From Cognatundibacterium oligocarboniphilum (GTDB lineage Bacteria; Pseudomonadota; Gammaproteobacteria; Burkholderiales; Burkholderiaceae_D): a DNA stretch of 64,000 nt. Position 1 is the first letter of the stretch. Every line of letters begins with the position of its first letter. Position numbers and translations under genes: made by a program. This document shows positions 1 to 64,000 of this stretch, piece by piece. The stretch spans positions 1 to 64,000 of the forward strand of contig NZ_JABXYJ010000002.1 of the NCBI RefSeq assembly GCF_013377855.1, read 5' to 3'. A model generated the notes under the pieces. The model saw nothing but the letters and a program-made list of their open reading frames with translations, did not search any database and was not told where the DNA came from.

Positions 1-60
1 TGGGCTAGCAATAGCCTGTTCCTACCCACCTCATTTAGTTTACAGTAAAGGCGCAGAATT

Positions 61-666
61 ATGCCAAATCCCAATCGCGGCTCATGTGGCTACCAATCCA
101 ATGAGTTTGAACAAGAATACGATCGTCCATCCAAATCCCAGCTCAAACGTGAAATGACCGCTTTGCAGAAACTGGGCGAAGAACTGGTGGAACAGCCGCG
201 CGACCGCGTTAAACGGGTACCGATGCCAGAAGATGTGCGCGAAGCTATTCTCGAATGCCAACAGATCAAAAATCACGAAGGGCGCCGTCGCCAGTTGCAG
301 TTTGTCGGTAAGAAAATGCGCAGCCTGAATGAAGAAGAAGTCGCCATAATCCAAAAAACCATCGATAGCTGGAAAGGTGCATCTAAAGCAGAGACTGCCG
401 CCATGCACGCCCTTGAACGGCGCCGTGAAAAACTGCTGGCCGATGATAATGCGCTGACCGAGTTAACGGCTGAACATCCGGAACTTGACGTGCAGCAATT
501 GCGTACCCTGATCCGTAATGCACGCAAAGAACAGGCAGACAACAAGCCGCCAAAGGCTTATCGTGAAATTTTCCAGATACTGAAACAGGTGCAACGCTCC
601 GCCTCCCAAAGCAGCGACACGGATGATATGGATCAGGAAAATGAAGAGGATGATGAACATGAATAA
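61..666 (+). CDS. yjgA: Ribosome-associated protein YjgA/DarP (DUF615)
   Basis: This is a 201-residue, highly charged protein of the DUF615 family. The E. coli member (DarP/YjgA) associates with the large ribosomal subunit during late 50S assembly, which is knowledge from the family. The central part carries the family's basic helical segments, around RVKRVPMPEDVREAI and the RRRQLQFVGKKMR region. The C-terminus is a very acidic tail ending in DDEHE. The start ATG is preceded by a weak purine run, AAAGGCG. The gene overlaps the downstream mog start by 8 bases, so the two are probably translated together. Identification is confident; the role is inferred from homology. Confidence 0.93.
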   Translation: MPNPNRGSCGYQSNEFEQEYDRPSKSQLKREMTALQKLGEELVEQPRDRVKRVPMPEDVREAILECQQIKNHEGRRRQLQFVGKKMRSLNEEEVAIIQKTIDSWKGASKAETAAMHALERRREKLLADDNALTELTAEHPELDVQQLRTLIRNARKEQADNKPPKAYREIFQILKQVQRSASQSSDTDDMDQENEEDDEHE

Positions 667-1276
667 TCCTGCTGATCCTGAGCGTGCGCTGCGCATTGGC
701 ATGGTATCCGTGTCAGACCGGGCATCGGCCGGCGTTTATCAGGATCAGGGATTGCCGGCCCTGCAAAGCTGGTTCAGTACAGCACTCAGCAGTGCCTGGA
801 TCATGGAAACCAGGTTGATTCCGGATGACCGGGCATCTATCGAACAAGCACTGATCGAATTGGTGGATGATGCCCGCTGTGACCTGGTCATTACCACTGG
901 CGGCACAGGGCCTGCCAGGCGAGATGTGACACCCGAGGCAACATTGGCCGTCGCCACCAAAGAAATGCCAGGTTTTGGCGAACAAATGCGCCAGATCAGT
1001 CTGCAGTTCGTTCCTACGGCCATTTTATCGCGACAGGTAGCCGTGATCCGTGAAACGACGGATCATGCCGCGCTGATCCTGAATTTGCCGGGACAACCCA
1101 AATCGATCAAGGAAACACTGGAAGGTCTGAAAGATGCCGCTGGTCAGCAGATTGTTTCGGGAATTTTTGCGGCAGTCCCATACTGCATTGACCTGATTGG
1201 CGGCCCTTATATTGAAACGCATGAGACAGTGTGTAAAGCTTTCCGCCCCAAATCAGCCGTCCGTCCCAAAAGCTGA
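659..1276 (+). CDS. mog: Molybdopterin adenylyltransferase Mog
   Basis: This enzyme activates molybdopterin by adenylylation before molybdenum insertion in cofactor biosynthesis (family knowledge). The sequence shows the MoaB/Mog fold signature TTGGTGPARRDVTPEA near the middle, typical of the MPT-binding site. The N-terminal strand is RIGMVSVSDRAS. I chose the ATG at 659 because AGAGGA lies 8 bases upstream and the residues encoded further upstream (from 623) lie inside the yjgA tail and do not resemble the family. The resulting 205 aa match the usual Mog length. It overlaps the end of yjgA, indicating an operon. Confidence 0.93.
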   Translation: MNNPADPERALRIGMVSVSDRASAGVYQDQGLPALQSWFSTALSSAWIMETRLIPDDRASIEQALIELVDDARCDLVITTGGTGPARRDVTPEATLAVATKEMPGFGEQMRQISLQFVPTAILSRQVAVIRETTDHAALILNLPGQPKSIKETLEGLKDAAGQQIVSGIFAAVPYCIDLIGGPYIETHETVCKAFRPKSAVRPKS

Positions 1277-1438
1277 TATCTCCATGCAATCCGAAAGCGT
1301 GGCGTGCCGTTATCCAAACAATCCTGCCGCCGGATCGCCCTGATGACAAGTGTAATGCTGTCGGCTGGCGGATCCGCCGGAACACCCACTATTTTAAAAG
1401 CCACTTCTCCCCCCATTTACCATCACCTGCATGACACT

Positions 1439-2119
1439 ATGAATCAGTTACTCGATACAGTAGAAATTGAAAGCAGCCCGAATCCTGCCTTTGCCATTAT
1501 CTGGATGCATGGACTGGGTGCTGATGCCAATGATTTTGTGCCCATTGTTAAAGAGTTGAATCTGCAAGGGCTGCCAGGCATCCGTTTCGTTTTCCCCAAT
1601 GCACCGGCGATTCCCGTCACCATCAATGGCGGCTATGTCATGCGTGCCTGGTACGACATTCTGGGTACAGATATCGCACGCCGTGAGGATGAGGCGGGTT
1701 TGCGTAAATCGCAAGGCGAAATCGAGAAACTGATTGCCCGGGAAATCGCCCGTGGCATCCCTGCACACCGTATTTTCCTGGCCGGTTTTTCTCAGGGATG
1801 CGCCATGACCTTGCAGACCGGTCTGCGTTACCCGGAAAAGCTGGCGGGATTGTTGTGTCTCTCCGGTTATGTTCCGCTGCGTGACCAGGTCGCCGCAGAA
1901 CGCAGTGCGGCCAATCAGCAGACGCCGGTTTTCCTGGTACATGGCCGTGGCGATCCGGTCATCGCTATCCAGCGTGCCGAACAATCGCGTGATTTATTAA
2001 TGGAACTCGGCTATCCGGTTGAATGGCATGAATACATGATGCCACACTCCGTCTGCGCGGAAGAAATTGACGATATCAGCCACTGGCTCCATCGGGTGCT
2101 GACCGGCAATAAAGCCTGA
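1439..2119 (+). CDS. Alpha/beta-hydrolase, phospholipase/carboxylesterase family
   Basis: This is a 226-residue serine hydrolase of the carboxylesterase 2/acyl-protein thioesterase group, expected to act in the cytoplasm on short acyl esters. The catalytic triad is visible: Ser118 in GFSQG, Asp172 in GRGDPV and His203 in MPHSV. The oxyanion region is WMHGLGADANDF. The reading frame is open from 1304, but the extra 45 residues are not family-like, so the ATG at 1439 is preferred; it has no clear Shine-Dalgarno sequence. The natural substrate cannot be told from sequence. The 162-base gap before it contains only a short GGCGGATCCGCC palindrome (about 1370). Confidence 0.88.
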   Translation: MNQLLDTVEIESSPNPAFAIIWMHGLGADANDFVPIVKELNLQGLPGIRFVFPNAPAIPVTINGGYVMRAWYDILGTDIARREDEAGLRKSQGEIEKLIAREIARGIPAHRIFLAGFSQGCAMTLQTGLRYPEKLAGLLCLSGYVPLRDQVAAERSAANQQTPVFLVHGRGDPVIAIQRAEQSRDLLMELGYPVEWHEYMMPHSVCAEEIDDISHWLHRVLTGNKA

Positions 2120-2183
2120 AGAACACTAACAGTTATACGGACACCTTCATTTCATATTTGTCTCTGTTTTTTGAAAGTACATC

Positions 2184-3155
2184 ATGGCGATCTTTTCTAA
2201 TAATGCAGAATCTATTGGCCGCACTCCGCTGGTCAGACTCAATCGCATCACGGCCGGTGCCGGTGCGACTGTACTGGCAAAAATTGAAGGACGGAATCCG
2301 GCGTACTCGGTCAAATGCCGTGTCGGCGCAGCGATGGTCGCCGATGCAGAACAACGCGGCCTGCTGACTCCGGGCAAGGAATTGATCGAACCGACCAGTG
2401 GTAACACCGGTATCGCGCTGGCCTTTGTCGCTGCAGCCAAAGGCATACCGCTGACGCTGACTATGCCGGAAACCATGAGCATCGAACGCAGAAAGCTGCT
2501 TGCAGCATTCGGTGCGAATCTGGTACTGACGGAAGGAAGCAAAGGAATGAACGGCGCCATTGCCAAAGCTGAGGAAATCCGCGCCAGCGCACCGGAACGC
2601 TATATTCTGCTTCAGCAATTCAAAAATCCTGCCAATCCTGCCATTCACGAACAAACTACCGGCCCTGAAATCTGGGAAGATACCGGTGGAAATATCGACA
2701 TTTTTGTGTCAGGCGTCGGTACCGGCGGCACCATTACCGGCGTATCACGCTACCTGAAACACACACGGGGAAAGGCTCTCGAGTCAGTCGCGGTAGAGCC
2801 TGTTGGCAGTCCTGTGCTGAGCCAGCAAAGAGCGGGGCAACCCATACAGCCCGGGCCGCATAAAATTCAGGGCATCGGCGCCGGTTTTATACCGGATGTG
2901 CTGGACGTATCGCTGATCGATCAGATTCAACAGGTCAGCAATGAAGATGCTGTGCTGTTTGCCCAGAGACTGGCAAAGGAAGAAGGCATCCTGGCAGGCA
3001 TTTCCTGCGGCGCTGCCGTTGCTGCGGCTACCCGTCTGGCATTCCTGCCGGAGAATGCGGGAAAAACAATCGTGGTGATATTACCGGACTCTGGTGAGCG
3101 TTATCTGAGCTCAATTTTGTTCGAAGGTTACTTTGATGCAGCAGGTATCGCCTGA
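2184..3155 (+). CDS. cysK: Cysteine synthase A (O-acetylserine sulfhydrylase)
   Basis: This PLP enzyme makes L-cysteine from O-acetylserine and sulfide. Lys44 in the NPAYSVKCR segment is the Schiff-base lysine. TSGNTG (71-76) binds the substrate carboxylate. The GTGGTITGV loop binds the PLP phosphate, and ISCGAA supplies the serine near the pyridine nitrogen. At 323 residues it matches CysK exactly, and segments such as [13 protein letters not shown] favour CysK over CysM. It is monocistronic, with a strong terminator 25 bases after the stop codon. Confidence 0.94.
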
Positions 3156-3180
3156 CTGGTTTGCCCCCCGATTCAATCAA

Positions 3181-3208
3181 AAAGGGTTGCGCACAGCAAC
3201 CCTTTTTT
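3181..3208 (+). terminator. Rho-independent terminator of cysK
   Basis: A perfect hairpin (AAAGGGTTGC, 5-base loop, GCAACCCTTT) is followed by a T run, just after the cysK stop codon. It separates cysK from the oppositely oriented yaeQ. Confidence 0.93.
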
Positions 3209-3241
3209 AATGCTGCAGATACCAGCCGGCAGGCACTTTCA

Positions 3242-3784
3242 TTAGCCGAAATCTTTCAGCGTTTCCGGATCAATCTGCACCGACATATCTCCTGCCGACA
3301 TCCATATCTGGCCGTCCTGTATGGTGCATTGCAGTTGCATCGTGCGCTGCGCAAGCTTTTCCAGCGCCTGGCTTTGCGCAGCCGGCACATTCAGCACCTT
3401 GAGATTTTTGGCACGGTCAAGACGGCTGTTCATCTGTTTCCACCAGACATCGCTGGCGCTGGCATAACTGATCACCAGCACCTGCTCCGAACGGCCGCAG
3501 GCCTTGAGCAAACGCCGGTCATCCGGCTGGCCGGCCTCTACCCAGAGACGGATCGCACCGGTATAGTCTTTTTCCCATACATCCGGCTCCTCCGTATCTG
3601 AAATACCTTTTCCAAACTCCAGTCGCTCCGATGCATACATCGCATATGCCAGCACACGAATCATCATCCGCTCATCCGTTTCGGATGGATGACGGGCAAT
3701 CGTCAACTGATGGTCGGCATAATAACCGCGATCCATATCTGAAATGTTCAGATCGGCTTTATAAATAATCGATTTCAGTGCCAT
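3242..3784 (-). CDS. yaeQ: YaeQ family protein
   Basis: This is a 180-residue cytoplasmic protein of the YaeQ family, which has a PD-(D/E)XK nuclease-like fold but no firmly established biochemical role. The characteristic N-terminus MALKSIIYKADLNISDMDRGYY and the segment DETEE-like WVEAGQPDDRRLLKA are clear. The start ATG overlaps the purU stop by one base (TAATG), so translation is probably coupled to purU. An older link of YaeQ to antitermination is weak, and I do not infer a function from it. Confidence 0.9.
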   Translation of the reverse strand: MALKSIIYKADLNISDMDRGYYADHQLTIARHPSETDERMMIRVLAYAMYASERLEFGKGISDTEEPDVWEKDYTGAIRLWVEAGQPDDRRLLKACGRSEQVLVISYASASDVWWKQMNSRLDRAKNLKVLNVPAAQSQALEKLAQRTMQLQCTIQDGQIWMSAGDMSVQIDPETLKDFG

Positions 3785-4656
3785 TACCGGAACACCACTG
3801 TTTTATGTCCATTTAACAAAATCCGGTGCTCAACAAACCATTTCACAGCCCTTGCCAGCACCACACACTCCACATCCCGGCCAATCGCCGTCAGTGTTTC
3901 CGGGTCCATCGCATGGTCCACCCGTTCGACATCCTGCTCAATGATCGGTCCTTCATCCAGATCACTGGTGACAAAGTGCGCTGTTGCACCGATCAGCTTC
4001 ACACCACGTTCATGCGCCTGGTAGTAAGGCTTCGCGCCTTTAAAGCTCGGTAAAAAAGAATGGTGGATATTGATTGCCCGGCCTTTCAATGCAGTGCACA
4101 GCGCAGGAGACAGGATTTGCATATAACGCGCCAGCACGACAAGCTCGATCTCGTTGCTGCTGACGATGTCAAGAATCTTATCTTCCTGCACTTGCTTTGC
4201 CTCTGCCGAGGCTCCTGCTACCAGCGGCAGGTGATGAAACGGAATATTGTAGCTGGCGGCAAGCTGATAAAAATCCGTGTGATTGGAAACGATCGCTTTG
4301 ATTTCTACCGGCAGCAGGCCACTCTTATAACGGAACAGCAGATCATTTAAGCAATGACCGATTTTCGATACCATCAGCATCACGCGGGGTTTGTGGTGCG
4401 CATCATGCAATTGCCATTCCATCTGCAGCTGGCTTCCCAGTATCGCAAATTCGGCACGCAATACAGTTTCACCGACCGCACTGTCTTCGACAGCAAAATG
4501 TACCCGCATAAAAAAACTGGCAGACTGCGCATCGCCAAATTGTGCAGAATCAATAATATTGCAGCCGTGTTGCGCCAGAAATCCGGAAACGCTATGCACA
4601 ATGCCGCGCTGATCCGGGCAAGATAAAGTAAGAATGTATTCAGGTCGTAAAGTCAT
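3784..4656 (-). CDS. purU: Formyltetrahydrofolate deformylase
   Basis: The enzyme hydrolyses 10-formyl-THF to formate and THF, which balances one-carbon units and can feed formate to PurT. Residues 1-85 form an ACT domain (LSCPDQRGIVHSVSGFL). The rest is a formyltransferase-fold catalytic domain with the conserved INIHHSFLPSFKGA segment and the HFV..DLDEGPII segment carrying the catalytic Asn/His/Asp region. The ATG at 4656 (290 aa) begins right at the ACT domain; the reading frame continues to 4695 with unconserved residues. It is the first gene of a pair with yaeQ. Confidence 0.93.
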   Translation of the reverse strand: MTLRPEYILTLSCPDQRGIVHSVSGFLAQHGCNIIDSAQFGDAQSASFFMRVHFAVEDSAVGETVLRAEFAILGSQLQMEWQLHDAHHKPRVMLMVSKIGHCLNDLLFRYKSGLLPVEIKAIVSNHTDFYQLAASYNIPFHHLPLVAGASAEAKQVQEDKILDIVSSNEIELVVLARYMQILSPALCTALKGRAINIHHSFLPSFKGAKPYYQAHERGVKLIGATAHFVTSDLDEGPIIEQDVERVDHAMDPETLTAIGRDVECVVLARAVKWFVEHRILLNGHKTVVFR

Positions 4657-4919
4657 GATTCTGAAAAAACGGATGCACTGATGAAAGACAGGCACCCTGG
4701 CAAATTAAATTTGGTCAGATAAAATAAAAATGAACGCCGTATTGTCGCACGATCAGCAGTTCAATTCAGCGGGAATACCGGCTTCGAGCGCATGTTTCGG
4801 ATATTTTTTTGTGTCATCGTTTATTTTGAGTATGATGAAAAGCTGCAGGTGTAGTGCAATGCATCCTGCAGCCAATATATCCTTCCCAGCAAAAAACAAG
4901 CTCCCCTGTGAGGTACGCA

Positions 4920-5282
4920 TTGAAAGAATCCGCTATTTCATTTCTACAACTGGCTGCTACCGGTCATGCCGAACAGGCATTCAGTCAGTATTGCGCGCCC
5001 GGCTTCTGCCATCACAATCCTTTTTTCAACAGCGATGGGAAGTCTCTGATGGCAGCGATGCAGCAAAATGCCGTTGCGCACCCGGATAAGATTTTCGAAG
5101 TCCAGAGAGCATTACAAGATGGCGAACTAGTAGCCGTGCACTCCAGAATACGCTTCCTGGATGCCTCACAGGTGATGGCGGTTGTCCACCTGTTTCGTTT
5201 TTATGAAGGAAAAATTATCGAATTATGGGATGTCGGACAAGCTGTACCGGATCAATCACCAAATGAACTGGGGATGTTTTAA
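4920..5282 (+). CDS. SnoaL-like / NTF2-fold protein
   Basis: This small protein (120 aa from the proposed start) has the cone-shaped alpha+beta fold typical of SnoaL-like polyketide cyclases and predicted aldol-condensation enzymes. Recognisable pieces are FCHHNPFF, with histidines in the cavity position, and the terminal segment HLFRFYEGKIIELWDVGQ. I prefer the TTG at 4920 because AGG at 4911-4913 sits 6 bases upstream and the protein then starts at the first family helix. An ATG at 4854 is in frame but lacks a site. Function is unknown; members occur widely in proteobacteria as single genes. Confidence 0.75.
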   Translation: MKESAISFLQLAATGHAEQAFSQYCAPGFCHHNPFFNSDGKSLMAAMQQNAVAHPDKIFEVQRALQDGELVAVHSRIRFLDASQVMAVVHLFRFYEGKIIELWDVGQAVPDQSPNELGMF

Positions 5283-5438
5283 CGCAATGGCCGGATATAA
5301 ATCTCAGAGACAATCAGACGTTGATATTTTCTGGAAATCAAAATAAAAAGCACGATCGTTCTAATTAGTGTATAGTCATTCACAGCAAAACATGCATACT
5401 AACCTGACCAAGTTTTGCCTTACCTTTTCGGAGACAAC

Positions 5439-6464
5439 ATGAGCAGTTATCGCAATCAGCAATATCGCCTCGCCGCACGCCCTGTCGGCAATCCCAAACA
5501 CAGTGACTGGAAATTCGTCAGCGAACCAGTGCGGGAAATCAATGAAGGTGAAATTCTGGTACAGACCATTTATATTTCACTCGACCCGGCAATGCGAGGC
5601 TGGATGAATGAAGGAAAATCCTATATCCGCCCGGTTGCGATTGATGAAGTGATGCGTGCTGGCGGCGTTGGTAAAGTCATTGCGTCCAGATCATCCCGGT
5701 TTGCTGTGGGTGACTATGTTTCCGGCGGTACCGGCGTACAGCAGTACTGGGTTGGCGCAGCAGAAGATAAAACAGCAGCGTTCTACAAAATTGATCCTCG
5801 CCTCGCCCCTTTACCCAAGTATCTGAACGCGCTGGGTATGCCCGGTATGACGGCGTATTTCGGATTGCTTGATGTCGGGCAGCCTAAAGCCGGGGAAACT
5901 GTCGTAGTTTCCGGTGCCGCTGGCGCCGTTGGCCAGACAGTTGGTCAGGTCGCCAAACAAAAAGGCTGTCGTGTCGTTGGCATTGCTGGCGGTAAGGATA
6001 AATGCGATTTCGTCGTGAATGAATTAGGTTTTGACGCCTGCATAGACTATAAAAATGATTCCGTCAAAGACGGACTGAAGCAGCATTGCCCGAATGGCGT
6101 AGATATTTATTTTGACAATGTGGGCGGCGATATTCTCGATACGGTCTTAACCCGCATCAACATGAAAGCACGCATTGTGATCTGCGGTGCGATTTCTCAG
6201 TACAACAATACCACCCCGGTCAAAGGCCCTGCAAATTACCTCTCACTGCTGGTAAACCGGGCACGGATGGAAGGGATTGTTGTTTTTGATTATGCAGCCC
6301 GCTACGGCGAAGCGGTGGCACAGATGGGCCAATGGATGGCGCAAGGCCAGTTTCATACGCGTGAAGATATCGTCAAAGGTATCGAGACCTTCCCGGACAC
6401 CCTGATGATGCTGTTTGAAGGAAAAAATTTTGGCAAACTGATTCTGCAGGTTGCCGACGAATAA
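5439..6464 (+). CDS. NADP-dependent oxidoreductase, zinc-free MDR (CurA/PTGR type)
   Basis: This is a 341-residue medium-chain reductase of the leukotriene B4 dehydrogenase/CurA group, which reduces alkenals, enones or curcumin-like double bonds with NADPH. The N-terminal GroES-like domain contains SLDPAMRGWM. The nucleotide domain has VVSGAAGAVGQTVGQVAK, with the AAGAVG dinucleotide motif, and DIYFDNVGGDILD. Zinc ligands are absent, as expected. The ATG at 5439 has GGAGA 7 bases upstream; an in-frame ATG at 5415 does not. The in vivo substrate is unknown. The gene ends at a good terminator. Confidence 0.88.
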   Translation: MSSYRNQQYRLAARPVGNPKHSDWKFVSEPVREINEGEILVQTIYISLDPAMRGWMNEGKSYIRPVAIDEVMRAGGVGKVIASRSSRFAVGDYVSGGTGVQQYWVGAAEDKTAAFYKIDPRLAPLPKYLNALGMPGMTAYFGLLDVGQPKAGETVVVSGAAGAVGQTVGQVAKQKGCRVVGIAGGKDKCDFVVNELGFDACIDYKNDSVKDGLKQHCPNGVDIYFDNVGGDILDTVLTRINMKARIVICGAISQYNNTTPVKGPANYLSLLVNRARMEGIVVFDYAARYGEAVAQMGQWMAQGQFHTREDIVKGIETFPDTLMMLFEGKNFGKLILQVADE

Positions 6465-6491
6465 TCAGCTCTCCCCCAACCGCGCGCAGAC

Positions 6492-6521
6492 AAAAAGGGA
6501 CAACCACTGGCTGTCCTTTTT
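6492..6521 (+). terminator. Terminator after the MDR oxidoreductase gene
   Basis: AAAAAGG(G)ACA pairs with TGTCCTTTTT around a 9-base loop. The A and T tracts on both sides mean it could also end the oppositely oriented hyi transcript. Confidence 0.82.
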
Positions 6522-6544
6522 CTATTACGGTTCCATCAGCTGCT

Positions 6545-7333
6545 TCAGCGCCATTGCTGCAGCCAGCCCAGCCCTTCTGAAGTACCAGCCCGCGGACGGT
6601 ATTCACAGCCAATCCAGCCGGTATATCCCATACGATCAAGCTGACTGAACAGGTAGGGGTAATTCACCTCTCCTTCGGACGGCTCATGCCTGTCTGGCAC
6701 ACCGGCAATCTGGATATGCCCTATCCCGGCCTGTGGCCGGTGCAAGTAGCGCTCCAGCTTACGCAAAATATCTCCTTCCATGATCTGGCAATGATAAATA
6801 TCAAACTGCGCCTGCAGATGCGCCGTTGCAAGCTCATCACAGATATCCTGTGCCTGCTGCTGATAGTGCAGGAAGTAGCCGGGCATATCTCTGGTATTGA
6901 TAGGCTCGATCAGGACGGTCACTCCTTCCCTGGATGCCAGCAATGCCACATGCGCCAGATTGCTCAAATATACGGCATGCTGTTTTGCCTGCTCAATGTC
7001 AGGAACTGCCAGCCCTGCCATTACATGAATATGACGGTTTCCCAATATGGCGGCATATTCCAGCGCCTGTTCAAAACCGCGACGAAACTCTTCTTCACGC
7101 CCGGGCAAAGACGCAATCCCGCGCTCACCGGCAGCCCAGTCACCCGGCGGCGCATTAAACAGCACCTGCTGCAACCCATTCGCATCAAGCAGTCCGCGCA
7201 ATTGTCGTGCCGGATAATCATAGGGGAACAGGTATTCAATTCCGCGAAAACCATCTTTCGCCGCCGCTTCGAAACGGTCGGTAAAATCCAGTTCGGTGTA
7301 CATCATGCTGAGATTGGCTGCAAAACGAGGCAT
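6545..7333 (-). CDS. hyi: Hydroxypyruvate isomerase family protein
   Basis: This TIM-barrel enzyme of the Hyi/OtnI family interconverts hydroxypyruvate and tartronate semialdehyde or a related 2-oxo sugar acid. The start [11 protein letters not shown], the FNAPPGDW loop, [14 protein letters not shown] with the metal-binding glutamate, and [12 protein letters not shown] are all family hallmarks. Two consecutive ATGs exist (7336 and 7333). AAGGAG lies 5 bases before the second, so I use 7333. The Shine-Dalgarno sequence overlaps the stop of the upstream transporter gene, so the two form an operon. The transporter may supply the organic acid used here; this is inference. Confidence 0.86.
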
Positions 7334-7342
7334 CATTTCTCC

Positions 7343-8308
7343 TTATCTTTTAGCGTAGCGCTGAGCCATGACCGCGCAAACCATTAACTGCAACTGATGA
7401 AATAACATCAGCGGCAATAACACCATGCCGACAGTATGACTGGCAAACAGCACTTTTGCCATCGGAACCCCACTGGCAAGACTTTTTTTGGAGCCGCAAA
7501 AAAAGATCGTGATTTCATCTTCCTTGCTAAATCCCAGACGCCTGCTGGCAAACGTCGTCAGGAACATAATCATCCCCAGCATGACAACGCTGATCACCAG
7601 CAGGCTCAACAACATTGTCAATGGCAATTGCTGCCACAATCCTTCACTCACAGCCTCACTGAAAGCGACATACACCACCATGAGGATGGAACTCTGATCC
7701 AGCATTTTCAGACTGCTGGCACGTTTTTCCATCCAGCTCTGCAACCACGGTCGTGCAATCTGACCGGCAACAAACGGCAGCAGCAATTGATAAACGATTT
7801 TCAGCATGGCCTGCAACGAAGAATGATTTTCTCCCTGGGTTACTATCATCATACTGACCAATAGCGGAGTCAGAAAAATTCCCAGCAGATTACTGGCCGA
7901 TGCACTGCAAACCGCAGCAGGCACATTACCTCTTGCCAAAGCGGTAAAAGCAATAGATGACTGAACCGTCGAAGGCAACACGCATAAAAATAAAATCCCG
8001 ATATACAGTTCCGGTGTGACCAGCCACAACATCATGGGTTTCAGCAACATGCCGATCAGCGGAAAGGCAGCAAAAGTCATCAGCAATACCAGCAAGTGCA
8101 GGCGCCAGTGTGTAATCCCTGCAATCACCGCCTGACGCGACAATTTTGCTCCATGCATGAAAAACAGCAATGCAATCATGCCTGTCGATAAATAATCAAA
8201 ACCAGTGGCGACGCTTCCCCGTGCGGGGAAAATGCTGGCCAGTATCACCATCGTCAGCAACAACAGCGTCATGTTGTCAGGTAAAAAGCGAGGTCGTTTC
8301 ATGCTCAT
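7343..8308 (-). CDS. Bile acid:sodium symporter-like transporter (SBF-like, YfeH type)
   Basis: This is a polytopic inner-membrane protein with about nine or ten hydrophobic segments. Family signs are MHGAKLSRQA after the second helix, ILFLCVLPSTVQSSIAFT and FCGSKKSLASGVPMAK, the last two being the two crossover-helix motifs of the SBF-like family (PF13593). Starts at 8341, 8308 and 8302 are in frame. I use 8308, but no strong ribosome site decides the choice. It lies 9 bases upstream of hyi in the same direction. The substrate is unknown; transport of an organic anion linked to the hyi product is a guess. Confidence 0.83.
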   Translation of the reverse strand: MSMKRPRFLPDNMTLLLLTMVILASIFPARGSVATGFDYLSTGMIALLFFMHGAKLSRQAVIAGITHWRLHLLVLLMTFAAFPLIGMLLKPMMLWLVTPELYIGILFLCVLPSTVQSSIAFTALARGNVPAAVCSASASNLLGIFLTPLLVSMMIVTQGENHSSLQAMLKIVYQLLLPFVAGQIARPWLQSWMEKRASSLKMLDQSSILMVVYVAFSEAVSEGLWQQLPLTMLLSLLVISVVMLGMIMFLTTFASRRLGFSKEDEITIFFCGSKKSLASGVPMAKVLFASHTVGMVLLPLMLFHQLQLMVCAVMAQRYAKR

Positions 8309-8470
8309 CAGTGAAATATATCGAAAATGATGGGGCTGCAAAAAATGGCAGCACCCATGCCTGTCCCGATTGTACTAGAGGAATGCTGATCGCTCGATCT
8401 GCAATAACACGACATTCTGGTGGAGAAATACAAAGTATCTTTAACCAGAAAAGCGTTAATAGCGGATTCA

Positions 8471-8490
8471 CCGGTGATTTCAATCACCGG
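8471..8490. promoter_or_regulatory. Perfect 20-bp inverted repeat upstream of the transporter-hyi operon
   Basis: CCGGTGATT-TC-AATCACCGG lies in the gap between the TonB-receptor terminator and the transporter start, about 160 bases before that start. Neither side has a T run, so it is not a terminator. It may be an operator for a dimeric regulator or an RNA hairpin in the leader. Confidence 0.45.
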
Positions 8491-8500
8491 ACGAATGCAG

Positions 8501-8532
8501 GAAAAATAAAAAATGCCCCGGAACCGGGGCAT
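8501..8532 (-). terminator. Terminator of the TonB-dependent receptor gene
   Basis: On the minus strand, ATGCCCCG-GTTC-CGGGGCAT is followed by TTTTTTATTTTT. It starts 28 bases beyond the receptor stop codon. It is a strong intrinsic terminator. Confidence 0.92.
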
Positions 8533-8559
8533 CAGTACGACCAACAAAATCTGATTCAG

Positions 8560-10665
8560 TTAAAAACTGGCATTCAGACTGACTCGCAAGGCGCGCGGTG
8601 AGCCGGGAGTGATGTTGTTATTGCTGTTCGCGAAAGCATAATATTTTTTATCCAACAGATTCTCGATATTCAGCTGCATCTTCAGATTTTTACTGATGGT
8701 ATAAAACAAAGCCGCATCCAGACGTGTGAAGCCGGAAATCGTGACCGTATTATCCGTCGATGCGTACAACGCGCTGCGATAAACAATCCCCAAACCAGCA
8801 CCCACAACCGGGCTGAAATCATAGCGATTCCAGAGTGATGCACTATGGCGCGGCACCTGGGCCAGTGTTGCACCTGCCAGCGCCGTTGCCGACTGTGTTT
8901 TGGTGATTTTCGCATCCTGATAGGCATATCCGGCCATCATGCTCCAGTCGCGGCTCAGTTTGCCGCTCAACCCTAGCTCCAGCCCGCGACTGCGCTGACC
9001 GTCCACCAGGATCGATTTGCTGGGGTCAGACGGATCGCTGACTGCAATATTGCTGCGATCGAGCTGATACAGTGCCGCTGTTGCAGACAATCCAGGGTTG
9101 ATGTCCCACTTGGCACCCAGCTCCAGATTTTTGAATTCTTCCGGATCCAGAACCTGATTGGTCAGAGTCAGGGACGAGAGCTGATCACCTGCACGCGGCA
9201 CAAATGCCTTGCTGTAACTCAGGTACAGGGAAACTTCGGTCAGCGGCTTAAACACCAGTCCGGCACGCGGCGACACGGGTGTATCTGTCGTCCTGATACG
9301 GTCACCGGTACGGTTGTTCGTAAAATCAACATCGAAGCTATCGCGGCGTAAACCCGCAATGAACTGCCATTGCGATGACAACTCGATCTGATCCTGCAGA
9401 TAAATCGCTTTTGTCGTCACCGTACCGTGATTATTGGCATCCGTTGCTGACTGCCGGAAAATCACCGGCGTACTGGCAACAGGATTGGCTAAAGCCGCAT
9501 TGATGGAAGTAAGTAATCCGCCGCCGGTCTGAAAATACGCAGTATTGCGGAAATTATCCGTTTCCTGCCTGCCAAGCTCAACGCCGCCCAACAGTTTATG
9601 CCGGACGCTGCCTGTATTCAGGCCCCAGCTGACATCGGTCTGATTAAAGAAATTATTTCTCTGAGTTGCATTGTTGTAGCCAGATAGGGCGACCATGGTG
9701 CCGGCGGCATTCACCGCTCCCGGTACGATATTTTGATAAAACTTGTCGTATTCTGCATAACGGGTCCGGTTAGTCAGATTCACGCCCTGTCCGAAATCAT
9801 GTTCGATCAATGTCGTCAGAGCATTGACTTTCGCCCAGGTCGTATTGATTTCAGGATTACCGAAAAATGCCGATGCATCCGTGTTCAATGGACGCCCCTG
9901 AAAAGACGGAATACCACGATCGGCAGTCCGCTGATCCTTGAAGTATTCATAACCGATAACAACGCTGGTATCGTTGCCCGCCCGCAATGTCAGCGTAGGG
10001 TTAATGCCTGAACGTTTCAGATGAAATCCGTTGCGGTAACTGTCGCTGTCTTCGCTGACAGCAGCGACACGCGCCGCTGCACTCTCGCTCAAGGCCTGGC
10101 CGGCGTCAATTGTCACGCGACGCTGATTCCATGAGCCAAGTGTGATACTGGCATCCCTGATAGTGCGCCAGTCAGGCTGTTTAGTCACACGGTTGATCAC
10201 GCCACCAGAACCGCCACGTCCAAAGATCATGGCATTGGAACCTTTGAGTGCCTCGACGCTTTCAATATTGTAGAAATCCCGGTAATACTGCACATCGTCA
10301 CGGATACCATCCACATAGAAATCGCCGGTCGAACTATTGCCACGAAATACCGCAGTGTCACGATTGCCCTCGCCTTGCGCAGCAACGATACCCGGTACAT
10401 AACGGATGACGTCAGACAGACTCTGCATACTCTGATCGCGGATCAACTCTTTGCTGATAACTGTGACTGCCTGTGGCGTATCGCGCAGCAGCATATCGGT
10501 TTTCATCGCGGTGCGACTGCGGTTAACTGTGTAACCTTTATCGGCAGTACCAGTCACTTTGACTTCGGGTAAGGCACCTTCAGCAGATGCCGTCTGCGCC
10601 CAGACGGGAAACACGACGCTATTTAATAATATTGCCAGAGGTGTCAGACGGCTCAGTTTTATCAT
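8560..10665 (-). CDS. TonB-dependent siderophore receptor (catecholate type)
   Basis: This outer-membrane receptor has 701 aa. Residues 1-24 are a signal peptide (cleavage near VWA-QTA). A plug domain of about 50-170 contains DTPQAVTVISKELI, the YVPGIVAAQGEGNRD segment and SVEALKGSNAMIFGRGGSGGVINRV, which closely resemble Fiu/FhuE-type receptors. A 22-strand barrel follows, ending in the aromatic SLNASF. It should import ferric catecholate or related siderophores. A Fur-like site overlaps its promoter, so iron repression is expected. There is no adjacent TonB or permease gene. The exact siderophore is unknown. Confidence 0.92.
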   Translation of the reverse strand: MIKLSRLTPLAILLNSVVFPVWAQTASAEGALPEVKVTGTADKGYTVNRSRTAMKTDMLLRDTPQAVTVISKELIRDQSMQSLSDVIRYVPGIVAAQGEGNRDTAVFRGNSSTGDFYVDGIRDDVQYYRDFYNIESVEALKGSNAMIFGRGGSGGVINRVTKQPDWRTIRDASITLGSWNQRRVTIDAGQALSESAAARVAAVSEDSDSYRNGFHLKRSGINPTLTLRAGNDTSVVIGYEYFKDQRTADRGIPSFQGRPLNTDASAFFGNPEINTTWAKVNALTTLIEHDFGQGVNLTNRTRYAEYDKFYQNIVPGAVNAAGTMVALSGYNNATQRNNFFNQTDVSWGLNTGSVRHKLLGGVELGRQETDNFRNTAYFQTGGGLLTSINAALANPVASTPVIFRQSATDANNHGTVTTKAIYLQDQIELSSQWQFIAGLRRDSFDVDFTNNRTGDRIRTTDTPVSPRAGLVFKPLTEVSLYLSYSKAFVPRAGDQLSSLTLTNQVLDPEEFKNLELGAKWDINPGLSATAALYQLDRSNIAVSDPSDPSKSILVDGQRSRGLELGLSGKLSRDWSMMAGYAYQDAKITKTQSATALAGATLAQVPRHSASLWNRYDFSPVVGAGLGIVYRSALYASTDNTVTISGFTRLDAALFYTISKNLKMQLNIENLLDKKYYAFANSNNNITPGSPRALRVSLNASF

Positions 10666-10753
10666 TTCCAGGTCCTTTTGTAATTCGGAAATCAGATTTC
10701 AAAGGCTGGCTGGCGGGTAGATAAATTGACATAGCTGGCTGCGGGAGGGTTAT

Positions 10754-10783
10754 ATTATAAATGAGAATCACTATTATTTACAA
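10754..10783 (-). promoter_or_regulatory. Receptor promoter with overlapping Fur-like box
   Basis: On the minus strand, TTGTAA (10783-10778) and a perfect TATAAT (10759-10754) are 18 bases apart. The spacer holds ATGAGAATCACTATTATT (10761-10778), which resembles Fur boxes (AATGAGAATNATTATT type). Repression by Fe-Fur is inferred. Confidence 0.75.
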
Positions 10784-10944
10784 CAATTATCAAGACGAAT
10801 ATATTTTGAAATATCATGCAAAAAAAACGCATGAGCGCTCCTGCTTTTGTCTTTTTAAGAACTTTTTATATGATTTCCGCTCTAATCGCTTTCTTTTGAT
10901 GCTCACTCTCCAGTCTCATCCATCCCCAACCCGGACGCTGAATC

Positions 10945-12807
10945 ATGCATAAATACCTTATCCGCAGCTTATTTGTCCTCGCCACCGCCTCCCCTTTTGT
11001 CAGTTATGCCGCCCATGCAAATGACACTGAAAGCTGGCGCTGGAATCTGCAGGATTTGTATCAGAATCAGGCTGCCTGGGATAAAGATGCCGCAATGCTG
11101 GAACAACAGTTTCCGGACATACAAAAATGCAGCGGTCATCTGGCTGATAATGAAAAACAATTTCAACGTTGCCTGGATTTATATGCAGACTTGCTGAAAC
11201 GCTACGCGCGTTTATCCACTTATGCTGCACAATTGCGCGATCAGGATACGGGCAATAATACCGGACAGGATATTCAGCAAAGATCGGATATTCTGGGAAG
11301 CAAACTGGAGGAATCGACCTCTTTTCTGCGCCCGGAAATATTGCAGATGGGTACAGCGAAAACAGATCGTCTGCTGACCAAAATACCGGCACTGTCCCAG
11401 TACCGTTTTCAGTTGCACGATATTCTGCGCGGAGCACCGCATACGCTGGACAAAAAAGGAGAGGAACTGATCTCCGGTTTCAGCATGGCTACCGGCACAG
11501 CAAGCGCCGTGTATTCCACGTTATCCAATGCGGATATGCCATGGCCAAAAATCCGCTTGTCCAATGGCGAGGAGGTCGTCATTGACCAGGCTGCTTATAC
11601 CAAATACCGGGCATCTTCCAGCCGGGCAGATAGGAAGCTGGTGTTTGATGCTTTCTGGGGAAAGTGGAAGGAATTTGAACGCAGTTATGGTGTGCTTTTC
11701 TATGAACAGCTGAAAAAGGATGCTGTGTATGCAAAAGTCAGAAACTATCCTGATTCACTCACCAGTGCGCTTGATGCAAACCATATACCGCGTGCAGTCT
11801 ATGACACGCTGGTGGAACAAACCCGCGCCAACCTGCCGGTGCTGCACCGTTATTTCAAGCTGCGCGCCCGAATGTTAGGCGTCAAAGACCTTGCTTATTA
11901 CGACATTTACCCGCCTCTGGTTTCCGGTGATTTTAAATATCCCATCCATGATGGGATCCAACTCATGCTTGATTCCGTCCAGCCTCTGGGGCAAGACTAT
12001 GCCAACGCCATGCGCAAAGCCACCGGTGAGCGCTGGATGGATGTGTATCCCCGTCCGCGTAAGCGATCCGGCGCCTATATGTCAGGTATCGCTTATGATG
12101 TGCATCCTTACCTGCTGTTGAACTACAACGACGATTATGAGTCAGTGTCCACGCTGGGACATGAATGGGGCCATGCGATGCATTCGTATCTGGCAAATAA
12201 GCACCAGCCTTTTATCACAGCAGATTATCCGATCTTCACGGCAGAAATCGCATCCACGACAAACGAAGTATTTTTACTCGATCACATGCTCAAGATAGCA
12301 AAGAGCGACGATGAACGGCTGCTGTACCTGGGGTCAGCGCTGGAAAATCTGCGCGGCACATTTTTCCGGCAAGCGATGTTTGCAGATTTTGAACGGGAAG
12401 TACATGCCAAAGTCGATCGTGGAGAATCCCTGACCGGAACAGCGTTAAGCCAGATTTATGGCGACATTCTGAAACGCTATCATGGCGACCGCGAAGGCAT
12501 CATGAAAATCGATGATACCTATACGACAGAATGGGCATATATCCCGCATTTCTATACCCGTTTTTATGTCTTCCAGTACGCCACCTCCATCGCTGCCGGC
12601 TCCATGTTCGCAGATGAAATCCTGAAGATGGAACCCGGTGCACGCGACAAATATCTTGGCATACTGAAAGCGGGAGGGTCTGCCTACCCTTATGATCTGG
12701 TCAAACAAGCCGGCGTTGACCTCGCCAGCCCGGCGCCTTATCAGGCGGTCTTCAAACGGATGAACAGCATCATGGATCAGATCGAAAGCATACTTGCTAA
12801 ACGGTGA
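10945..12807 (+). CDS. M3-family oligoendopeptidase F-like, exported
   Basis: This is a 620-residue zinc metallopeptidase. HEWGH at 406-410 is the HExxH zinc motif, and the downstream FTAEIASTTNE segment supplies the third ligand glutamate. The N-terminal half is helical, with the PepF-like WNLQDLYQNQAAW opening. Unlike classical cytosolic PepF, residues 1-26 look like a Sec signal peptide (LIRSLFVLATASPFVSYAAHA), so it probably acts on peptides in the periplasm. It stands alone, facing away from the receptor gene, and has its own terminator. Specificity is unknown. Confidence 0.9.
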   Translation: MHKYLIRSLFVLATASPFVSYAAHANDTESWRWNLQDLYQNQAAWDKDAAMLEQQFPDIQKCSGHLADNEKQFQRCLDLYADLLKRYARLSTYAAQLRDQDTGNNTGQDIQQRSDILGSKLEESTSFLRPEILQMGTAKTDRLLTKIPALSQYRFQLHDILRGAPHTLDKKGEELISGFSMATGTASAVYSTLSNADMPWPKIRLSNGEEVVIDQAAYTKYRASSSRADRKLVFDAFWGKWKEFERSYGVLFYEQLKKDAVYAKVRNYPDSLTSALDANHIPRAVYDTLVEQTRANLPVLHRYFKLRARMLGVKDLAYYDIYPPLVSGDFKYPIHDGIQLMLDSVQPLGQDYANAMRKATGERWMDVYPRPRKRSGAYMSGIAYDVHPYLLLNYNDDYESVSTLGHEWGHAMHSYLANKHQPFITADYPIFTAEIASTTNEVFLLDHMLKIAKSDDERLLYLGSALENLRGTFFRQAMFADFEREVHAKVDRGESLTGTALSQIYGDILKRYHGDREGIMKIDDTYTTEWAYIPHFYTRFYVFQYATSIAAGSMFADEILKMEPGARDKYLGILKAGGSAYPYDLVKQAGVDLASPAPYQAVFKRMNSIMDQIESILAKR

Positions 12808-12836
12808 TTTTCCTTTAGCAATATTGACCAGTTCAG

Positions 12837-12863
12837 GTGCTGACTTCATGTCAGCACTTTTTT
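12837..12863 (+). terminator. Terminator of the M3 peptidase gene
   Basis: GTGCTGAC and GTCAGCAC form an 8-bp stem around TTCAT, followed by TTTTTT, 30 bases after the stop codon. Confidence 0.9.
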
Positions 12864-12987
12864 GTCTCCGTATCAGAAAACAAGGGGGAGCACATTGCCC
12901 TGCCAGCATTATCCGCATACGGTTTGAGCAGCATCAATAGTGTTTTTACATGCTGAGGTAGAGTAAAAAAAATATCCGGAGATCACT

Positions 12988-13587
12988 ATGGCAGCCCGAA
13001 ATTTTCACCCTGTATCACTGGACATCATCCGTCAGGAACATGAACATCTCTCCGCAGTCATTCAAGGCATGCTGTATTTCGTCCGTTCAATCGGACAAGG
13101 TGGTTCGTCACCGGATATCAAGGTCTTCCGTGCCATGCTGTATTACATCTCCGAATATCCGGAAAAAGTGCATCACCCCAAAGAGGATCAGTTTCTTTTT
13201 GCCAAAATCAAGGAACGTACGCACCAGCTCGATAATGAACTCGATGCTTTAACTGAACAGCACAGCAAGGGCGACTATCTGGTGCATAAATTGCTGGATG
13301 CACTCTTACACTATGAATTTCGGGGCGCAGAAGCCTTTCCCCATTTTCGCGATCTGGTGGAACAATATGCCCACTTTTACTACTCCCATATGCACACCGA
13401 AGAAGAAGTCATCATTCCGGTCGCGCGGCAAGTATTGAATGTACTCGACTGGCATGAAGTAGATCAGGCATTTCTGGAAAATCGCCACCGTCTGGACGAC
13501 GCGGGAGAACGTTACCGCTATGAGCAGCTATTTTCCCAAATCGTGCAAATCAGCCCGACACCCATCGGCGTCGCAGACCCACTCTGA
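12988..13587 (+). CDS. Hemerythrin domain protein
   Basis: This is a 199-residue four-helix di-iron protein. Iron-binding residues are seen as HEH near residue 13, VHHPKED (the H...HxxxE pattern) near 55, the EQH segment near 90 and the HMHTEEE segment near 131. Such proteins bind O2 or NO and may take part in redox or nitrosative stress defence. A clear site (CCGGAGATC) precedes the ATG. It is a single gene whose neighbours give no functional hint; the nirK operon is 34 kb away. A role in NO stress is only a possibility. Confidence 0.88.
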   Translation: MAARNFHPVSLDIIRQEHEHLSAVIQGMLYFVRSIGQGGSSPDIKVFRAMLYYISEYPEKVHHPKEDQFLFAKIKERTHQLDNELDALTEQHSKGDYLVHKLLDALLHYEFRGAEAFPHFRDLVEQYAHFYYSHMHTEEEVIIPVARQVLNVLDWHEVDQAFLENRHRLDDAGERYRYEQLFSQIVQISPTPIGVADPL

Positions 13588-13607
13588 ATCATCAGCAACA
13601 CTTGCTG

Positions 13608-14507
13608 TCAATTGCGACGCGAAGACAGAAAAATACCTGTCACGATCAGTACAAATGCTGCAGCATGAAAGAGCTGTGGCGTATCTCCCAGAAATAATGC
13701 CGATAACAACGCTGCAAATAAAGGCGTCAGATTACTGAAAAATGCCGCAACATTTGGCCCGACCTGCCGTACCCCGGCGCCCCAGCAACGAAAAGCAATT
13801 AATGCCGGCCCCACGGCGACAAACACCAGAGCTGCTGCCAATGCAAAGTTCCAGTGAATAACTGGCGTGGTCAGCGTCCATTCGGCAAGGGCAAACATGC
13901 CTGACCAAAGTACACCAAAACTGACCTGCGCCAGTAAAAATGTCGCCCAGTGGTCCCGCAGATCACCATCATTACCATGCATCAGCAACCAGCTGTAAAG
14001 CGACCAGGCAATTGCAGCCACCAGCATCAGTAAATCACCCAGGACCAGCCGCAACCCCATGAGATGCGTCAGATCGCCACGACTCAATACGAGCAATACC
14101 CCGCTGATCGACACCAACACTCCCATCACTGCCGAGCGTGAAATCGGTGCTGAAAAAAACAGGCGCCCGATCAGCAACATCCATACTGGCATACTGGCCG
14201 CCACCAGAGTGACGTTGATCGGCGTGGAACTGCGCAGTGCCAGATATTGCAATGTGTTGTACATTCCAACTCCCAGCAAACCCAGCACCGCATAACGGTG
14301 CCAGTTTCGCCAGAATAAACTGCCGCGCCGGTAAATCCGAAAACCAGCCGGGAGCAGAATGCAGAACGCAATCAGCCAGCGAAAAAAATTCAGGGTTGCC
14401 GGCGGCAGCAAATCATTGACCATGCGTCCTACTACGGCATTTCCTGCCCATAGCAAAGGAGGAACCACCAGTAAGGCGATGATTGATGACGTCAGTTTAT
14501 GATTCAT
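13608..14507 (-). CDS. EamA/DMT-family transporter
   Basis: This inner-membrane protein has 299 aa and ten predicted helices in two EamA repeats of about 140 residues each. The first repeat shows LLWAGNAVVGRM and FFRWLIAF; the second shows AIAWSLYSWLL and the LTPLFAALLSALFLGD segment typical of repeat ends. These carriers usually export amino acids or metabolites. It converges on the hemerythrin gene, with only 20 bases between their ends. The substrate cannot be assigned. Confidence 0.9.
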   Translation of the reverse strand: MNHKLTSSIIALLVVPPLLWAGNAVVGRMVNDLLPPATLNFFRWLIAFCILLPAGFRIYRRGSLFWRNWHRYAVLGLLGVGMYNTLQYLALRSSTPINVTLVAASMPVWMLLIGRLFFSAPISRSAVMGVLVSISGVLLVLSRGDLTHLMGLRLVLGDLLMLVAAIAWSLYSWLLMHGNDGDLRDHWATFLLAQVSFGVLWSGMFALAEWTLTTPVIHWNFALAAALVFVAVGPALIAFRCWGAGVRQVGPNVAAFFSNLTPLFAALLSALFLGDTPQLFHAAAFVLIVTGIFLSSRRN

Positions 14508-14536
14508 CTCATCCTATTTCTGCAACCTGATCGCTG

Positions 14537-17500
14537 TCAGCGCTGCATGCTCTCCCAGATTTTTTGCAGGCGCTTGACCGAAACCGGCATCGGCGTCTTT
14601 AACTCCTGTGCAAACAGCGAAACGCGTAACTCTTCCAGCAGCCAGCGGTATTCCAGCATTTTCGGATCGATATCTGAACCAAAGCCTGCTTTGCGCGGTG
14701 TACGCTGCCAGCCCTGGGCTGCACTATTCCACTCTGCCTGTTGCCGCGCATCGCGTGCCGGATCAGCGCGCAGCTTGTCGATACGCACATTGATGGCTTT
14801 CAGATAGCGCGGGAAATGCGCAAGCTGGCTGAATTCATTTTCGGCGATGAAACGCTTGGTGATCAGCGACTGCAACTGACTTTGAATATCTGCCATAGCT
14901 TGCGGATGCGCTTTCAAGCCCTGCAATTTTTTAGGCAGGGTGTAATACTCCGCCAGGATCAAGCCCGCCAGGCGTGCGATTTCATTGGCCAGCAAATTCA
15001 GTCTGGCCTTACCTTCTTCACGCCGGATATTGAATTCACCGGAATTGGCAGGCAAAGGCGCCTGCAGACAGGCGCGTTCGATTGCGGTCTGGATAATCTG
15101 CTCACGCAATTCCTCCTGCGAACCCAGTGCCATGAATTGCATGCCCATTTGCTGTAAGCCCGGGATATTTTTTTCTAAAAACTTCACCTGCTCTTTGAGT
15201 TGCAAGGCGAACAGGCGACGCAGGCCGATACGATGATAGCGCGCGGCCTCATCCGGATCGTCAAATACCTCAATATGGCAATGCGTGAGCTTATCGACCA
15301 GCGCAGGATACCCGATCAGGGTTTGCTTGCCTTGCTGTACCTCCAGCAATTCCGGCAGGCTATCAAAGGTCCAGGCAGTCAGATTTTCTTGCTGATATAA
15401 GGCCGGTGCAGCGGACGGCGCGCTGCTTGCTGTGCCTTGCTTGCCGGATGGCGCCGCTGACTGCAGCGCTGGTGTGCCCGTACTCTTAACTGCGCCCTTA
15501 CCAGTACCAGCCACTGCTTGTGATGCGCCGCCTTCTAACAAAGCCAGTTTTTCGGCACTCGCCAACTTTTGAAAACTTTCGCGTGCCTGGGTGCCGAACT
15601 CTGCGCGTAAATGCGCGAGACTACGTCCCATCTCAAGCTGGCGGCCATGCTCATCCACCACCTTGAAATTCATGGTCAGGTGGGCGGGCAGTAATTCAAA
15701 TTTAAAATCGGTCGTTTTACACATCAAGCCGGTTTGCTCGCGGATATCAGCAATCACCGCATCCAGAAAATTACCTTTACCAAAATCAACGCGCTCACAG
15801 AAACCCGCCGCATAATCAGGCAAAGGCACGCAGTGGCGCCGGATTTTTTGCGGCAGTGACTTAATCAGCAGATGTACCTTTGCTTTCAGCATACCCGGCA
15901 CCAGCCATTCCGCACGATCAGCCGAGACCTGGTTCAGCGAAAACAAGGGTATCGTGAGCGTCACACCGTCGCGCGCACTGCCAGGTTCAAAGTGGTAACT
16001 GAGCTGCAAAGCGACACCCGATACCTGCATGGTTTTGGGGAACAGGTCGGTCGTAACGCCGGCCGCTTCATGCCGCATCAGCTCATCTTTATTCAGATAC
16101 AGCAGTTTGGGATTGCTGCTGGTCGCCTCTTTATGCCACTGTTCAAACAAGACCGCATTCCAGACATCGGCCGGGAGATGCTGATCGTAAAACGCGACGA
16201 TTAATTCATCATCCACCAGTACATCCAGCCTGCGCGATTTATGCTCCAGATTTTCAATTTCGCGCACCAGTTTCTGGTTGTAGGCAAAAAATGGTGCACG
16301 CGTATCGAATTCGCCACCGACCAGCGCTTCACGGATAAAGATGTCGCGCGCCTCAGCCGGGTGATACAGTCCATACTGAATGCGGCGCTGGCTGTAGACC
16401 ACCAGACCATACAGCGTGGCGCGCTCAAATGCACTGACTTGCCCGCTGCGCTTTTCCCAGCGCGGTTCACCATAGGATTTTTTGAGCAGATGACCACCGA
16501 TTTTTTCCAGCCATTCCGGCTGGATCTGCGCGATGCAGCGGCCATACAGACGCGAGGTATCGACCAGCTCAGCCGACATAATCCAGCGTCCGGCTTTTTT
16601 AGCCAGACTGGAACCGGGCCAGATATAAAAGCGGATGCCGCGTGCCCCCAGATAATGCGCCTCTTCGTCGGATTTATATCCTATATTGCCGAGCAAACCC
16701 GTCAGCAGCGACAGGTGTAATTGCTCATAAGTAGCCGGAGTTTCATTCAACCGCCAACCCTGCTCTTTAACTATGGTCAGCAATTGCGAATACACCTCGC
16801 GCCATTCGCGCAAGCGCATCTGGCTCAGGAAATGGGAGCGGCAATTATCCTGCAACTGGCGGTTAGTTTTTTTATGCTCAATCGCTTCTTCAAACCAGGT
16901 CCAGATTTTCAGATACGACAGGAATTCCGATTTTTCATCAGCAAATTTCTTATGCGCCTGATCCGCCGCCGCCTGCGCTTCCATAGGCCGGTCACGCGGG
17001 TCTTGCACCGATAAGGCGGAAGCGATGATCAACACCTCTTGCAAGGCCTGATGATCGCGCGCCGCCAGAATCATGCGCCCTACCCGCGGGTCCAGTGGCA
17101 GTTTCGCCAGTTGACGGCCCACCGGTGTGAGCTGATTACTTTCATCCATCGCGCCCAGCTCTTGCAATAACTGGTAGCCGTCTGCGATCGCGCGGCCCAA
17201 TGGCGGCTCGATGAATGGGAAAGTCTCCACATCGGTCAGACGCAACGACTTCATACGCAAGATGACTGCGGCCAGCGAGGAACGCAAAATCTCAGGCTCA
17301 GTAAATGGCGGACGCTGCTGAAAATCCTGCTCATCGAACAAGCGGATACACACACCTGCCGCAACCCGGCCGCAACGACCAGCACGCTGATTGGCAGCCG
17401 ACTGCGCAATCGCCTCGACCTGTAGCTGCTCGACTTTATTGCGGTAACTGTAGCGCTTGACACGTGCCAGTCCGGTATCGACCACGAAGCGTATGCCAGG

Positions 17501-18670
17501 CACCGTCAGCGAGGTTTCCGCCACATTGGTGGCTAATACGATACGGCGCGTATTCGACGTTTTAAACACCTTTTCCTGCTCTTGCGCCGAGAGTCGCGCA
17601 AACAGCGGCAGAATTTCCACATGCGGCGGATGATGCTTACGCAAGGCTTCTGCTGCATCACGGATCTCGCGCTCGCCGGGCAGAAACACCAACACGTCGC
17701 CGGAACCGATACGGCATAACTCATCGACCGCATCGGTGATCGCGGTCATCAGGTCACGCTCTTTATCCTTCTCTGACTGCTGCACCGGGCGATAACGTAA
17801 TTCAACCGGGTACAAACGCCCCGATACCTCGATCACTGGCGCGGGCCTGACTTCTTGCCCAGTCGCAGCCGGTTCAGCGAAATGCCGCGCAAAGCGCTGG
17901 GCATCGATGGTGGCGGAAGTGATGATGAGCTTCAGATCAGGACGCTTAGGCAGCAATTGCTTCAGATAGCCGAGCAGAAAGTCAATATTGAGGCTGCGTT
18001 CATGGGCCTCATCGATAATGATGGTGTCGTATTGACGCAGCAGCGGATCGGTCTGGGTTTCGGCCAGCAATATCCCATCCGTCATCAGCTTGACCGATGC
18101 GCCCTGACTCAGGGTATCGGTGAAGCGCACTTTAAAACCCACATGTTCACCCAGCGGCGAATTCAACTCTTGCGCTATACGCTTCGCGGTGGAGGAAGCT
18201 GCAATCCGGCGCGGCTGAGTGTGGCCGATCAGCCCATGCAAACCGCGCCCCAGTTCCAGACAGATTTTTGGTAACTGGGTAGTTTTACCGGAGCCAGTCT
18301 CACCACAAACGATAATGACCTGATGCTGGCGTAAAGCAGCCGCGATTTCTTCGCGCTTGCCGGAAACGGGCAATTCCTCCGGAAAGGTGATCGCAGGTAA
18401 AGGATTGCGGACAAGCGCAATGGGTTCCTTTTCACGTCCATTTTGCATGGTAGATTTTGACTGTCCCCCAGCCCCTCGCGGAACAGGTGACTGATCGCCA
18501 ACATAGGCGGAATCAGGGGCAGATTGTAATTTGGCCGGCTTTTTTTGTTGCTGATCCACCACTTGCGCCTGCTGGCGCAACTGCTGACGTAAATCACGCA
18601 GCCCGGACAAGCCCTCAGAGACAGGCACCGCTTTTGATGTATTTTTTTTAGTAGATGGGTTTGAAGACAT
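14537..18670 (-). CDS. hrpA: ATP-dependent RNA helicase HrpA (DEAH box)
   Basis: This large DEAH-box helicase acts in RNA or ribosome metabolism; the E. coli protein is linked to ribosome rescue. Counting from the ATG at 18670 (1377 aa), Walker A GETGSGKT is at 123-130 and DEAH at 220-223. SATI, the LATNVAETSLT segment and the QRAGRCGR motif VI follow. The OB-fold and DUF3418 regions fill the C-terminal half. A low-complexity Gly/Ser/Ala linker near residue 1060 (around GTGKGAVKSTGTPALQSA) interrupts the C-terminal part. The reading frame is open to 18712; no ribosome site separates the candidates, and 18670 gives a family-like N-terminus. Its stop is about 30 bases from the EamA start. Confidence 0.92.
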   Translation of the reverse strand: MSSNPSTKKNTSKAVPVSEGLSGLRDLRQQLRQQAQVVDQQQKKPAKLQSAPDSAYVGDQSPVPRGAGGQSKSTMQNGREKEPIALVRNPLPAITFPEELPVSGKREEIAAALRQHQVIIVCGETGSGKTTQLPKICLELGRGLHGLIGHTQPRRIAASSTAKRIAQELNSPLGEHVGFKVRFTDTLSQGASVKLMTDGILLAETQTDPLLRQYDTIIIDEAHERSLNIDFLLGYLKQLLPKRPDLKLIITSATIDAQRFARHFAEPAATGQEVRPAPVIEVSGRLYPVELRYRPVQQSEKDKERDLMTAITDAVDELCRIGSGDVLVFLPGEREIRDAAEALRKHHPPHVEILPLFARLSAQEQEKVFKTSNTRRIVLATNVAETSLTVPGIRFVVDTGLARVKRYSYRNKVEQLQVEAIAQSAANQRAGRCGRVAAGVCIRLFDEQDFQQRPPFTEPEILRSSLAAVILRMKSLRLTDVETFPFIEPPLGRAIADGYQLLQELGAMDESNQLTPVGRQLAKLPLDPRVGRMILAARDHQALQEVLIIASALSVQDPRDRPMEAQAAADQAHKKFADEKSEFLSYLKIWTWFEEAIEHKKTNRQLQDNCRSHFLSQMRLREWREVYSQLLTIVKEQGWRLNETPATYEQLHLSLLTGLLGNIGYKSDEEAHYLGARGIRFYIWPGSSLAKKAGRWIMSAELVDTSRLYGRCIAQIQPEWLEKIGGHLLKKSYGEPRWEKRSGQVSAFERATLYGLVVYSQRRIQYGLYHPAEARDIFIREALVGGEFDTRAPFFAYNQKLVREIENLEHKSRRLDVLVDDELIVAFYDQHLPADVWNAVLFEQWHKEATSSNPKLLYLNKDELMRHEAAGVTTDLFPKTMQVSGVALQLSYHFEPGSARDGVTLTIPLFSLNQVSADRAEWLVPGMLKAKVHLLIKSLPQKIRRHCVPLPDYAAGFCERVDFGKGNFLDAVIADIREQTGLMCKTTDFKFELLPAHLTMNFKVVDEHGRQLEMGRSLAHLRAEFGTQARESFQKLASAEKLALLEGGASQAVAGTGKGAVKSTGTPALQSAAPSGKQGTASSAPSAAPALYQQENLTAWTFDSLPELLEVQQGKQTLIGYPALVDKLTHCHIEVFDDPDEAARYHRIGLRRLFALQLKEQVKFLEKNIPGLQQMGMQFMALGSQEELREQIIQTAIERACLQAPLPANSGEFNIRREEGKARLNLLANEIARLAGLILAEYYTLPKKLQGLKAHPQAMADIQSQLQSLITKRFIAENEFSQLAHFPRYLKAINVRIDKLRADPARDARQQAEWNSAAQGWQRTPRKAGFGSDIDPKMLEYRWLLEELRVSLFAQELKTPMPVSVKRLQKIWESMQR

Positions 18671-18755
18671 AGCGGGACGCATTATCCCAGATTTCTGGCA
18701 TAACTTCCGCACAAGGAACTGACTTCTTCTAATCCAAACAATATAACTCTAATAC

Positions 18756-18781
18756 AACAACTTCTCAGTTGTTTATTTTTT
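18756..18781 (+). terminator. Possible attenuator or weak terminator before the lipoprotein gene
   Basis: AACAACT-TCTC-AGTTGTT forms a 7-bp stem with a 4-base loop, followed by TTATTTTTTG. No plus-strand gene ends here. It may be a remnant of inserted DNA or a leader attenuator for the gene at 18827. It is weak and unproven. Confidence 0.4.
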
Positions 18782-18826
18782 GTACAGCTATACTTCTCAG
18801 AGGAAAATCACAAAGTGGAGATAAAA

Positions 18827-19984
18827 ATGAAGGCATGGATATTACTATGCATCATCTGCCTGATATCAGGATGTGACACTATCATTCCTCTGAATATATC
18901 AAAATCTTTTCATGATGATCTCTTTACCCCTCCGGAAAAATCAATTCATGTTGAAGAAATTTTGGATGTCAGCAATGAAATGCAAGACTTTCTTTCCAAC
19001 CAGGTGAAATATTACATTCGTCGAGGCAATGATCCGAAGCGAGCATTATTTAACGCTATCACAAAAAGCGGAAAAATCTCCATTGAATATGATGCTGAGA
19101 TGACAAAAAATGCAGCAGAAACATTTAAAACCCAAACTGGTAATTGCCTGTCGCTGGTGCTAATGACTGCAGCATTAGCTAAAAAATTAGATATGTATGT
19201 TGAATATCAAAATGTCGAATTTGACGAGGAAGCATGGAAAAGAATGGGGGAAATATATTTTTCTGCAGGGCACGTCAATATCGTGCTTGGCAAGAAAGCG
19301 GCATTCGACAGATCCAGAATCGATCAGACAGATACGTTGATTATTGACTTCATTCCACCAGAACAAGCTCTCAGGCAACGCTCAAGCCAGATATCAGAAA
19401 AACGTGTCATTGCAATGTATTTAAATAACAGAGCCGCAGAATTATTATCAAAAGATCGTATTGATGATGCCTATTGGTATGCACGCGCAGCAATACTTCA
19501 GGATGTTAACTTCTTAACTTCATTCAATACCTTGGGCGTCATTTATAGAAGACATGGCGATCTGATCCTTGCAAAACAAATATTTACACAAATTACAAGG
19601 CAACATCCGGAAAATATCATTGCATTAAGTAACTTGCACGAAACACTAATGAAATTAGGCGATACAGACTCAGCGAATAAAATTGGATTAAAGCTAAAAA
19701 ATCTACAACCCTATGAACCATTTTATTTCTTAAACCAGGCAAAACTTGCAATTCAAAACAACGATTTGATTAATGCTAAAAATTTACTCCATGAAGAGAT
19801 AGTACACAATCCAAATAACGATGAATGCCACTTTTGGCTTGCTATCGTCCATTATCGACTAGGAGAGTTTCAGGAAACGGCTGAACAGCTCATGTTAGCG
19901 AGAAACAATAGCATTACCCGCAAAAACTATGACTTATATAGTGCGAAACTGAATTATTTAAATAGTCAATTTTTAATAAAATAA
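18827..19984 (+). CDS. Lipoprotein with transglutaminase-like and TPR domains
   Basis: This is a 385-residue predicted lipoprotein. Its lipobox is LISGC, with Cys16 as the acyl-modified residue. Residues about 90-180 look like a bacterial transglutaminase/cysteine-protease fold: Cys107 in TGNCLS, His149 in GHVNIV and Asp174 in IIDF make a plausible triad. From about 185 to the end the protein consists of TPR-like helical repeats (NRAAELLSKDRIDDAYWYA, FNTLGVIYRRHGDL and others). GGAG lies 6 bases before the ATG at 18827; a GTG at 18815 is also in frame. The gene is clearly more AT-rich than its neighbours and sits between hrpA and argA, which are usually adjacent in Burkholderiales. Function is unknown; peptide cross-linking or proteolysis at the envelope is inference. 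Confidence 0.75.
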   Translation: MKAWILLCIICLISGCDTIIPLNISKSFHDDLFTPPEKSIHVEEILDVSNEMQDFLSNQVKYYIRRGNDPKRALFNAITKSGKISIEYDAEMTKNAAETFKTQTGNCLSLVLMTAALAKKLDMYVEYQNVEFDEEAWKRMGEIYFSAGHVNIVLGKKAAFDRSRIDQTDTLIIDFIPPEQALRQRSSQISEKRVIAMYLNNRAAELLSKDRIDDAYWYARAAILQDVNFLTSFNTLGVIYRRHGDLILAKQIFTQITRQHPENIIALSNLHETLMKLGDTDSANKIGLKLKNLQPYEPFYFLNQAKLAIQNNDLINAKNLLHEEIVHNPNNDECHFWLAIVHYRLGEFQETAEQLMLARNNSITRKNYDLYSAKLNYLNSQFLIK

Positions 19985-20034
19985 CAAATATATTTTTCCG
20001 TAAAAGAAAATTTTCAATTCTTTTTTAATGATCG

Positions 20035-20054
20035 TCTATACGCTAGCATATAGA
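20035..20054. promoter_or_regulatory. Near-palindrome upstream of argA
   Basis: TCTATACGCTAGCATATAGA is a 20-bp dyad with one mismatched pair, about 40 bases before argA. It lies just upstream of, or overlapping, the expected -35 region, and could be an operator. It does not resemble an ARG box. Confidence 0.35.
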
Positions 20055-20082
20055 TAAGTTTTTAAAAGAATCTGTCTCCGCT

Positions 20083-20088
20083 TATAAT
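20083..20088 (+). promoter_or_regulatory. argA -10 box placed for a leaderless transcript
   Basis: A perfect TATAAT ends 6 bases before the argA ATG at 20095, so transcription would begin at or next to the start codon. The -35 region is only AT-rich, and no Shine-Dalgarno sequence is present. Confidence 0.5.
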
Positions 20089-20094
20089 TTACGG

Positions 20095-21405
20095 ATGGAA
20101 AATCCCATTCAATTCGTACAATGGCTGCGCTCAGTCGCACCTTACATTCATGCATTCCGTGGCAAAACCTTTGTTGTCGCCTTCCCTGGCGAGCTGGTGA
20201 TGGCGGGCGCTTTGCCTGTACTCGCGCAGGATCTGTCCCTGTTGCATGCACTGGGTATCAAGATTGTGATCGTTCACGGCTCCCGGCCACAAGTGGCCGA
20301 GCAACTTGCGCTGCGTAATGTCGAGGGTCGCTTCCACAACGGTATCCGCATTACTGATACCGCAGCCCTGGAATGCTCCAAAGAAGCCGCTGGCGAGTTA
20401 CGCCTTGATATCGAAGCCGCGTTCAGTCAGGGCTTGCCAAATACGCCGATGGCGCATTCGGCAATACGGATTATTTCCGGAAATTTTGTGACTGCAAAAC
20501 CGATTGGCATTGTCAATGGCATTGACTTTGGTCTGACTGGTACTGCGCGCAAAGTGGCCTATGACACCATTGACAGAATTCTGGAAGCAGGGAACCTCGT
20601 GTTACTGGGACCGCTGGGGTTCTCCCCGACGGGAGAAGCATTTAATCTGACGATGGAAGACGTGGCAGTTTCCACCGCCACTGCATTACGTGCCGATAAG
20701 CTGATATTCATCACAGAAACTCCCATGATGGCAGATCAGGATGGCGATGAAATCCGCGAGCTGTCATTTATGCAGGCCGAACAGGAATTAAATGCCGGTT
20801 ATTTGCCACCGGACTCCGCGTTCTATCTGGAACATGCCGTCAAGGCTTCCCGCGGCGGGGTTGGACGCATTCACATCGTGCCATACAAAATGGACGGTTC
20901 AGCCTTGCTGGAACTGTTCACGCACGATGGCGTCGGCACCATGGTGACATCGGAAAATCTGGAGAGTCTGCGCGAGGCCACGATTGAAGACGTCGGTGGC
21001 ATCATTAAGCTCATAGAACCATTAGAAGCCGATGGCACGCTGGTCAAGCGCGGACGTGAACTGATTGAGCGCGAAATCAACTACTTCTCGGTGATTGAGC
21101 ATGACGGGGTGATTTTTGGCTGTGCCGCACTGTATCCTTTCCCGTTCGACAAAATGGCAGAAATGGCCTGCCTCACCGTCAATCCTGACGTACAGAGCCA
21201 GGGAGATGGCGAGCGCATACTGAAACACATGGAAAAACGCGCACGGCGCGCCGGTTTTCACTCGCTGTTTGTGCTGACCACCCGCACCGAGCACTGGTTC
21301 CTGAAGCGGGGCTTCGTCAAAGCCAGCGTTGACGACCTGCCTAAAGACCGCCAAAAAATGTACAACTGGCAACGCAAATCTCTGGTTCTGATCAAGCAGC
21401 TCTGA
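20095..21405 (+). CDS. argA: Amino-acid N-acetyltransferase (N-acetylglutamate synthase)
   Basis: This enzyme catalyses the first step of arginine biosynthesis, acetylating glutamate with acetyl-CoA. Residues about 20-270 form the amino-acid-kinase domain (FRGKTFVVAFPGEL and VHGSRPQV). Residues about 290-436 are the GNAT acetyltransferase domain (IEHDGVIFGCAALYP, NPDVQSQGDGERIL). At 436 aa it matches the classical bifunctional-architecture ArgA. The GNAT acetyl-CoA loop usually reads Q/RxxGxG; here it is QSQGDG, which fits. The start is well supported by alignment with the family, but lacks a ribosome site. It is followed by yggX, a common order in this lineage. Confidence 0.94.
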   Translation: MENPIQFVQWLRSVAPYIHAFRGKTFVVAFPGELVMAGALPVLAQDLSLLHALGIKIVIVHGSRPQVAEQLALRNVEGRFHNGIRITDTAALECSKEAAGELRLDIEAAFSQGLPNTPMAHSAIRIISGNFVTAKPIGIVNGIDFGLTGTARKVAYDTIDRILEAGNLVLLGPLGFSPTGEAFNLTMEDVAVSTATALRADKLIFITETPMMADQDGDEIRELSFMQAEQELNAGYLPPDSAFYLEHAVKASRGGVGRIHIVPYKMDGSALLELFTHDGVGTMVTSENLESLREATIEDVGGIIKLIEPLEADGTLVKRGRELIEREINYFSVIEHDGVIFGCAALYPFPFDKMAEMACLTVNPDVQSQGDGERILKHMEKRARRAGFHSLFVLTTRTEHWFLKRGFVKASVDDLPKDRQKMYNWQRKSLVLIKQL

Positions 21406-21497
21406 TCTGATCGTTTTATAATCGGTCACTGACAAGTCATGCCGGCAATCCGGCAGACATCATGTGATCGTTCTGAGTTTTTCTGAGGAGTAACACC

Positions 21498-21770
21498 ATG
21501 GCCCGTATGGTCCACTGCATCAAATTAGATAAAGAAGCCGAAGGTCTCGACTTTCCACCTTATCCCGGCGAATTAGGCAAGCGCATTTTTGAAAGCGTCT
21601 CCAAGGAAGCCTGGGCTGGCTGGATGAAGCACCAGACCATGCTGGTCAATGAAAACCGTCTGAATCTGGCCGACGTACGCGCACGCAAATACCTTGCCAC
21701 TCAAATGGAAAAACACTTTTTTGGCGAAGGCGCTGATGCCGCCGCCGGATACGTGCCGCCATCAGCCTGA
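21498..21770 (+). CDS. yggX: Fe(2+)-trafficking / Fe-S oxidative damage protection protein
   Basis: This 90-residue YggX protein helps protect Fe-S clusters from oxidative damage and may handle ferrous iron. [17 protein letters not shown] contains the conserved Cys7. The family signature [18 protein letters not shown] and [16 protein letters not shown] are intact. A strong site, TGAGGAG, lies 8 bases before the ATG. It is downstream of argA, separated by about 90 bases, and ends at a strong terminator. Confidence 0.95.
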
Positions 21771-21789
21771 ACCTGATCAGGCATATCGT

Positions 21790-21821
21790 AAAAAAAAAAG
21801 CCCGCCAATGCGGGTTTTTTT
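21790..21821. terminator. Terminator after yggX
   Basis: CCCGC-CAAT-GCGGG is flanked by an A9 run and a T7 run, so it can work in both directions. It directly follows yggX. Confidence 0.9.
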
Positions 21822-21877
21822 GCAAGTCTGCCACTGCTGTTACGCAATAAATTTTACGGAAATTAAGCACCTGCATC

Positions 21878-22014
21878 ACTTGGAGTGGAATACTGCTCAA
21901 ATATACTCCCCTCAGTACCCAAAATTCTCCTTATTTGATAAGGGGATCAGAGTTTTTTCAAAAAATAAGGGGGGAGTATGCAGTAATTCAACCTCAAAAA
22001 AGCGTGCTCCAAGT
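21878..22014. repeat. Nested inverted-repeat element between yggX and rpiA
   Basis: Three sets of arms are nested. ACTTGGAG (21878-21885) pairs with CTCCAAGT (22007-22014). ATACTCCCC (21903-21911) pairs with GGGGAGTAT (21971-21979). CCTTATTT (21929-21936) pairs with AAATAAGG (21963-21970). The same CCTTAT can instead pair with ATAAGG at 21938-21943, so two folds exclude each other. No ORF with family support lies here. Because both flanking genes converge on it, it would be a 3' untranslated or non-coding element, perhaps a small miniature repeat. Part of the right side (about 21995-22022) could serve as a weak rpiA terminator. Confidence 0.5.
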
Positions 22015-22026
22015 CTTGAGCCTGCT

Positions 22027-22698
22027 TCAGAACTGCAGCGTCTTCACGCCGGTTTCCGTCCCCAGCAGGCAAACATTCGCCCCCTGACGTGCAAACAGAC
22101 CTACCGTGACCACTCCGACGATATTATTCATCACCGCTTCCAACCCTACCGGATCAGCAATCTGCAAACCGTGCACATCGAGAATCATATTGCCGTTATC
22201 AGTAATCAGGGGTTGTCCATCTTTCAGGCGCAGACGGGCTTCTCCGCCAATCGCGTTCAGCTTGCGAGCCACCACAGCATGCGCCATCGGAATCACTTCC
22301 ACCGGTAACGGAAAACGTCCCAGCTGATCAACCAGCTTGGAGCCATCCGCAATACAGATAAACTTGTCAGCGACCGAGGCGACGATTTTCTCGCGGGTCA
22401 GTGCAGCCCCCCCACCCTTAATCATTGCTCCTTGCGGCGTGATTTCATCTGCGCCATCAATATACACGGGCATGGAAGTGACTTCGTTCAAATCCAGTAC
22501 GGTAATGCCATGACCGCGCAGCCGCGCAGCCGTTACTTCAGAAGAGGCGACGGCTGCCTTGATTTTATGTTTAATTTTCGCCAGTTCATCGATAAAAAAG
22601 TTGGCGGTCGAACCGGTGCCGACGCCGACAATTTCATTTTCCACCACATAGGCAATGGCAGCCTGAGCGACAGCGCGTTTCAGTTCATCCTGAGTCAT
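22027..22698 (-). CDS. rpiA: Ribose-5-phosphate isomerase A
   Basis: RpiA interconverts ribose 5-phosphate and ribulose 5-phosphate in the pentose phosphate pathway. At 223 aa the length is typical. [15 protein letters not shown] binds phosphate, YIDGADEI contains the catalytic Asp region, and [15 protein letters not shown] carries the active-site Glu and Lys. The start ATG is at the beginning of the family helix [14 protein letters not shown]. It appears to be a single gene, separated from the upstream kinase gene by about 80 bases. Confidence 0.95.
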
Positions 22699-22779
22699 GT
22701 TATTTCCAATCGTGCATGGACTTCGCAGTCCGGATTCATCAAATGTGCGGCATTGTACCGGATCGTACGCCGACTGAGT

Positions 22780-23799
22780 TCATACCGGCCACAACGGCGC
22801 CTCATCCATCAATGCAATCTGTTCACGCAATTCCAGTATCCTGTCCTGCCAGTAGTGCTGGGTATTGAACCATGGAAAAGCAACAGGAAATGCGGGGTCA
22901 TTCCAGCGCTGCGCCAGCCAGGCTGAATAATGCAACAGACGCAGGGTACGAAGTGCTTCAATCAGATAAAGCTGGCGACTGTCAAACTCATAAAAATCTT
23001 CATAACCAGTCAGAATATCCGTCAACTGAGCCTGCATCTCAGCACGCGAACCGGATAGCAGCATCCATAAATCCTGTATTCCGGGTCCCATACGACTGTC
23101 ATCAAAATCGACAAAATGCGGCCCGGCCTGCTCTCCGTCGCTAACCCATAAAATATTCCCCAGATGACAATCCCCATGCAGACGCAATAACGGCACATCG
23201 CCAGCCCGCTCATAACAGCGCACCACGCCATCCAGCGCCTGTTGCGAAACACTGCGGTAAGCCTCCTGCAAATCCGCAGGAATGAAATCATGCTGCAATA
23301 ACCATGTGCGCGGCATCACACCGAAATGATGCGGGTCAATCGACGGGCGATGCACGTAGGAATGGGTCGCGCCGCAGGCATGAATACGTCCGATCAGGCG
23401 TCCTATCCATGATAACGTGGCGGCATCGCCGGTTTCCGGCGCCCGCCCGCTCTGACGCGCAAACAGCGAAAAGCGGTAATGCTGATAATGATGCAGTCCC
23501 TGACCATGACGGTCGCGGATTGCCGGCACCACCGGAATTTCCTGCGCGACCAGCTCCTGCACAAACTGATGCTCCTCCAGAATGGCCTGATCCGTCCACC
23601 GTTGCGGCCGGTAAAACTTCGCAATCAGCGGCGCCCCCTCCTCCAGTGCAATCTGGTACACCCGGTTTTCATAACTGTTCAATGCCAGCAAACGGCCATC
23701 GCAGCGAAAGCCACAATACTCCACCGCGTCAAGCACACACTCGGGCGTCAATCCGCTGAAAGAACCGGCCTGACTGACAATCTGATTTTCTTTATCCAT
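22780..23799 (-). CDS. srkA: Stress-response serine/threonine protein kinase SrkA (YihE/RdoA type)
   Basis: This kinase of the choline-kinase/APH-like fold is known in E. coli to protect cells during envelope stress and quinolone or other lethal stress. The catalytic loop is [12 protein letters not shown], and the metal-binding motif is [18 protein letters not shown]. The nucleotide lysine lies in LIAKFYRP, and [13 protein letters not shown] resembles the glycine-poor loop of SrkA. An in-frame ATG at 23805 precedes the one used here by two codons; neither has a decisive ribosome site. It lies in the same direction as rpiA. Identification is confident at family level. Confidence 0.9.
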
Positions 23800-23940
23800 G
23801 CGCATTATTGTACGTGCTTCTCAATGGCAAACCGCATCTTAGCTGCTGCCAGCAACGTTTCATTTGCACACAAAACTGCTGCACAGCATCCACACAAAGC
23901 GCTACACTGCCGGTATTTTGATTTCCATTCAGGTATGACC

Positions 23941-24642
23941 ATGCATCTCGACGAACCTCTCAGCGACAAAGAATTCAACGAACTCGACAAATTCCTCATG
24001 TCCGACAAAGTGGGGGATGACGGCATGACGATGGATGCCCTGCATGGCTATCTGACGGCCATCGCGCTTGGACCGGAAATGATACCGATGGCCGAGTGGT
24101 TGCCATTGGTGTGGGGCTTGCCGGATCAAGCGCAACCACAATTTAAAAACGATAAAGAAATGCAGCGCATCATCAACCTGATCGCACGTTTCATGAACGA
24201 AATCCAGATCACCTTTGAAGTGGCACCCCAGGAATATGAGCCTTTGTTTTGCATCATGGAGCAAAATGGCAAGGAACTGATTGACGGCGAAACCTGGGCG
24301 TGGGGCTTCTGGGAAGGCATGCAATTACGCGCCGACGCCTGGGAAGCCGCCTGGGAATCTACTGAAATCGGCCCGCTGTTGCAGCCGATTTATCTACTGG
24401 GCGCAGAAGAAATCAAAGAAGACGAATTAAAATTCGTCGATACACCGGAAAAATGCCATGCCCTGGCGCTGAATGTTGAAACTTCAATTCCGGCAATCCG
24501 CCGTTTCTGGGCGCCATTGCGTAAATCCGGCGTTACGACAGTAAAACGAGATGCACCGAAAACAGGTCGCAATGATCCCTGCCCATGCGGCAGCGGCAAA
24601 AAATTCAAAGCCTGCTGCGGCGCAGAACCAACCCTGCACTAA
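23941..24642 (+). CDS. YecA/YgfB-like UPF0149 protein with SEC-C zinc motif
   Basis: The N-terminal about 190 residues are a YgfB/YecA-type helical domain ([26 protein letters not shown] with the family's LHGYLTA signature). The C-terminus is a SEC-C motif, [18 protein letters not shown], which binds zinc through Cys/His and often mediates nucleic-acid or SecB contact. The AGG at 23931 fits the ATG at 23941 better than the one at 23935. The reading frame is open to 23479, but that part overlaps srkA and is not coding. The exact role of the family is unsettled. Confidence 0.85.
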
Positions 24643-24686
24643 ACAAGGCGTACAACACAGACCAGCTGATGACTCAGGGGCGCGAC

Positions 24687-24971
24687 ATGATGAAAGCTGA
24701 ATACACCATCTCATTCCCGGACACCGCAGTTCCCCGCCTGCATCACTTACTGGCCAGTGAAGGCGGTATGCCAGTGCAACAGGCTGAAGCACTGCGTTAT
24801 GATTTTTTGTCGCCCACCGTCTCTGGGCAAATGCCTGCCGCCACGGCACGCCTGACCAGCAACGGTTTGACTTTGCACATACTCCACGAGGAAGGACATG
24901 CCTGCGCTGGACGACTGATTGCAGCGCTGGTTCGGGAACTGGGTCAGATTCAGATTATCCATCAGGCATAA
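24687..24971 (+). CDS. Small protein of unknown function
   Basis: This is about 94 residues without a family I recognise. It starts MMKAEYTISFPDTAVPRL and has an alternating hydrophobic, probably alpha/beta pattern. AGGGGCG lies about 5 bases before the ATG at 24687; in-frame starts at 24669 and 24585 exist but are less likely. No signal peptide, membrane segment or metal motif is evident apart from one cysteine. It follows the YecA-like gene after 44 bases and may be cotranscribed. Coding status rests on the ribosome site and the codon pattern. Confidence 0.6.
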   Translation: MMKAEYTISFPDTAVPRLHHLLASEGGMPVQQAEALRYDFLSPTVSGQMPAATARLTSNGLTLHILHEEGHACAGRLIAALVRELGQIQIIHQA

Positions 24972-25106
24972 ACACCCTCATTATCAGTACATTCATTTGC
25001 CGGTAACAGGTTTGCCGTTTCTGAGGGAAAACTCTAGCACAATCCTGTTCAGCGACTTCTGCACATGGTATTTTCCACTTTTATTTTCTTCTTTCCGGTG
25101 GTTCTC

Positions 25107-25358
25107 ATGAGCTTGCAAGACCAGTTTACTCAGGCATTGGCCGACTCCAAAAATTTACCTGAACGTCCTGATAATATGACACTGCTGAAGATTTATGCCT
25201 TATACAAACAGGGCAGCAGCGGTGATGCCAATGGAGACCGCCCGGGCATGACTGACTTTGTCGGAAGAGCCAAATTCGATGCCTGGGCAAATCTGAAAGG
25301 CACCACTCAGGAAGCCGCGATGCAGCAGTATGTGGATCTGATTGAATCGCTCAAATAA
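25107..25358 (+). CDS. Acyl-CoA-binding protein
   Basis: This is an 83-residue ACBP fold protein that binds long-chain acyl-CoA in the cytoplasm. Hallmarks are LLKIYALYKQGSSGDANGDRPGMTDFVGRAKFDAWANLKG, with the YKQ and KFDAW residues that contact CoA and the acyl chain. The ATG at 25107 gives the normal family length; the frame is open upstream to 25065 without family similarity. Such proteins may buffer acyl-CoA for lipid or PHA metabolism, but the context does not prove that here. Confidence 0.92.
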   Translation: MSLQDQFTQALADSKNLPERPDNMTLLKIYALYKQGSSGDANGDRPGMTDFVGRAKFDAWANLKGTTQEAAMQQYVDLIESLK

Positions 25359-25402
25359 CAGATTCAGAAAACGCCGCCCGGACCAGCCGGGCCGGCCATT
25401 GA

Positions 25403-26371
25403 TTATTTCAGTGTCAGCAGGTTCGGAGGCATGTCACCTGTCAATCCGGCAATCAGATTATCTGCAGCACATTGCGCCATAGCCAGCCGGGTTTTTTCCG
25501 ATGCGCTGGCAATATGGGGCGTCAAGACCACATTATCCAGGGTTAAAAACTCCGGATGAAACTTCGGCTCATTTTCAAAGACATCCAGACCAGCCGAAGC
25601 GATCTGCTTTACTTTTAACGCGGCAATCAGGGCAACATCATCCACAATTCCGCCACGCGCCAGATTGGTCAGGGTTGCCGTTCGTTTCATCATTCCCAAT
25701 TCGGCTGCACCAATGGCATGGTGCGATGCCGCTGAGTAAGGTAACACCAGGATCACATGGTCAGCCTGACGTAACAACTCCTCTTTCCCGGTATAAACGG
25801 CATGATTAGCGGCCAACTCCTGTTCCGGACTCAGACGGGAACGGTTGTGATACAGGACTTTCATATTAAACCCCATCGAACGGCGGGCAATCGCCTGACC
25901 GATACGTCCCATGCCGATAATGCCTAACGTGGCGCCATGCAAATCGGGACCGAGAAAATAATCATAACGCCACTTCGTCCATTTCCCCTCCCGCAACCAG
26001 TGCTCAGCCTCAGTAATCCGGCGTGCTGCGGCCATCATCAGCGCCCACCCGAAATCCGCCGTCGTCTCATTCAGCACATCCGGCGTATTACTGGCCATCA
26101 CACCGTGTGCATGACAGGCGGCCAGATCAATGTTGTCATAGCCGACCGCCATGTTGGCGACCATTTTCAGACCAGACACTTGCTGCAACAGGTCTTCATT
26201 AATCCGTGCGCTGGCCGTTGTTAAAGCGCCCTGCTTTCCCTGCAACCGGCTAGCCAGCTCTGCTGGCGTAAAAATGTGATCATCCTGATTGGATTCAACT
26301 TCAAAATACTGGTGCAAACGCTCCAGTACCTGTGGAAAAACGGCACGCGCTACCAAGATAGCTGGTTTCAT
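25403..26371 (-). CDS. D-2-hydroxyacid dehydrogenase (glycerate/glyoxylate reductase type)
   Basis: This is a 322-residue NAD(P)-dependent D-2-hydroxyacid dehydrogenase. The Rossmann motif is GIIGMGRIGQAIARR. The catalytic residues are Arg in NLARGG, Glu in FENEPKF and His in TPHIAS. The segment AVGYDNIDLAACHAHGV is typical of GhrB/GyaR glyoxylate or hydroxypyruvate reductases. The ATG at 26371 has AGGGA upstream; the reading frame continues to 26509 with unrelated residues. Substrate preference is not certain; glyoxylate or hydroxypyruvate is most likely. Confidence 0.88.
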   Translation of the reverse strand: MKPAILVARAVFPQVLERLHQYFEVESNQDDHIFTPAELASRLQGKQGALTTASARINEDLLQQVSGLKMVANMAVGYDNIDLAACHAHGVMASNTPDVLNETTADFGWALMMAAARRITEAEHWLREGKWTKWRYDYFLGPDLHGATLGIIGMGRIGQAIARRSMGFNMKVLYHNRSRLSPEQELAANHAVYTGKEELLRQADHVILVLPYSAASHHAIGAAELGMMKRTATLTNLARGGIVDDVALIAALKVKQIASAGLDVFENEPKFHPEFLTLDNVVLTPHIASASEKTRLAMAQCAADNLIAGLTGDMPPNLLTLK

Positions 26372-26741
26372 ACATAATCCCTGAGCAAAAAAAATAAACT
26401 GGCAAATGATATTAACGCTGAAAAGGAATTTTTCCGCGTTTCTGCCACTGAGATCAAAAATTTCATCTCTGTCATTATTCTGCATGATGAATTTCATCGG
26501 TAGTGACACACATCAAAGTCTGATCAGGAAATTTTGATTACAATTTCACGCTGAATAACCCTTCCCGCAGAAAGCAGGCACTCATCCGACAGATCAGTCC
26601 GCATTTGCTTATGCGCAAATGATATAAGCCTGATTTGTGAGAACGGTTAAATTGCCTTAAAATACAAGGCTTTGCAGCCTTGGTCGGCTTTTTCTGCCAT
26701 CCGGCTGCACCGAAACCCCGAATTTTTTAGATTGGACTGTT
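26372..26741. other. 370-base intergenic region, divergent promoters
   Basis: No ORF here looks real. It holds the promoter regions of the dehydrogenase (left) and fdxA (right). A sigma-70-like pair, TTGTGA (26636-26641) and TAAAAT (26659-26664), is spaced 17 bases and points to fdxA. An imperfect dyad around 26602-26622 (CATTTGC..GCGCAAATG) could be an operator. Confidence 0.6.
26636..26664 (+). promoter_or_regulatory. Sigma-70-like promoter of fdxA
   Basis: TTGTGA and TAAAAT are 17 bases apart, about 80 bases before the fdxA ATG. It is a plausible housekeeping promoter. Confidence 0.55.
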
Positions 26742-27065
26742 ATGACCCACGTTGTGACCGAATCCTGCATCCGCTGCCGCTATACCGATTGCGTGGATGT
26801 CTGCCCAGTGGACTGCTTCCGTGCTGGCCCTAATTTTCTCATTATCGATCCCGATGAATGCATCGATTGCGCCGTCTGTGTGGCCGAGTGCCCGGTAAAT
26901 GCTATTTTTGCAGAAGAAGATGTGCCATCTGATCAGATCAAGTTCATCAAGATCAATGCCGAACTGACGCGCAACTGGCCATCCATTACCAAAACCGTTG
27001 CCCCGTTACCGGACGCGGATGACTGGAAAGACGTGAAAGATAAGCTGCAATATCTGGAACGCTGA
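26742..27065 (+). CDS. fdxA: 7Fe ferredoxin FdxA
   Basis: This 107-residue seven-iron ferredoxin carries one [3Fe-4S] and one [4Fe-4S] cluster. The cysteine pattern CIRCRYTDCVDVCPVDCF followed by CIDCAVCVAECP is typical. The C-terminal extension (LTRNWPSITKTVAPLPDADDW) marks the Azotobacter-type FdxA. It is followed closely by a ferredoxin-NADP reductase, the likely redox partner. Cytoplasmic electron carrier. Confidence 0.95.
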   Translation: MTHVVTESCIRCRYTDCVDVCPVDCFRAGPNFLIIDPDECIDCAVCVAECPVNAIFAEEDVPSDQIKFIKINAELTRNWPSITKTVAPLPDADDWKDVKDKLQYLER

Positions 27066-27127
27066 TCATCTGTGCCGCTGTCGCCAGCGGCGTAACTCTG
27101 GCGCATTCAATTTAAGCATTATCAGAA

Positions 27128-28210
27128 ATGACTCGTCGTATGGAAAATAAACAAACTACTCAGGCAAATGGCGTGATCGAAGCGGATGCCGTCATCATTG
27201 GCGCAGGTCCGGTTGGCCTGTTTCAGGTATTCGAACTTGGCCTGCTCGAAATCAAAGCTCACGTCATCGACTCCTTGCCTGTAGTCGGCGGACAATGTGT
27301 GGAACTGTATCCGGACAAGCCGATTTACGATATCCCGGCCGTTCCGGTATGTACAGGTCAGGAATTGACCGACAACCTGCTCAAACAAATTGAGCCATTT
27401 GAACCAACATTCCATCTTGGTCAGGAAGTTACCCTGGTACAACGCCGTGAAGATTCGCGCTTTGACGTGGAAACATCCACCGGTACGCGTTTCATCACAA
27501 AAACGATCTTTATCGCTGCCGGCGTTGGCTCTTTCCAGCCACGTACTTTGAAAGTGGAAGGCATTGAAGCATTTGAAGGCAAGCAGGTTTTTTACCGCGT
27601 CAAGGATCCAAGCCAGTTCCATGGTAAAAATCTGGTGATCTGCGGTGGCGGTGATTCCGCACTGGACTGGGCGCTGAATCTGGTTGGCAAGGCTGAGTCT
27701 GTGGTTCTGCTTCATCGCCGCGAAGATTTCCGTGCTGCACCTGCATCCGTCGCCAAGATGAAAGAATTGTGCGATAACTATGAAATGCAACTGACCATCG
27801 GCCAGGTAACCGGCATTGAAACAAAGGATGACCAGCTTTCAGAAATCAAGGTAACTGGTGCTGACGGTGTAACACGTCGCATGCCATTGGATACTTTGCT
27901 GGTCTTCTTCGGCCTGTCTCCAAAACTAGGCCCAATCGCAGAATGGGGTCTGGAGATTGAACGCAAGCAATTGAAAGTCATGGACACTGAAAAATTTGAA
28001 ACCAATGTGCCAGGTATTTTCGCCGTCGGCGACATCAACACTTACCCCGGTAAGAAAAAACTGATCCTGTCCGGCTTCCACGAAGCCGCACTGGCCGCAT
28101 TTGGTGCCGCACCGTATATTTTCCCTGAAAAGAAAATTCACATGCAGTACACCACCACTTCTCCGAAGCTGCATAAGATTCTGGGTGTCGATACGCCAGT
28201 ATTTGATTAA
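27128..28210 (+). CDS. Ferredoxin-NADP reductase, thioredoxin-reductase-like type
   Basis: This 360-residue FAD enzyme passes electrons between NADPH and ferredoxin or flavodoxin. It lacks the CxxC redox pair of true TrxB. FAD binding is [24 protein letters not shown] binding is [18 protein letters not shown] with [35 protein letters not shown] is the C-terminal FAD signature, followed by the extra tail of the TrxR-like FNR group. Start ATGs exist at 27128 and 27140. Its position next to fdxA supports the assignment. It ends at a strong bidirectional terminator. Confidence 0.92.
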
Positions 28211-28227
28211 GTCCTGTTTCTGAACCT

Positions 28228-28262
28228 AAAAAAAGCGCGAAGCATCCTTCGCGCTTTTTTTT
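28228..28262. terminator. Bidirectional terminator
   Basis: AGCGCGAAG-CATC-CTTCGCGCT, flanked by A and T tracts, lies between the ends of the converging reductase and response-regulator genes. Confidence 0.94.
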
Positions 28263-28293
28263 ACGACTGATCAAGCAGACTATTTACACATCG

Positions 28294-29418
28294 TCAGTCC
28301 GGTTGAGAATCGCGATGAGTTTTTGCGATTTCCGCAAAGTCGTCAGCAACCACCAGAAAAGCATCGACCACATCAGGATCAAAGTGCAGTCCGCGCGCCT
28401 TGTGGATCTGAACGATGGCTTCGGCATGCGTGTAAGTGCCATCGTAATCTCGCTCGGAAATCAGGGCATCATAAGCATCGGCCACTGCCATAATGCGTGC
28501 TGAAACCGGAATCTGCTCACCACGCAAGCCTTCCGGATAACCTGTACCATCCCATTTTTCCTGATGCGAATACGTAATTTCACGGGCAAATCTTAAAAAT
28601 TCATTGCTGCCCCCCAGATACTTTTCGACCGATAAAATCGTTTCACGACCATGCCAGGTATGCTGCTTCATCAGATCGAATTCTTCCGGCGTTAATTTTC
28701 CCTCTTTCAACAAGACGCTATCCGGAATACCGATTTTTCCAATGTCATGCAAGGGCGCTGACTTATACAACAGGGTGATATTGGCTTCGGACAGCTCATG
28801 ACAAAAGCGCGGATGCTGGCTCAGCTGACGCGCCAGCAATGCCACATAGGCCTGAGTGCGCCGGATATGATTAGCAGTTTCATTATCGCGCGCCTCACCC
28901 AACAGCGCCATTGCCATGATAATGGCATCTTGCAAACGTCCCAACTCTTCCGTCCGCTCTTCTACCAGACGCTCCAGATAAACATTCTGATTGCGCAATA
29001 ATTGGCGCGCACGAATCAGGTTGAGCTGCGTTGCCACCCGCGCCTGAACAATTGCAGGACTGATCGGCTTACCGATATAATCCACAGCCCCCAGACGCAG
29101 CCCTAATTCCTCATCCTTGACCTGACTGCGCGCCGTCAGGAAAATTACCGGAATGTCTGCTGTCATCAAGTCAGATTTCAAGCGTCGGCAAGTTTCATAA
29201 CCATCCATTTCCGGCATCATCACATCCAGCAGAATCAGATCTGGATGAGGCTCCTGACTTGCGATCTGCAAGGCCTTCACGCCACTGGTAGCGATCCTGA
29301 CCTTGTACTGCTCCTTCAATAAACCAGATAACAGGGAAATATTATCGGGCGTATCGTCAACAATCAAAATTACTGGTCGACTATCTCCAGTTACCGCCGT
29401 AGATATTGGATGGTCCAT
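28294..29418 (-). CDS. Response regulator with HD-GYP c-di-GMP phosphodiesterase domain
   Basis: This is a 374-residue RpfG-like regulator. The receiver domain (residues 15-130) has the phospho-acceptor Asp65 in LILLDVMMP and Lys117 in GKPIS. A coiled-coil linker spans 130-165. The HD-GYP domain (165-360) shows HDIGK with His224-Asp225 and HQEKWDGTGYPEGLRG with GYP at 293-295; these are catalytic metal and substrate residues for c-di-GMP hydrolysis. It lies 44 bases downstream of a hybrid histidine kinase in the same direction, which is its probable partner. No ribosome site is obvious at the ATG. Confidence 0.92.
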   Translation of the reverse strand: MDHPISTAVTGDSRPVILIVDDTPDNISLLSGLLKEQYKVRIATSGVKALQIASQEPHPDLILLDVMMPEMDGYETCRRLKSDLMTADIPVIFLTARSQVKDEELGLRLGAVDYIGKPISPAIVQARVATQLNLIRARQLLRNQNVYLERLVEERTEELGRLQDAIIMAMALLGEARDNETANHIRRTQAYVALLARQLSQHPRFCHELSEANITLLYKSAPLHDIGKIGIPDSVLLKEGKLTPEEFDLMKQHTWHGRETILSVEKYLGGSNEFLRFAREITYSHQEKWDGTGYPEGLRGEQIPVSARIMAVADAYDALISERDYDGTYTHAEAIVQIHKARGLHFDPDVVDAFLVVADDFAEIAKTHRDSQPD

Positions 29419-29462
29419 GTTTTTGTTATTTTCAAAATATGTGATTTTTTACTCGTGGCACG

Positions 29463-32400
29463 TTATTTGTCACGTACTGCTGGCTCGTCGAAGCTATGTT
29501 GCGCGATTCCTTGCCTTAGATAATCCAGTGCAAGATCAAAATCAAATTGTTTCGCTGCCCGCATGATCTGTTTATGTAGCTCTGCACCAAGCGCCTGAAC
29601 AATCACATCCGAAGATTCCACCAGAAAATCGACCGCCTCCCCATCGTATTCACTTAACAACTGTTCACATTGCCGCAAAGTACTCGAGAGAATCTGGCGC
29701 TGATAAACCGGCGGAGAGCCTGATACATCCTGCGTCACCGCTTCGCGGTATTGTTTTTCTAAAAAACATTGAATTGAAGCACGGGTCTTCTGCAGCTGCA
29801 AATCACATAATTCAAACTGCCGATCGACATGCGAACCATATTCCCGCGCCCGCAAATACTGTTCCAGTATGTCCGCTTCCTGCCGCACAATTGCGGCAGC
29901 AATCAATGCAGCAACACCTTTTAAGGTATGAATCAGCCGTTCAGCCTGCTCCTGATCACCCGCCCGATGCATCTGGGCTGCCTTCACAACAACGTCATGC
30001 TGATCATCAGAAAAACGCCTCAGCAATTCCATGTATAAATCTTCATTTCCCAATGTACGCTGCAAGCCTTCATCTACATCGACCATGTCGATGGACAGTA
30101 CACGATTTAGCGCAACATCTTCAGTAGCCAACATTGTATTTTCTGTGACAAACTGGGGACACCAATACGAAATCATGTCGTACAGCGCCGCAGGGGTAAT
30201 CGGCTTGGCAAGATGTGCGCTCATGCCGGACTCTTTGCAGCGTGCAATCTCATCCAGCATGGCATGTGCCGTCATGGCAACAATCGGCAGCCCCTCATAG
30301 ACAGGCCGGCTGCGGATCATTCGTGTGGCATCATGACCATCCAGCACCGGCATCTGCACATCCATGAATACCATCCCGTAATAATCTGGCTGTTTCTGTA
30401 GCAGCATTTCCAGCGCAGTCTCGCCATTTTCTGCAACATCCACTTGAATACCGCCTGCCTCCATCAGTTCACAGGCAATCTGCTGATTCATCTGATTGTC
30501 CTCAGCCAGCAAAACGTGCAATCCCGCATATTGAGGAATCCTGAACGTCTGTTTGTGCCCGTTTTTTTCCAGCGACTTCGAGTACAAAGCCGTTATGCAA
30601 TCCAAGGCTTGGATAAATCGAACCGGTTTAGGTAAAAATGCATCGGGCATCATCACATCAGCTCTATGGCTCGCTTCTTCTCGTCCATGCATTCCCATCA
30701 GAACAAATGCAGGGATATTCCTGATTAGCTGCCCGCGCTTCAAAGTATCAATCCATGTCAGACCATCTATTTCTGGCATATTCAAATCCACCAACACCAG
30801 ATCATAAGGATCGTCATTATCCATGTGCAGCATCCGTTGAATCGCCAGCACAGTATCCTGCATTACATCAACGCGTGCGACCGCCAAGCTCAATGCATCA
30901 CGCAACACGTTGGCAGCAAGCGCATTATCATCAACAATCAGTATCCGTTTATGACGGATCAACTCAGGATGCGCCGGAGTCCTGACATCGGGGGACAGAC
31001 CAAAATCAAGCTGGAAACGGACACAGGTTCCCACCCCGGATTCACTTTCCAAAGCAATCTGGCCACCCATCAATTCAACGACACGCCTGGAAATTGACAG
31101 CCCAAGACCTGTACCACCAAATTTTCGGGTGGTGGATTCATCAGCCTGGCTGAATGGTTGAAATAAGCGCTGCATTTGTTCCGGCGTCATGCCGATACCG
31201 GTATCGCGCACTTCAAATTGAAGCTGCACCTGATTTTCACTCACCACCTGATGCCGGCATCCGACATACACTTCACCATGTTCAGTAAATTTGACCGCAT
31301 TATTGATCAGGTTGATCAGGACCTGCCCCAGACGCAATGCATCACCACATAAGGCCCGCGGAATTTGCTGCGGTACATCGAAAATCAGCTCTAGTCCTTT
31401 TTCATAAGCTTTATCTGCGGTGATTGCACATACATTTTCCAGAGTCTCATCGAGGTTAAATACGGCATTTTCAATATGCAGCTTTCCCGCTTCGACTTTG
31501 GAAAAATCCAGAATGTCGTTAATGACGCCCATCAGCGATAAACCGGCCTGATGAATCTTCTCCAGATAATCTTTTTGCTTCGGGCTTAATTCGGTTCTGA
31601 GCGCCAGATGTGCCATGCCGATGATGGCATTCATCGGAGTGCGGATTTCATGACTCATATTAGCCAGGAAGATGGACTTTGCCTCCGTGCTTTCCTCTGC
31701 ATGACGGCGTGCCCGCTCTGCCTCTTTTAACTCATTCTGCATCTGTATGGTTTGCAAACGCATCTGTTCAGCCATACTTTGCTGCAATTGCTGCTCCAGA
31801 TATTTGCGTTCGGTGACATCGGAAATGAAGGATAAATTGGCGGGCTGCCCTTCCCAATCGATCAACACAGAAGAAAGTTCTACCCAGTTGATTTTTCCGG
31901 CGACAGAATTGGTAATCCGGCATTGAAAATACGGAGCAACCATTTCCCCCTGTAAGCAACGCTGCTCGTAATCCTGTACGATCAGCCGATCAGCTTCGTC
32001 AATTAAATCAGTAAAATTGAATGCCAGTAAAGAATCCGGTTGGCGTGCCGTGAGTTTGTATATCTGAGGATTAGCAAAAACAATTTTCTGATTCTGCACA
32101 ACAATAATGCCTTCAGACGCATGATTCACCAGTTGGCGGTAATGCTTCTCAGACCTGTTCAAATCTGCTTCGAGCTGACGACGTGCAGAAATATCCATGA
32201 CAACCCATACCGTGCCATGCGAAAGATCATTTTGATCAACAGCCCGTCCGGAAAAGTGTGCCCAGAACAAATCGCCATCTGCACGACACATCTGTAATTC
32301 AGCCTGAAACGACTCACCTCTGAGTACCGCAGCACTGACCGCCTCTTCCGATTCAAGATACGATATCCTTGAAGGGTAATAAGGTTCCAGTGATGCTCCC

Positions 32401-33761
32401 AGAATCTGCCCGCGGTCCACGCGAAAAATTTGGCAAAGCGGCGTATTGGCCCATTGCACTCGTCCCTGATTGTTCAGGAACACCATTCCGACAATCGAAT
32501 TTTCCAGAATCGTTTCGCGCTCGGACAGCATTCTCTTCAACTCAACGTCCAGCGCCCTGCGCTCCACCATCGCATCTTCAGCCAAGCGGCGTGCCAACTC
32601 AGCCTGCTTCAGTTCATTTTTAATGCGCAAAGTCTGCACATGCACGCGCGTGGCCTGTCCTTGTACTTTGGCAAATAATTCCAGATAACGCTGTTGCTCC
32701 TTAAAACCTTCTTCCCACTGCCCGAGCTCAGCAAAAATATCGATTAACTCCCGGATAGCGCGCAATGGAATATAGATGTATCCCTGAATGCCATTTTCAT
32801 CAATGGCGCGACGTAAATCATGAATGGCTTCAGGAAAACGCTTGTGGCGCCAGTGCAAATGCCCGCTGACCCAGCGCGTATAAGGTTTCAGAGGTTTATC
32901 CTCATAGCTGTCACTCAAACTCTGGGCAATGGCATTTAAACGATCCGCCTCGTCGAGTTGTCCGCGCATCGCCAGCGTATAGGCGGCAATCGAAAAGCAG
33001 AAAGCACGACTGGCTGCATCCGGATAATGCGCCTGGCTGCTTTCTCCGATGTACTCGACAATTCCGAGGTAGGCTTCCTCATATTTATCCAATGCAATTT
33101 TGCATAATGCATACATGGTTGAAATAAATGGTGCCAGCCAGCGCTCATTTGACACAATCGCGATCGCCCGCGCTTCCTGCAACAGTGGCTCTGCATCTTC
33201 AGCATTACCGGAGATATAAAAAATCTCTCCCAGATTGGCCATGACCTGAGAAGCCCGGTTCGGGATATTCAGGCGCTGTGCCTGTTCAAGAGCCGTATAG
33301 AAATGTCGGATGCCCTCTTCGGTAAAACCCAGTTCCTGCGATAAGATGCCAAGAAGATTAAAAACCAGCACGGACAGTCGGTGATCCCCTTCTGGTAAGA
33401 GAGGCAGAATTTTGCTGTGGCATAAGGAATATGCCTGCTCTGACATGCCGTGCCGGCGCCAGACAGCTACCGTACCCAGCATGGAGAATGCCAGCCCTTC
33501 TTTATCGCCGACCAGCTCAAACATTACTGATGTCCGTTCAAATTCAGGTTCAGCCTGAGCCAGACGTCCATCAAAGAAATCCGCAAAAGCAAACAACAAC
33601 TCGGCAAAAGTCCCCATAACGGGCAAGCGGTGACTCGCGGCGCTTTGCCGCAGCCGGGATGCGACGATGCGTCCTTCCTCCGGCGAGTCCCGCATCAGAT
33701 CAAATGCGGTAAAACAACTCTCACGCATCTGAGCATCAGAAAGTTCAAAATCATTACTCAT
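29463..33761 (-). CDS. TPR-PAS hybrid histidine kinase with two receivers and Hpt domain
   Basis: This is a 1432-residue soluble hybrid kinase. Residues 1-370 are TPR-like helical repeats, and 375-415 a coiled coil. Two PAS domains lie at about 415-530 and 540-655. HisKA has the phospho-histidine His704 in SHEIRTPMN. HATPase (about 805-925) has N-box LINLINNAVKF and G-box DTGIGM. Receiver 1 has Asp992 in LVDLNMPEIDG, and receiver 2 has Asp1134 in FMDVQMPVLDG. The Hpt domain has His1278 in HTLKGVAA. There are no membrane segments, so it probably senses an internal signal. Phosphorelay to the adjacent HD-GYP regulator is the natural inference. It lies in an operon of two genes. Confidence 0.92.
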   Translation of the reverse strand: MSNDFELSDAQMRESCFTAFDLMRDSPEEGRIVASRLRQSAASHRLPVMGTFAELLFAFADFFDGRLAQAEPEFERTSVMFELVGDKEGLAFSMLGTVAVWRRHGMSEQAYSLCHSKILPLLPEGDHRLSVLVFNLLGILSQELGFTEEGIRHFYTALEQAQRLNIPNRASQVMANLGEIFYISGNAEDAEPLLQEARAIAIVSNERWLAPFISTMYALCKIALDKYEEAYLGIVEYIGESSQAHYPDAASRAFCFSIAAYTLAMRGQLDEADRLNAIAQSLSDSYEDKPLKPYTRWVSGHLHWRHKRFPEAIHDLRRAIDENGIQGYIYIPLRAIRELIDIFAELGQWEEGFKEQQRYLELFAKVQGQATRVHVQTLRIKNELKQAELARRLAEDAMVERRALDVELKRMLSERETILENSIVGMVFLNNQGRVQWANTPLCQIFRVDRGQILGASLEPYYPSRISYLESEEAVSAAVLRGESFQAELQMCRADGDLFWAHFSGRAVDQNDLSHGTVWVVMDISARRQLEADLNRSEKHYRQLVNHASEGIIVVQNQKIVFANPQIYKLTARQPDSLLAFNFTDLIDEADRLIVQDYEQRCLQGEMVAPYFQCRITNSVAGKINWVELSSVLIDWEGQPANLSFISDVTERKYLEQQLQQSMAEQMRLQTIQMQNELKEAERARRHAEESTEAKSIFLANMSHEIRTPMNAIIGMAHLALRTELSPKQKDYLEKIHQAGLSLMGVINDILDFSKVEAGKLHIENAVFNLDETLENVCAITADKAYEKGLELIFDVPQQIPRALCGDALRLGQVLINLINNAVKFTEHGEVYVGCRHQVVSENQVQLQFEVRDTGIGMTPEQMQRLFQPFSQADESTTRKFGGTGLGLSISRRVVELMGGQIALESESGVGTCVRFQLDFGLSPDVRTPAHPELIRHKRILIVDDNALAANVLRDALSLAVARVDVMQDTVLAIQRMLHMDNDDPYDLVLVDLNMPEIDGLTWIDTLKRGQLIRNIPAFVLMGMHGREEASHRADVMMPDAFLPKPVRFIQALDCITALYSKSLEKNGHKQTFRIPQYAGLHVLLAEDNQMNQQIACELMEAGGIQVDVAENGETALEMLLQKQPDYYGMVFMDVQMPVLDGHDATRMIRSRPVYEGLPIVAMTAHAMLDEIARCKESGMSAHLAKPITPAALYDMISYWCPQFVTENTMLATEDVALNRVLSIDMVDVDEGLQRTLGNEDLYMELLRRFSDDQHDVVVKAAQMHRAGDQEQAERLIHTLKGVAALIAAAIVRQEADILEQYLRAREYGSHVDRQFELCDLQLQKTRASIQCFLEKQYREAVTQDVSGSPPVYQRQILSSTLRQCEQLLSEYDGEAVDFLVESSDVIVQALGAELHKQIMRAAKQFDFDLALDYLRQGIAQHSFDEPAVRDK

Positions 33762-34025
33762 ACTTCGCGAGTCCTTTATTCAGAACGGTATTTGCCAGTT
33801 TGCCTGTATCTGACAAAAATTATATTTTAACCAATTATTTAACATTAATTTGCATGAAGGTAACGATCTGCAACATCCACAAGCACAAAAATATAAAATC
33901 TGGTTTATGATGCATTGCAATACAGGTCGGCATTCACCCGTATCGTAAAAGTACAGCATACGACATGGTTGTCATATTAATCTGTTACTCAATGGAATTT
34001 TCGTGTTTCCCAGGAAGATATCATC

Positions 34026-35261
34026 ATGCTCTATCAACTCCATGAATTGAATCGTGCTTTTCTGAACCCATTAACCCAATGGGCGGAAGCGTCTTCTAAA
34101 TTATTCACGAACCCGATTTCCCCGCTTGCGCACACTCCGTATGCGCAGAGAATTGCGGCCGGATATGAACTGATGTTTCGTTTGGGAAAAGATTACGAAA
34201 AACCTGAATTTGGCATTACTTCGACGACAATAGATAAACAAACAGTCGAAGTCACCCAGATCAGTGCGGTCATTAAACCTTTTTGCAAGTTATTACACTT
34301 TAAAAAGGTCTTGAACGACAAGGATTTCGAAAAACTCAAGCAACCCAAAGTATTGGTAGTAGCGCCATTATCGGGGCATCATGCAACATTGCTGCGCGAT
34401 ACCGTGAGAGGTTTGCTGCCGCAGCATGATGTGTACATCACCGACTGGACCGATGCGCGCATGGTGCCGCTATCCGAAGGTGAATTCCACCTGCATGACT
34501 ACATTTACTACGTACAGGACTTCATCCGGGAACTCGGGCCAGATGTTCACGTAATTTCTGTGTGCCAGCCGACTGTACCGGTACTTGCCGCAATCGCCCT
34601 GATGGCAACAGACAATGACCCCAAGCTGCCGAAGACCATGACGATGATGGGAGGACCGATTGATCCGCGCAAGTCCCCCACTCAGGTTAATAATCTCGCC
34701 ACAGAAAAAAAATATTCCTGGTTTGAAAATACCGTCATCTACAGCGTACCGGCCAATTACCCGGGTTATGGTCGCAAAGTTTACCCCGGCTTTTTACAAC
34801 ATGCCGGTTTCGTGGCGATGAATCCTGATCGCCACGCGCAAAGCCACTGGGATTATTATCAGCATCTGGTGCAAGGTGATGATCAGTCAGCAGAACAGCA
34901 TCGCAAATTTTATGATGAATACAATGCGGTTCTGGACATGCCGGCAGACTATTATCTGGAGACAATTAAAACTGTTTTCCAGGAATTTCACTTACCGAAA
35001 GGTACCTGGGAAGTCGAGGGCAGACTGGTTCGTCCGCAAGATATCAAAACCGTCGCGCTATTTACTGTTGAGGGTGAACTGGACGATATTTCAGGACCAG
35101 GTCAAACGCAGGCGGCTCATGAGCTTTGCACCAGCCTGCCAGCTAGCATGAAGCAGGATTTCGTCGCCCCCGGCTGTGGACATTATGGAATTTTCTCAGG
35201 TCGTCGCTGGCGTGAAATTATCTGCCCGAAAATCGGAGAATTCATCAAGCAACACGCCTGA
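34026..35261 (+). CDS. phaZ: Intracellular polyhydroxyalkanoate depolymerase
   Basis: This 411-residue intracellular PHB depolymerase mobilises stored polyhydroxybutyrate granules. Like the Cupriavidus PhaZ1 type, its nucleophile is a cysteine: Cys180 in SVCQPTVP replaces the usual lipase-box serine. Other features are LVVAPLSGHHATLLRDTV at the N-side, the VEGELDDISGPGQT Asp region and the terminal GCGHYGIFSGRRW with the catalytic His. A ribosome site (CAGGAAG) precedes the ATG. It stands alone; no phaCAB or phasin genes are in the window. Confidence 0.92.
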   Translation: MLYQLHELNRAFLNPLTQWAEASSKLFTNPISPLAHTPYAQRIAAGYELMFRLGKDYEKPEFGITSTTIDKQTVEVTQISAVIKPFCKLLHFKKVLNDKDFEKLKQPKVLVVAPLSGHHATLLRDTVRGLLPQHDVYITDWTDARMVPLSEGEFHLHDYIYYVQDFIRELGPDVHVISVCQPTVPVLAAIALMATDNDPKLPKTMTMMGGPIDPRKSPTQVNNLATEKKYSWFENTVIYSVPANYPGYGRKVYPGFLQHAGFVAMNPDRHAQSHWDYYQHLVQGDDQSAEQHRKFYDEYNAVLDMPADYYLETIKTVFQEFHLPKGTWEVEGRLVRPQDIKTVALFTVEGELDDISGPGQTQAAHELCTSLPASMKQDFVAPGCGHYGIFSGRRWREIICPKIGEFIKQHA

Positions 35262-35277
35262 TCTGTACCGCTTCAGC

Positions 35278-35307
35278 AAAGCCACCGTGCAAAAACGGTG
35301 GCTTTTT
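35278..35307 (+). terminator. Terminator of phaZ
   Basis: GCCACCGT and ACGGTGGC form an 8-bp stem, followed by TTTTTA, 20 bases after the stop codon. Confidence 0.93.
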
Positions 35308-35354
35308 ATTTGTGATTCACTGCATTTGAGTGGATAATCTGTCCTCCTTCAGTT

Positions 35355-36056
35355 GTGATCGTCATCGCTGTGTTTATTCCCCTCGTTACACAAATTGAAC
35401 ATCTGCTACCGCAGACTCAATGTACCAAATGCGGTTTTCCCTCCTGTCATGAATATGCCTCAGCCATTGTGCACGGTGCGGCTAGTTACAATCAATGTCC
35501 TCCAGGTGGACAGGAAGGCGTGGTCCGGCTGGCGACATTATTGCAACAACCCATTATTCCGCTGAACATCCACCACGGAGAAGAACGAGAACGGCCACTG
35601 GCGGTGATTGAAGAAGCTTACTGCATAGGATGCACGCTCTGCATTCAGGCCTGTCCGGTAGATGCGATCATCGGTGCACCGAAACAAATGCACAGCGTCA
35701 TTCCGGAGCTGTGTACGGGATGTGACCTGTGTGTTGCCCCGTGCCCTGTTGATTGCATCACCATGGTACCAGTGACGGGCGGACAAACCGGTTGGGCTGC
35801 GTGGTCTCAGCCATTGGCAGATCAGAGCCGTCGTCAATTTGAAGCACGCAACCGGCGCCTTGTAAGGGAAAAAGCCGAGAATGAAGAGCGACTGGCCGCC
35901 AAAGCTGCTGCTAAATTAAAAGCCCTCGAGGACGAAACAACATCCAATGAGATGGAACGCCTGGCGAAAGAACGTAAAAAAAATATTATTACGGCAGCTA
36001 TTGAACGCGCCCGTCTCAAAAAAATCGCAGCAGAATCCGGAAAAACTGAGCCATGA
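35355..36056 (+). CDS. rsxB: RsxB/RnfB-like ferredoxin, stand-alone
   Basis: This 233-residue electron-transfer protein shows a 4Fe-4S domain (CTKCGFPSCHEYASAIVHG) and two CxxCxxCxxxCP clusters (CIGCTLCIQACP and CTGCDLCVAPCP). This is the RnfB layout, but with a shortened N-terminal anchor and a charged, coiled-coil C-terminal tail of about 80 residues. No other rnf/rsx genes are adjacent. The start is GTG at 35355 (or a GTG 15 bases later). Its last 4 bases overlap the nth start, a pairing seen often in Burkholderiales. It may supply electrons to an Fe-S-containing partner such as Nth; this is inference. Confidence 0.85.
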   Translation: MIVIAVFIPLVTQIEHLLPQTQCTKCGFPSCHEYASAIVHGAASYNQCPPGGQEGVVRLATLLQQPIIPLNIHHGEERERPLAVIEEAYCIGCTLCIQACPVDAIIGAPKQMHSVIPELCTGCDLCVAPCPVDCITMVPVTGGQTGWAAWSQPLADQSRRQFEARNRRLVREKAENEERLAAKAAAKLKALEDETTSNEMERLAKERKKNIITAAIERARLKKIAAESGKTEP

Positions 36057-36700
36057 ATGCGGAAAAACGTCACGCCATTTTTGCACGCTTGCAGCAAGCC
36101 AACCCGCATCCGACCACCGAACTCGAATATAGCTCGCCATTTGAATTACTGATTGCTGTTTTACTTTCGGCACAGGCAACCGATGTTTCGGTCAACAAAG
36201 CCACCCGACTGCTGTATCCGGTTGCCAATACACCGGAAAGCATTTATGCACTCGGCGTAGACGGGTTGATTCCATATATACAGACGATTGGCCTGTTCCG
36301 AACCAAAGCAAAGAACGTCATTGAAACATGCAGGCTGCTGATCACGGAATACCACAGCGAGATACCTCGCAACCGCGAAGCGCTGGAAACTCTGCCCGGA
36401 GTTGGCAGGAAAACTGCTAACGTCGTCATGAATACCGCATTCGGAGAACCGACGATTGCGGTTGATACTCACATCTTCCGCGTCGCCAACCGCACGGGTC
36501 TGGCACCGGGTAAAAATGTGGATATCGTCGAAGAAAAATTGATGAAATTCGTTCCCAAAGAATTCAGACAGGATGCGCATCACTGGCTGATTTTACATGG
36601 TCGCTATACCTGCATTGCCCGGAAACCCAAATGCTGGAACTGCATGATTGCAGATTTATGTGAATTCAAACAGAAAACGCCCCTGCCGGATAATGCGTAG
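36053..36700 (+). CDS. nth: Endonuclease III
   Basis: This DNA glycosylase/AP lyase removes oxidised pyrimidines in base-excision repair. The helix-hairpin-helix motif is LPGVGRKTANVV, with the catalytic Lys in GRKTAN, and the essential Asp lies in VDTHIFRVANR. Four cysteines, C-x6-C-x2-C-x5-C, near the C-terminus bind the [4Fe-4S] cluster (CIARKPKCWNCMIADLC). At 215 aa it is the normal length. Translation is coupled to rsxB by an ATGA overlap. Confidence 0.96.
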   Translation: MNAEKRHAIFARLQQANPHPTTELEYSSPFELLIAVLLSAQATDVSVNKATRLLYPVANTPESIYALGVDGLIPYIQTIGLFRTKAKNVIETCRLLITEYHSEIPRNREALETLPGVGRKTANVVMNTAFGEPTIAVDTHIFRVANRTGLAPGKNVDIVEEKLMKFVPKEFRQDAHHWLILHGRYTCIARKPKCWNCMIADLCEFKQKTPLPDNA

Positions 36701-36731
36701 GGGCGACGAATAAAAAACGATCGGCAACTGC

Positions 36732-37313
36732 TCAGATAATACGGCAAGCCTCATCAAAACTCAGGCGTGGGGAGCGCGGATAGAGTTTTTCAGGATTACC
36801 GTAACCCAAATTGCAAATGAAATTCACCTTTACTGTGCTGCCGGCAAAAAAAGTGGCATTCACTTTTTCAGGATCAAAGCCGGACATCGGCCCGCAATCC
36901 AGCCCGACCGCGCGTGCAGCAAGCATCATGTAAGCGCCTTGCAGGGAAGAATTACGAAAAGCAGTGGCCTCAATCAGCCCCGCATTCCCCACAAACCATG
37001 AGCGCGCATCCGCATGCGGAAAGAGCACTGGCAGTTTGTCATAAAACGCCATATCCATCCCGATGATTGCCGTCACTGGCGCAGCTTTTGTTTTTTCTAC
37101 ATTCCCTTCTGCCATACAAGACAGTAATTTCTGTTTTTCTTCTGCGGAACGGACAAATACGATGCGGGCTGGCGAAGTATTCGCCGATGTGGCGCCCCAT
37201 TTCATCAGATCATATAGCTGGTGCAGTTGCGCATCCGTTACCGGTTTATCAAGCCAGTCATTGTGGGTACGTGCAGCATTAAACAATGTATCCAGCGCAT
37301 CTTTAGTCAGCAT
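36732..37313 (-). CDS. Nitroreductase family protein (RutE-like malonic semialdehyde reductase)
   Basis: This 193-residue FMN oxidoreductase has the FRP/RutE signature: [36 protein letters not shown] and [17 protein letters not shown]. RutE reduces malonic semialdehyde to 3-hydroxypropionate in uracil breakdown, but no other rut genes are present, so the substrate is open. The ATG at 37313 is preceded by GAGAGGAA and gives the family length; the frame is open to 37388. It converges on nth. Confidence 0.85.
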
Positions 37314-37449
37314 ATCATTTCCTCTCTCAAACTCATCACAGGGATCATCCATCCGGGGCGAATATAACAGATTAGCGGCGGATATCATGCCCTGAATTCG
37401 ATTTCCTTTTACAATACCAACCGGTTTTACTTTTTACAGTCATTATTTT

Positions 37450-37878
37450 ATGTTCACCCCAAGTCAGCACGACGTCAGACGCTTTTTCTGTGAGATCTAT
37501 CAAAAAACACAGAAACACGGAATTCTGACGCCACTGGAAACCATTGCATCAGGCTGGATAGTGCAACATCCAGAGTATCATGATGCGCTCGCTGATACAG
37601 AGGCCGCTCTTCAGGCGGATTACAGCGTAGATCAGGGAAAAACCAATCCATTCTTACATTTGTCAATGCATCTGACTATTGCCGAACAGATTTCAGTGGA
37701 TCAACCCAAGGGAGTCAGGGCAGCTTTTCAGCAACTGGCGCATCAGTTCAACTCTGAGCATGAAGCACATCACCAGATCATGGAAGCGTTAGGAGAAATG
37801 ATCTGGACATCTCAACGCACCGGACACCCCCCGGATGGGCAGTCATATATCGAGGCGCTGCAAATGCGTTGCCGCTAA
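37450..37878 (+). CDS. DUF1841 family protein
   Basis: This is a 142-residue conserved protein of DUF1841, found mostly in beta- and gammaproteobacteria and of unknown function. It starts MFTPSQHDVRRFFCEIYQK and contains HLSMHLTIAEQISVDQP with repeated histidines, and HEAHHQIMEALGEMIW near the end. The histidine-rich helices suggest metal binding, but that is inference. It is a single gene ending at a bidirectional terminator. Confidence 0.85.
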   Translation: MFTPSQHDVRRFFCEIYQKTQKHGILTPLETIASGWIVQHPEYHDALADTEAALQADYSVDQGKTNPFLHLSMHLTIAEQISVDQPKGVRAAFQQLAHQFNSEHEAHHQIMEALGEMIWTSQRTGHPPDGQSYIEALQMRCR

Positions 37879-37882
37879 AAAT

Positions 37883-37911
37883 AAAAAAGCCACGTTAAAC
37901 GTGGCTTTTTT
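37883..37911. terminator. Bidirectional terminator
   Basis: AAAAAAGCCACGTT-AA-ACGTGGCTTTTTT separates DUF1841 from the converging cytochrome genes. Confidence 0.92.
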
Positions 37912-37928
37912 ATGCTGGTCAGAATGAC

Positions 37929-38279
37929 TTATTTTTTCAGCACCAGACTGCCAGGCAGACTGTGAAGATAAGCTGCGACATCCTGAATGTCTGTATTGGA
38001 CAAGACTTTCGCCTGAGCACCCATAATGGCATTTCCGCGACCATTTGGTCCGTCCGTTCCACGCTGATAAGCTTTCAGCGCTTCTGCAATGTAATCCGCA
38101 TGCTGCCCCGCTATTTTCGGATAACCTGGGTCGATCGGTGAGCTGAAATCCTTACCATGGCAGGAAGCACAGTTATTTTTTTCTGCAACAGCCTTACCAG
38201 CTTCAATATTACCCGCAGCAAATGCCGGGGAAACCAATATTGACAAAAGCAATGCCGGCAACAAGATTTTTTTCATCAT
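37929..38279 (-). CDS. Periplasmic c-type cytochrome (c553-like)
   Basis: This is a 116-residue exported monohaem cytochrome. Residues 1-22 are a signal peptide (LLPALLLSILVSPAFAA). CASCH at 37-41 binds haem covalently, and the Met in GNAIMGAQ is the likely axial ligand. It carries electrons in the periplasm. It lies 15 bases after the next cytochrome gene and shares its direction. The partner oxidase or reductase is unknown. Confidence 0.9.
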   Translation of the reverse strand: MMKKILLPALLLSILVSPAFAAGNIEAGKAVAEKNNCASCHGKDFSSPIDPGYPKIAGQHADYIAEALKAYQRGTDGPNGRGNAIMGAQAKVLSNTDIQDVAAYLHSLPGSLVLKK

Positions 38280-38294
38280 GAGTCCCCTGTATTT

Positions 38295-38618
38295 TTATTT
38301 TTGTTGTGAATAATATGCAGCAAGATCAGCCATATCCTGATCGGACAGACTGCCGGCAATGCCACGCATTGTCGGGTGCTTGCGCTCACCTTTCTGATAG
38401 GCCCTGAGTGCACCTTCAATGTACTTTGCCGACTGGCCGCCAATCATCGGCACCTGGTAGACCTCTGGAAAAGTGGACTTGTAGCCGGGAATCGCGTGAC
38501 AGCCGATACACATCGCGATTTTCTTTTCGGCTGCATCTTTCGCATTGCCAACAACTTCTGCCGCTACTGCAGCATGCGAGAGGCTCGCCATAGCGAGAAT
38601 TGCAAACAGTTTTTTCAT
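38295..38618 (-). CDS. Periplasmic c-type cytochrome
   Basis: This 107-residue exported monohaem cytochrome has a signal peptide at 1-20 (FAILAMASLSHAAVAA), CIGCH at 37-41 and Met in HPTMRGIAG as probable sixth ligand. It is paired with the cytochrome gene at 37929. A candidate minus-strand promoter (TTGATC at 38693-38688, TATATC at 38671-38666, 16-base spacer) lies about 50 bases upstream. Confidence 0.9.
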   Translation of the reverse strand: MKKLFAILAMASLSHAAVAAEVVGNAKDAAEKKIAMCIGCHAIPGYKSTFPEVYQVPMIGGQSAKYIEGALRAYQKGERKHPTMRGIAGSLSDQDMADLAAYYSQQK

Positions 38619-38899
38619 AGGAGCGAGTAGAGATTAAACAAACAGATCAACGAAGACAACACTTTGATATAACGCATCATTCTATCTGATCAAGATTAAA
38701 ATAGCGTAAAAAAAAGGCGGAATGATGACAAGTATTTGCAGTTCAGACACACTTCGTCCGGCCATTCAGAACACATATCTCTACCCTGCCCGACAAAAAA
38801 AAGAACATCCGTTCATCTGATCCGGAATTCTCGCTTATACTCAGGAAATACTTAGAAAATACGCAGAAAACTTTGATCAACCTGTCCTGATTCTGATCC

Positions 38900-39763
38900 A
38901 TGACGCAGACTACACACTCACCACGCTTTGACGGAGCAGACAACTACGTTGCTACCGATGATTTAAAACTTGCCGTGAATGCTGCTTTGAAACTGCAACG
39001 CCCTTTGCTGATCAAGGGTGAGCCCGGGACCGGCAAAACCATGCTCGCGGAAGAGGTCGCTGCTGCGCTGAACATGCCTTTACTGCAGTGGCATATTAAA
39101 TCCACGACAAAAGCACAGCAGGGACTGTATGAATACGATGCTGTCTCCCGGCTCAGAGATTCACAACTGGGCGACGAGCGGGTGAAAGATATTCACAATT
39201 ACATTGTAAAAGGCGTCTTGTGGCAGGCATTTACTTCTGAGCAGCCAGTTGTTCTGCTGATTGACGAAATCGACAAAGCAGACATTGAATTTCCCAATGA
39301 TTTGCTGCGCGAACTGGACCGGATGGAGTTCTACGTTTATGAAACACGGGAAATGGTTCGCGCGAAACATCGGCCATTAGTCATTATCACCTCCAACAAT
39401 GAAAAAGAATTACCGGATGCTTTTTTACGGCGCTGCTTCTTCCATTACATTAAATTCCCGGATAAGGAAACGATGCAAAAAATCGTGGATGTACACTTTC
39501 CACGCCTGAAAGCAGACTTGCTGACTCATGCACTGCAAACTTTTTATGAGGTACGTGATGTCGCTGGTCTGAAAAAGAAACCTTCGACGTCAGAATTTAT
39601 TGACTGGCTGAAATTGCTACTGGCAGAAGACATTCCAGCCGAAGCGTTGCGCAGCAAGGATAACAAGACCATCGTGCCTCCCCTGCATGGCGCCCTGCTG
39701 AAAAATGAGCAGGATGTCCACCTGTTTGAACGTCTGGTATTTATGTCACGCACCAACCGCTGA
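38900..39763 (+). CDS. MoxR-family AAA+ ATPase
   Basis: This 287-residue MoxR-type AAA+ ATPase has Walker A GEPGTGKT, Walker B VVLLIDEIDKAD and sensor 1 VIITSNN. The arginine-finger region is LPDAFLRRCFFHYIKFPD. MoxR proteins usually work with a VWA-domain (CoxE-like) protein encoded just downstream, acting as a chaperone for metal or cofactor insertion. Here the next gene is acs on the opposite strand, so the partner is missing from this locus. Divergent from the two cytochrome c genes, which are its common neighbours. Confidence 0.9.
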   Translation: MTQTTHSPRFDGADNYVATDDLKLAVNAALKLQRPLLIKGEPGTGKTMLAEEVAAALNMPLLQWHIKSTTKAQQGLYEYDAVSRLRDSQLGDERVKDIHNYIVKGVLWQAFTSEQPVVLLIDEIDKADIEFPNDLLRELDRMEFYVYETREMVRAKHRPLVIITSNNEKELPDAFLRRCFFHYIKFPDKETMQKIVDVHFPRLKADLLTHALQTFYEVRDVAGLKKKPSTSEFIDWLKLLLAEDIPAEALRSKDNKTIVPPLHGALLKNEQDVHLFERLVFMSRTNR

Positions 39764-39781
39764 GCAAAACAAACGCTACAT

Positions 39782-39809
39782 AAAAAAGCACTGCCATGCA
39801 GTGCTTTTT
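39782..39809. terminator. Bidirectional terminator after moxR
   Basis: GCACTGC-CAT-GCAGTGC lies between A6 and T5 runs, 18 bases after the moxR stop codon. Confidence 0.9.
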
Positions 39810-39892
39810 CATTTACCGGTAATGATACGGACACCATTATCTTTCAATGCTGTCCGCATTCTTCTTCGCTAAAAACGCTCCTTTAACGAGAT

Positions 39893-41887
39893 TTACTGCG
39901 TCTGTTTCAACTGCTCCAGGATTGCTGGATTTTCCAGTGTAGAGACGTCCTGAGTAATCGCCTCGCCTTTCGCCAGAACACGCAGCAGACGACGCATAAT
40001 CTTGCCTGAACGTGTTTTTGGCAGATTATCGCCAAAACGGATTTCTTTTGGTTTAGCAATCGGGCCAATTTCTTTAGCCACCCAGTTACGCAACTCCGTC
40101 GCAATCTGCTTTGCTTCATCGCCAGTCGGACGGCTGCGCTTCAACACGACAAATGCGCAGATCGCTTCGCCTGTTGTGTCATCTGGTTTACCAACCACCG
40201 CTGCTTCTGCAACCAGTGGATTGGCCACCAGAGCAGATTCGATTTCCATCGTTCCCATGCGATGTCCTGACACATTCAGAACATCGTCAATCCGGCCTGT
40301 AATTGTGAAATAACCAGTATCCTTGTTCCGGATTGCGCCATCCCCGGCCAGGTAAACCTTGCCGCCAAACTCCTCCGGGAAATAACTTTTTTTAAAGCGT
40401 TCAGGATCACCCCAGATCGTGCGGATCATGGAAGGCCAGGGGCGCTTGACAACCAGGATGCCGCCCTGCCCGTTTGGCAGATCATGTCCGGTTTCATCCA
40501 CAATCGCAGCCATAATGCCAGGCAAAGGCAAGGTACAGGAGCCTGGCACCAATGGTGTCGCACCCGGCAACGGCGTCATCATGTGACCACCGGTTTCGGT
40601 CTGCCAGAAGGTATCTACAATCGGACATTGACCGCGACCAATATTGTTGTAGTACCACATCCATGCTTCAGGATTAATGGGTTCACCAACAGAGCCCAGC
40701 AGGCGCAATGAGGACAGATCAAATTTATCCGGATGAACATTCGCATCGCCATCGGCTGCCTTGATCAGGGAACGGATAGCTGTCGGTGCTGTATAGAAAA
40801 TCGTTGCCTTGTGCTTTTCTATCATGCTCCAGAAACGACCTGCATTCGGGAAGGTAGGAATGCCCTCGAAGACAATTTCCGTTGCGCCTGCTGCCAGCGG
40901 ACCATACGTAATGTAAGTATGACCAGTTACCCAGCCGATATCTGCAGTACACCAGAAAATATCGGCAGGCTTGATATCAAAGGTCCACTTCATGGTCAGG
41001 ATCGCCCACAGCAGATAACCGCCGGAAGAATGCTGAACGCCTTTTGGCTTTCCGGTGGAGCCGGATGTGTAAAGGATAAACAGAGGATGTTCGGCATTGA
41101 CCCAGGTAGGCTCGCATTGGTCAGACTGTCCGCTGACCAGTTGATCCATCCACCGGTCCCGTCCTGTCACCAGATTGATAGCGCCACCTGTACGCCGGTA
41201 GATCACGACATCTTTCACCTTGTCACAACCGCCCAGAGCAAGCGCTTCATCAACAATCGCCTTCAGCGGAAGATGCTTTCCGCCGCGCACTTGTTCGTCG
41301 GCGGTAATAACAGCCACTGCGCCCACATCCACGATGCGCTCATGCAGGGATTTCGCAGAAAACCCGCCGAATACGACAGAATGCGTTGCGCCGATACGGG
41401 CGCATGCCTGCATCGCGACCACACCTTCGACTGACATCGGCATATAAATGACTACGCGATCACCTTTACCGACACCAAGTGATTTCAGTCCGTTGGCAAA
41501 CTGACAGACCTTCTGGTGCAACTCCTTGTAAGTAACCCGTGTGACTTCGCCACCATCTGCCTCGAAAATCACGGCAACCTTGTCGCCCAGCCCTTTCTGT
41601 AAATTTACATCAAGACAATTGTAGGAGACATTCATCAGGCCATCGTCAAACCATTTGTACAGAGGTGCATCCGATTCATCCAGCACTGTTTCAAATGGTT
41701 TGTGCCAATGCAGATTTTCCCGTGCCAGTTTCGCCCAGAACCCTTCGTAGTCGGCTTCAGCCTCTTGGCACAAGGCATGATAGGCATCCATACCGGAAAT
41801 CGTGGCATTCGCTGCAAATTCGGCAGGAGGAGGAAAAACACGGGATTCAGCTTTTACTTCGGAAGTTGCAGTGTCATGGTCTGACAT
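39893..41887 (-). CDS. acs: Acetyl-CoA synthetase
   Basis: This 664-residue AMP-forming synthetase makes acetyl-CoA from acetate, ATP and Co[15 protein letters not shown] binds [18 protein letters not shown] and the hinge [15 protein letters not shown] are the typical adenylate-forming motifs. [11 protein letters not shown] contains the Lys whose acetylation controls the enzyme in many bacteria. At 664 aa it has full length. Its mRNA leader (41888 onwards) has no clear ribosome anomaly. A divergent truncated yqhA lies upstream. Confidence 0.96.
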
Positions 41888-42137
41888 GATTGTCTCCAGT
41901 TTTTATAATCTGATTGAAATCACCAACAAGGAATGGTACAAACCTTAAACCGGGAGACTTACTCAAGCCTTACGGTTTATTTGCGGAAAGACAAGAATAA
42001 ACAATACCAGACAAATATCGGAAAATCCTCTCCTGAACAAAGTACCAGGCAGGAAAAACCTGTGCACACGAGCCCGCGGCAGGATGTAAAATAGGGAGTG
42101 ATTCAATTCGCACTTCCCTGCTTATTTTCAGCTGCTC

Positions 42138-42371
42138 ATGTCTCAATCACGTTCCCCGCACAAGCTGCCCCCGCTCGCCAACCTCATTTTCCTGAGCCGC
42201 TGGCTGCAGTTGCCGCTGTATCTCGATCTGATTCTGGCGCAATACGTCTATGTTTATCATTTCTGGGTTGAACTGGTGGACCTGATCTGTGCGGCACTGG
42301 GCAATTGCATATTGCGACCGGATCATGACCACCACACAACAAATTGCAGATACGAATCACCACTGAAATGA
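42138..42371 (+). pseudogene. Truncated UPF0114/YqhA-like membrane protein remnant
   Basis: The first about 54 residues (LPPLANLIFLSRWLQLPLYL and the following YVYHFWVELVDLI) match the N-terminus of the betaproteobacterial UPF0114/YqhA family, an inner-membrane protein of about 170 residues with unknown function. After LICAALGN the similarity stops, and the frame ends after 77 residues in an unrelated, polar tail. I looked in all frames between 42300 and 42531 for the missing three membrane helices and did not find them. So most of the gene is deleted. In related genomes the intact gene lies before fumarase, which follows here. Confidence 0.65.
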
Positions 42372-42531
42372 TGTCATCGCCCTTTTTCTCCATCGCCATC
42401 CACAGCAAAAAAAATGCTGCAGATGAATCACGCCCCTGGAGAAAAATGAAACGGCATGATGTATTTTTTCTTCCTGCACCGATCTCTGCAGGGAATTTCC
42501 GATTTCCTTTCAACCAGCCAAGAGCCATATC

Positions 42532-44049
42532 ATGACAGTCATCAAACAAGACGATCTGATTGAATCCGTTGCAGCTGCGCTGCAATACATCAGTTACTAC
42601 CATCCGGCAGATTACATCGCCCACCTCGCACGCGCCTATGAAGCAGAACAGAGCCCGGCTGCGAAAGATGCCATTGCGCAGATCCTGACCAATTCCCGCA
42701 TGTGCGCTGAAGGCAAGCGTCCGATCTGCCAGGACACCGGGATCGTCAACGTGTTCCTTAAAATCGGGATGAGTGTACGTTTTGAAGGCTTCAGCGGTTC
42801 GATCGTCGATGCCGTCAATGAAGGTGTGCGCCGGGGCTACAATTTCCCCGACAACAAATTACGCGCCTCCATCGTGGCCGACCCGCAATTCGAACGAAAA
42901 AACACCAAGGACAATACTCCGGCTGTCGTACACATGGAACTGGTGCCGGGCAATACCGTTGATGTCAAAGTCGCAGCGAAAGGCGGCGGCTCTGAAAATA
43001 AAACTAAATTCGTGATGCTGAATCCTTCCGATTCACTGGTGGACTGGGTCATGAAAACAGTGCCTACGATGGGCGCAGGCTGGTGCCCGCCAGGTATGTT
43101 GGGCATCGGCATCGGCGGTACAGCAGAGAAAGCAATGCTGATGGCGAAAGAATCCCTGATGGACGACATCGACATGTACGAGCTGAAGCAACGCGGTCCG
43201 CAAAACAAACTGGAAGAACTGCGTATCGAATTGTGCGATAAAGTGAATGCACTCGGTATTGGCGCGCAGGGCCTGGGGGGGCTGACGACAGTGCTCGACG
43301 TGAAGATCAATATGTATCCTACGCATGCTGCATCTAAACCAGTTGCGATGATCCCCAACTGCGCAGCAACACGTCATGCCCACTTCGTACTCGACGGTTC
43401 CGGCCCTAGTTATATCGAACCACCAAAACTGTCTGACTGGCCAGAAGTGCACTGGACACCGGATACCGAAAAATCCAAACGCATCGACCTGAACACCCTA
43501 ACCAAAGAAGAGGTCGCCTCCTGGAAACCAGGGCAAACCCTGCTGTTGAACGGCAAAATGCTGACTGGTCGTGATGCAGCCCACAAGCGCATTCAGGACA
43601 TGCTGGCGAAAGGCGAATCCTTACCGGTCGATTTCACCAACCGCGTTATTTATTATGTGGGCCCGGTTGATCCGGTGCGTGATGAAGCTGTTGGACCAGC
43701 AGGCCCCACTACGGCAACCCGCATGGATAAATTTACCGACATGATGCTGGAAAAAACCGGCCTGATCTCAATGATCGGCAAAGCGGAGCGCGGTCCGGTT
43801 GCAATCGAATCCATCAAAAAACATCAGTCCGCCTATCTGATGGCGGTCGGCGGTGCGGCTTACCTGGTGTCGAAAGCGATTAAATCCGCGAAAGTGGTTG
43901 GCTTTGAAGACCTCGGCATGGAAGCGATCTATGAGTTTGATGTAACAGACATGCCGGTCACGGTCGCAGTGGATGCGCAAGGCACCTCCGTGCACAACAC
44001 CGGCCCGAGAGAATGGCAGGCAAAGATCGGCATCATTCCGGTAAACTGA
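42532..44049 (+). CDS. fumA: Class I fumarate hydratase
   Basis: This is a 505-residue iron-sulfur fumarase (class I, FumA/FumB type) of the TCA cycle. The N-terminal domain has RPICQDTGIVNVFLKIG, with a cluster cysteine. The GGSENKTKF region lies next, and the other cluster cysteines appear in WCPPGMLGIGIGGTAE and PNCAATRHAHFVLDG. The C-terminal beta domain shows YYVGPVDPVRDEAVGPAGPTT. The ATG is at 42532, right after the yqhA remnant, with CCAAGAGCC upstream. It is followed 130 bases later by murI. Confidence 0.94.
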   Translation: MTVIKQDDLIESVAAALQYISYYHPADYIAHLARAYEAEQSPAAKDAIAQILTNSRMCAEGKRPICQDTGIVNVFLKIGMSVRFEGFSGSIVDAVNEGVRRGYNFPDNKLRASIVADPQFERKNTKDNTPAVVHMELVPGNTVDVKVAAKGGGSENKTKFVMLNPSDSLVDWVMKTVPTMGAGWCPPGMLGIGIGGTAEKAMLMAKESLMDDIDMYELKQRGPQNKLEELRIELCDKVNALGIGAQGLGGLTTVLDVKINMYPTHAASKPVAMIPNCAATRHAHFVLDGSGPSYIEPPKLSDWPEVHWTPDTEKSKRIDLNTLTKEEVASWKPGQTLLLNGKMLTGRDAAHKRIQDMLAKGESLPVDFTNRVIYYVGPVDPVRDEAVGPAGPTTATRMDKFTDMMLEKTGLISMIGKAERGPVAIESIKKHQSAYLMAVGGAAYLVSKAIKSAKVVGFEDLGMEAIYEFDVTDMPVTVAVDAQGTSVHNTGPREWQAKIGIIPVN

Positions 44050-44181
44050 TAACGCCCCATTAGTTTCGTCGCCCTGATGGCGATAGCTGACATGCTCTGT
44101 TCTGTTCGCAGATCAGAGCATGTTTCATTGATGTCTGGCAGAATCATTTTCTTATTCATTTTACCCAGATAAATCCCAGGT

Positions 44182-45060
44182 ATGCAGCATTCACCTTCCG
44201 CCCCGGTAGGCATTTTTGATTCTGGCATTGGCGGATTGTCCGTACTTCAGCATATTCGCCAACTGCTACCGCATGAAAAACTGATTTATTTCGCAGATTC
44301 CGGTTTTGCCCCCTACGGGGAAAAAAGCGAACAGACGATCGTCGCACGCTGTCAGTCGATCACGGAGTTCCTGTTGCAGCTGCACTGCAAAGCCATTGTG
44401 ATCGCCTGCAATACCGCAACGGCTGCCGCCGCCCGGGTGCTACGCCCCCAATATCCTGCACAAATTCTGATTGGCATGGAACCGGGCCTGAAACCCGCCT
44501 GCCAGCACACCCGCTCAGGCGTGGTCGGGGTGATGGCGACACAGGGAACGCTGAACAGTCTGAAGTTCCGAAATTTACGCGATCAACTCAGTGACGTGCA
44601 TCAGGTCAGATTTGTGCAGCAGGCATGTACGGGGCTGGCGGATCAGATCGAAAAAGCAGAATTCAGCTCACCGAAAACCCTTGCCATGCTGGAACAATAT
44701 CTGACCCCGCTATTGGAATCCGGGGCCGACACCATCGTTCTGGGATGTACTCACTATCCGTTTGTAGAGCAGCAGATCAGGGAACTCATCCGGGAAAAAC
44801 ACCGCAGCGGACCACAAATAGAGTTGATCGACACGGGACTGGCCGTTGCCAGATACCTGCAAACACAGTTGCAGGATCACGGTTTACTTGCCATTGATGC
44901 AGCGATACCCGGCATAACGGCATTCACCACCGGCACCATACAACATCTGGAAGCAGCGCTGACGCAGCTTTTACCGCATTTGCATACGCCGGTCAGCGTT
45001 CGTTCGGCGGCCGGAAAAACACCGGTTGCGGATAGTTATCCCGGATCTGAATTTTCATAA
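44182..45060 (+). CDS. murI: Glutamate racemase
   Basis: This cofactor-free racemase makes D-glutamate for peptidoglycan. The sequence begins PVGIFDSGIGGLSVL. The two catalytic cysteines are in VIACNTAT and LGCTHYPF, and FADSGFAPYG carries the acid residue. Length 292 aa is slightly above average because of a polar C-terminal tail after HLHTPVSV. The start is well placed. It ends at a bidirectional terminator. Confidence 0.95.
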   Translation: MQHSPSAPVGIFDSGIGGLSVLQHIRQLLPHEKLIYFADSGFAPYGEKSEQTIVARCQSITEFLLQLHCKAIVIACNTATAAAARVLRPQYPAQILIGMEPGLKPACQHTRSGVVGVMATQGTLNSLKFRNLRDQLSDVHQVRFVQQACTGLADQIEKAEFSSPKTLAMLEQYLTPLLESGADTIVLGCTHYPFVEQQIRELIREKHRSGPQIELIDTGLAVARYLQTQLQDHGLLAIDAAIPGITAFTTGTIQHLEAALTQLLPHLHTPVSVRSAAGKTPVADSYPGSEFS

Positions 45061-45090
45061 AAAAACGCCGGCTGCAGCACCGGCGTTTTC
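45061..45090. terminator. Bidirectional terminator after murI
   Basis: ACGCCGG-CTGCAGCA-CCGGCGT, flanked by A5 and T4 tracts, sits between murI and the converging aminotransferase. Confidence 0.9.
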
Positions 45091-45109
45091 ATTATAACGA
45101 GAAGATAAA

Positions 45110-46303
45110 TCAAGCCAGCACAGCGGCCATTGCATTCGCAGTTGCCTCAACATTGCCGCTATTGAGCCCCGCCACACACATCCGGCCAGAACGCACCAGA
45201 TACACACCGAATTCTTCTTTCAACCGATCACACTGCTCTGGCGACAAACCGGTATAACTGAACATACCGCGCTGGGTCAGGAAATAACTGAAATCACGGC
45301 CCGGCAATTTGGCGCTCAGCACATCGTGCAACTGACGGCGCATGGACTGAATCCGATCCCGCATTGCCACGACCTCAGCTTCCCACATCGGACGCAATTC
45401 AGGATCAGACAGAACACGTGCCACCAGCTGGCCGCCATGCATCGGTGGATTGGAATAATTGCGGCGAATCGTCGCTTTCATCTGACCCAACACATTCACT
45501 GCCTGCGCAGCATCCGGGCACACCACGCTCAGTGCGCCACAACGCTCACCATACAGACTCATGCTCTTGGAAAACGAATTTGCCACGAAAAAACTCAAGC
45601 CTTCCGTCGCCAGCAAGCGCACTGCATACGCGTCTTGCTCGATACCATCACCGTAGCCCTGATAAGCCAGATCAAGGAAAGGAATCAATTCACGCTCCTT
45701 CAGTACGGGCACCAGTGCCTGCCATTGCGCCTGCGTCAGGTCAACACCGGTCGGATTGTGACAGCATGCGTGTAGCAGAACGATGCTTTTCTTGTCTGCA
45801 GCTTTCAATGCGTCCAACATGGCATCGAAACGCAAGCCGCCTGTCGCTGCATCATAGTAAGGATAGGTCTTGACCGTGATGCCGGAACCCTCAAAAACTG
45901 CGCGGTGATTATCCCAGGTCGGATCACTGACCAGCATCGAGGACGTCGGAAAATAGCGCTTGATGAAATCGCCGCCAATCTTAAGACCACCGCTGGAGCC
46001 AACCATCTGCAAAGTAACAATGCGACCTTTCTTGACAGCAACATGGTCAGCACCAAATAACAAATGCTGAACTGCCGTACGGAAATTTGCCGCGCCTTCC
46101 ATCGGCAGATAGGGACGGGCGCCCGCTTCGGCCACTACTTTCAGCTCCGCCGCGCGTACTGAGGGCAGCATAGGAATTTTTCCTGCATCGTCAAAATAAA
46201 TACCAATAGATAAATTGATTTTATTTGGCCGCGGATCTTTACCGAATGCTTCATTCAAAGATAAGATAGGATCGCCAGGATAGGCTTCAACGTGCTGAAA
46301 CAT
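45110..46303 (-). CDS. tyrB: Aromatic/aspartate aminotransferase, class I
   Basis: This 397-residue PLP aminotransferase resembles AspC/TyrB. The PLP lysine is in NSFSKSMSLYGERCG, and CHNPTGVDLTQAQW and GRMCVAGLNSGNV are class signatures. Substrates would be aspartate or aromatic amino acids with 2-oxoglutarate. The ATG at 46303 is preceded by GGAG; the frame is open to 46360. Whether it prefers aspartate or aromatic amino acids cannot be told from sequence. Confidence 0.9.
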   Translation of the reverse strand: MFQHVEAYPGDPILSLNEAFGKDPRPNKINLSIGIYFDDAGKIPMLPSVRAAELKVVAEAGARPYLPMEGAANFRTAVQHLLFGADHVAVKKGRIVTLQMVGSSGGLKIGGDFIKRYFPTSSMLVSDPTWDNHRAVFEGSGITVKTYPYYDAATGGLRFDAMLDALKAADKKSIVLLHACCHNPTGVDLTQAQWQALVPVLKERELIPFLDLAYQGYGDGIEQDAYAVRLLATEGLSFFVANSFSKSMSLYGERCGALSVVCPDAAQAVNVLGQMKATIRRNYSNPPMHGGQLVARVLSDPELRPMWEAEVVAMRDRIQSMRRQLHDVLSAKLPGRDFSYFLTQRGMFSYTGLSPEQCDRLKEEFGVYLVRSGRMCVAGLNSGNVEATANAMAAVLA

Positions 46304-46729
46304 GGTATGACTCCGGATAGTTATCAATAAGTACGACATTGCAGTGATGCGGTTGCGCAAAACAAGACAATGCAGTCAGGCGTCATTTTGACATAAATGC
46401 GTCGCGAAACAGGATACACATCGTGTTTTTACGAGGGAGAACTGTATCTGTGGGTATGCAGTCTGTTATCTGTCCGCATGCCACCTTTGAGGCACATCAA
46501 AGATATGCTTCATTCCCCGCTCTATAGCCCGACATCCTCCTAACGGCGTATAGCTGCAGCAATCACTTTGCTTTACTCTGAGATTCAGCTGGATCAGACC
46601 GGTAACCATTCCGGGCAGTACTTTTTATACCAACACCGATGTCGACACCAGTTTTCCAGAGCAGTACAGGAATGGCGGCTCCCCGGAAAACTTTGCAGCA
46701 CGTCCCATCATACTTTGAGAGGTATTTCT
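46304..46729. other. 426-base regulatory region between tyrB and nirK
   Basis: No ORF with family support is present. It carries the divergent promoters of the aminotransferase and nirK, an FNR/NNR-type box at 46487-46500 and a leader of about 195 bases before nirK. The open frame at 46568 that reaches into nirK is just an upstream extension. Confidence 0.6.
46487..46528 (+). promoter_or_regulatory. FNR/NNR box and class II promoter of nirK
   Basis: TTGA-GGCACA-TCAA (46487-46500) has both half-sites of the FNR/Dnr/NnrR consensus. TATAGC (46523-46528) is a -10 box. The expected start near 46535 places the box centre 41.5 bases upstream, the classical spacing for direct activation. Induction by low oxygen or nitric oxide is inferred. 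Confidence 0.72.
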
Positions 46730-48229
46730 ATGAAGCTCATGATTAAAACGGCTTGCGCAATGTTAGCGATGGCCACAGTCCTGGTCTCTGCACCAATGAC
46801 CGCCGGCGCAGCGGGCAACAACAAAGCCGGGATAAAATCCGCAGGCGATTTCGGCCCACCACAAGGTGCCCCGATTCAGGCAGTATTAACCAGCCCGCCG
46901 AACGTTCCGCCACCAGTCAACCGGAAATATCCGGCCAAAGTGATTGTGAATCTGGAAGTCATCGAAAAAGAAATGCCGATTTCAGAAGGCGTAACCTACA
47001 CCTTCTGGACATTTGGCGGCACAGTCCCAGGCAGCTTTATCCGCGTTCGTCAGGGCGACACCGTGGAATTCCATCTGAAAAATCATCCTGCCAACAAGAT
47101 GCCGCACAATATCGACCTGCACGGCGTAACAGGCCCTGGTGGTGGTGCGGCTTCCAGCTTTACTGCACCTGGACATGAATCCCAGTTCTCTTTTAAAGCG
47201 CTCAACGAGGGTATTTACGTCTATCACTGCGCAACCGCTCCGGTCGGCATGCACATTGGCAACGGCATGTATGGTCTGATCCTGGTAGAGCCGCCAGAAG
47301 GCTTGCCTGCTGTTGATCACGAATACTACGTCATGCAAGGTGATTTCTACACCACTGGCAAATACCGTGAAAAAGGCTTACAGCCATTCGACATGGAAAA
47401 AGCCATCGACGAAAAACCAACCTATGTGCTGTTTAACGGCGCAGAAGGCGCGCTGACTGGCGACAAGGCACTGAAAGCCAAGACCAATGAAAAAATTCGC
47501 CTGTTCGTCGGTAATGGCGGTCCCAACCTGGTGTCGAGCTTCCATGTGATTGGTGCGATTTTCGACAAGGTACGTTTTGAAGGTGGTACGAATTTCCAGA
47601 AAAATGTACAAACTACGCTGATTCCGGCTGGCGGTGCTGCAGTCGTGGAATATACAACCAAAGTACCTGGCAGCTTCGTGATGGTGGATCACTCTATCTT
47701 CCGTGCATTCAACAAAGGTGCGCTGGCGATCATCAAAGTCGATGGCACGGAAAATAAAGCCATTTATTCCGGTAAGGAAGTCGATGCGGTTTACCTGGGT
47801 GACCGTGCCGCTCCTAATCTGGCCGCTGTCACCAAAGCAACCGCCAATGCAGCCAGCGGCACGCTGACACTGCAAGATCAGGTACTCGCAGGGAAAGCGC
47901 TGTTTGAAGGAACCTGCTCGGTCTGCCATCAATCCAATGGTGCCGGTTTGCCAGGTGTCTTCCCTCCTCTGGCAAAATCAGATTATCTGAATGCAGATCA
48001 CCAGCGCGCCATCAAAGTCGTGTTGCAGGGGTTGAATGGCAAGGTCGCAGTCAATGGCAACGAGTTTAACTCTGTCATGCCGCCGATGAATCAGTTGAAC
48101 GACGATGAAGTGGCAAATATTCTGACTTATGTCCTCAATAGCTGGGATAACAAAGGCGGCCAGATCAAGAGCGATGATGTGAAGGCCATCCGTGCAAAAA
48201 CCACAGTGAAAGCAGCCGCTGAACACTGA
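46730..48229 (+). CDS. nirK: Copper nitrite reductase with C-terminal cytochrome c domain
   Basis: This periplasmic enzyme of 499 aa reduces nitrite to nitric oxide. It has a signal peptide at 1-27. Two cupredoxin domains (about 60-340) carry the type 1 copper ligands His126, Cys167, His175 and Met180. The type 2 copper ligands are His131, His166 and His321. Asp129 and His272 sit in the catalytic positions. A third part (about 375-475) is a fused cytochrome c with CSVCH at 396-400 and Met in SVMPPM, so electrons can be delivered within one polypeptide. The ATG at 46730 has GAGAGG upstream. It heads a nirK-nirV-sco operon. Confidence 0.94.
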
Positions 48230-48263
48230 TTACCGCATCATTGAGGATCGATAGGAGAATCCG

Positions 48264-49073
48264 TTGCGCGACCTGTCCAAAACTGGAAACAAGATGATAC
48301 TGGCAAACCTGCTGATAGCCATCATGCTGTTCGCCGGTGGCACGTCTCACGCAGCGGATTATCGGATGATCCCGGCAGGCAGCATCGATAGCGTGCTGTC
48401 TGCCGGACGCGGCCTCGACAATCTTCCCGTCAAAATCAATGCGTTTTATCTGCGCACATTGCCAGTGACAACGGCAGAGTTTTTTGCATTTACCAAAGCG
48501 CATCCTGAATGGAGGAAAAATAATATCCCCAGTATTTTTGCGGATGAGAGCTATCTCAGCCAGATCCCTGATACCGGTCCCGAAGTCAGTCAGACAGACA
48601 CTCCTGTAACACAAGTCAGCTGGTTTGCCGCCCAGGCATACTGCGAATCCGAAGGCGGACGACTGCCTTCCTGGTATGAATGGGAATATGTCGCAGCGGC
48701 AGACGAAACCCATGCAGATGCACGCAAAGACCCGAAATGGCGGGCAAAGATTCTGTCCTGGTATTCACAACCGGGTAATGCAAGTCCGGCCAAAGTCGGC
48801 GGAATCGCGAATTACTACGGCGTGCGCGACATGCATGGCCTGATCTGGGAGTGGGTGGATGATTTCAACGCACTGCTGGTCAGCGCAGACAGCCGCAATC
48901 AGGGCGACCCTGATCAGTTACAGTACTGCGGAGCCGGAGCGATCAGCCTGCAGGACAGGGATAATTTTGCCGTACTCATGCGCGTTGCCTTGCTGTCCGC
49001 CATGAATGGCGCCAACACAACGCGACAACTGGGATTTCGCTGTGCGAAAAACCTGCCTCAGGAAAAACCATGA
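48264..49073 (+). CDS. nirV: NirV-like protein, SUMF1/FGE-fold, exported
   Basis: This 269-residue protein starts at a TTG with AGGAG 6 bases upstream. A signal peptide covers about 1-31. The formylglycine-generating-enzyme fold is recognisable from the MIPAG start, the YLRTLPVTTAEFFAF segment, TPVTQVSWFAAQAYCESEGGRLPSWYEWEY, MHGLIWEWVDDF and the final LGFRC. True FGE has a catalytic cysteine pair between GGS and GFRC; here that stretch (GAGAISLQDRDNFAVLMRVALL) has none, so it is not an FGE. NirV genes often follow nirK in denitrifiers, but their role is unknown. Confidence 0.85.
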   Translation: MRDLSKTGNKMILANLLIAIMLFAGGTSHAADYRMIPAGSIDSVLSAGRGLDNLPVKINAFYLRTLPVTTAEFFAFTKAHPEWRKNNIPSIFADESYLSQIPDTGPEVSQTDTPVTQVSWFAAQAYCESEGGRLPSWYEWEYVAAADETHADARKDPKWRAKILSWYSQPGNASPAKVGGIANYYGVRDMHGLIWEWVDDFNALLVSADSRNQGDPDQLQYCGAGAISLQDRDNFAVLMRVALLSAMNGANTTRQLGFRCAKNLPQEKP

Positions 49074-49714
49074 AACGACTACACCCTTTAACAAACGGCC
49101 TGCTGTTTTCGGCAAGCTGTCTTTTGCTGGCATCAGCCACGTCCGTGCTGGCGCAAACATCTGAGAGTTCCGCTTCCAGCGCCAGCCTCGCTGCCACAGC
49201 AAATGCCAAACCTTTGCCAGGAAATTCGGTTTATAAGATTGCTGCCACACTGAGCAATCAGAATAACGAATCCTTCACGCTGGCAGACAAGCGTGGCAAA
49301 CCCGTTCTGGTCAGCATGTTTTATAACTCATGTGAATTCGTCTGCCCAATGCTGATCGAATCGATGCGTCTGGTGGAAAAAGACCTGACCCCGGCGGAGC
49401 GCGACAACCTATCGATGATGCTGATTACCTTCGATCCGGCACGCGACGATACAGCGGCGCTGCAATCGGTCGCCAGCAAGCATGAACTGAATCCGAAATA
49501 CTGGACCATTGCCCGTACCGACCCTGCCAGCGTCCGCAAGATTGCGGCAGCACTGGGCATTCAGTACCGTCTGCTGGAAGATGGCGAATTCAATCACACC
49601 ACGACCATAATCCTGCTGGATGGTAATGGCAAGATTGTGGCACGCACACAGAAAATCGGCGTGGCTGATCCTGCTTTCCTGAAGCAAGTCAGAAAAGCCC
49701 TTCAAAATCCGTAA
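49070..49714 (+). CDS. SCO1/SenC-family copper chaperone
   Basis: This 214-residue thioredoxin-fold protein delivers copper to respiratory enzymes. Residues 1-28 are a signal peptide. Copper is bound by Cys88 and Cys92 (NSCEFVCP) and His176 (FNHTT). Its start overlaps the NirV stop by ATGA, so translation is coupled. The context suggests it loads copper into NirK rather than into cytochrome oxidase; that is inference. It ends at a strong terminator. Confidence 0.92.
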   Translation: MKRLHPLTNGLLFSASCLLLASATSVLAQTSESSASSASLAATANAKPLPGNSVYKIAATLSNQNNESFTLADKRGKPVLVSMFYNSCEFVCPMLIESMRLVEKDLTPAERDNLSMMLITFDPARDDTAALQSVASKHELNPKYWTIARTDPASVRKIAAALGIQYRLLEDGEFNHTTTIILLDGNGKIVARTQKIGVADPAFLKQVRKALQNP

Positions 49715-49743
49715 CGGCACAATCTGTAAATACACATCGTTGA

Positions 49744-49783
49744 AAAAGCCCTGCGTCAGACATCTGATGCAGGGCTTTTTTCT
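49744..49783. terminator. Terminator of the nirK-nirV-sco operon
   Basis: AAAAAGCCCTGC pairs with GCAGGGCTTTTTT; an inner GTCAG/CTGAT stem extends the hairpin. It lies 30 bases after the sco stop codon. Confidence 0.92.
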
Positions 49784-49869
49784 TTTCATTGTTTTCCGGT
49801 GCCTGCCAACAGTCATTAACATTACCATTGACATTGACCGGCAGGCGGGGGAATCAGCGGCGCCCCGGT

Positions 49870-52800
49870 TCAGTCACCGCCATGTCCATGGGAATATTCA
49901 TTAGCATCTACCGGCACATCGCTGCCATTCAAACCTTCAAAAAAGAAAGGCTTGCGCTTTTTCTCATGAGAGCCGGTTTCATTCATGCTGACGGTATCGT
50001 ATAAACGACCATTGAGCATCACCTGCGTCACGCGATCAGACTGGCGAATATCGTTCAGCACGTCACCATCGATGATCATCAGATCAGCCAGTTTACCTGC
50101 TTCGAGTGAACCGATGTCCTTGTCCAGCCCCAGATAGCGGGCACCATTGAGCGTGGCACTGCGGATAGCCTGCAGCGGTGTCATACCGCCGCGCACCATG
50201 GTCCACATCTCCCAGTGCGCAGCCAGCCCTTCACGCTGACCATGCGCCCCCAGATTGACCGGTACGCCGGCTTGCTGCAGCACATTCGCCACAGCAGCCG
50301 CACGGAATACATTGAAGTCTTCTTCCGGTGCCGTTTCGCGGCGGACACTGCGTGGAATCAGCACTGAGCGCGGCACATAACGCGACAACAGCGGATGCTT
50401 CCACACATCGGTACGCGCATACCAGTAGTGCTCGCCATCCAGCCCGCCATACGCCACGCCCAGCGTCGGTGTGTAGCCGACCTTGGTCTGCGACCACAGC
50501 TGCGTCACGTCGTCATACACTTTTTCTACCGGCAGCGCGTGTTCCACACCGGTGTGGCCATCGACCACCATGGTCATATTGTGTTCAAACAGCGAACCAC
50601 CCTCCGGCACCACCATCATGCCGGTCTGACGCGCGGCTTCCAGAATCTGCTGACGCTGTTCGCGGCGCGGCTGGTTATAACTCTTGACCGAAATCGCGCC
50701 GGCCGCCTTCAAGCGTTTCAGGTGGGTCAGGGCATCATCCAGGCTATTCACGACTGCGCTGAAATTTCCCTTCGCACCGTACAGAATCGTACCGGTGGAA
50801 AAAATTCTCGGCGCCACCACCAGTCCGGCTTTCTGCATTTCGCTATGACTGAAAATCTCGTTGGTATCATTCGACGGATCGTGCAAAGTCGTGATGCCGA
50901 ATGCCAGCGAGGCATAGTCAATCCAGCTCTGCTGCGGAATGATGCCGCTCTCGCCCATACCGCCATGCCAGTGCACATCGACCAACCCCGGTAAAACGGT
51001 TTTTCCTTTCACATCGACCACTGTCGCACCCACCGGGATCGTGATGGCCGTGGCAGCGCCGACTTGCTGAATCCGGTTGCCTTTGATCAGGATGCGGCCA
51101 TTTTCAATCACCTCATCACCTTTCATGGTCACGATTCTGGCGCCGGAAATGACGGTAACGCCGTGTGGCTGATCCGCTTTTTCCGCAAAACCGATCTTCA
51201 ATCCGTTTTCACTGAATTTAGGCAACTCTGCCGGAGCACCGGACACAAAGGAAAAGGCCTCTTTCAGATCACGGGTAAATAACTCATCACCCAGAGAGAA
51301 ATAAATTTTCTTGCTGTCACCAGACCAATGCAGATACTGGCCGGCATTGACGTCCAGCTGTTTCACCGGCAATGCATCCATTTTCTGACCGATGGTAATA
51401 GGTTTACCTGCGAGCGGCAGCGGCGTCACATACGCATGAAAGCGCTCACCGAATGCCAGCCATTCACCGTCAGGAGAAAGTGCAAATTCACCGGCAAACT
51501 CGCTTTTAGCGACTGCTTGTTCCGGCGTTCCGTCCAGCGGTATCCTGACCAGAGAGGTGGTCCAGTCCACCTCACCGGAATACTTGGTACGACTGACGTA
51601 AACGGCAGAATTGTCTTTGCCGAATTGCGGTGCGTTGCCTTCTTCCGTCAGCAGCTTCGGCACCTGCTTGCCATCCGTGCTGACGACATAAACGCCGGTA
51701 TCCATGCCATACCATGGTGTTGTCAGGTAACCGCCTTTTACTTTCACGAACGCTACCTGTTTACCATCGGGCGAGATTCTGGCCTGCGTGTATTTGCCGG
51801 GCGTCCTGGTCAGCATCGTTTCTTTACCGCTGGCGATATCCAGCAAACGCACCGCCCCCAACTGGGTATCGTCCCAGGTAGAAAATACGAGCTGTTTGCC
51901 ATCCCGTGAAAAGCTTGGAAAATATTCAAAATGCGTATTCTGCCGTGTGAGCCGGCGCGGTGTGCCGGACGGCAGATCGCGGATATACAAATGTCCCAAC
52001 GCCGAGTACACCACACGGTCACCTGCCGGAGACACATTCACCCAGCGTAATTGGTGCACGTCAAACTTATCCGGCGCAACTTCATGCGGGAAGCGCAATG
52101 CGGGCCGCACTTCACGTGTGTCTTTCACATGAAACGGAATATCGGTTGCCTTTCCTGAAAACGGATCAAGCCGCCAGATTTTCCCCTTGGCCCAGACAAC
52201 GATTTCCTTACTGCCCGGCAGCCAGGCAAATGCCGGATAGACACCGTGAATCGCCCAGGCTTCTTGCATATCGCGTTCCAGTTCCGGCCAGGCGGCGCGC
52301 TCTTCGCCGGTCTGCAGATTTTTCAGGAACAAGGTTGACTGATTGCGGACTCGCCGCACAAAGGCCAGATACTTTCCATCCGGCGATGGCACGGGCCTTA
52401 CCGCGCCACCGGGGCCGCTGACAATGGCTTTGACTTTACCGTCCTGCAAATCCTTGCGGAAAATCTGATAAATCTGGCCGTTGGAATTTTTGTTGTACTC
52501 GAACACCGTACCACCCGTGGTGTCCTGCGAATAATACACATAACGACCATCGGGAGAAAATGCAGGTTCACCCAGGTCTTTCTGCCAGTTCGGTTTTTCA
52601 TTCAGCTGCACGCCAGCGCCACCGCTGGTGTGGTACAGCCAGATTTCACCGGAGCCCAGCGAACGCGTGCCACTGTAATGCTTGCGTGCCGCAATATAAT
52701 TGCCGTCGGGATGCCAGACCGGATTATTCAACAGGCGGAAATCTTCTTTGGTCACGGCATGGGCATCACTGCCGTCGGCATTCATGACCCAGACATTATC

Positions 52801-53181
52801 GCCACCAGCAGCATCCGACATAAACGCAATGTGCTTGCCGTCAGGAGAAAAACGCGGCTGCATTTCCCAGGCAATCGAATGGGTCAGTGGCTTCGCCTCA
52901 CCGCCGCTGACAGGCAAGATGTAAATGTCACCCAGCAGATCAAACACGATCTGCTTTCCGTCAGGGCTGATGTCCACGCTCATCCAGGTGCCGGTATGGG
53001 TATCGATTTGTACGGTTTGCACCTCACCGGGTGGGTGATTCACATCCCATTTCTTTTTTTCGTTGTCGGCTTTTTTATCGCTGCCTGCTACCTCCTGCGC
53101 ATCCTTCACGGTTGTCGCTGCAAACACCGGAAAGCATAACATCACCGCTATAGCGACTGGCATGAGTATGGATATACGCAT
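49870..53181 (-). CDS. Exported beta-propeller amidohydrolase (TolB-like PD40 + metal-dependent hydrolase)
   Basis: This is a very large two-part protein of 1103 aa from the ATG at 53181, which has GGGAG upstream. A signal peptide covers 1-21 (SILMPVAIAVMLCFPVFAA). Residues about 55-650 contain many PD40/WD40-like repeats with the SPDGK pattern, as in TolB. Residues about 670-1070 form an amidohydrolase domain with DVHWHGG metal ligands and the closing LEAGKLADLMIIDGDVL signature. The C-terminus is HGHGGD. It probably hydrolyses small cyclic or peptide-like substrates in the periplasm. The substrate is unknown. It is a single gene. Confidence 0.88.
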   Translation of the reverse strand: MRISILMPVAIAVMLCFPVFAATTVKDAQEVAGSDKKADNEKKKWDVNHPPGEVQTVQIDTHTGTWMSVDISPDGKQIVFDLLGDIYILPVSGGEAKPLTHSIAWEMQPRFSPDGKHIAFMSDAAGGDNVWVMNADGSDAHAVTKEDFRLLNNPVWHPDGNYIAARKHYSGTRSLGSGEIWLYHTSGGAGVQLNEKPNWQKDLGEPAFSPDGRYVYYSQDTTGGTVFEYNKNSNGQIYQIFRKDLQDGKVKAIVSGPGGAVRPVPSPDGKYLAFVRRVRNQSTLFLKNLQTGEERAAWPELERDMQEAWAIHGVYPAFAWLPGSKEIVVWAKGKIWRLDPFSGKATDIPFHVKDTREVRPALRFPHEVAPDKFDVHQLRWVNVSPAGDRVVYSALGHLYIRDLPSGTPRRLTRQNTHFEYFPSFSRDGKQLVFSTWDDTQLGAVRLLDIASGKETMLTRTPGKYTQARISPDGKQVAFVKVKGGYLTTPWYGMDTGVYVVSTDGKQVPKLLTEEGNAPQFGKDNSAVYVSRTKYSGEVDWTTSLVRIPLDGTPEQAVAKSEFAGEFALSPDGEWLAFGERFHAYVTPLPLAGKPITIGQKMDALPVKQLDVNAGQYLHWSGDSKKIYFSLGDELFTRDLKEAFSFVSGAPAELPKFSENGLKIGFAEKADQPHGVTVISGARIVTMKGDEVIENGRILIKGNRIQQVGAATAITIPVGATVVDVKGKTVLPGLVDVHWHGGMGESGIIPQQSWIDYASLAFGITTLHDPSNDTNEIFSHSEMQKAGLVVAPRIFSTGTILYGAKGNFSAVVNSLDDALTHLKRLKAAGAISVKSYNQPRREQRQQILEAARQTGMMVVPEGGSLFEHNMTMVVDGHTGVEHALPVEKVYDDVTQLWSQTKVGYTPTLGVAYGGLDGEHYWYARTDVWKHPLLSRYVPRSVLIPRSVRRETAPEEDFNVFRAAAVANVLQQAGVPVNLGAHGQREGLAAHWEMWTMVRGGMTPLQAIRSATLNGARYLGLDKDIGSLEAGKLADLMIIDGDVLNDIRQSDRVTQVMLNGRLYDTVSMNETGSHEKKRKPFFFEGLNGSDVPVDANEYSHGHGGD

Positions 53182-53565
53182 GAGTTTTCTCCCTGTTTTA
53201 ATTGTATGAAGTATGATTTTCCGGGCCAGTTTGTCAGTCCCGCGCAAAGAACCCGGCCAGAATTGCATGAAATGATTTAGTCTGATGCGGGACAGCTAAA
53301 GTTCCTCACCATCAAAATTCCGGAGAATATTCAAGATTTCCAAACCGTCACAGGAAATTATCATGTGCAAACGGCATGTCACCAAAGATTGCACGCAACG
53401 ACATTTTACCTGCCAGGGCACGCTGCGCCGCGCTCTGGCCACGAGACGGCTTGGAATTTAAAATCACATAAAAAAATACTCTCCGGGAGTATATTTCATC
53501 AGCCTTCATTGTTCTGGGAAATCAGGCATTTTTAGCGGATACTCCCCTGCACTCCCGGTCAACGC
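53182..53565. other. 384-base intergenic region
   Basis: It contains the promoter region of the amidohydrolase gene and, at 53470-53493, the terminator of the acyl-CoA operon. No supported ORF is present. The ends near 53340-53460 show nothing recognisable. Confidence 0.6.
53470..53493 (-). terminator. Terminator of the acyl-CoA degradation operon
   Basis: On the minus strand, ATACTC-CCGGA-GAGTAT is followed by TTTTTTTATG, about 70 bases after the last gene of the operon. Confidence 0.75.
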
Positions 53566-54705
53566 TCAACGCAAAACCGCCGCCGCCAACGCAGCGGGGA
53601 TACCCCAGTCATGCAGGATTTCTGCACTCTGCTCACCCGGCCTGGCCGGCGGTCTGCTGATCTGTGCCGGTGTCCGGCTGAAGCGTGGCGCCGGCGCCGG
53701 CTGAACCACGCCCGCAACTTCAGTGAAGTTCTGCCGCTGCTGATTATGCGGATGGGATGGCGCCTCGCCCATATCCAGCACCGGCGCGAAACAGATGTCA
53801 GTTCCTTCCATGATGGAACACCATTCGGCGCGGCTGCGGCTGGCAAAAATTGCGCCCAGCTTTTGTTTTAATTCAGGCCAGGCTGCGACCGACATCTGCT
53901 GTTGAAAAGCCGGGTCGCTTACTCCGGCCGATTTCAGCAGCAGTGCGTAAAACTGCGGCTCGATCGCGCCGACCGAAATGAATTTGCCATCCGCGCAGGT
54001 ATAGGTATCGTAAAAATGGGCGCCGCCATCCAGCAGATTGGCACCACGCTGATCGTTCCATGCGCCATAAGCACGAAAGCCGTACAGCATCGCGCCCAGC
54101 AGCGCCGTGCCATCAACCATGGCAGCATCAATCACCTGTCCTTTGCCGGATTGTCTGGCCTCCAGCAATGCGCAGACCACGCCGAAGGCCAGCATCATCG
54201 CACCGCCGCCAAAATCACCGACCAGATTCAGCGGCGGCGGCGGCGGCCCGTCTGGCCGACCCATGGCATGCAGCATGCCGCTGAGCGCGATATAGTTCAG
54301 ATCATGTCCGGCAGCCTGCGCCAGCGGTCCATTCTGTCCCCAACCGGTAATGCGACCATAAACCAGACGCGGATTATGCTGCTGACAGACATCCGGCCCC
54401 AGGCTCAGGCGTTCCATCACACCGGGACGGAATCCCTCGATCAGCGCATCCGCTTTCGTCACCAGCTCCAGCAGCACCTGTACCGATTCCGGCTGTTTCA
54501 GATCCAGTGCCAGCGAGCGCCGCCCGCGTGCCATCACATCGCAGGCAGTGCCCAACATCGGAAATGGATTGTTTTCCCCCGGACGTACCGGACGGTCAAT
54601 GCGGATCACTTCCGCCCCCATGTCAGCCAGCATCATGCCGGCAAACGGGCAAGGCCCCAGCCCGACCATTTCAATAATCCGGATTCCGCTTAATGGCCCA
54701 CTCAT
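53566..54705 (-). CDS. CaiB/BaiF-family CoA transferase, alpha-methylacyl-CoA racemase type
   Basis: This 379-residue protein is close to alpha-methylacyl-CoA racemase (AMACR), which epimerises 2-methylacyl-CoA. Signs are [37 protein letters not shown] and the [24 protein letters not shown] segment, where His and Asp serve catalysis. GGGGG-like flexible glycine loops follow. It is the last gene of the thiolase-dehydrogenase operon, so it may prepare branched or methyl-substituted acyl-CoA for oxidation. The exact substrate is unknown. Confidence 0.88.
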
Positions 54706-54762
54706 GCCTGATCTCCATTCATTGGCAACTGCACTGATTCATCTGCTTATCCGCAAACCAAC

Positions 54763-55905
54763 TTACAGCGAACGGGCAATGATCTCTTTCATGATTTCAT
54801 TCGCTCCGCCGTAAATGCGTTGTACACGGGCATCAGCATACATGCGGGCAATCGGGTATTCCAGCATATAACCGTAGCCACCGAACAATTGCAGGCACTG
54901 GTCGATCACTTTGCACTGCAGATCGGACAGCCAGTATTTCGCCATCGACGCCAGCTCGGTATCCATACGACCTTCCATCATGTCGGTGATGCAGCGGTCG
55001 ATGAAAGTACGTGCAATTGTCGCCTCGGTCTTGATTTCTGCCAGTACAAAGCGGGTATTCTGCATCTCGATCAGCGCCTGTCCGAATGCTTTGCGCTGGC
55101 GGACATGCTCGACGGTGAGCTGCAAGGCGCGCTCGATCGCCGCCACGGCGGAAACGCCGAGTATCGTGCGCTCATAGGGTAATTCCGTCATCAACTGGCG
55201 AAAGCCCTCTCCCTCAATACCGCCGAGCACGGCATCTGCCGGTACCAGTACATCGTCAAAAAACAGCTCGCAGGTATCCTGGCCTTTTTGTCCGATTTTT
55301 TCCAGAATCCGGCCTACTTTAAAGCCTGGACAATTCCGGGTTTCCACCAGCATCAGCGAAATGCCTTTGGCACCGGCATCGGGTGAAGTCTTGGCAACCA
55401 CGACAATCAGGTCTGCCAGATAACCGTTGGAAATAAAAATTTTCGAGCCATTGATCCGGTAACCGGTTTCATTGCGCAAGGCTGTGCTGCGGATACCTTT
55501 CAGGTCCGATCCGGCACCCGGCTCTGACATCGCAATCGCCGCTACCATCTCCCCACTGGCCAGCAGAGGCAGGTATTTTTGTTTCTGCGCTTCGGTTCCC
55601 TGATTCAGGATGTAATGCGCCACGATCGCATGGACATGAATGCCGAAAGCCATATCGCCAGCATAGATCAGCTCTTCAAAAACGACAGCCTGATGGGCGA
55701 AACTGCCGCCGGAACCGCCGTACTCAACAGGAATATCGGCCAGCAGCATGCCCATTTCACCGCCTTTGTGCCAGAGTTCGCGGTCTACATGCTGTTGCTG
55801 ACTCCAGCGTTCCTGATGCGGAGCGACTTCCGCCGCGACAAACCGTCGTATCGCATCGCGGAAGGTATCCAATTCAGCATTCATCCATGGAGATGTGTAG
55901 TGCAT
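54763..55905 (-). CDS. Acyl-CoA dehydrogenase
   Basis: This 380-residue FAD flavoprotein introduces a double bond into acyl-CoA. The substrate and FAD segments AMSEPGAGSDLKG and YLADLIVVVAKT (beta domain) are typical. The terminal LFGGYGYMLEYPIARMYADARVQRIYGGANEIMKEII carries the class-specific catalytic region near its end. It is the middle gene of the three-gene operon, 18 bases after the thiolase. Chain length is unknown; methyl-branched or medium-chain acyl-CoA fits the neighbouring racemase. Confidence 0.92.
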   Translation of the reverse strand: MHYTSPWMNAELDTFRDAIRRFVAAEVAPHQERWSQQQHVDRELWHKGGEMGMLLADIPVEYGGSGGSFAHQAVVFEELIYAGDMAFGIHVHAIVAHYILNQGTEAQKQKYLPLLASGEMVAAIAMSEPGAGSDLKGIRSTALRNETGYRINGSKIFISNGYLADLIVVVAKTSPDAGAKGISLMLVETRNCPGFKVGRILEKIGQKGQDTCELFFDDVLVPADAVLGGIEGEGFRQLMTELPYERTILGVSAVAAIERALQLTVEHVRQRKAFGQALIEMQNTRFVLAEIKTEATIARTFIDRCITDMMEGRMDTELASMAKYWLSDLQCKVIDQCLQLFGGYGYMLEYPIARMYADARVQRIYGGANEIMKEIIARSL

Positions 55906-55923
55906 GACGTACTCCCTTTCTGC

Positions 55924-57108
55924 TCAGGACTGACGGTACATGGTGACGACGCAGGCGCCGCCAAGACCAAGATTGTGCTGCAACGCGATCTTTGCGCCTC
56001 TGACCTGGCGCGCCTCTGCCGTGCCACGCAGCTGATGGGTCAGTTCGTAGCATTGCGCCAGTCCGGTCGCACCCAGCGGATGTCCTTTCGACAGCAGTCC
56101 GCCGGACGGGTTGGTCACTACCCTGCCGCCATAGGTATTGTCACCATCATCAATAAATTTCTCGGCGCCGCCTTCGGCGCATAATCCGAGCGCTTCATAA
56201 GTAATCAGCTCATTGTGCGCAAAACAGTCGTGCAACTCGACCACATCCAGTGCATCCGGCCCGATGCCGGTTTGCGCATAGACCTGCGCTGCGGCGCGCT
56301 GACTCATGCCATAACCGACGACCTGCATCATATCGTCCGATTCAAAGGTTTCCGGGGTGTCGGTCGTCATCGCCTGCCCGGCGATATACACCTGCCGGTT
56401 CAGCTGATGCGCCTGCGCGAATTGTTCAGACACCAGCACAGCGGCAGCGGCGCCACAGGTCGGCGGACATGCCATCAGCCGGGTCATGACCCCGGGCCAG
56501 ATCACCGGTGCATCCAACACTTCTTCGGTGCTGACAACTTTGCGGAATAAGGCCAGCGGATTATTCGCCGCATGGCGGCTGGCTTTCGCGCGGATTTTGG
56601 CAAAAGAGGTCAGCGGCGTACCGAATTTCTGCATATGTGATAAACCCGCACCGCCGAAATAACGCAATGCCAGCGGAATCTGCGACATACCAACCAACTT
56701 GTCGGTCACCGCATCAAACGCGTCAAACGGACTGGGCCGGTCCTGGAATACCGATCCCAGCGCCCCCGGACTCATCTGTTCAAAACCGAGCACCAGCACA
56801 CAATCTGCCGCACCGCTGGCAACCGCCTGACGCGCCAGAAACAGCGCCGTCGATCCGGTCGAGCAGTTATTGTTCACATTCACGACCGGAATGCCGGTCA
56901 TACCAACCTGATACAAAGCCTTTTGTCCGGCCGTCGAGTCGCCATATACATAACCGGCATACGCCTGCTGAATCGAAGCATAAGTGAGTCCGGCATCCTG
57001 GAGCGCCAGCCGTGCTGCGCTGGCCCCCATCTGGTCGTAACTGGCGCTAGTGCCCGGCTTGGCGAAAGGGATCATGCCGACCCCGCACACATAAACTCGC
57101 TGACTCAT
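55924..57108 (-). CDS. Lipid-transfer protein/thiolase (SCP-x type)
   Basis: This 394-residue thiolase-fold protein of the SCP-x group cleaves or condenses 3-oxoacyl-CoA, including branched substrates. The active Cys82 is in NNNCSTGS, and HDCFAHNELITYE and GGLLSKGHPLGATG contain the two catalytic histidine motifs; HNLGLGGACVVTMYR closes the protein. It is the first gene of an operon with a near-consensus promoter, and a TetR gene lies divergently next to it, which probably controls it. Confidence 0.9.
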   Translation of the reverse strand: MSQRVYVCGVGMIPFAKPGTSASYDQMGASAARLALQDAGLTYASIQQAYAGYVYGDSTAGQKALYQVGMTGIPVVNVNNNCSTGSTALFLARQAVASGAADCVLVLGFEQMSPGALGSVFQDRPSPFDAFDAVTDKLVGMSQIPLALRYFGGAGLSHMQKFGTPLTSFAKIRAKASRHAANNPLALFRKVVSTEEVLDAPVIWPGVMTRLMACPPTCGAAAAVLVSEQFAQAHQLNRQVYIAGQAMTTDTPETFESDDMMQVVGYGMSQRAAAQVYAQTGIGPDALDVVELHDCFAHNELITYEALGLCAEGGAEKFIDDGDNTYGGRVVTNPSGGLLSKGHPLGATGLAQCYELTHQLRGTAEARQVRGAKIALQHNLGLGGACVVTMYRQS

Positions 57109-57127
57109 GATGTCTCCGTAATTTTTA

Positions 57128-57181
57128 ATAGGTCAAATGACCGACAAGCAAAAATTATAGGTCACTCGTACTATTTGTCAA
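57128..57181 (-). promoter_or_regulatory. Operon promoter with TetR operator candidates
   Basis: On the minus strand, TTGACA (57181-57176) and TATAAT (57159-57154) are separated by 16 bases, nearly consensus. Two copies of ATAGGTCA (57128-57135 and 57157-57164) flank the -10 box, and the first is part of a palindrome GGTCA-AA-TGACC (57131-57142). These are the likely binding sites of the divergent TetR-type regulator. A GATAAT (57191-57196) may be the regulator's own -10 box. Confidence 0.65.
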
Positions 57182-57225
57182 CAACTGTGGGATAATTTCA
57201 GCCTTCACAATCACTGGCAACCACC

Positions 57226-57861
57226 ATGCCTGATGTTCTGCAAACCTCGCTGAAAAGCAAGCTGTCCAACACCACAGAAAAAGGGATGGAAAGAGTTCAT
57301 GCCATTCTGTCTGCCGCACGTACGATTTTTGCTACAGAAGGATATGCCGGATTGTCCATGCGTAAGGTCGCCACGCAGGTTGGCATCAGCTTAAGCAATG
57401 TTCAGCATTACTACCAGAGCAAAGACCTGCTGATTGAAGCCGTACTGCTGATGACGATGAATACCTTTCAGGAGAAGCTCGATCACATCACCCATCCCGC
57501 AGCCGCCACTTCACGCGTGATGCAGCTGGGCTCAGCGATTGATATGTTTCTGGAAGAATTAACCGACCCGCTGACGCATGGCCTTTTTTTTGAACTGTGG
57601 GCGCTGGCCGCGCGCAATGATTTTGCTTCGGAACTGATGGACACCATGATCGGCCGTGAGCGCAAAGCCATCTACAAGCTGATCCGCGGCATGAATCCGG
57701 ATATCGGTGATGAGGAATACATGCAGCGGGCAGTGCTGATCGTCGCGCAGGTAGAAGGCATCATGCTGTTTCGCTATCATCGCCACGCGCAGAAAACGGA
57801 AATGCGGTCGGTGTTCAGTGCTTTACGCAACCGCGTGATCCAACTTGCCACGGCCCCCTGA
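57226..57861 (+). CDS. TetR-family transcriptional regulator
   Basis: This 211-residue repressor has an N-terminal helix-turn-helix at about 25-70 (ARTIFATEGYAGLSMRKVATQVGISLSNVQHYYQSKD is the family pattern, seen in full). The rest is a helical ligand-binding domain. It is transcribed divergently from the acyl-CoA operon and shares its promoter region, so a role as acyl-CoA-responsive repressor of these genes is likely. The ligand is unknown. Confidence 0.9.
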   Translation: MPDVLQTSLKSKLSNTTEKGMERVHAILSAARTIFATEGYAGLSMRKVATQVGISLSNVQHYYQSKDLLIEAVLLMTMNTFQEKLDHITHPAAATSRVMQLGSAIDMFLEELTDPLTHGLFFELWALAARNDFASELMDTMIGRERKAIYKLIRGMNPDIGDEEYMQRAVLIVAQVEGIMLFRYHRHAQKTEMRSVFSALRNRVIQLATAP

Positions 57862-57941
57862 GAGACCGCGACATGTCCCGCCAGACCGGCACAGTAACGC
57901 TGAACACGAGCGTTAATCCATATTCATTCTGATTACCGTAT

Positions 57942-58838
57942 TCAGATGACATCCGGCAATTGCGGACGTTCTCGCAACGCTTCAGATACCACAGCCAGCA
58001 CCCGTTCCCGCTGCGCACCGTCGAGCGGCAGACGCGGCGCCCGGACGCGCTCATTGGATTGTGTCACCAGTGCCTCGACCAGCTTAATGTTCTGCACCAG
58101 GTAAGTGGATACATCCAGATCGAGCAATGGTCTGAACCAGCGGTAGATATCCAGCGCTTCTGCATAACGTCCGGCCCGGATCAGGCGGAAAATCGCCACC
58201 GTCTCATGCGGAAAGGCAACCGCCAGCCCCGCCACCCAACCTGTCGCACCAGCCGTCAAGGCTTCAAATGCCAGATTATCCACGCCGGTCAGCACATCGT
58301 AACGCCGCCCGAGGCGACGGATAATTTCCGTAGTACGACGGATATCATCCGAAGATTCTTTGACTGCCACAAAGCGCGCATCGTCAGCCAGCTCTTCCAG
58401 CATATCGGTCGTGACATCGACCCGGTAAGCCAGCCGGTTTGAATAAATCATGACCGGCAGATCACCCGCGGCTGCAATCGCGCGCAATGCGGTGACCGTT
58501 TCCCGGTGATTACTGTGATAAATCGTACCGGGAACGACCATCAACCCATCAGCACCGGCGTGCGCCGCCTTCTCCGCCAGCACACAGGCATCCCGGGTTG
58601 CGGCCTCTGCGACGGTCAGCAGGGCGGGACGATGTCCTGCAACTTGCTTTGCCAGCTTCAAGACTTCAATCCGTTCCGCATGAGAAAGCAACGGCCCCTC
58701 GCCCAGAGAGCCGCAGGCAATCAGACCGTCACAGCCCGCCTGCATCAGACCATCATAACAACGTTCCATCTCTTTCAAATCCAGCGCATCGTCCGGAGTG
58801 AATTTGGTGGTTACCGCGGGAATGACTCCTTGCCACAT
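57942..58838 (-). CDS. DapA-like (dihydrodipicolinate synthase/N-acetylneuraminate lyase family) aldolase
   Basis: This 298-residue class I aldolase has the Schiff-base Lys in FVAVKESSDD and the conserved GSLGEGPLLSHAER loop. The Tyr motif of DapA (YNxP) is changed to YSNRLAYRVD, so this is probably not the lysine-pathway enzyme. Related groups degrade hydroxyproline or sugar-acid derivatives. The protein converges on the TetR gene; no adjacent pathway gene clarifies the substrate. Confidence 0.85.
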   Translation of the reverse strand: MWQGVIPAVTTKFTPDDALDLKEMERCYDGLMQAGCDGLIACGSLGEGPLLSHAERIEVLKLAKQVAGHRPALLTVAEAATRDACVLAEKAAHAGADGLMVVPGTIYHSNHRETVTALRAIAAAGDLPVMIYSNRLAYRVDVTTDMLEELADDARFVAVKESSDDIRRTTEIIRRLGRRYDVLTGVDNLAFEALTAGATGWVAGLAVAFPHETVAIFRLIRAGRYAEALDIYRWFRPLLDLDVSTYLVQNIKLVEALVTQSNERVRAPRLPLDGAQRERVLAVVSEALRERPQLPDVI

Positions 58839-59185
58839 ATTTTTGCCCTGCTTTCTCCGGTATTCCGGCGTGTGAATGTTATTCAGACCAGCACTCCAGC
58901 CATCAGCTTATTGCCACCCGATGCGTTGCGCCAGTCGCAGCTTCGACGGACACAGCAACCAGACTGGATGGAAAGATATTGTAGAGATCGAAACAGTCTT
59001 GCGTCTTGACATCTGTAAGCGATGCAATCATAGAAATCGGCATAGTCCAAAAAATGAAACTCCTGTTATCCGCACGGTAACGGACACTTCCCGTCCGGGA
59101 TGCCGCGCATTCAAACCGGCAGCAGACAAACTTTCTCGGGTAAGGTAAAATATAGGGTACCCCCCTATACTATATTCACCGTTAT
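58839..59185. other. 347-base intergenic region upstream of rcnR
   Basis: It holds the divergent promoter region of the aldolase and rcnR. The right end carries the RcnR-type operator. No supported ORF or RNA gene is seen in 58860-59140. Confidence 0.55.
59151..59175 (+). promoter_or_regulatory. RcnR/FrmR-type operator and rcnR -10 box
   Basis: TATAGGGTACCCCCCTATACTATAT contains a C6 tract flanked by A/T-rich dyad arms, as in CsoR/RcnR-family operators. The -10 TATACT (59166-59171) overlaps its right arm, and the leader would be only about 8 bases. Autorepression is inferred. Confidence 0.7.
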
Positions 59186-59464
59186 ATGAGCCATATCAGT
59201 AAAGATAAACAAAAACTGCTGAACCGTGTCCGTCGGATACGGGGACAAATTGATGCCATCGAAAGAACACTGGAAGAAGACAAAGGCTGCATGGAGGTGT
59301 TGCAGCAGATCAGCAGCTGTCGCGGTGCGATGAACGGTTTGCTGGCTGTCGTGCTGGAAGACCATATCCGCGCCCACCTGACTGAAACCGTGCAGGAAGA
59401 TGCTGTCCATGGCAGCGATGCGAAAGAGATTCTGATTGATGTAGTGAACAGCTATTTCAAATAA
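59186..59464 (+). CDS. rcnR: Nickel/cobalt-responsive repressor RcnR
   Basis: This 92-residue CsoR/RcnR-family repressor is an all-helical tetramer. It carries exactly the four RcnR metal-site residues: His3, Cys35, His60 and His64. That places it in RcnR rather than FrmR or CsoR; the HIRAH segment holds two of the ligands. Extra Cys45 is unusual. It controls the downstream exporter rcnA, about 60 bases away; binding of Ni or Co should release the operator. It is not proven that this copy senses both metals. Confidence 0.88.
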   Translation: MSHISKDKQKLLNRVRRIRGQIDAIERTLEEDKGCMEVLQQISSCRGAMNGLLAVVLEDHIRAHLTETVQEDAVHGSDAKEILIDVVNSYFK

Positions 59465-59527
59465 TCCCAGCGATATTCCAAAAACAGTAGAGCCGTATTC
59501 CCTGCTATTTAATCCTTACACAAGACA

Positions 59528-60463
<936 letters not shown>

Positions 60464-60496
60464 ATGCTTTTCCCTTAGTTGAAAGCCCATTCCACG

Positions 60497-61447
60497 ATGA
60501 CTCCCGGCTGGTTCAATGATTTGCTGCTGCACAATCACCAGTTACTGGTGTTCGGCAATGTGCTGTTACAGCAGTTGGGGCTGCCGGTGCCGGCCGTTCC
60601 TACCATGATGCTGAATGCGAGTCGCATGTCATCGTTGTATGGACTGGCATCGCTGCTCGGTGCAGCTGTCGCGGCGTCCTTGCTGGCGGATCTGGTCTGG
60701 TATCAGGCGGGTAAGATATTCGGTTACCGGGTATTGAAATTTCTGTGCAAGATGTCGATTAATCCCGGCTCCTGCGTCAATCAGACAGAAATCCGTTTTG
60801 CACGTTGGGGCATGTGGTCGCTGGTGGTGGGTAAATTTATACCAGGTTTTTCCACCGTGGCGCCGCCGGTAGCCGGCGCCATTGGCATGTCGCGTGCCAG
60901 ATTTTTGCTGGCATCGGCCATCGGTGCCGCTCTGTGGGCCGGGCTGGCGCTGTTTGCCGGTTACGCGCTGCAGACGCAGATTGATGCCGGCATCGCCTTG
61001 CTGTCCGCCCACGGAATCAAGATCATCGCAGTGTTCGTGCTGATTCTGGCAGGCTGGCTGGTCTGGAAAATCTGGCAAAAACGCCGCTTTGAAACATTGG
61101 CCAGCATTCCGCATATCAGCGCCAATGAATTACTGCAATTAAAGCTGCTCGGACAGATGCCGCAGGTGATTGATCTGCGCAGTCATGCGCTGATCCGCGA
61201 AACAGGCGCTTTTCCTGACGCGCTGGTCACTCATGCCAGCCATGTCGGCGAGCTTGCCAGCCAGCTGGATCAAGGACAAGCCATCGTGACTTTTTGCGCT
61301 TGTCCGGCCGATGCCGGCGCGATCCAGGCGGCCCATACGCTGCAAAAACTTGGGTTCACCGATGTGCGTCCGCTGGAAGGTGGCTTTGAAGCATGGAACC
61401 AGCTGGCGGCGACACATCCGGGCCTGCTGATTCCGGTAGTCGCCTGA
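60497..61447 (+). CDS. DedA-family membrane protein fused to rhodanese-like domain
   Basis: This 316-residue fusion has two parts. Residues about 1-205 are DedA/SNARE-like (VTT) with several membrane helices, including FARWGMWSLVVGKFIPGFSTVAPPVAGAIGMSRARF, the DedA core with conserved Arg and Gly. Residues about 215-310 are a rhodanese-like domain with the cysteine in VTFCACPADAGAI. DedA proteins are linked to lipid scrambling and envelope stress. The ATG at 60497 is preferred; a TTG at 60479 also fits. It lies 30 bases after rcnA in the same direction and may be cotranscribed. Confidence 0.85.
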   Translation: MTPGWFNDLLLHNHQLLVFGNVLLQQLGLPVPAVPTMMLNASRMSSLYGLASLLGAAVAASLLADLVWYQAGKIFGYRVLKFLCKMSINPGSCVNQTEIRFARWGMWSLVVGKFIPGFSTVAPPVAGAIGMSRARFLLASAIGAALWAGLALFAGYALQTQIDAGIALLSAHGIKIIAVFVLILAGWLVWKIWQKRRFETLASIPHISANELLQLKLLGQMPQVIDLRSHALIRETGAFPDALVTHASHVGELASQLDQGQAIVTFCACPADAGAIQAAHTLQKLGFTDVRPLEGGFEAWNQLAATHPGLLIPVVA

Positions 61448-61475
61448 GTCACGGCAACTGCAAGCAATCATCCGC

Positions 61476-63038
61476 TCAATGCATTTTCGGATAACCGGTG
61501 ATCTGCTGGATTTCCTTGTATAAGGGCTGCAACCGGGCATACATTTTCTGATACACGCGGTGATACAGCTCGTTGTAAATCTGGTGATGATGCGCAATCG
61601 GTTCAAAAGTCTTGCCGATGCGGGTCATCGCGCGGATGGCTGAATCAAAATCCGGATAAAACCCCAGTCCCACTGCCGCATCAATCGCCGCCCCCAGACC
61701 GGATGTTTCATAAAGATGCGGGCGCGCTGTCGGCAAACCAAAGATATCGGCAGTCAGCTGCATGGCCGCATCACTTTGTGAGCCGCCTCCGGATACGCGC
61801 AACTCTGTCACTGGTACTCCGCTGCGTTTTTCTATGCGCTCTTTACCATCCCGCAAGGCGTAAGCCAGACCTTCCAGAATCGCCCGGTAGACATGCGCTC
61901 TGGTGTGGACATCGCCAAACCCGATAATCGCGCCTTTGGCTTCGGCACCCGGTATCTTAATGCCCGGCGTCCAGTACGGCTGCAGCATCAACCCCATGGA
62001 GCCTGGCGGCACTGCGTTGACCAGTTCATCAAATAATTCCTCTGCCAGGACACCCTGCTGCGCTGCCTGAGATTGCTCGTGATGGCCAAATTGTTCCTTG
62101 AACCAGTTAACCATCCAGTAACCGCGAAAAATCTGTACCTCTGTGCTGTAGTAACCGGGAATGGCAGCCGGATACGGCGGAATGAACGAGGTCACCTCCA
62201 GATATTTCCGGCTGGTGGTATTGATGGTGGCGGTGGTGCCATAACTGAGGCAACCGATATGCGGCTGCAGGCATCCGGCACCGATCACCTCGCAGGCGTT
62301 GTCTGCCGCTGCAGCCAGCAATGGCGTCCCGACCGGTATGCCGGTTGCGGCAGCAGCATCACCGTGGATATGCCCGATCAGGCTGCCGGGCGCCACCAGT
62401 TTTGGCAACGTCGATGCGCGGATTGCCAGTGCCTGCCATTTCCAGTCCAGCTTGCCAGCCCATTGCAATTTTTTATAATCAAATGGCAGATAAGCCACCT
62501 GCGAACCGGTCGAGTCCGTCAATTCACCACTGAGCCGGTAATTCAGATAGCCAGACAGCAACAGCACATGCGCAGTCTTGTCCCAGATATCCGGCTGATG
62601 GGCCTTGATCCAGTTCACCTCTGCCTCGCCCCTGAAATAATTGATGGTACTGGACACCCCCGCCAGCCGAAACGCTGCCAGCCACACCGGATGCACTGGC
62701 GGTACAGTATCCGTACGGCGCTGATCCAGCCAGGTGATCGCGGGGCGTAACGGCTGCCCATGCTGATCCAGATTCACCACTGTGCCGCGCTGCGTAGTGA
62801 TCGCCACCCCGCTGACCAGTGCCGGAGATATCTGATGGTTTATCCACAAACGCTGACATGCCGTGCATACCGCCTGCCAGTAATCTTCCGGATGATGCTC
62901 CGCCCAGCCAGGATGATCCGAAAAATAGGCCTCGAGATGAACCTGGGAACGGGCCACAATATTTCCCTGCAAATCAAACAGAATTGCCCGTACACTTTGC
63001 GTGCCGTTATCAATCGAGAGGATGTATTGTCCGGACAT
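61476..63038 (-). CDS. FGGY-family carbohydrate kinase
   Basis: This 520-residue kinase has the ATP-domain start ILSIDNGTQSVRAILFD and the second signature LEGLAYALRDGKERIEKRSG with RVSGGGSQSD. Sequence outside these motifs is closer to xylulokinase-like than to glycerol kinase: the GlpK segments around the glycerol site are missing. Yet it follows glpD, where glpK would be expected. The substrate is therefore uncertain: a pentulose or a related polyol. Start ATG 63038. Confidence 0.85.
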   Translation of the reverse strand: MSGQYILSIDNGTQSVRAILFDLQGNIVARSQVHLEAYFSDHPGWAEHHPEDYWQAVCTACQRLWINHQISPALVSGVAITTQRGTVVNLDQHGQPLRPAITWLDQRRTDTVPPVHPVWLAAFRLAGVSSTINYFRGEAEVNWIKAHQPDIWDKTAHVLLLSGYLNYRLSGELTDSTGSQVAYLPFDYKKLQWAGKLDWKWQALAIRASTLPKLVAPGSLIGHIHGDAAAATGIPVGTPLLAAAADNACEVIGAGCLQPHIGCLSYGTTATINTTSRKYLEVTSFIPPYPAAIPGYYSTEVQIFRGYWMVNWFKEQFGHHEQSQAAQQGVLAEELFDELVNAVPPGSMGLMLQPYWTPGIKIPGAEAKGAIIGFGDVHTRAHVYRAILEGLAYALRDGKERIEKRSGVPVTELRVSGGGSQSDAAMQLTADIFGLPTARPHLYETSGLGAAIDAAVGLGFYPDFDSAIRAMTRIGKTFEPIAHHHQIYNELYHRVYQKMYARLQPLYKEIQQITGYPKMH

Positions 63039-63287
63039 GATGCTCCTGTATCGTCAGAACTGACGCACAACCAATCTGGTGTTGCGACCTGACGTTGCGC
63101 TCCCGTCGTGCCGTATCAGGTTTGTGCTGCCCACGGCGCGCCGTCTATGAGCACGCTGTTGCGTCAGTCTTTTTGTTATTGTCGGTGATTGTCTGTAATC
63201 GTTTTAATTATTTTTTTCCTGCACTGGCCCGCGAGATAGTACTAAGTCTGCCGCCAACCATCATGCGCTTTCCACTGATCCACCGAG

Positions 63288-64000
63288 TCAGTCTGCCTCT
63301 GGCAGCGCTGGTAAATCCGGTGGCAGGGAATAATTCCTTTGCCACAACTCCTGATAAGCATGCTGTTGAGTTTCCCATTGCGTATCCCCCCAACCCAATT
63401 CAGGCTGGCAAATCCGTCGGATGCGCGGCATGTGCCCCATACCGCCTGCCGGCAACAATAAACCAAGCCGGGTACGGCGCAGCATCAGATCCTCCAGGCG
63501 CATCACCGATTCATGCCGCGCCGCCCAACGTAATTCCACCCACAGGGTATCGCTTCCGGAAATCCGCTCCAGCTCCCCATTCTGCATGCAGTCCAGAATA
63601 TATTTGGCCTGTCGGCCGTAGCGGCCTTGCAGACGTTGCCAGACAGATTCACTGACACCTTGCGCGGCAATCGGTCGTAATTCTGCCGCTGATGCGTTCC
63701 CCTGCATATTTTCCACATAACGCCAGTCTGGCAGCAGAGTTGCCACATGACGCAGCACATCCAGCGCTATCAGCCGGAAAGTAGTCAGCTTACCGCCGGC
63801 AACGCTGATTAAGCCCTGCTCCTGCCAGACGGTATGATCGCGCCCTTCCCTGGATGGGTCTACCTTACCACTACCGATTACCGGACGCACCCCGGCATAC
63901 GTCGAGATAATATCCCCGGTGCCGATTTGAAGCGCCGGAAACTGCCATTGCAACGCCTCCATTAGATACAGCACTTCGTCTTTGGTAATCGATGCCTCCT
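63288..64000 (-). CDS. glpD: Glycerol-3-phosphate dehydrogenase, partial
   Basis: Only the C-terminal part (about 237 codons) is in the window; the gene continues beyond the right edge. It oxidises glycerol 3-phosphate at the membrane and passes electrons to quinone. YAGVRPVIGSGKVDPSREGRDH, followed by GLISVAGGKLTTFRLIALDVL, is the aerobic GlpD signature. The remainder is the C-terminal helical domain. The FGGY kinase gene follows after about 250 bases. Confidence 0.88.
   Translation of the reverse strand, partial: EASITKDEVLYLMEALQWQFPALQIGTGDIISTYAGVRPVIGSGKVDPSREGRDHTVWQEQGLISVAGGKLTTFRLIALDVLRHVATLLPDWRYVENMQGNASAAELRPIAAQGVSESVWQRLQGRYGRQAKYILDCMQNGELERISGSDTLWVELRWAARHESVMRLEDLMLRRTRLGLLLPAGGMGHMPRIRRICQPELGWGDTQWETQQHAYQELWQRNYSLPPDLPALPEAD

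What the first reader, a model, noticed from the sequence alone, without database searches (positions are those of the whole stretch)
18721..20034. AT-rich lipoprotein with a transglutaminase-like triad and TPR tail inserted between hrpA and argA
Seen: a lipobox (Cys16), a candidate Cys107-His149-Asp174 triad and a TPR-rich second half; the gene and its flanks are visibly more AT-rich than the neighbours. Known: hrpA, argA and yggX are commonly adjacent in Burkholderiales. Inferred: this gene was acquired later and acts at the outer membrane or periplasm as a peptidase, cross-linker or amidase with unknown partners.
Basis: partly seen in the sequence, partly recalled or inferred. Interest (0 to 1): 0.55.

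Follow-up and report, generated by a model that had tools for sequence, protein, structure and literature searches.

The report
Swapped envelope lipoprotein with transglutaminase-like domain
Between two housekeeping genes of a bacterium sits a single gene for a membrane-anchored protein that looks like a thiol protease joined to a docking arm, and this one gene is quite unlike that of the nearest relative while the DNA around it is about 91% identical.

Summary
Observation confirmed. The gene is 18827-19984 (+), 385 aa: lipobox Cys16, Cys107/His149/Asp174, then TPR repeats; it is the most AT-rich of 44 ORFs examined. The triad is invariant in 65 of 65 aligned family members, and the N-domain belongs to the transglutaminase-like superfamily (profile-profile 93%; two members exceed Pfam's PF01841 cut-off, the window copy does not). 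Triad geometry could not be shown. Interpretation partly right: the gene was inserted into the short divergent hrpA/argA promoter, but within the genus; 19 of 40 readable genomes carry it there and the slot copies form one clade. What looks recent is the allele: against the nearest held genome the 64 kb are collinear at 90-92% except 18695-20071, where only a homologous slot gene (52% aa) remains, so the cassette was exchanged or tandem copies were lost reciprocally. Close pairs show purifying selection. In six loci of another family an M28 peptidase gene follows directly, so I favour an envelope peptide hydrolase whose TPR arm recruits substrate; substrate and partners are unknown. An unnamed lipoprotein-TGL-TPR family in an exchangeable one-gene slot: interesting, not categorically new.

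The parts
18827..19984 (+). coding sequence of the lipoprotein (385 aa), called LP here
   Evidence: one match in the genome
18827..18874 (+). signal peptide and lipobox ending in Cys16 (LISGC); Asp follows the Cys
   Evidence: Cys16 invariant in 29 of 29; Asp at +2 in 1 of 68 copies
18965..19396 (+). transglutaminase-like domain, about residues 47-190
   Evidence: hhalign against 30 PF01841 domains 93%; PF01841 matched by 36 of 65 members at E 0.01
19145..19147 (+). Cys107 codon, predicted nucleophile
   Evidence: aligned on the invariant Cys of the PF01841 set; invariant 65 of 65
19271..19273 (+). His149 codon
   Evidence: invariant 65 of 65; first residue of a predicted strand; not paired with the PF01841 His by hhalign
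19346..19348 (+). Asp174 codon
   Evidence: aligned on the invariant Asp of the PF01841 set; invariant 65 of 65
19397..19978 (+). TPR region, residues 191-384, helical hairpins
18695..20071 (.). segment replaced relative to the nearest held genome (1377 versus 1374 bases) between flanks of about 92% identity
18680..18694 (.). left border of the cassette, shared by the 19 occupied slots and 4 gene-less long spacers; probably holds the hrpA promoter -10 (read leftwards; inference)
20072..20088 (.). right border with the argA promoter-like TATAAT at 20083-20088
14537..18670 (-). hrpA, left flank (start taken at 18670; the mechanical ORF starts at 18712)
20095..21405 (+). argA, right flank

Best explanation
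LP is a membrane-anchored periplasmic thiol enzyme of the transglutaminase-like superfamily (predicted Cys107-His149-Asp174), fused to a TPR arm that most likely captures the protein it acts on; the likeliest reaction is hydrolysis of a peptide or amide bond in an envelope or surface protein. Its gene behaves as a one-gene cassette. It entered the short divergent hrpA/argA promoter in the history of this genus, leaving each neighbour a promoter-like box of its own, and has since been kept, tandemly duplicated, lost and exchanged between species. The window carries an allele unlike that of its nearest relative. SHOWN by computation: domain make-up, invariant residues, superfamily membership of the family, one clade of slot copies, sharp boundaries of the replaced segment. 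INFERRED: catalysis, hydrolysis rather than cross-linking, TPR as substrate receptor, exchange by homologous recombination through the flanks.
For: Triad invariant in 65 of 65 members; Asn106, Ser109, Trp137, Val150, Asn151 and Phe175 in 90% or more. PF01841 matched by 36 of 65 members at E 0.01 or better (best 3.6e-7); of 7 members scanned singly, 2 exceed the cut-off of 23 bits (L134 30.9 over profile positions 6-107 of 108; L132 26.3). hhalign 93%, E 3e-7, Cys and Asp columns paired. Predicted order helix from Cys107, strand from His149, strand just before Asp174 fits the superfamily (fold order recalled). In 6 of 26 loci held outside the window's order (of 38 matches there) an M28 peptidase gene lies directly downstream: similarity search, Pfam M28 for one of them, overlapping or within 1 base by mechanical ORF starts in the five read in full. 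Slot. dN/dS 0.05-0.125 in six pairs means a constrained gene.
Against: The window protein itself does not reach PF01841. The N-domain profile finds no PDB chain even at E 10, and the 50 Foldseek matches listed for the whole model are, by their titles and match lengths, TPR or similar repeat proteins. The model of the domain is too poor to test geometry. hhalign did not pair the two His columns; His149 lies between Cys and Asp in the same order. No neighbour is common to the Burkholderiales-side loci: those shared by 2-4 loci of different genus codes are mostly common genes such as chemotaxis receptors, Cache proteins and a DNA glycosylase, so the M28 link rests on one other family (code f53), and there on 6 of 13 genomes. 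Reciprocal loss of tandem copies explains the swap of this pair as well as recombination does.
Confidence: 0.6

Rival explanations
1. The enzyme cross-links or amidates (true transglutaminase, deamidase or amidase, for example on peptidoglycan-linked peptides) rather than cutting proteins.
For: The superfamily holds enzymes of several reactions (passages of PMC10318531, and of PMC4241560); the sequence does not distinguish them.
Against: Direct adjacency to an M28 peptidase gene in 6 of 26 loci leans to peptide breakdown; no peptidoglycan-binding family among the Pfam matches listed for the window protein or in the 25 families shown of 54 for the 29 members.
Confidence: 0.25
2. The domain is a catalytically dead binding module like SirB1-type Transglut_core2, and the protein is only a TPR adaptor.
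For: SirB1-type proteins share the helix region (hhalign 44%) and have Pro at the place of the Cys in 7 of 7. TPR lipoproteins NlpI and LbcA work with separate proteases (abstract starts in the listing).
Against: Cys, His and Asp are each invariant in 65 of 65, unexpected for a dead enzyme.
Confidence: 0.1
3. The swap is not horizontal: the common ancestor of the window species and G029 had two tandem LP copies and each lineage kept a different one.
For: Tandem slot copies exist in 4 of 19 occupied genomes (G001, G012, G062, G065). Window and G029 copies are each other's nearest in the tree (SH-aLRT 90).
Against: GC3 of LP is 0.34 (window) and 0.46 (G029) against 0.60 and 0.59 in argA of the same genomes, which suggests foreign make-up. 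Elsewhere LP seems to have moved: G033 and G004 share LP at dS 0.49 while argA is at 1.55.
Confidence: 0.35
4. The gene simply evolves very fast in place.
For: LP is less alike than ArgA in every pair printed (the 40 pairs closest in ArgA and those of G000 and G029); some pairs with ArgA at 98.4-98.9% have LP at only 69-75%.
Against: Non-coding flanks inside the borders fall to about 40% identity at once; the other 12 pairs with ArgA at 98.4% or more keep LP at 69-99%, against 52% here; dN/dS stays at or below 0.125 in the six pairs where it could be computed.
Confidence: 0.03

Closest known systems
Transglut_core, PF01841 (TgpA-like and other bacterial transglutaminase-like domains)
   Same: Cys and Asp columns align, order Cys-His-Asp, matched by 36 of 65 members
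   Different: Window copy below reporting; lipoprotein with C-terminal TPR; 'GNCLS...HVN...DF' in place of 'GFCEH...HAW...DP'
SirB1 / Transglut_core2, PF13369
   Same: Transglutaminase-like by Pfam's name; similar helix region. The name SirB1 and a following TPR part in it are recalled, not tested
   Different: Pro where LP has the Cys, 7 of 7; weak profile match
BTLCP cysteine proteinases LapG and HvyA, PF06035
   Same: Transglutaminase-like cysteine proteinases acting on adhesins or capsulation (abstract starts; passages of PMC4241560)
   Different: PF06035 is not among the 5 families matched by LP N-domains at E 0.01; LP is a lipoprotein with TPR
TPR lipoprotein adaptors NlpI and LbcA
   Same: Lipoprotein partners of envelope proteases or hydrolases (abstract starts); TPR make-up recalled
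   Different: They work with a separate protease; LP carries an enzyme-like domain in the same chain
PA2778 family cysteine peptidase, NF033920
   Same: Weak NCBIfam match through the TPR part (20.2 bits against a cut-off of 150); peptidase plus TPR by name and match position
   Different: Match does not touch the N-domain; C39-type by its name

Membership tests
Transglutaminase-like superfamily (PF01841) | Profile similarity over the core | tested here: met
   Family level: 36 of 65 members at E 0.01 or better; 2 of 7 scanned singly over the cut-off of 23 bits (L134 30.9, L132 26.3); hhalign 93%. The window copy alone does not match
Transglutaminase-like superfamily (PF01841) | Cys-His-Asp in order, conserved | tested here: met
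   65 of 65; Cys and Asp columns paired, His not paired by the aligner
Transglutaminase-like superfamily (PF01841) | Papain-like fold with the triad in contact | tested here: inconclusive
   Secondary structure order fits, pLDDT under 50 in parts
Transglutaminase-like superfamily (PF01841) | Catalytic activity | not testable with these tools
   -
Bacterial lipoprotein | Signal peptide with lipobox Cys | tested here: met
   Cys16 invariant 29 of 29; sequence LISGC; no signal-peptide program was run
Bacterial lipoprotein | Outer-membrane sorting | tested here: inconclusive
   Asp at +2 in the window copy only, 1 of 68; rule recalled from E. coli
BTLCP / LapG (PF06035) | Match to PF06035 | tested here: not met
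   0 of 65 members at E 0.01
SirB1 / PF13369 | Match to PF13369 over its cut-off | tested here: not met
   2 of 65 at E 0.01; the best, L134, 20.9 bits against 23.5
TPR protein | TPR models over curated cut-off | tested here: met
   TPR_2 35.6/27, TPR_19 34.6/25, TPR_17 28.6/24.4 bits
Known anti-phage defence protein (PADLOC) | Match to a PADLOC model | tested here: not met
   0 of 4 proteins at E 0.01

The most novel reading that the evidence does not exclude
LP is an interchangeable cell-surface processing enzyme: a one-gene slot in a housekeeping promoter through which related species trade, duplicate and discard versions of a lipoprotein protease, because phages, toxins or competitors reward having a different version from one's neighbours.
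Probability: 0.15. Interest if true: 0.7.

Novelty: new variant of a known kind. Interest (0 to 1): 0.45.

Why it matters
For the window protein the Pfam and NCBIfam matches of note are TPR models only, and the one plasmid relative is annotated 'tetratricopeptide repeat protein', so an invariant thiol-enzyme triad found in 32 of 398 sampled genomes of the phylum goes unnamed there. It offers a compact enzyme-plus-adaptor version of what CtpA-LbcA do with separate proteins, and a natural experiment: two species about 91% identical and collinear across 64 kb, with one replaced segment in that stretch, and it is an envelope gene.

Tried and rejected
Prophage or plasmid carriage: the pattern-based scan of 2.9 million viral contigs found 42 stretches, none encoding a relative; one record matched among 72,556 plasmids (Eleftheria). 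PADLOC: no match in 4 proteins. NCBIfam on 65 N-domains: two single chance-level matches. PDB profile search of the N-domain: nothing to E 10. Fold search: dominated by TPR and other repeat proteins, so it says nothing about the N-domain. A weak ABHD18 match (E 0.0024 in 1 of 65) is taken as chance. Diversifying selection: not seen in six pairs (dN/dS 0.05-0.125; two further pairs, the window pair among them, were saturated). A shared partner on the Burkholderiales side: in 26 loci examined, chemotaxis receptors lay within 4 kb in three (L031, L098, L105) and Cache proteins in three (L100, L105, L106), a DNA glycosylase family in three (L031, L098, L099); none is general. The 5-base ATTAT repeat at the two borders of many occupied slots may be a target duplication or merely two copies of a promoter -10; I cannot tell which, and in the window the right copy is not exact.

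Rows and counts: the 84 rows include 6 genes fetched twice and 3 off-target TPR rows of L031, so I quote the 65 N-domains, which are 65 of the 75 distinct ones found. The tree (76 rows, quick LG+G4) still contains those 3 long-branch rows and lacks the copy of G063. The +2 residue count left out 8 loci, two of which (L156, L157) were genuine second copies. In the genus, 3 of 43 genomes (G007, G024, G028) have no full-length ArgA and are not in the slot counts. In 3 of the 19 occupied genomes (G001, G012, G065) hrpA itself lay outside the stretch held and was placed by the border sequence only. The count of slot changes used 38 of the 40 genomes. One search kept alignment pieces over 200 bases.

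Literature: five searches listed, by title and abstract start, no paper on a transglutaminase-like TPR lipoprotein; they cover open-licence PubMed Central only. I saw passages of PMC4241560 and PMC10318531 and only listings or abstract starts of the others.

Full report
WHAT IS THERE. The gene LP runs from 18827 to 19984 on the + strand and encodes 385 aa. It starts with a lipoprotein signal (LISGC, Cys16), continues with a domain of about 145 residues holding Cys107, His149 and Asp174, and ends with TPR repeats. Among 44 non-overlapping ORFs of at least 150 aa in the window it is the most AT-rich (GC 0.364, GC3 0.339 against medians of 0.527 and 0.562). The genome search finds one copy.

THE ENZYME-LIKE DOMAIN. 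Cys107, His149 and Asp174 are invariant in 29 of 29 close members and in 65 of 65 N-domains from several genera and families. The window protein alone does not match a transglutaminase profile, but 36 of 65 family members match PF01841 at E 0.01 or better, and 2 of 7 scanned singly exceed the curated cut-off of 23 bits (L134 30.9, profile positions 6-107 of 108; L132 26.3). Profile against profile, with 30 PF01841 domains collected for the purpose, gives 93% probability and E 3e-7. The Cys and Asp columns are paired; the aligner did not pair the two His columns. The narrower 29-member full-length profile gives only 20%. SirB1-type domains match less (44%) and have Pro in place of the Cys. AlphaFold with two sequences gives TPR hairpins of good confidence but pLDDT under 50 in parts of the N-domain. 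Its order (helix from Cys107, strand from His149, strand ending before Asp174) fits the superfamily, but contact of the three residues is not shown. The 50 Foldseek matches listed are TPR or similar repeat proteins by their titles.

DISTRIBUTION AND NEIGHBOURS. Relatives at E 1e-20 or better occur in 13 of 300 genomes drawn from the order (8 of 134 genera) and in 32 of 398 drawn from the phylum (22 of 213 genera). On the window's side of the class no neighbour is general: those shared by 2-4 loci of different genus codes are mostly common genes such as chemotaxis receptors, Cache proteins and a methylpurine-DNA glycosylase, so the gene seems to stand alone. In one family of another order of the same class (code f53; unnamed), 6 of the 13 genomes with the gene (6 of the 26 loci held as L112-L137, from 38 matches) have an M28 peptidase gene directly downstream on the same strand. 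One was identified as M28 by Pfam and the other five by 35-44% identity to it. In the five such loci read in full the ORFs overlap or lie within one base by mechanical starts. Four of the six M28 proteins have a lipobox-like Cys and the other two a hydrophobic start (my reading of the N-termini printed). This is the only suggestive functional context found, and it points to peptide breakdown at the envelope.

THE SLOT. Of 43 genus genomes, 40 have a full argA whose upstream region can be read. 19 hold LP next to argA on the hrpA side, 17 have a short spacer (23-24 bases between the hrpA and argA start codons, with one palindromic ATTATAAT; my reading), and 4 (G005, G013, G064, G066) have a spacer of about 190-255 bases without LP. 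The 19 occupied slots and the 4 long spacers share the left border ATTATCCCAGATTT (within two substitutions) just beyond the hrpA start, and each ends in a TATAAT box before argA. In other genera of the family, hrpA lies beside argA without LP in 6 of 7 genomes, and 4 of the 7 carry LP, at other places, so the slot insertion most likely arose in this genus. The 22 slot copies in the tree (18 of the 19 genomes) form one clade, apart from genus copies at other places (SH-aLRT 96). The fewest changes of slot state on the argA tree are 6 (38 genomes counted), so the gene was gained or lost repeatedly; the 4 long spacers look like scars of loss (inference).

THE SWAP. The nearest held genome, G029, is collinear with the whole 64-kb window at 89.6-91.8% identity, with one replaced segment: 18695-20071, 1377 bases against 1374 (profile). 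Two further differences are extra stretches in G029 of about 366 and 149 bases. Inside the replaced segment the non-coding parts fall to about 40%, and LP is at 52% aa while ArgA is at 99.3%. The other 12 genus pairs with ArgA at 98.4% or more keep LP at 69-99%, and dN/dS is 0.05-0.125 in six pairs, so fast evolution in place does not explain it well. Exchange is suggested independently by G033 and G004: LP dS 0.49 against ArgA dS 1.55, with identity raised over the cassette and the start of argA, while G033's sister G027 has the short empty spacer. For the window pair, reciprocal loss of tandem copies remains possible: tandem copies occur in 4 of 19 occupied genomes, and the two alleles are each other's nearest (SH-aLRT 90).

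HOW IT PROBABLY WORKS. Export and lipidation place the protein on a membrane facing the periplasm; the TPR arm holds a partner or substrate; the Cys-His-Asp domain cuts a peptide or amide bond. The signal and domain order are read from sequence; catalysis, hydrolysis and recruitment are inferred. LapG and HvyA, transglutaminase-like cysteine proteinases of another Pfam family, act on adhesins and on capsulation (abstract starts; passages of PMC4241560), which makes a surface structure a reasonable target. Which membrane is open: the window copy alone of 68 has Asp after the lipid Cys.

VERDICT. A real, conserved, unnamed family within a known superfamily, sitting in an exchangeable single-gene slot.

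Noticed in passing
L114, L118, L120, L125, L126, L128: M28 peptidase gene directly downstream of LP in six genomes of one family; a phosphoribosyltransferase gene follows in four of them (L118, L120, L126, L128).
   Followed up: partly
L109:9522-10661, L110:8837-10009, L111:9164-10330: A second, far-diverged LP subfamily (24-27% identity to the window copy) at another place in four genus genomes (G002, G023, G030, G032; three fetched) that also carry an ordinary LP copy.
   Followed up: partly
window 18668-18694 and 20081-20095: In genomes without LP, hrpA and argA share one palindromic ATTATAAT box in a spacer of about 24 bases; with LP each gene has a box of its own.
   Followed up: partly
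window 14537-18712: The mechanical hrpA ORF starts at a GTG at 18712; conservation points to the ATG at 18670 as the start.
   Followed up: no
window about 42300 and 57124: The nearest genome G029 has extra stretches of about 366 and 149 bases here.
   Followed up: no
L010, L011, L070, L072: Tandem LP copies in the slot in G012, G001, G062 and G065; in G001, G012 and G062 the two copies belong to different branches of the slot clade.
   Followed up: partly
L105:9828-11396, L105:11521-12006, L106:4584-5075, L100:12177-12635, L031:2992-4731, L098:5889-7613: Chemotaxis receptor or Cache-domain genes within 4 kb of LP at places other than the slot, in more than one genus code; such genes are common, so this may be chance.
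   Followed up: partly
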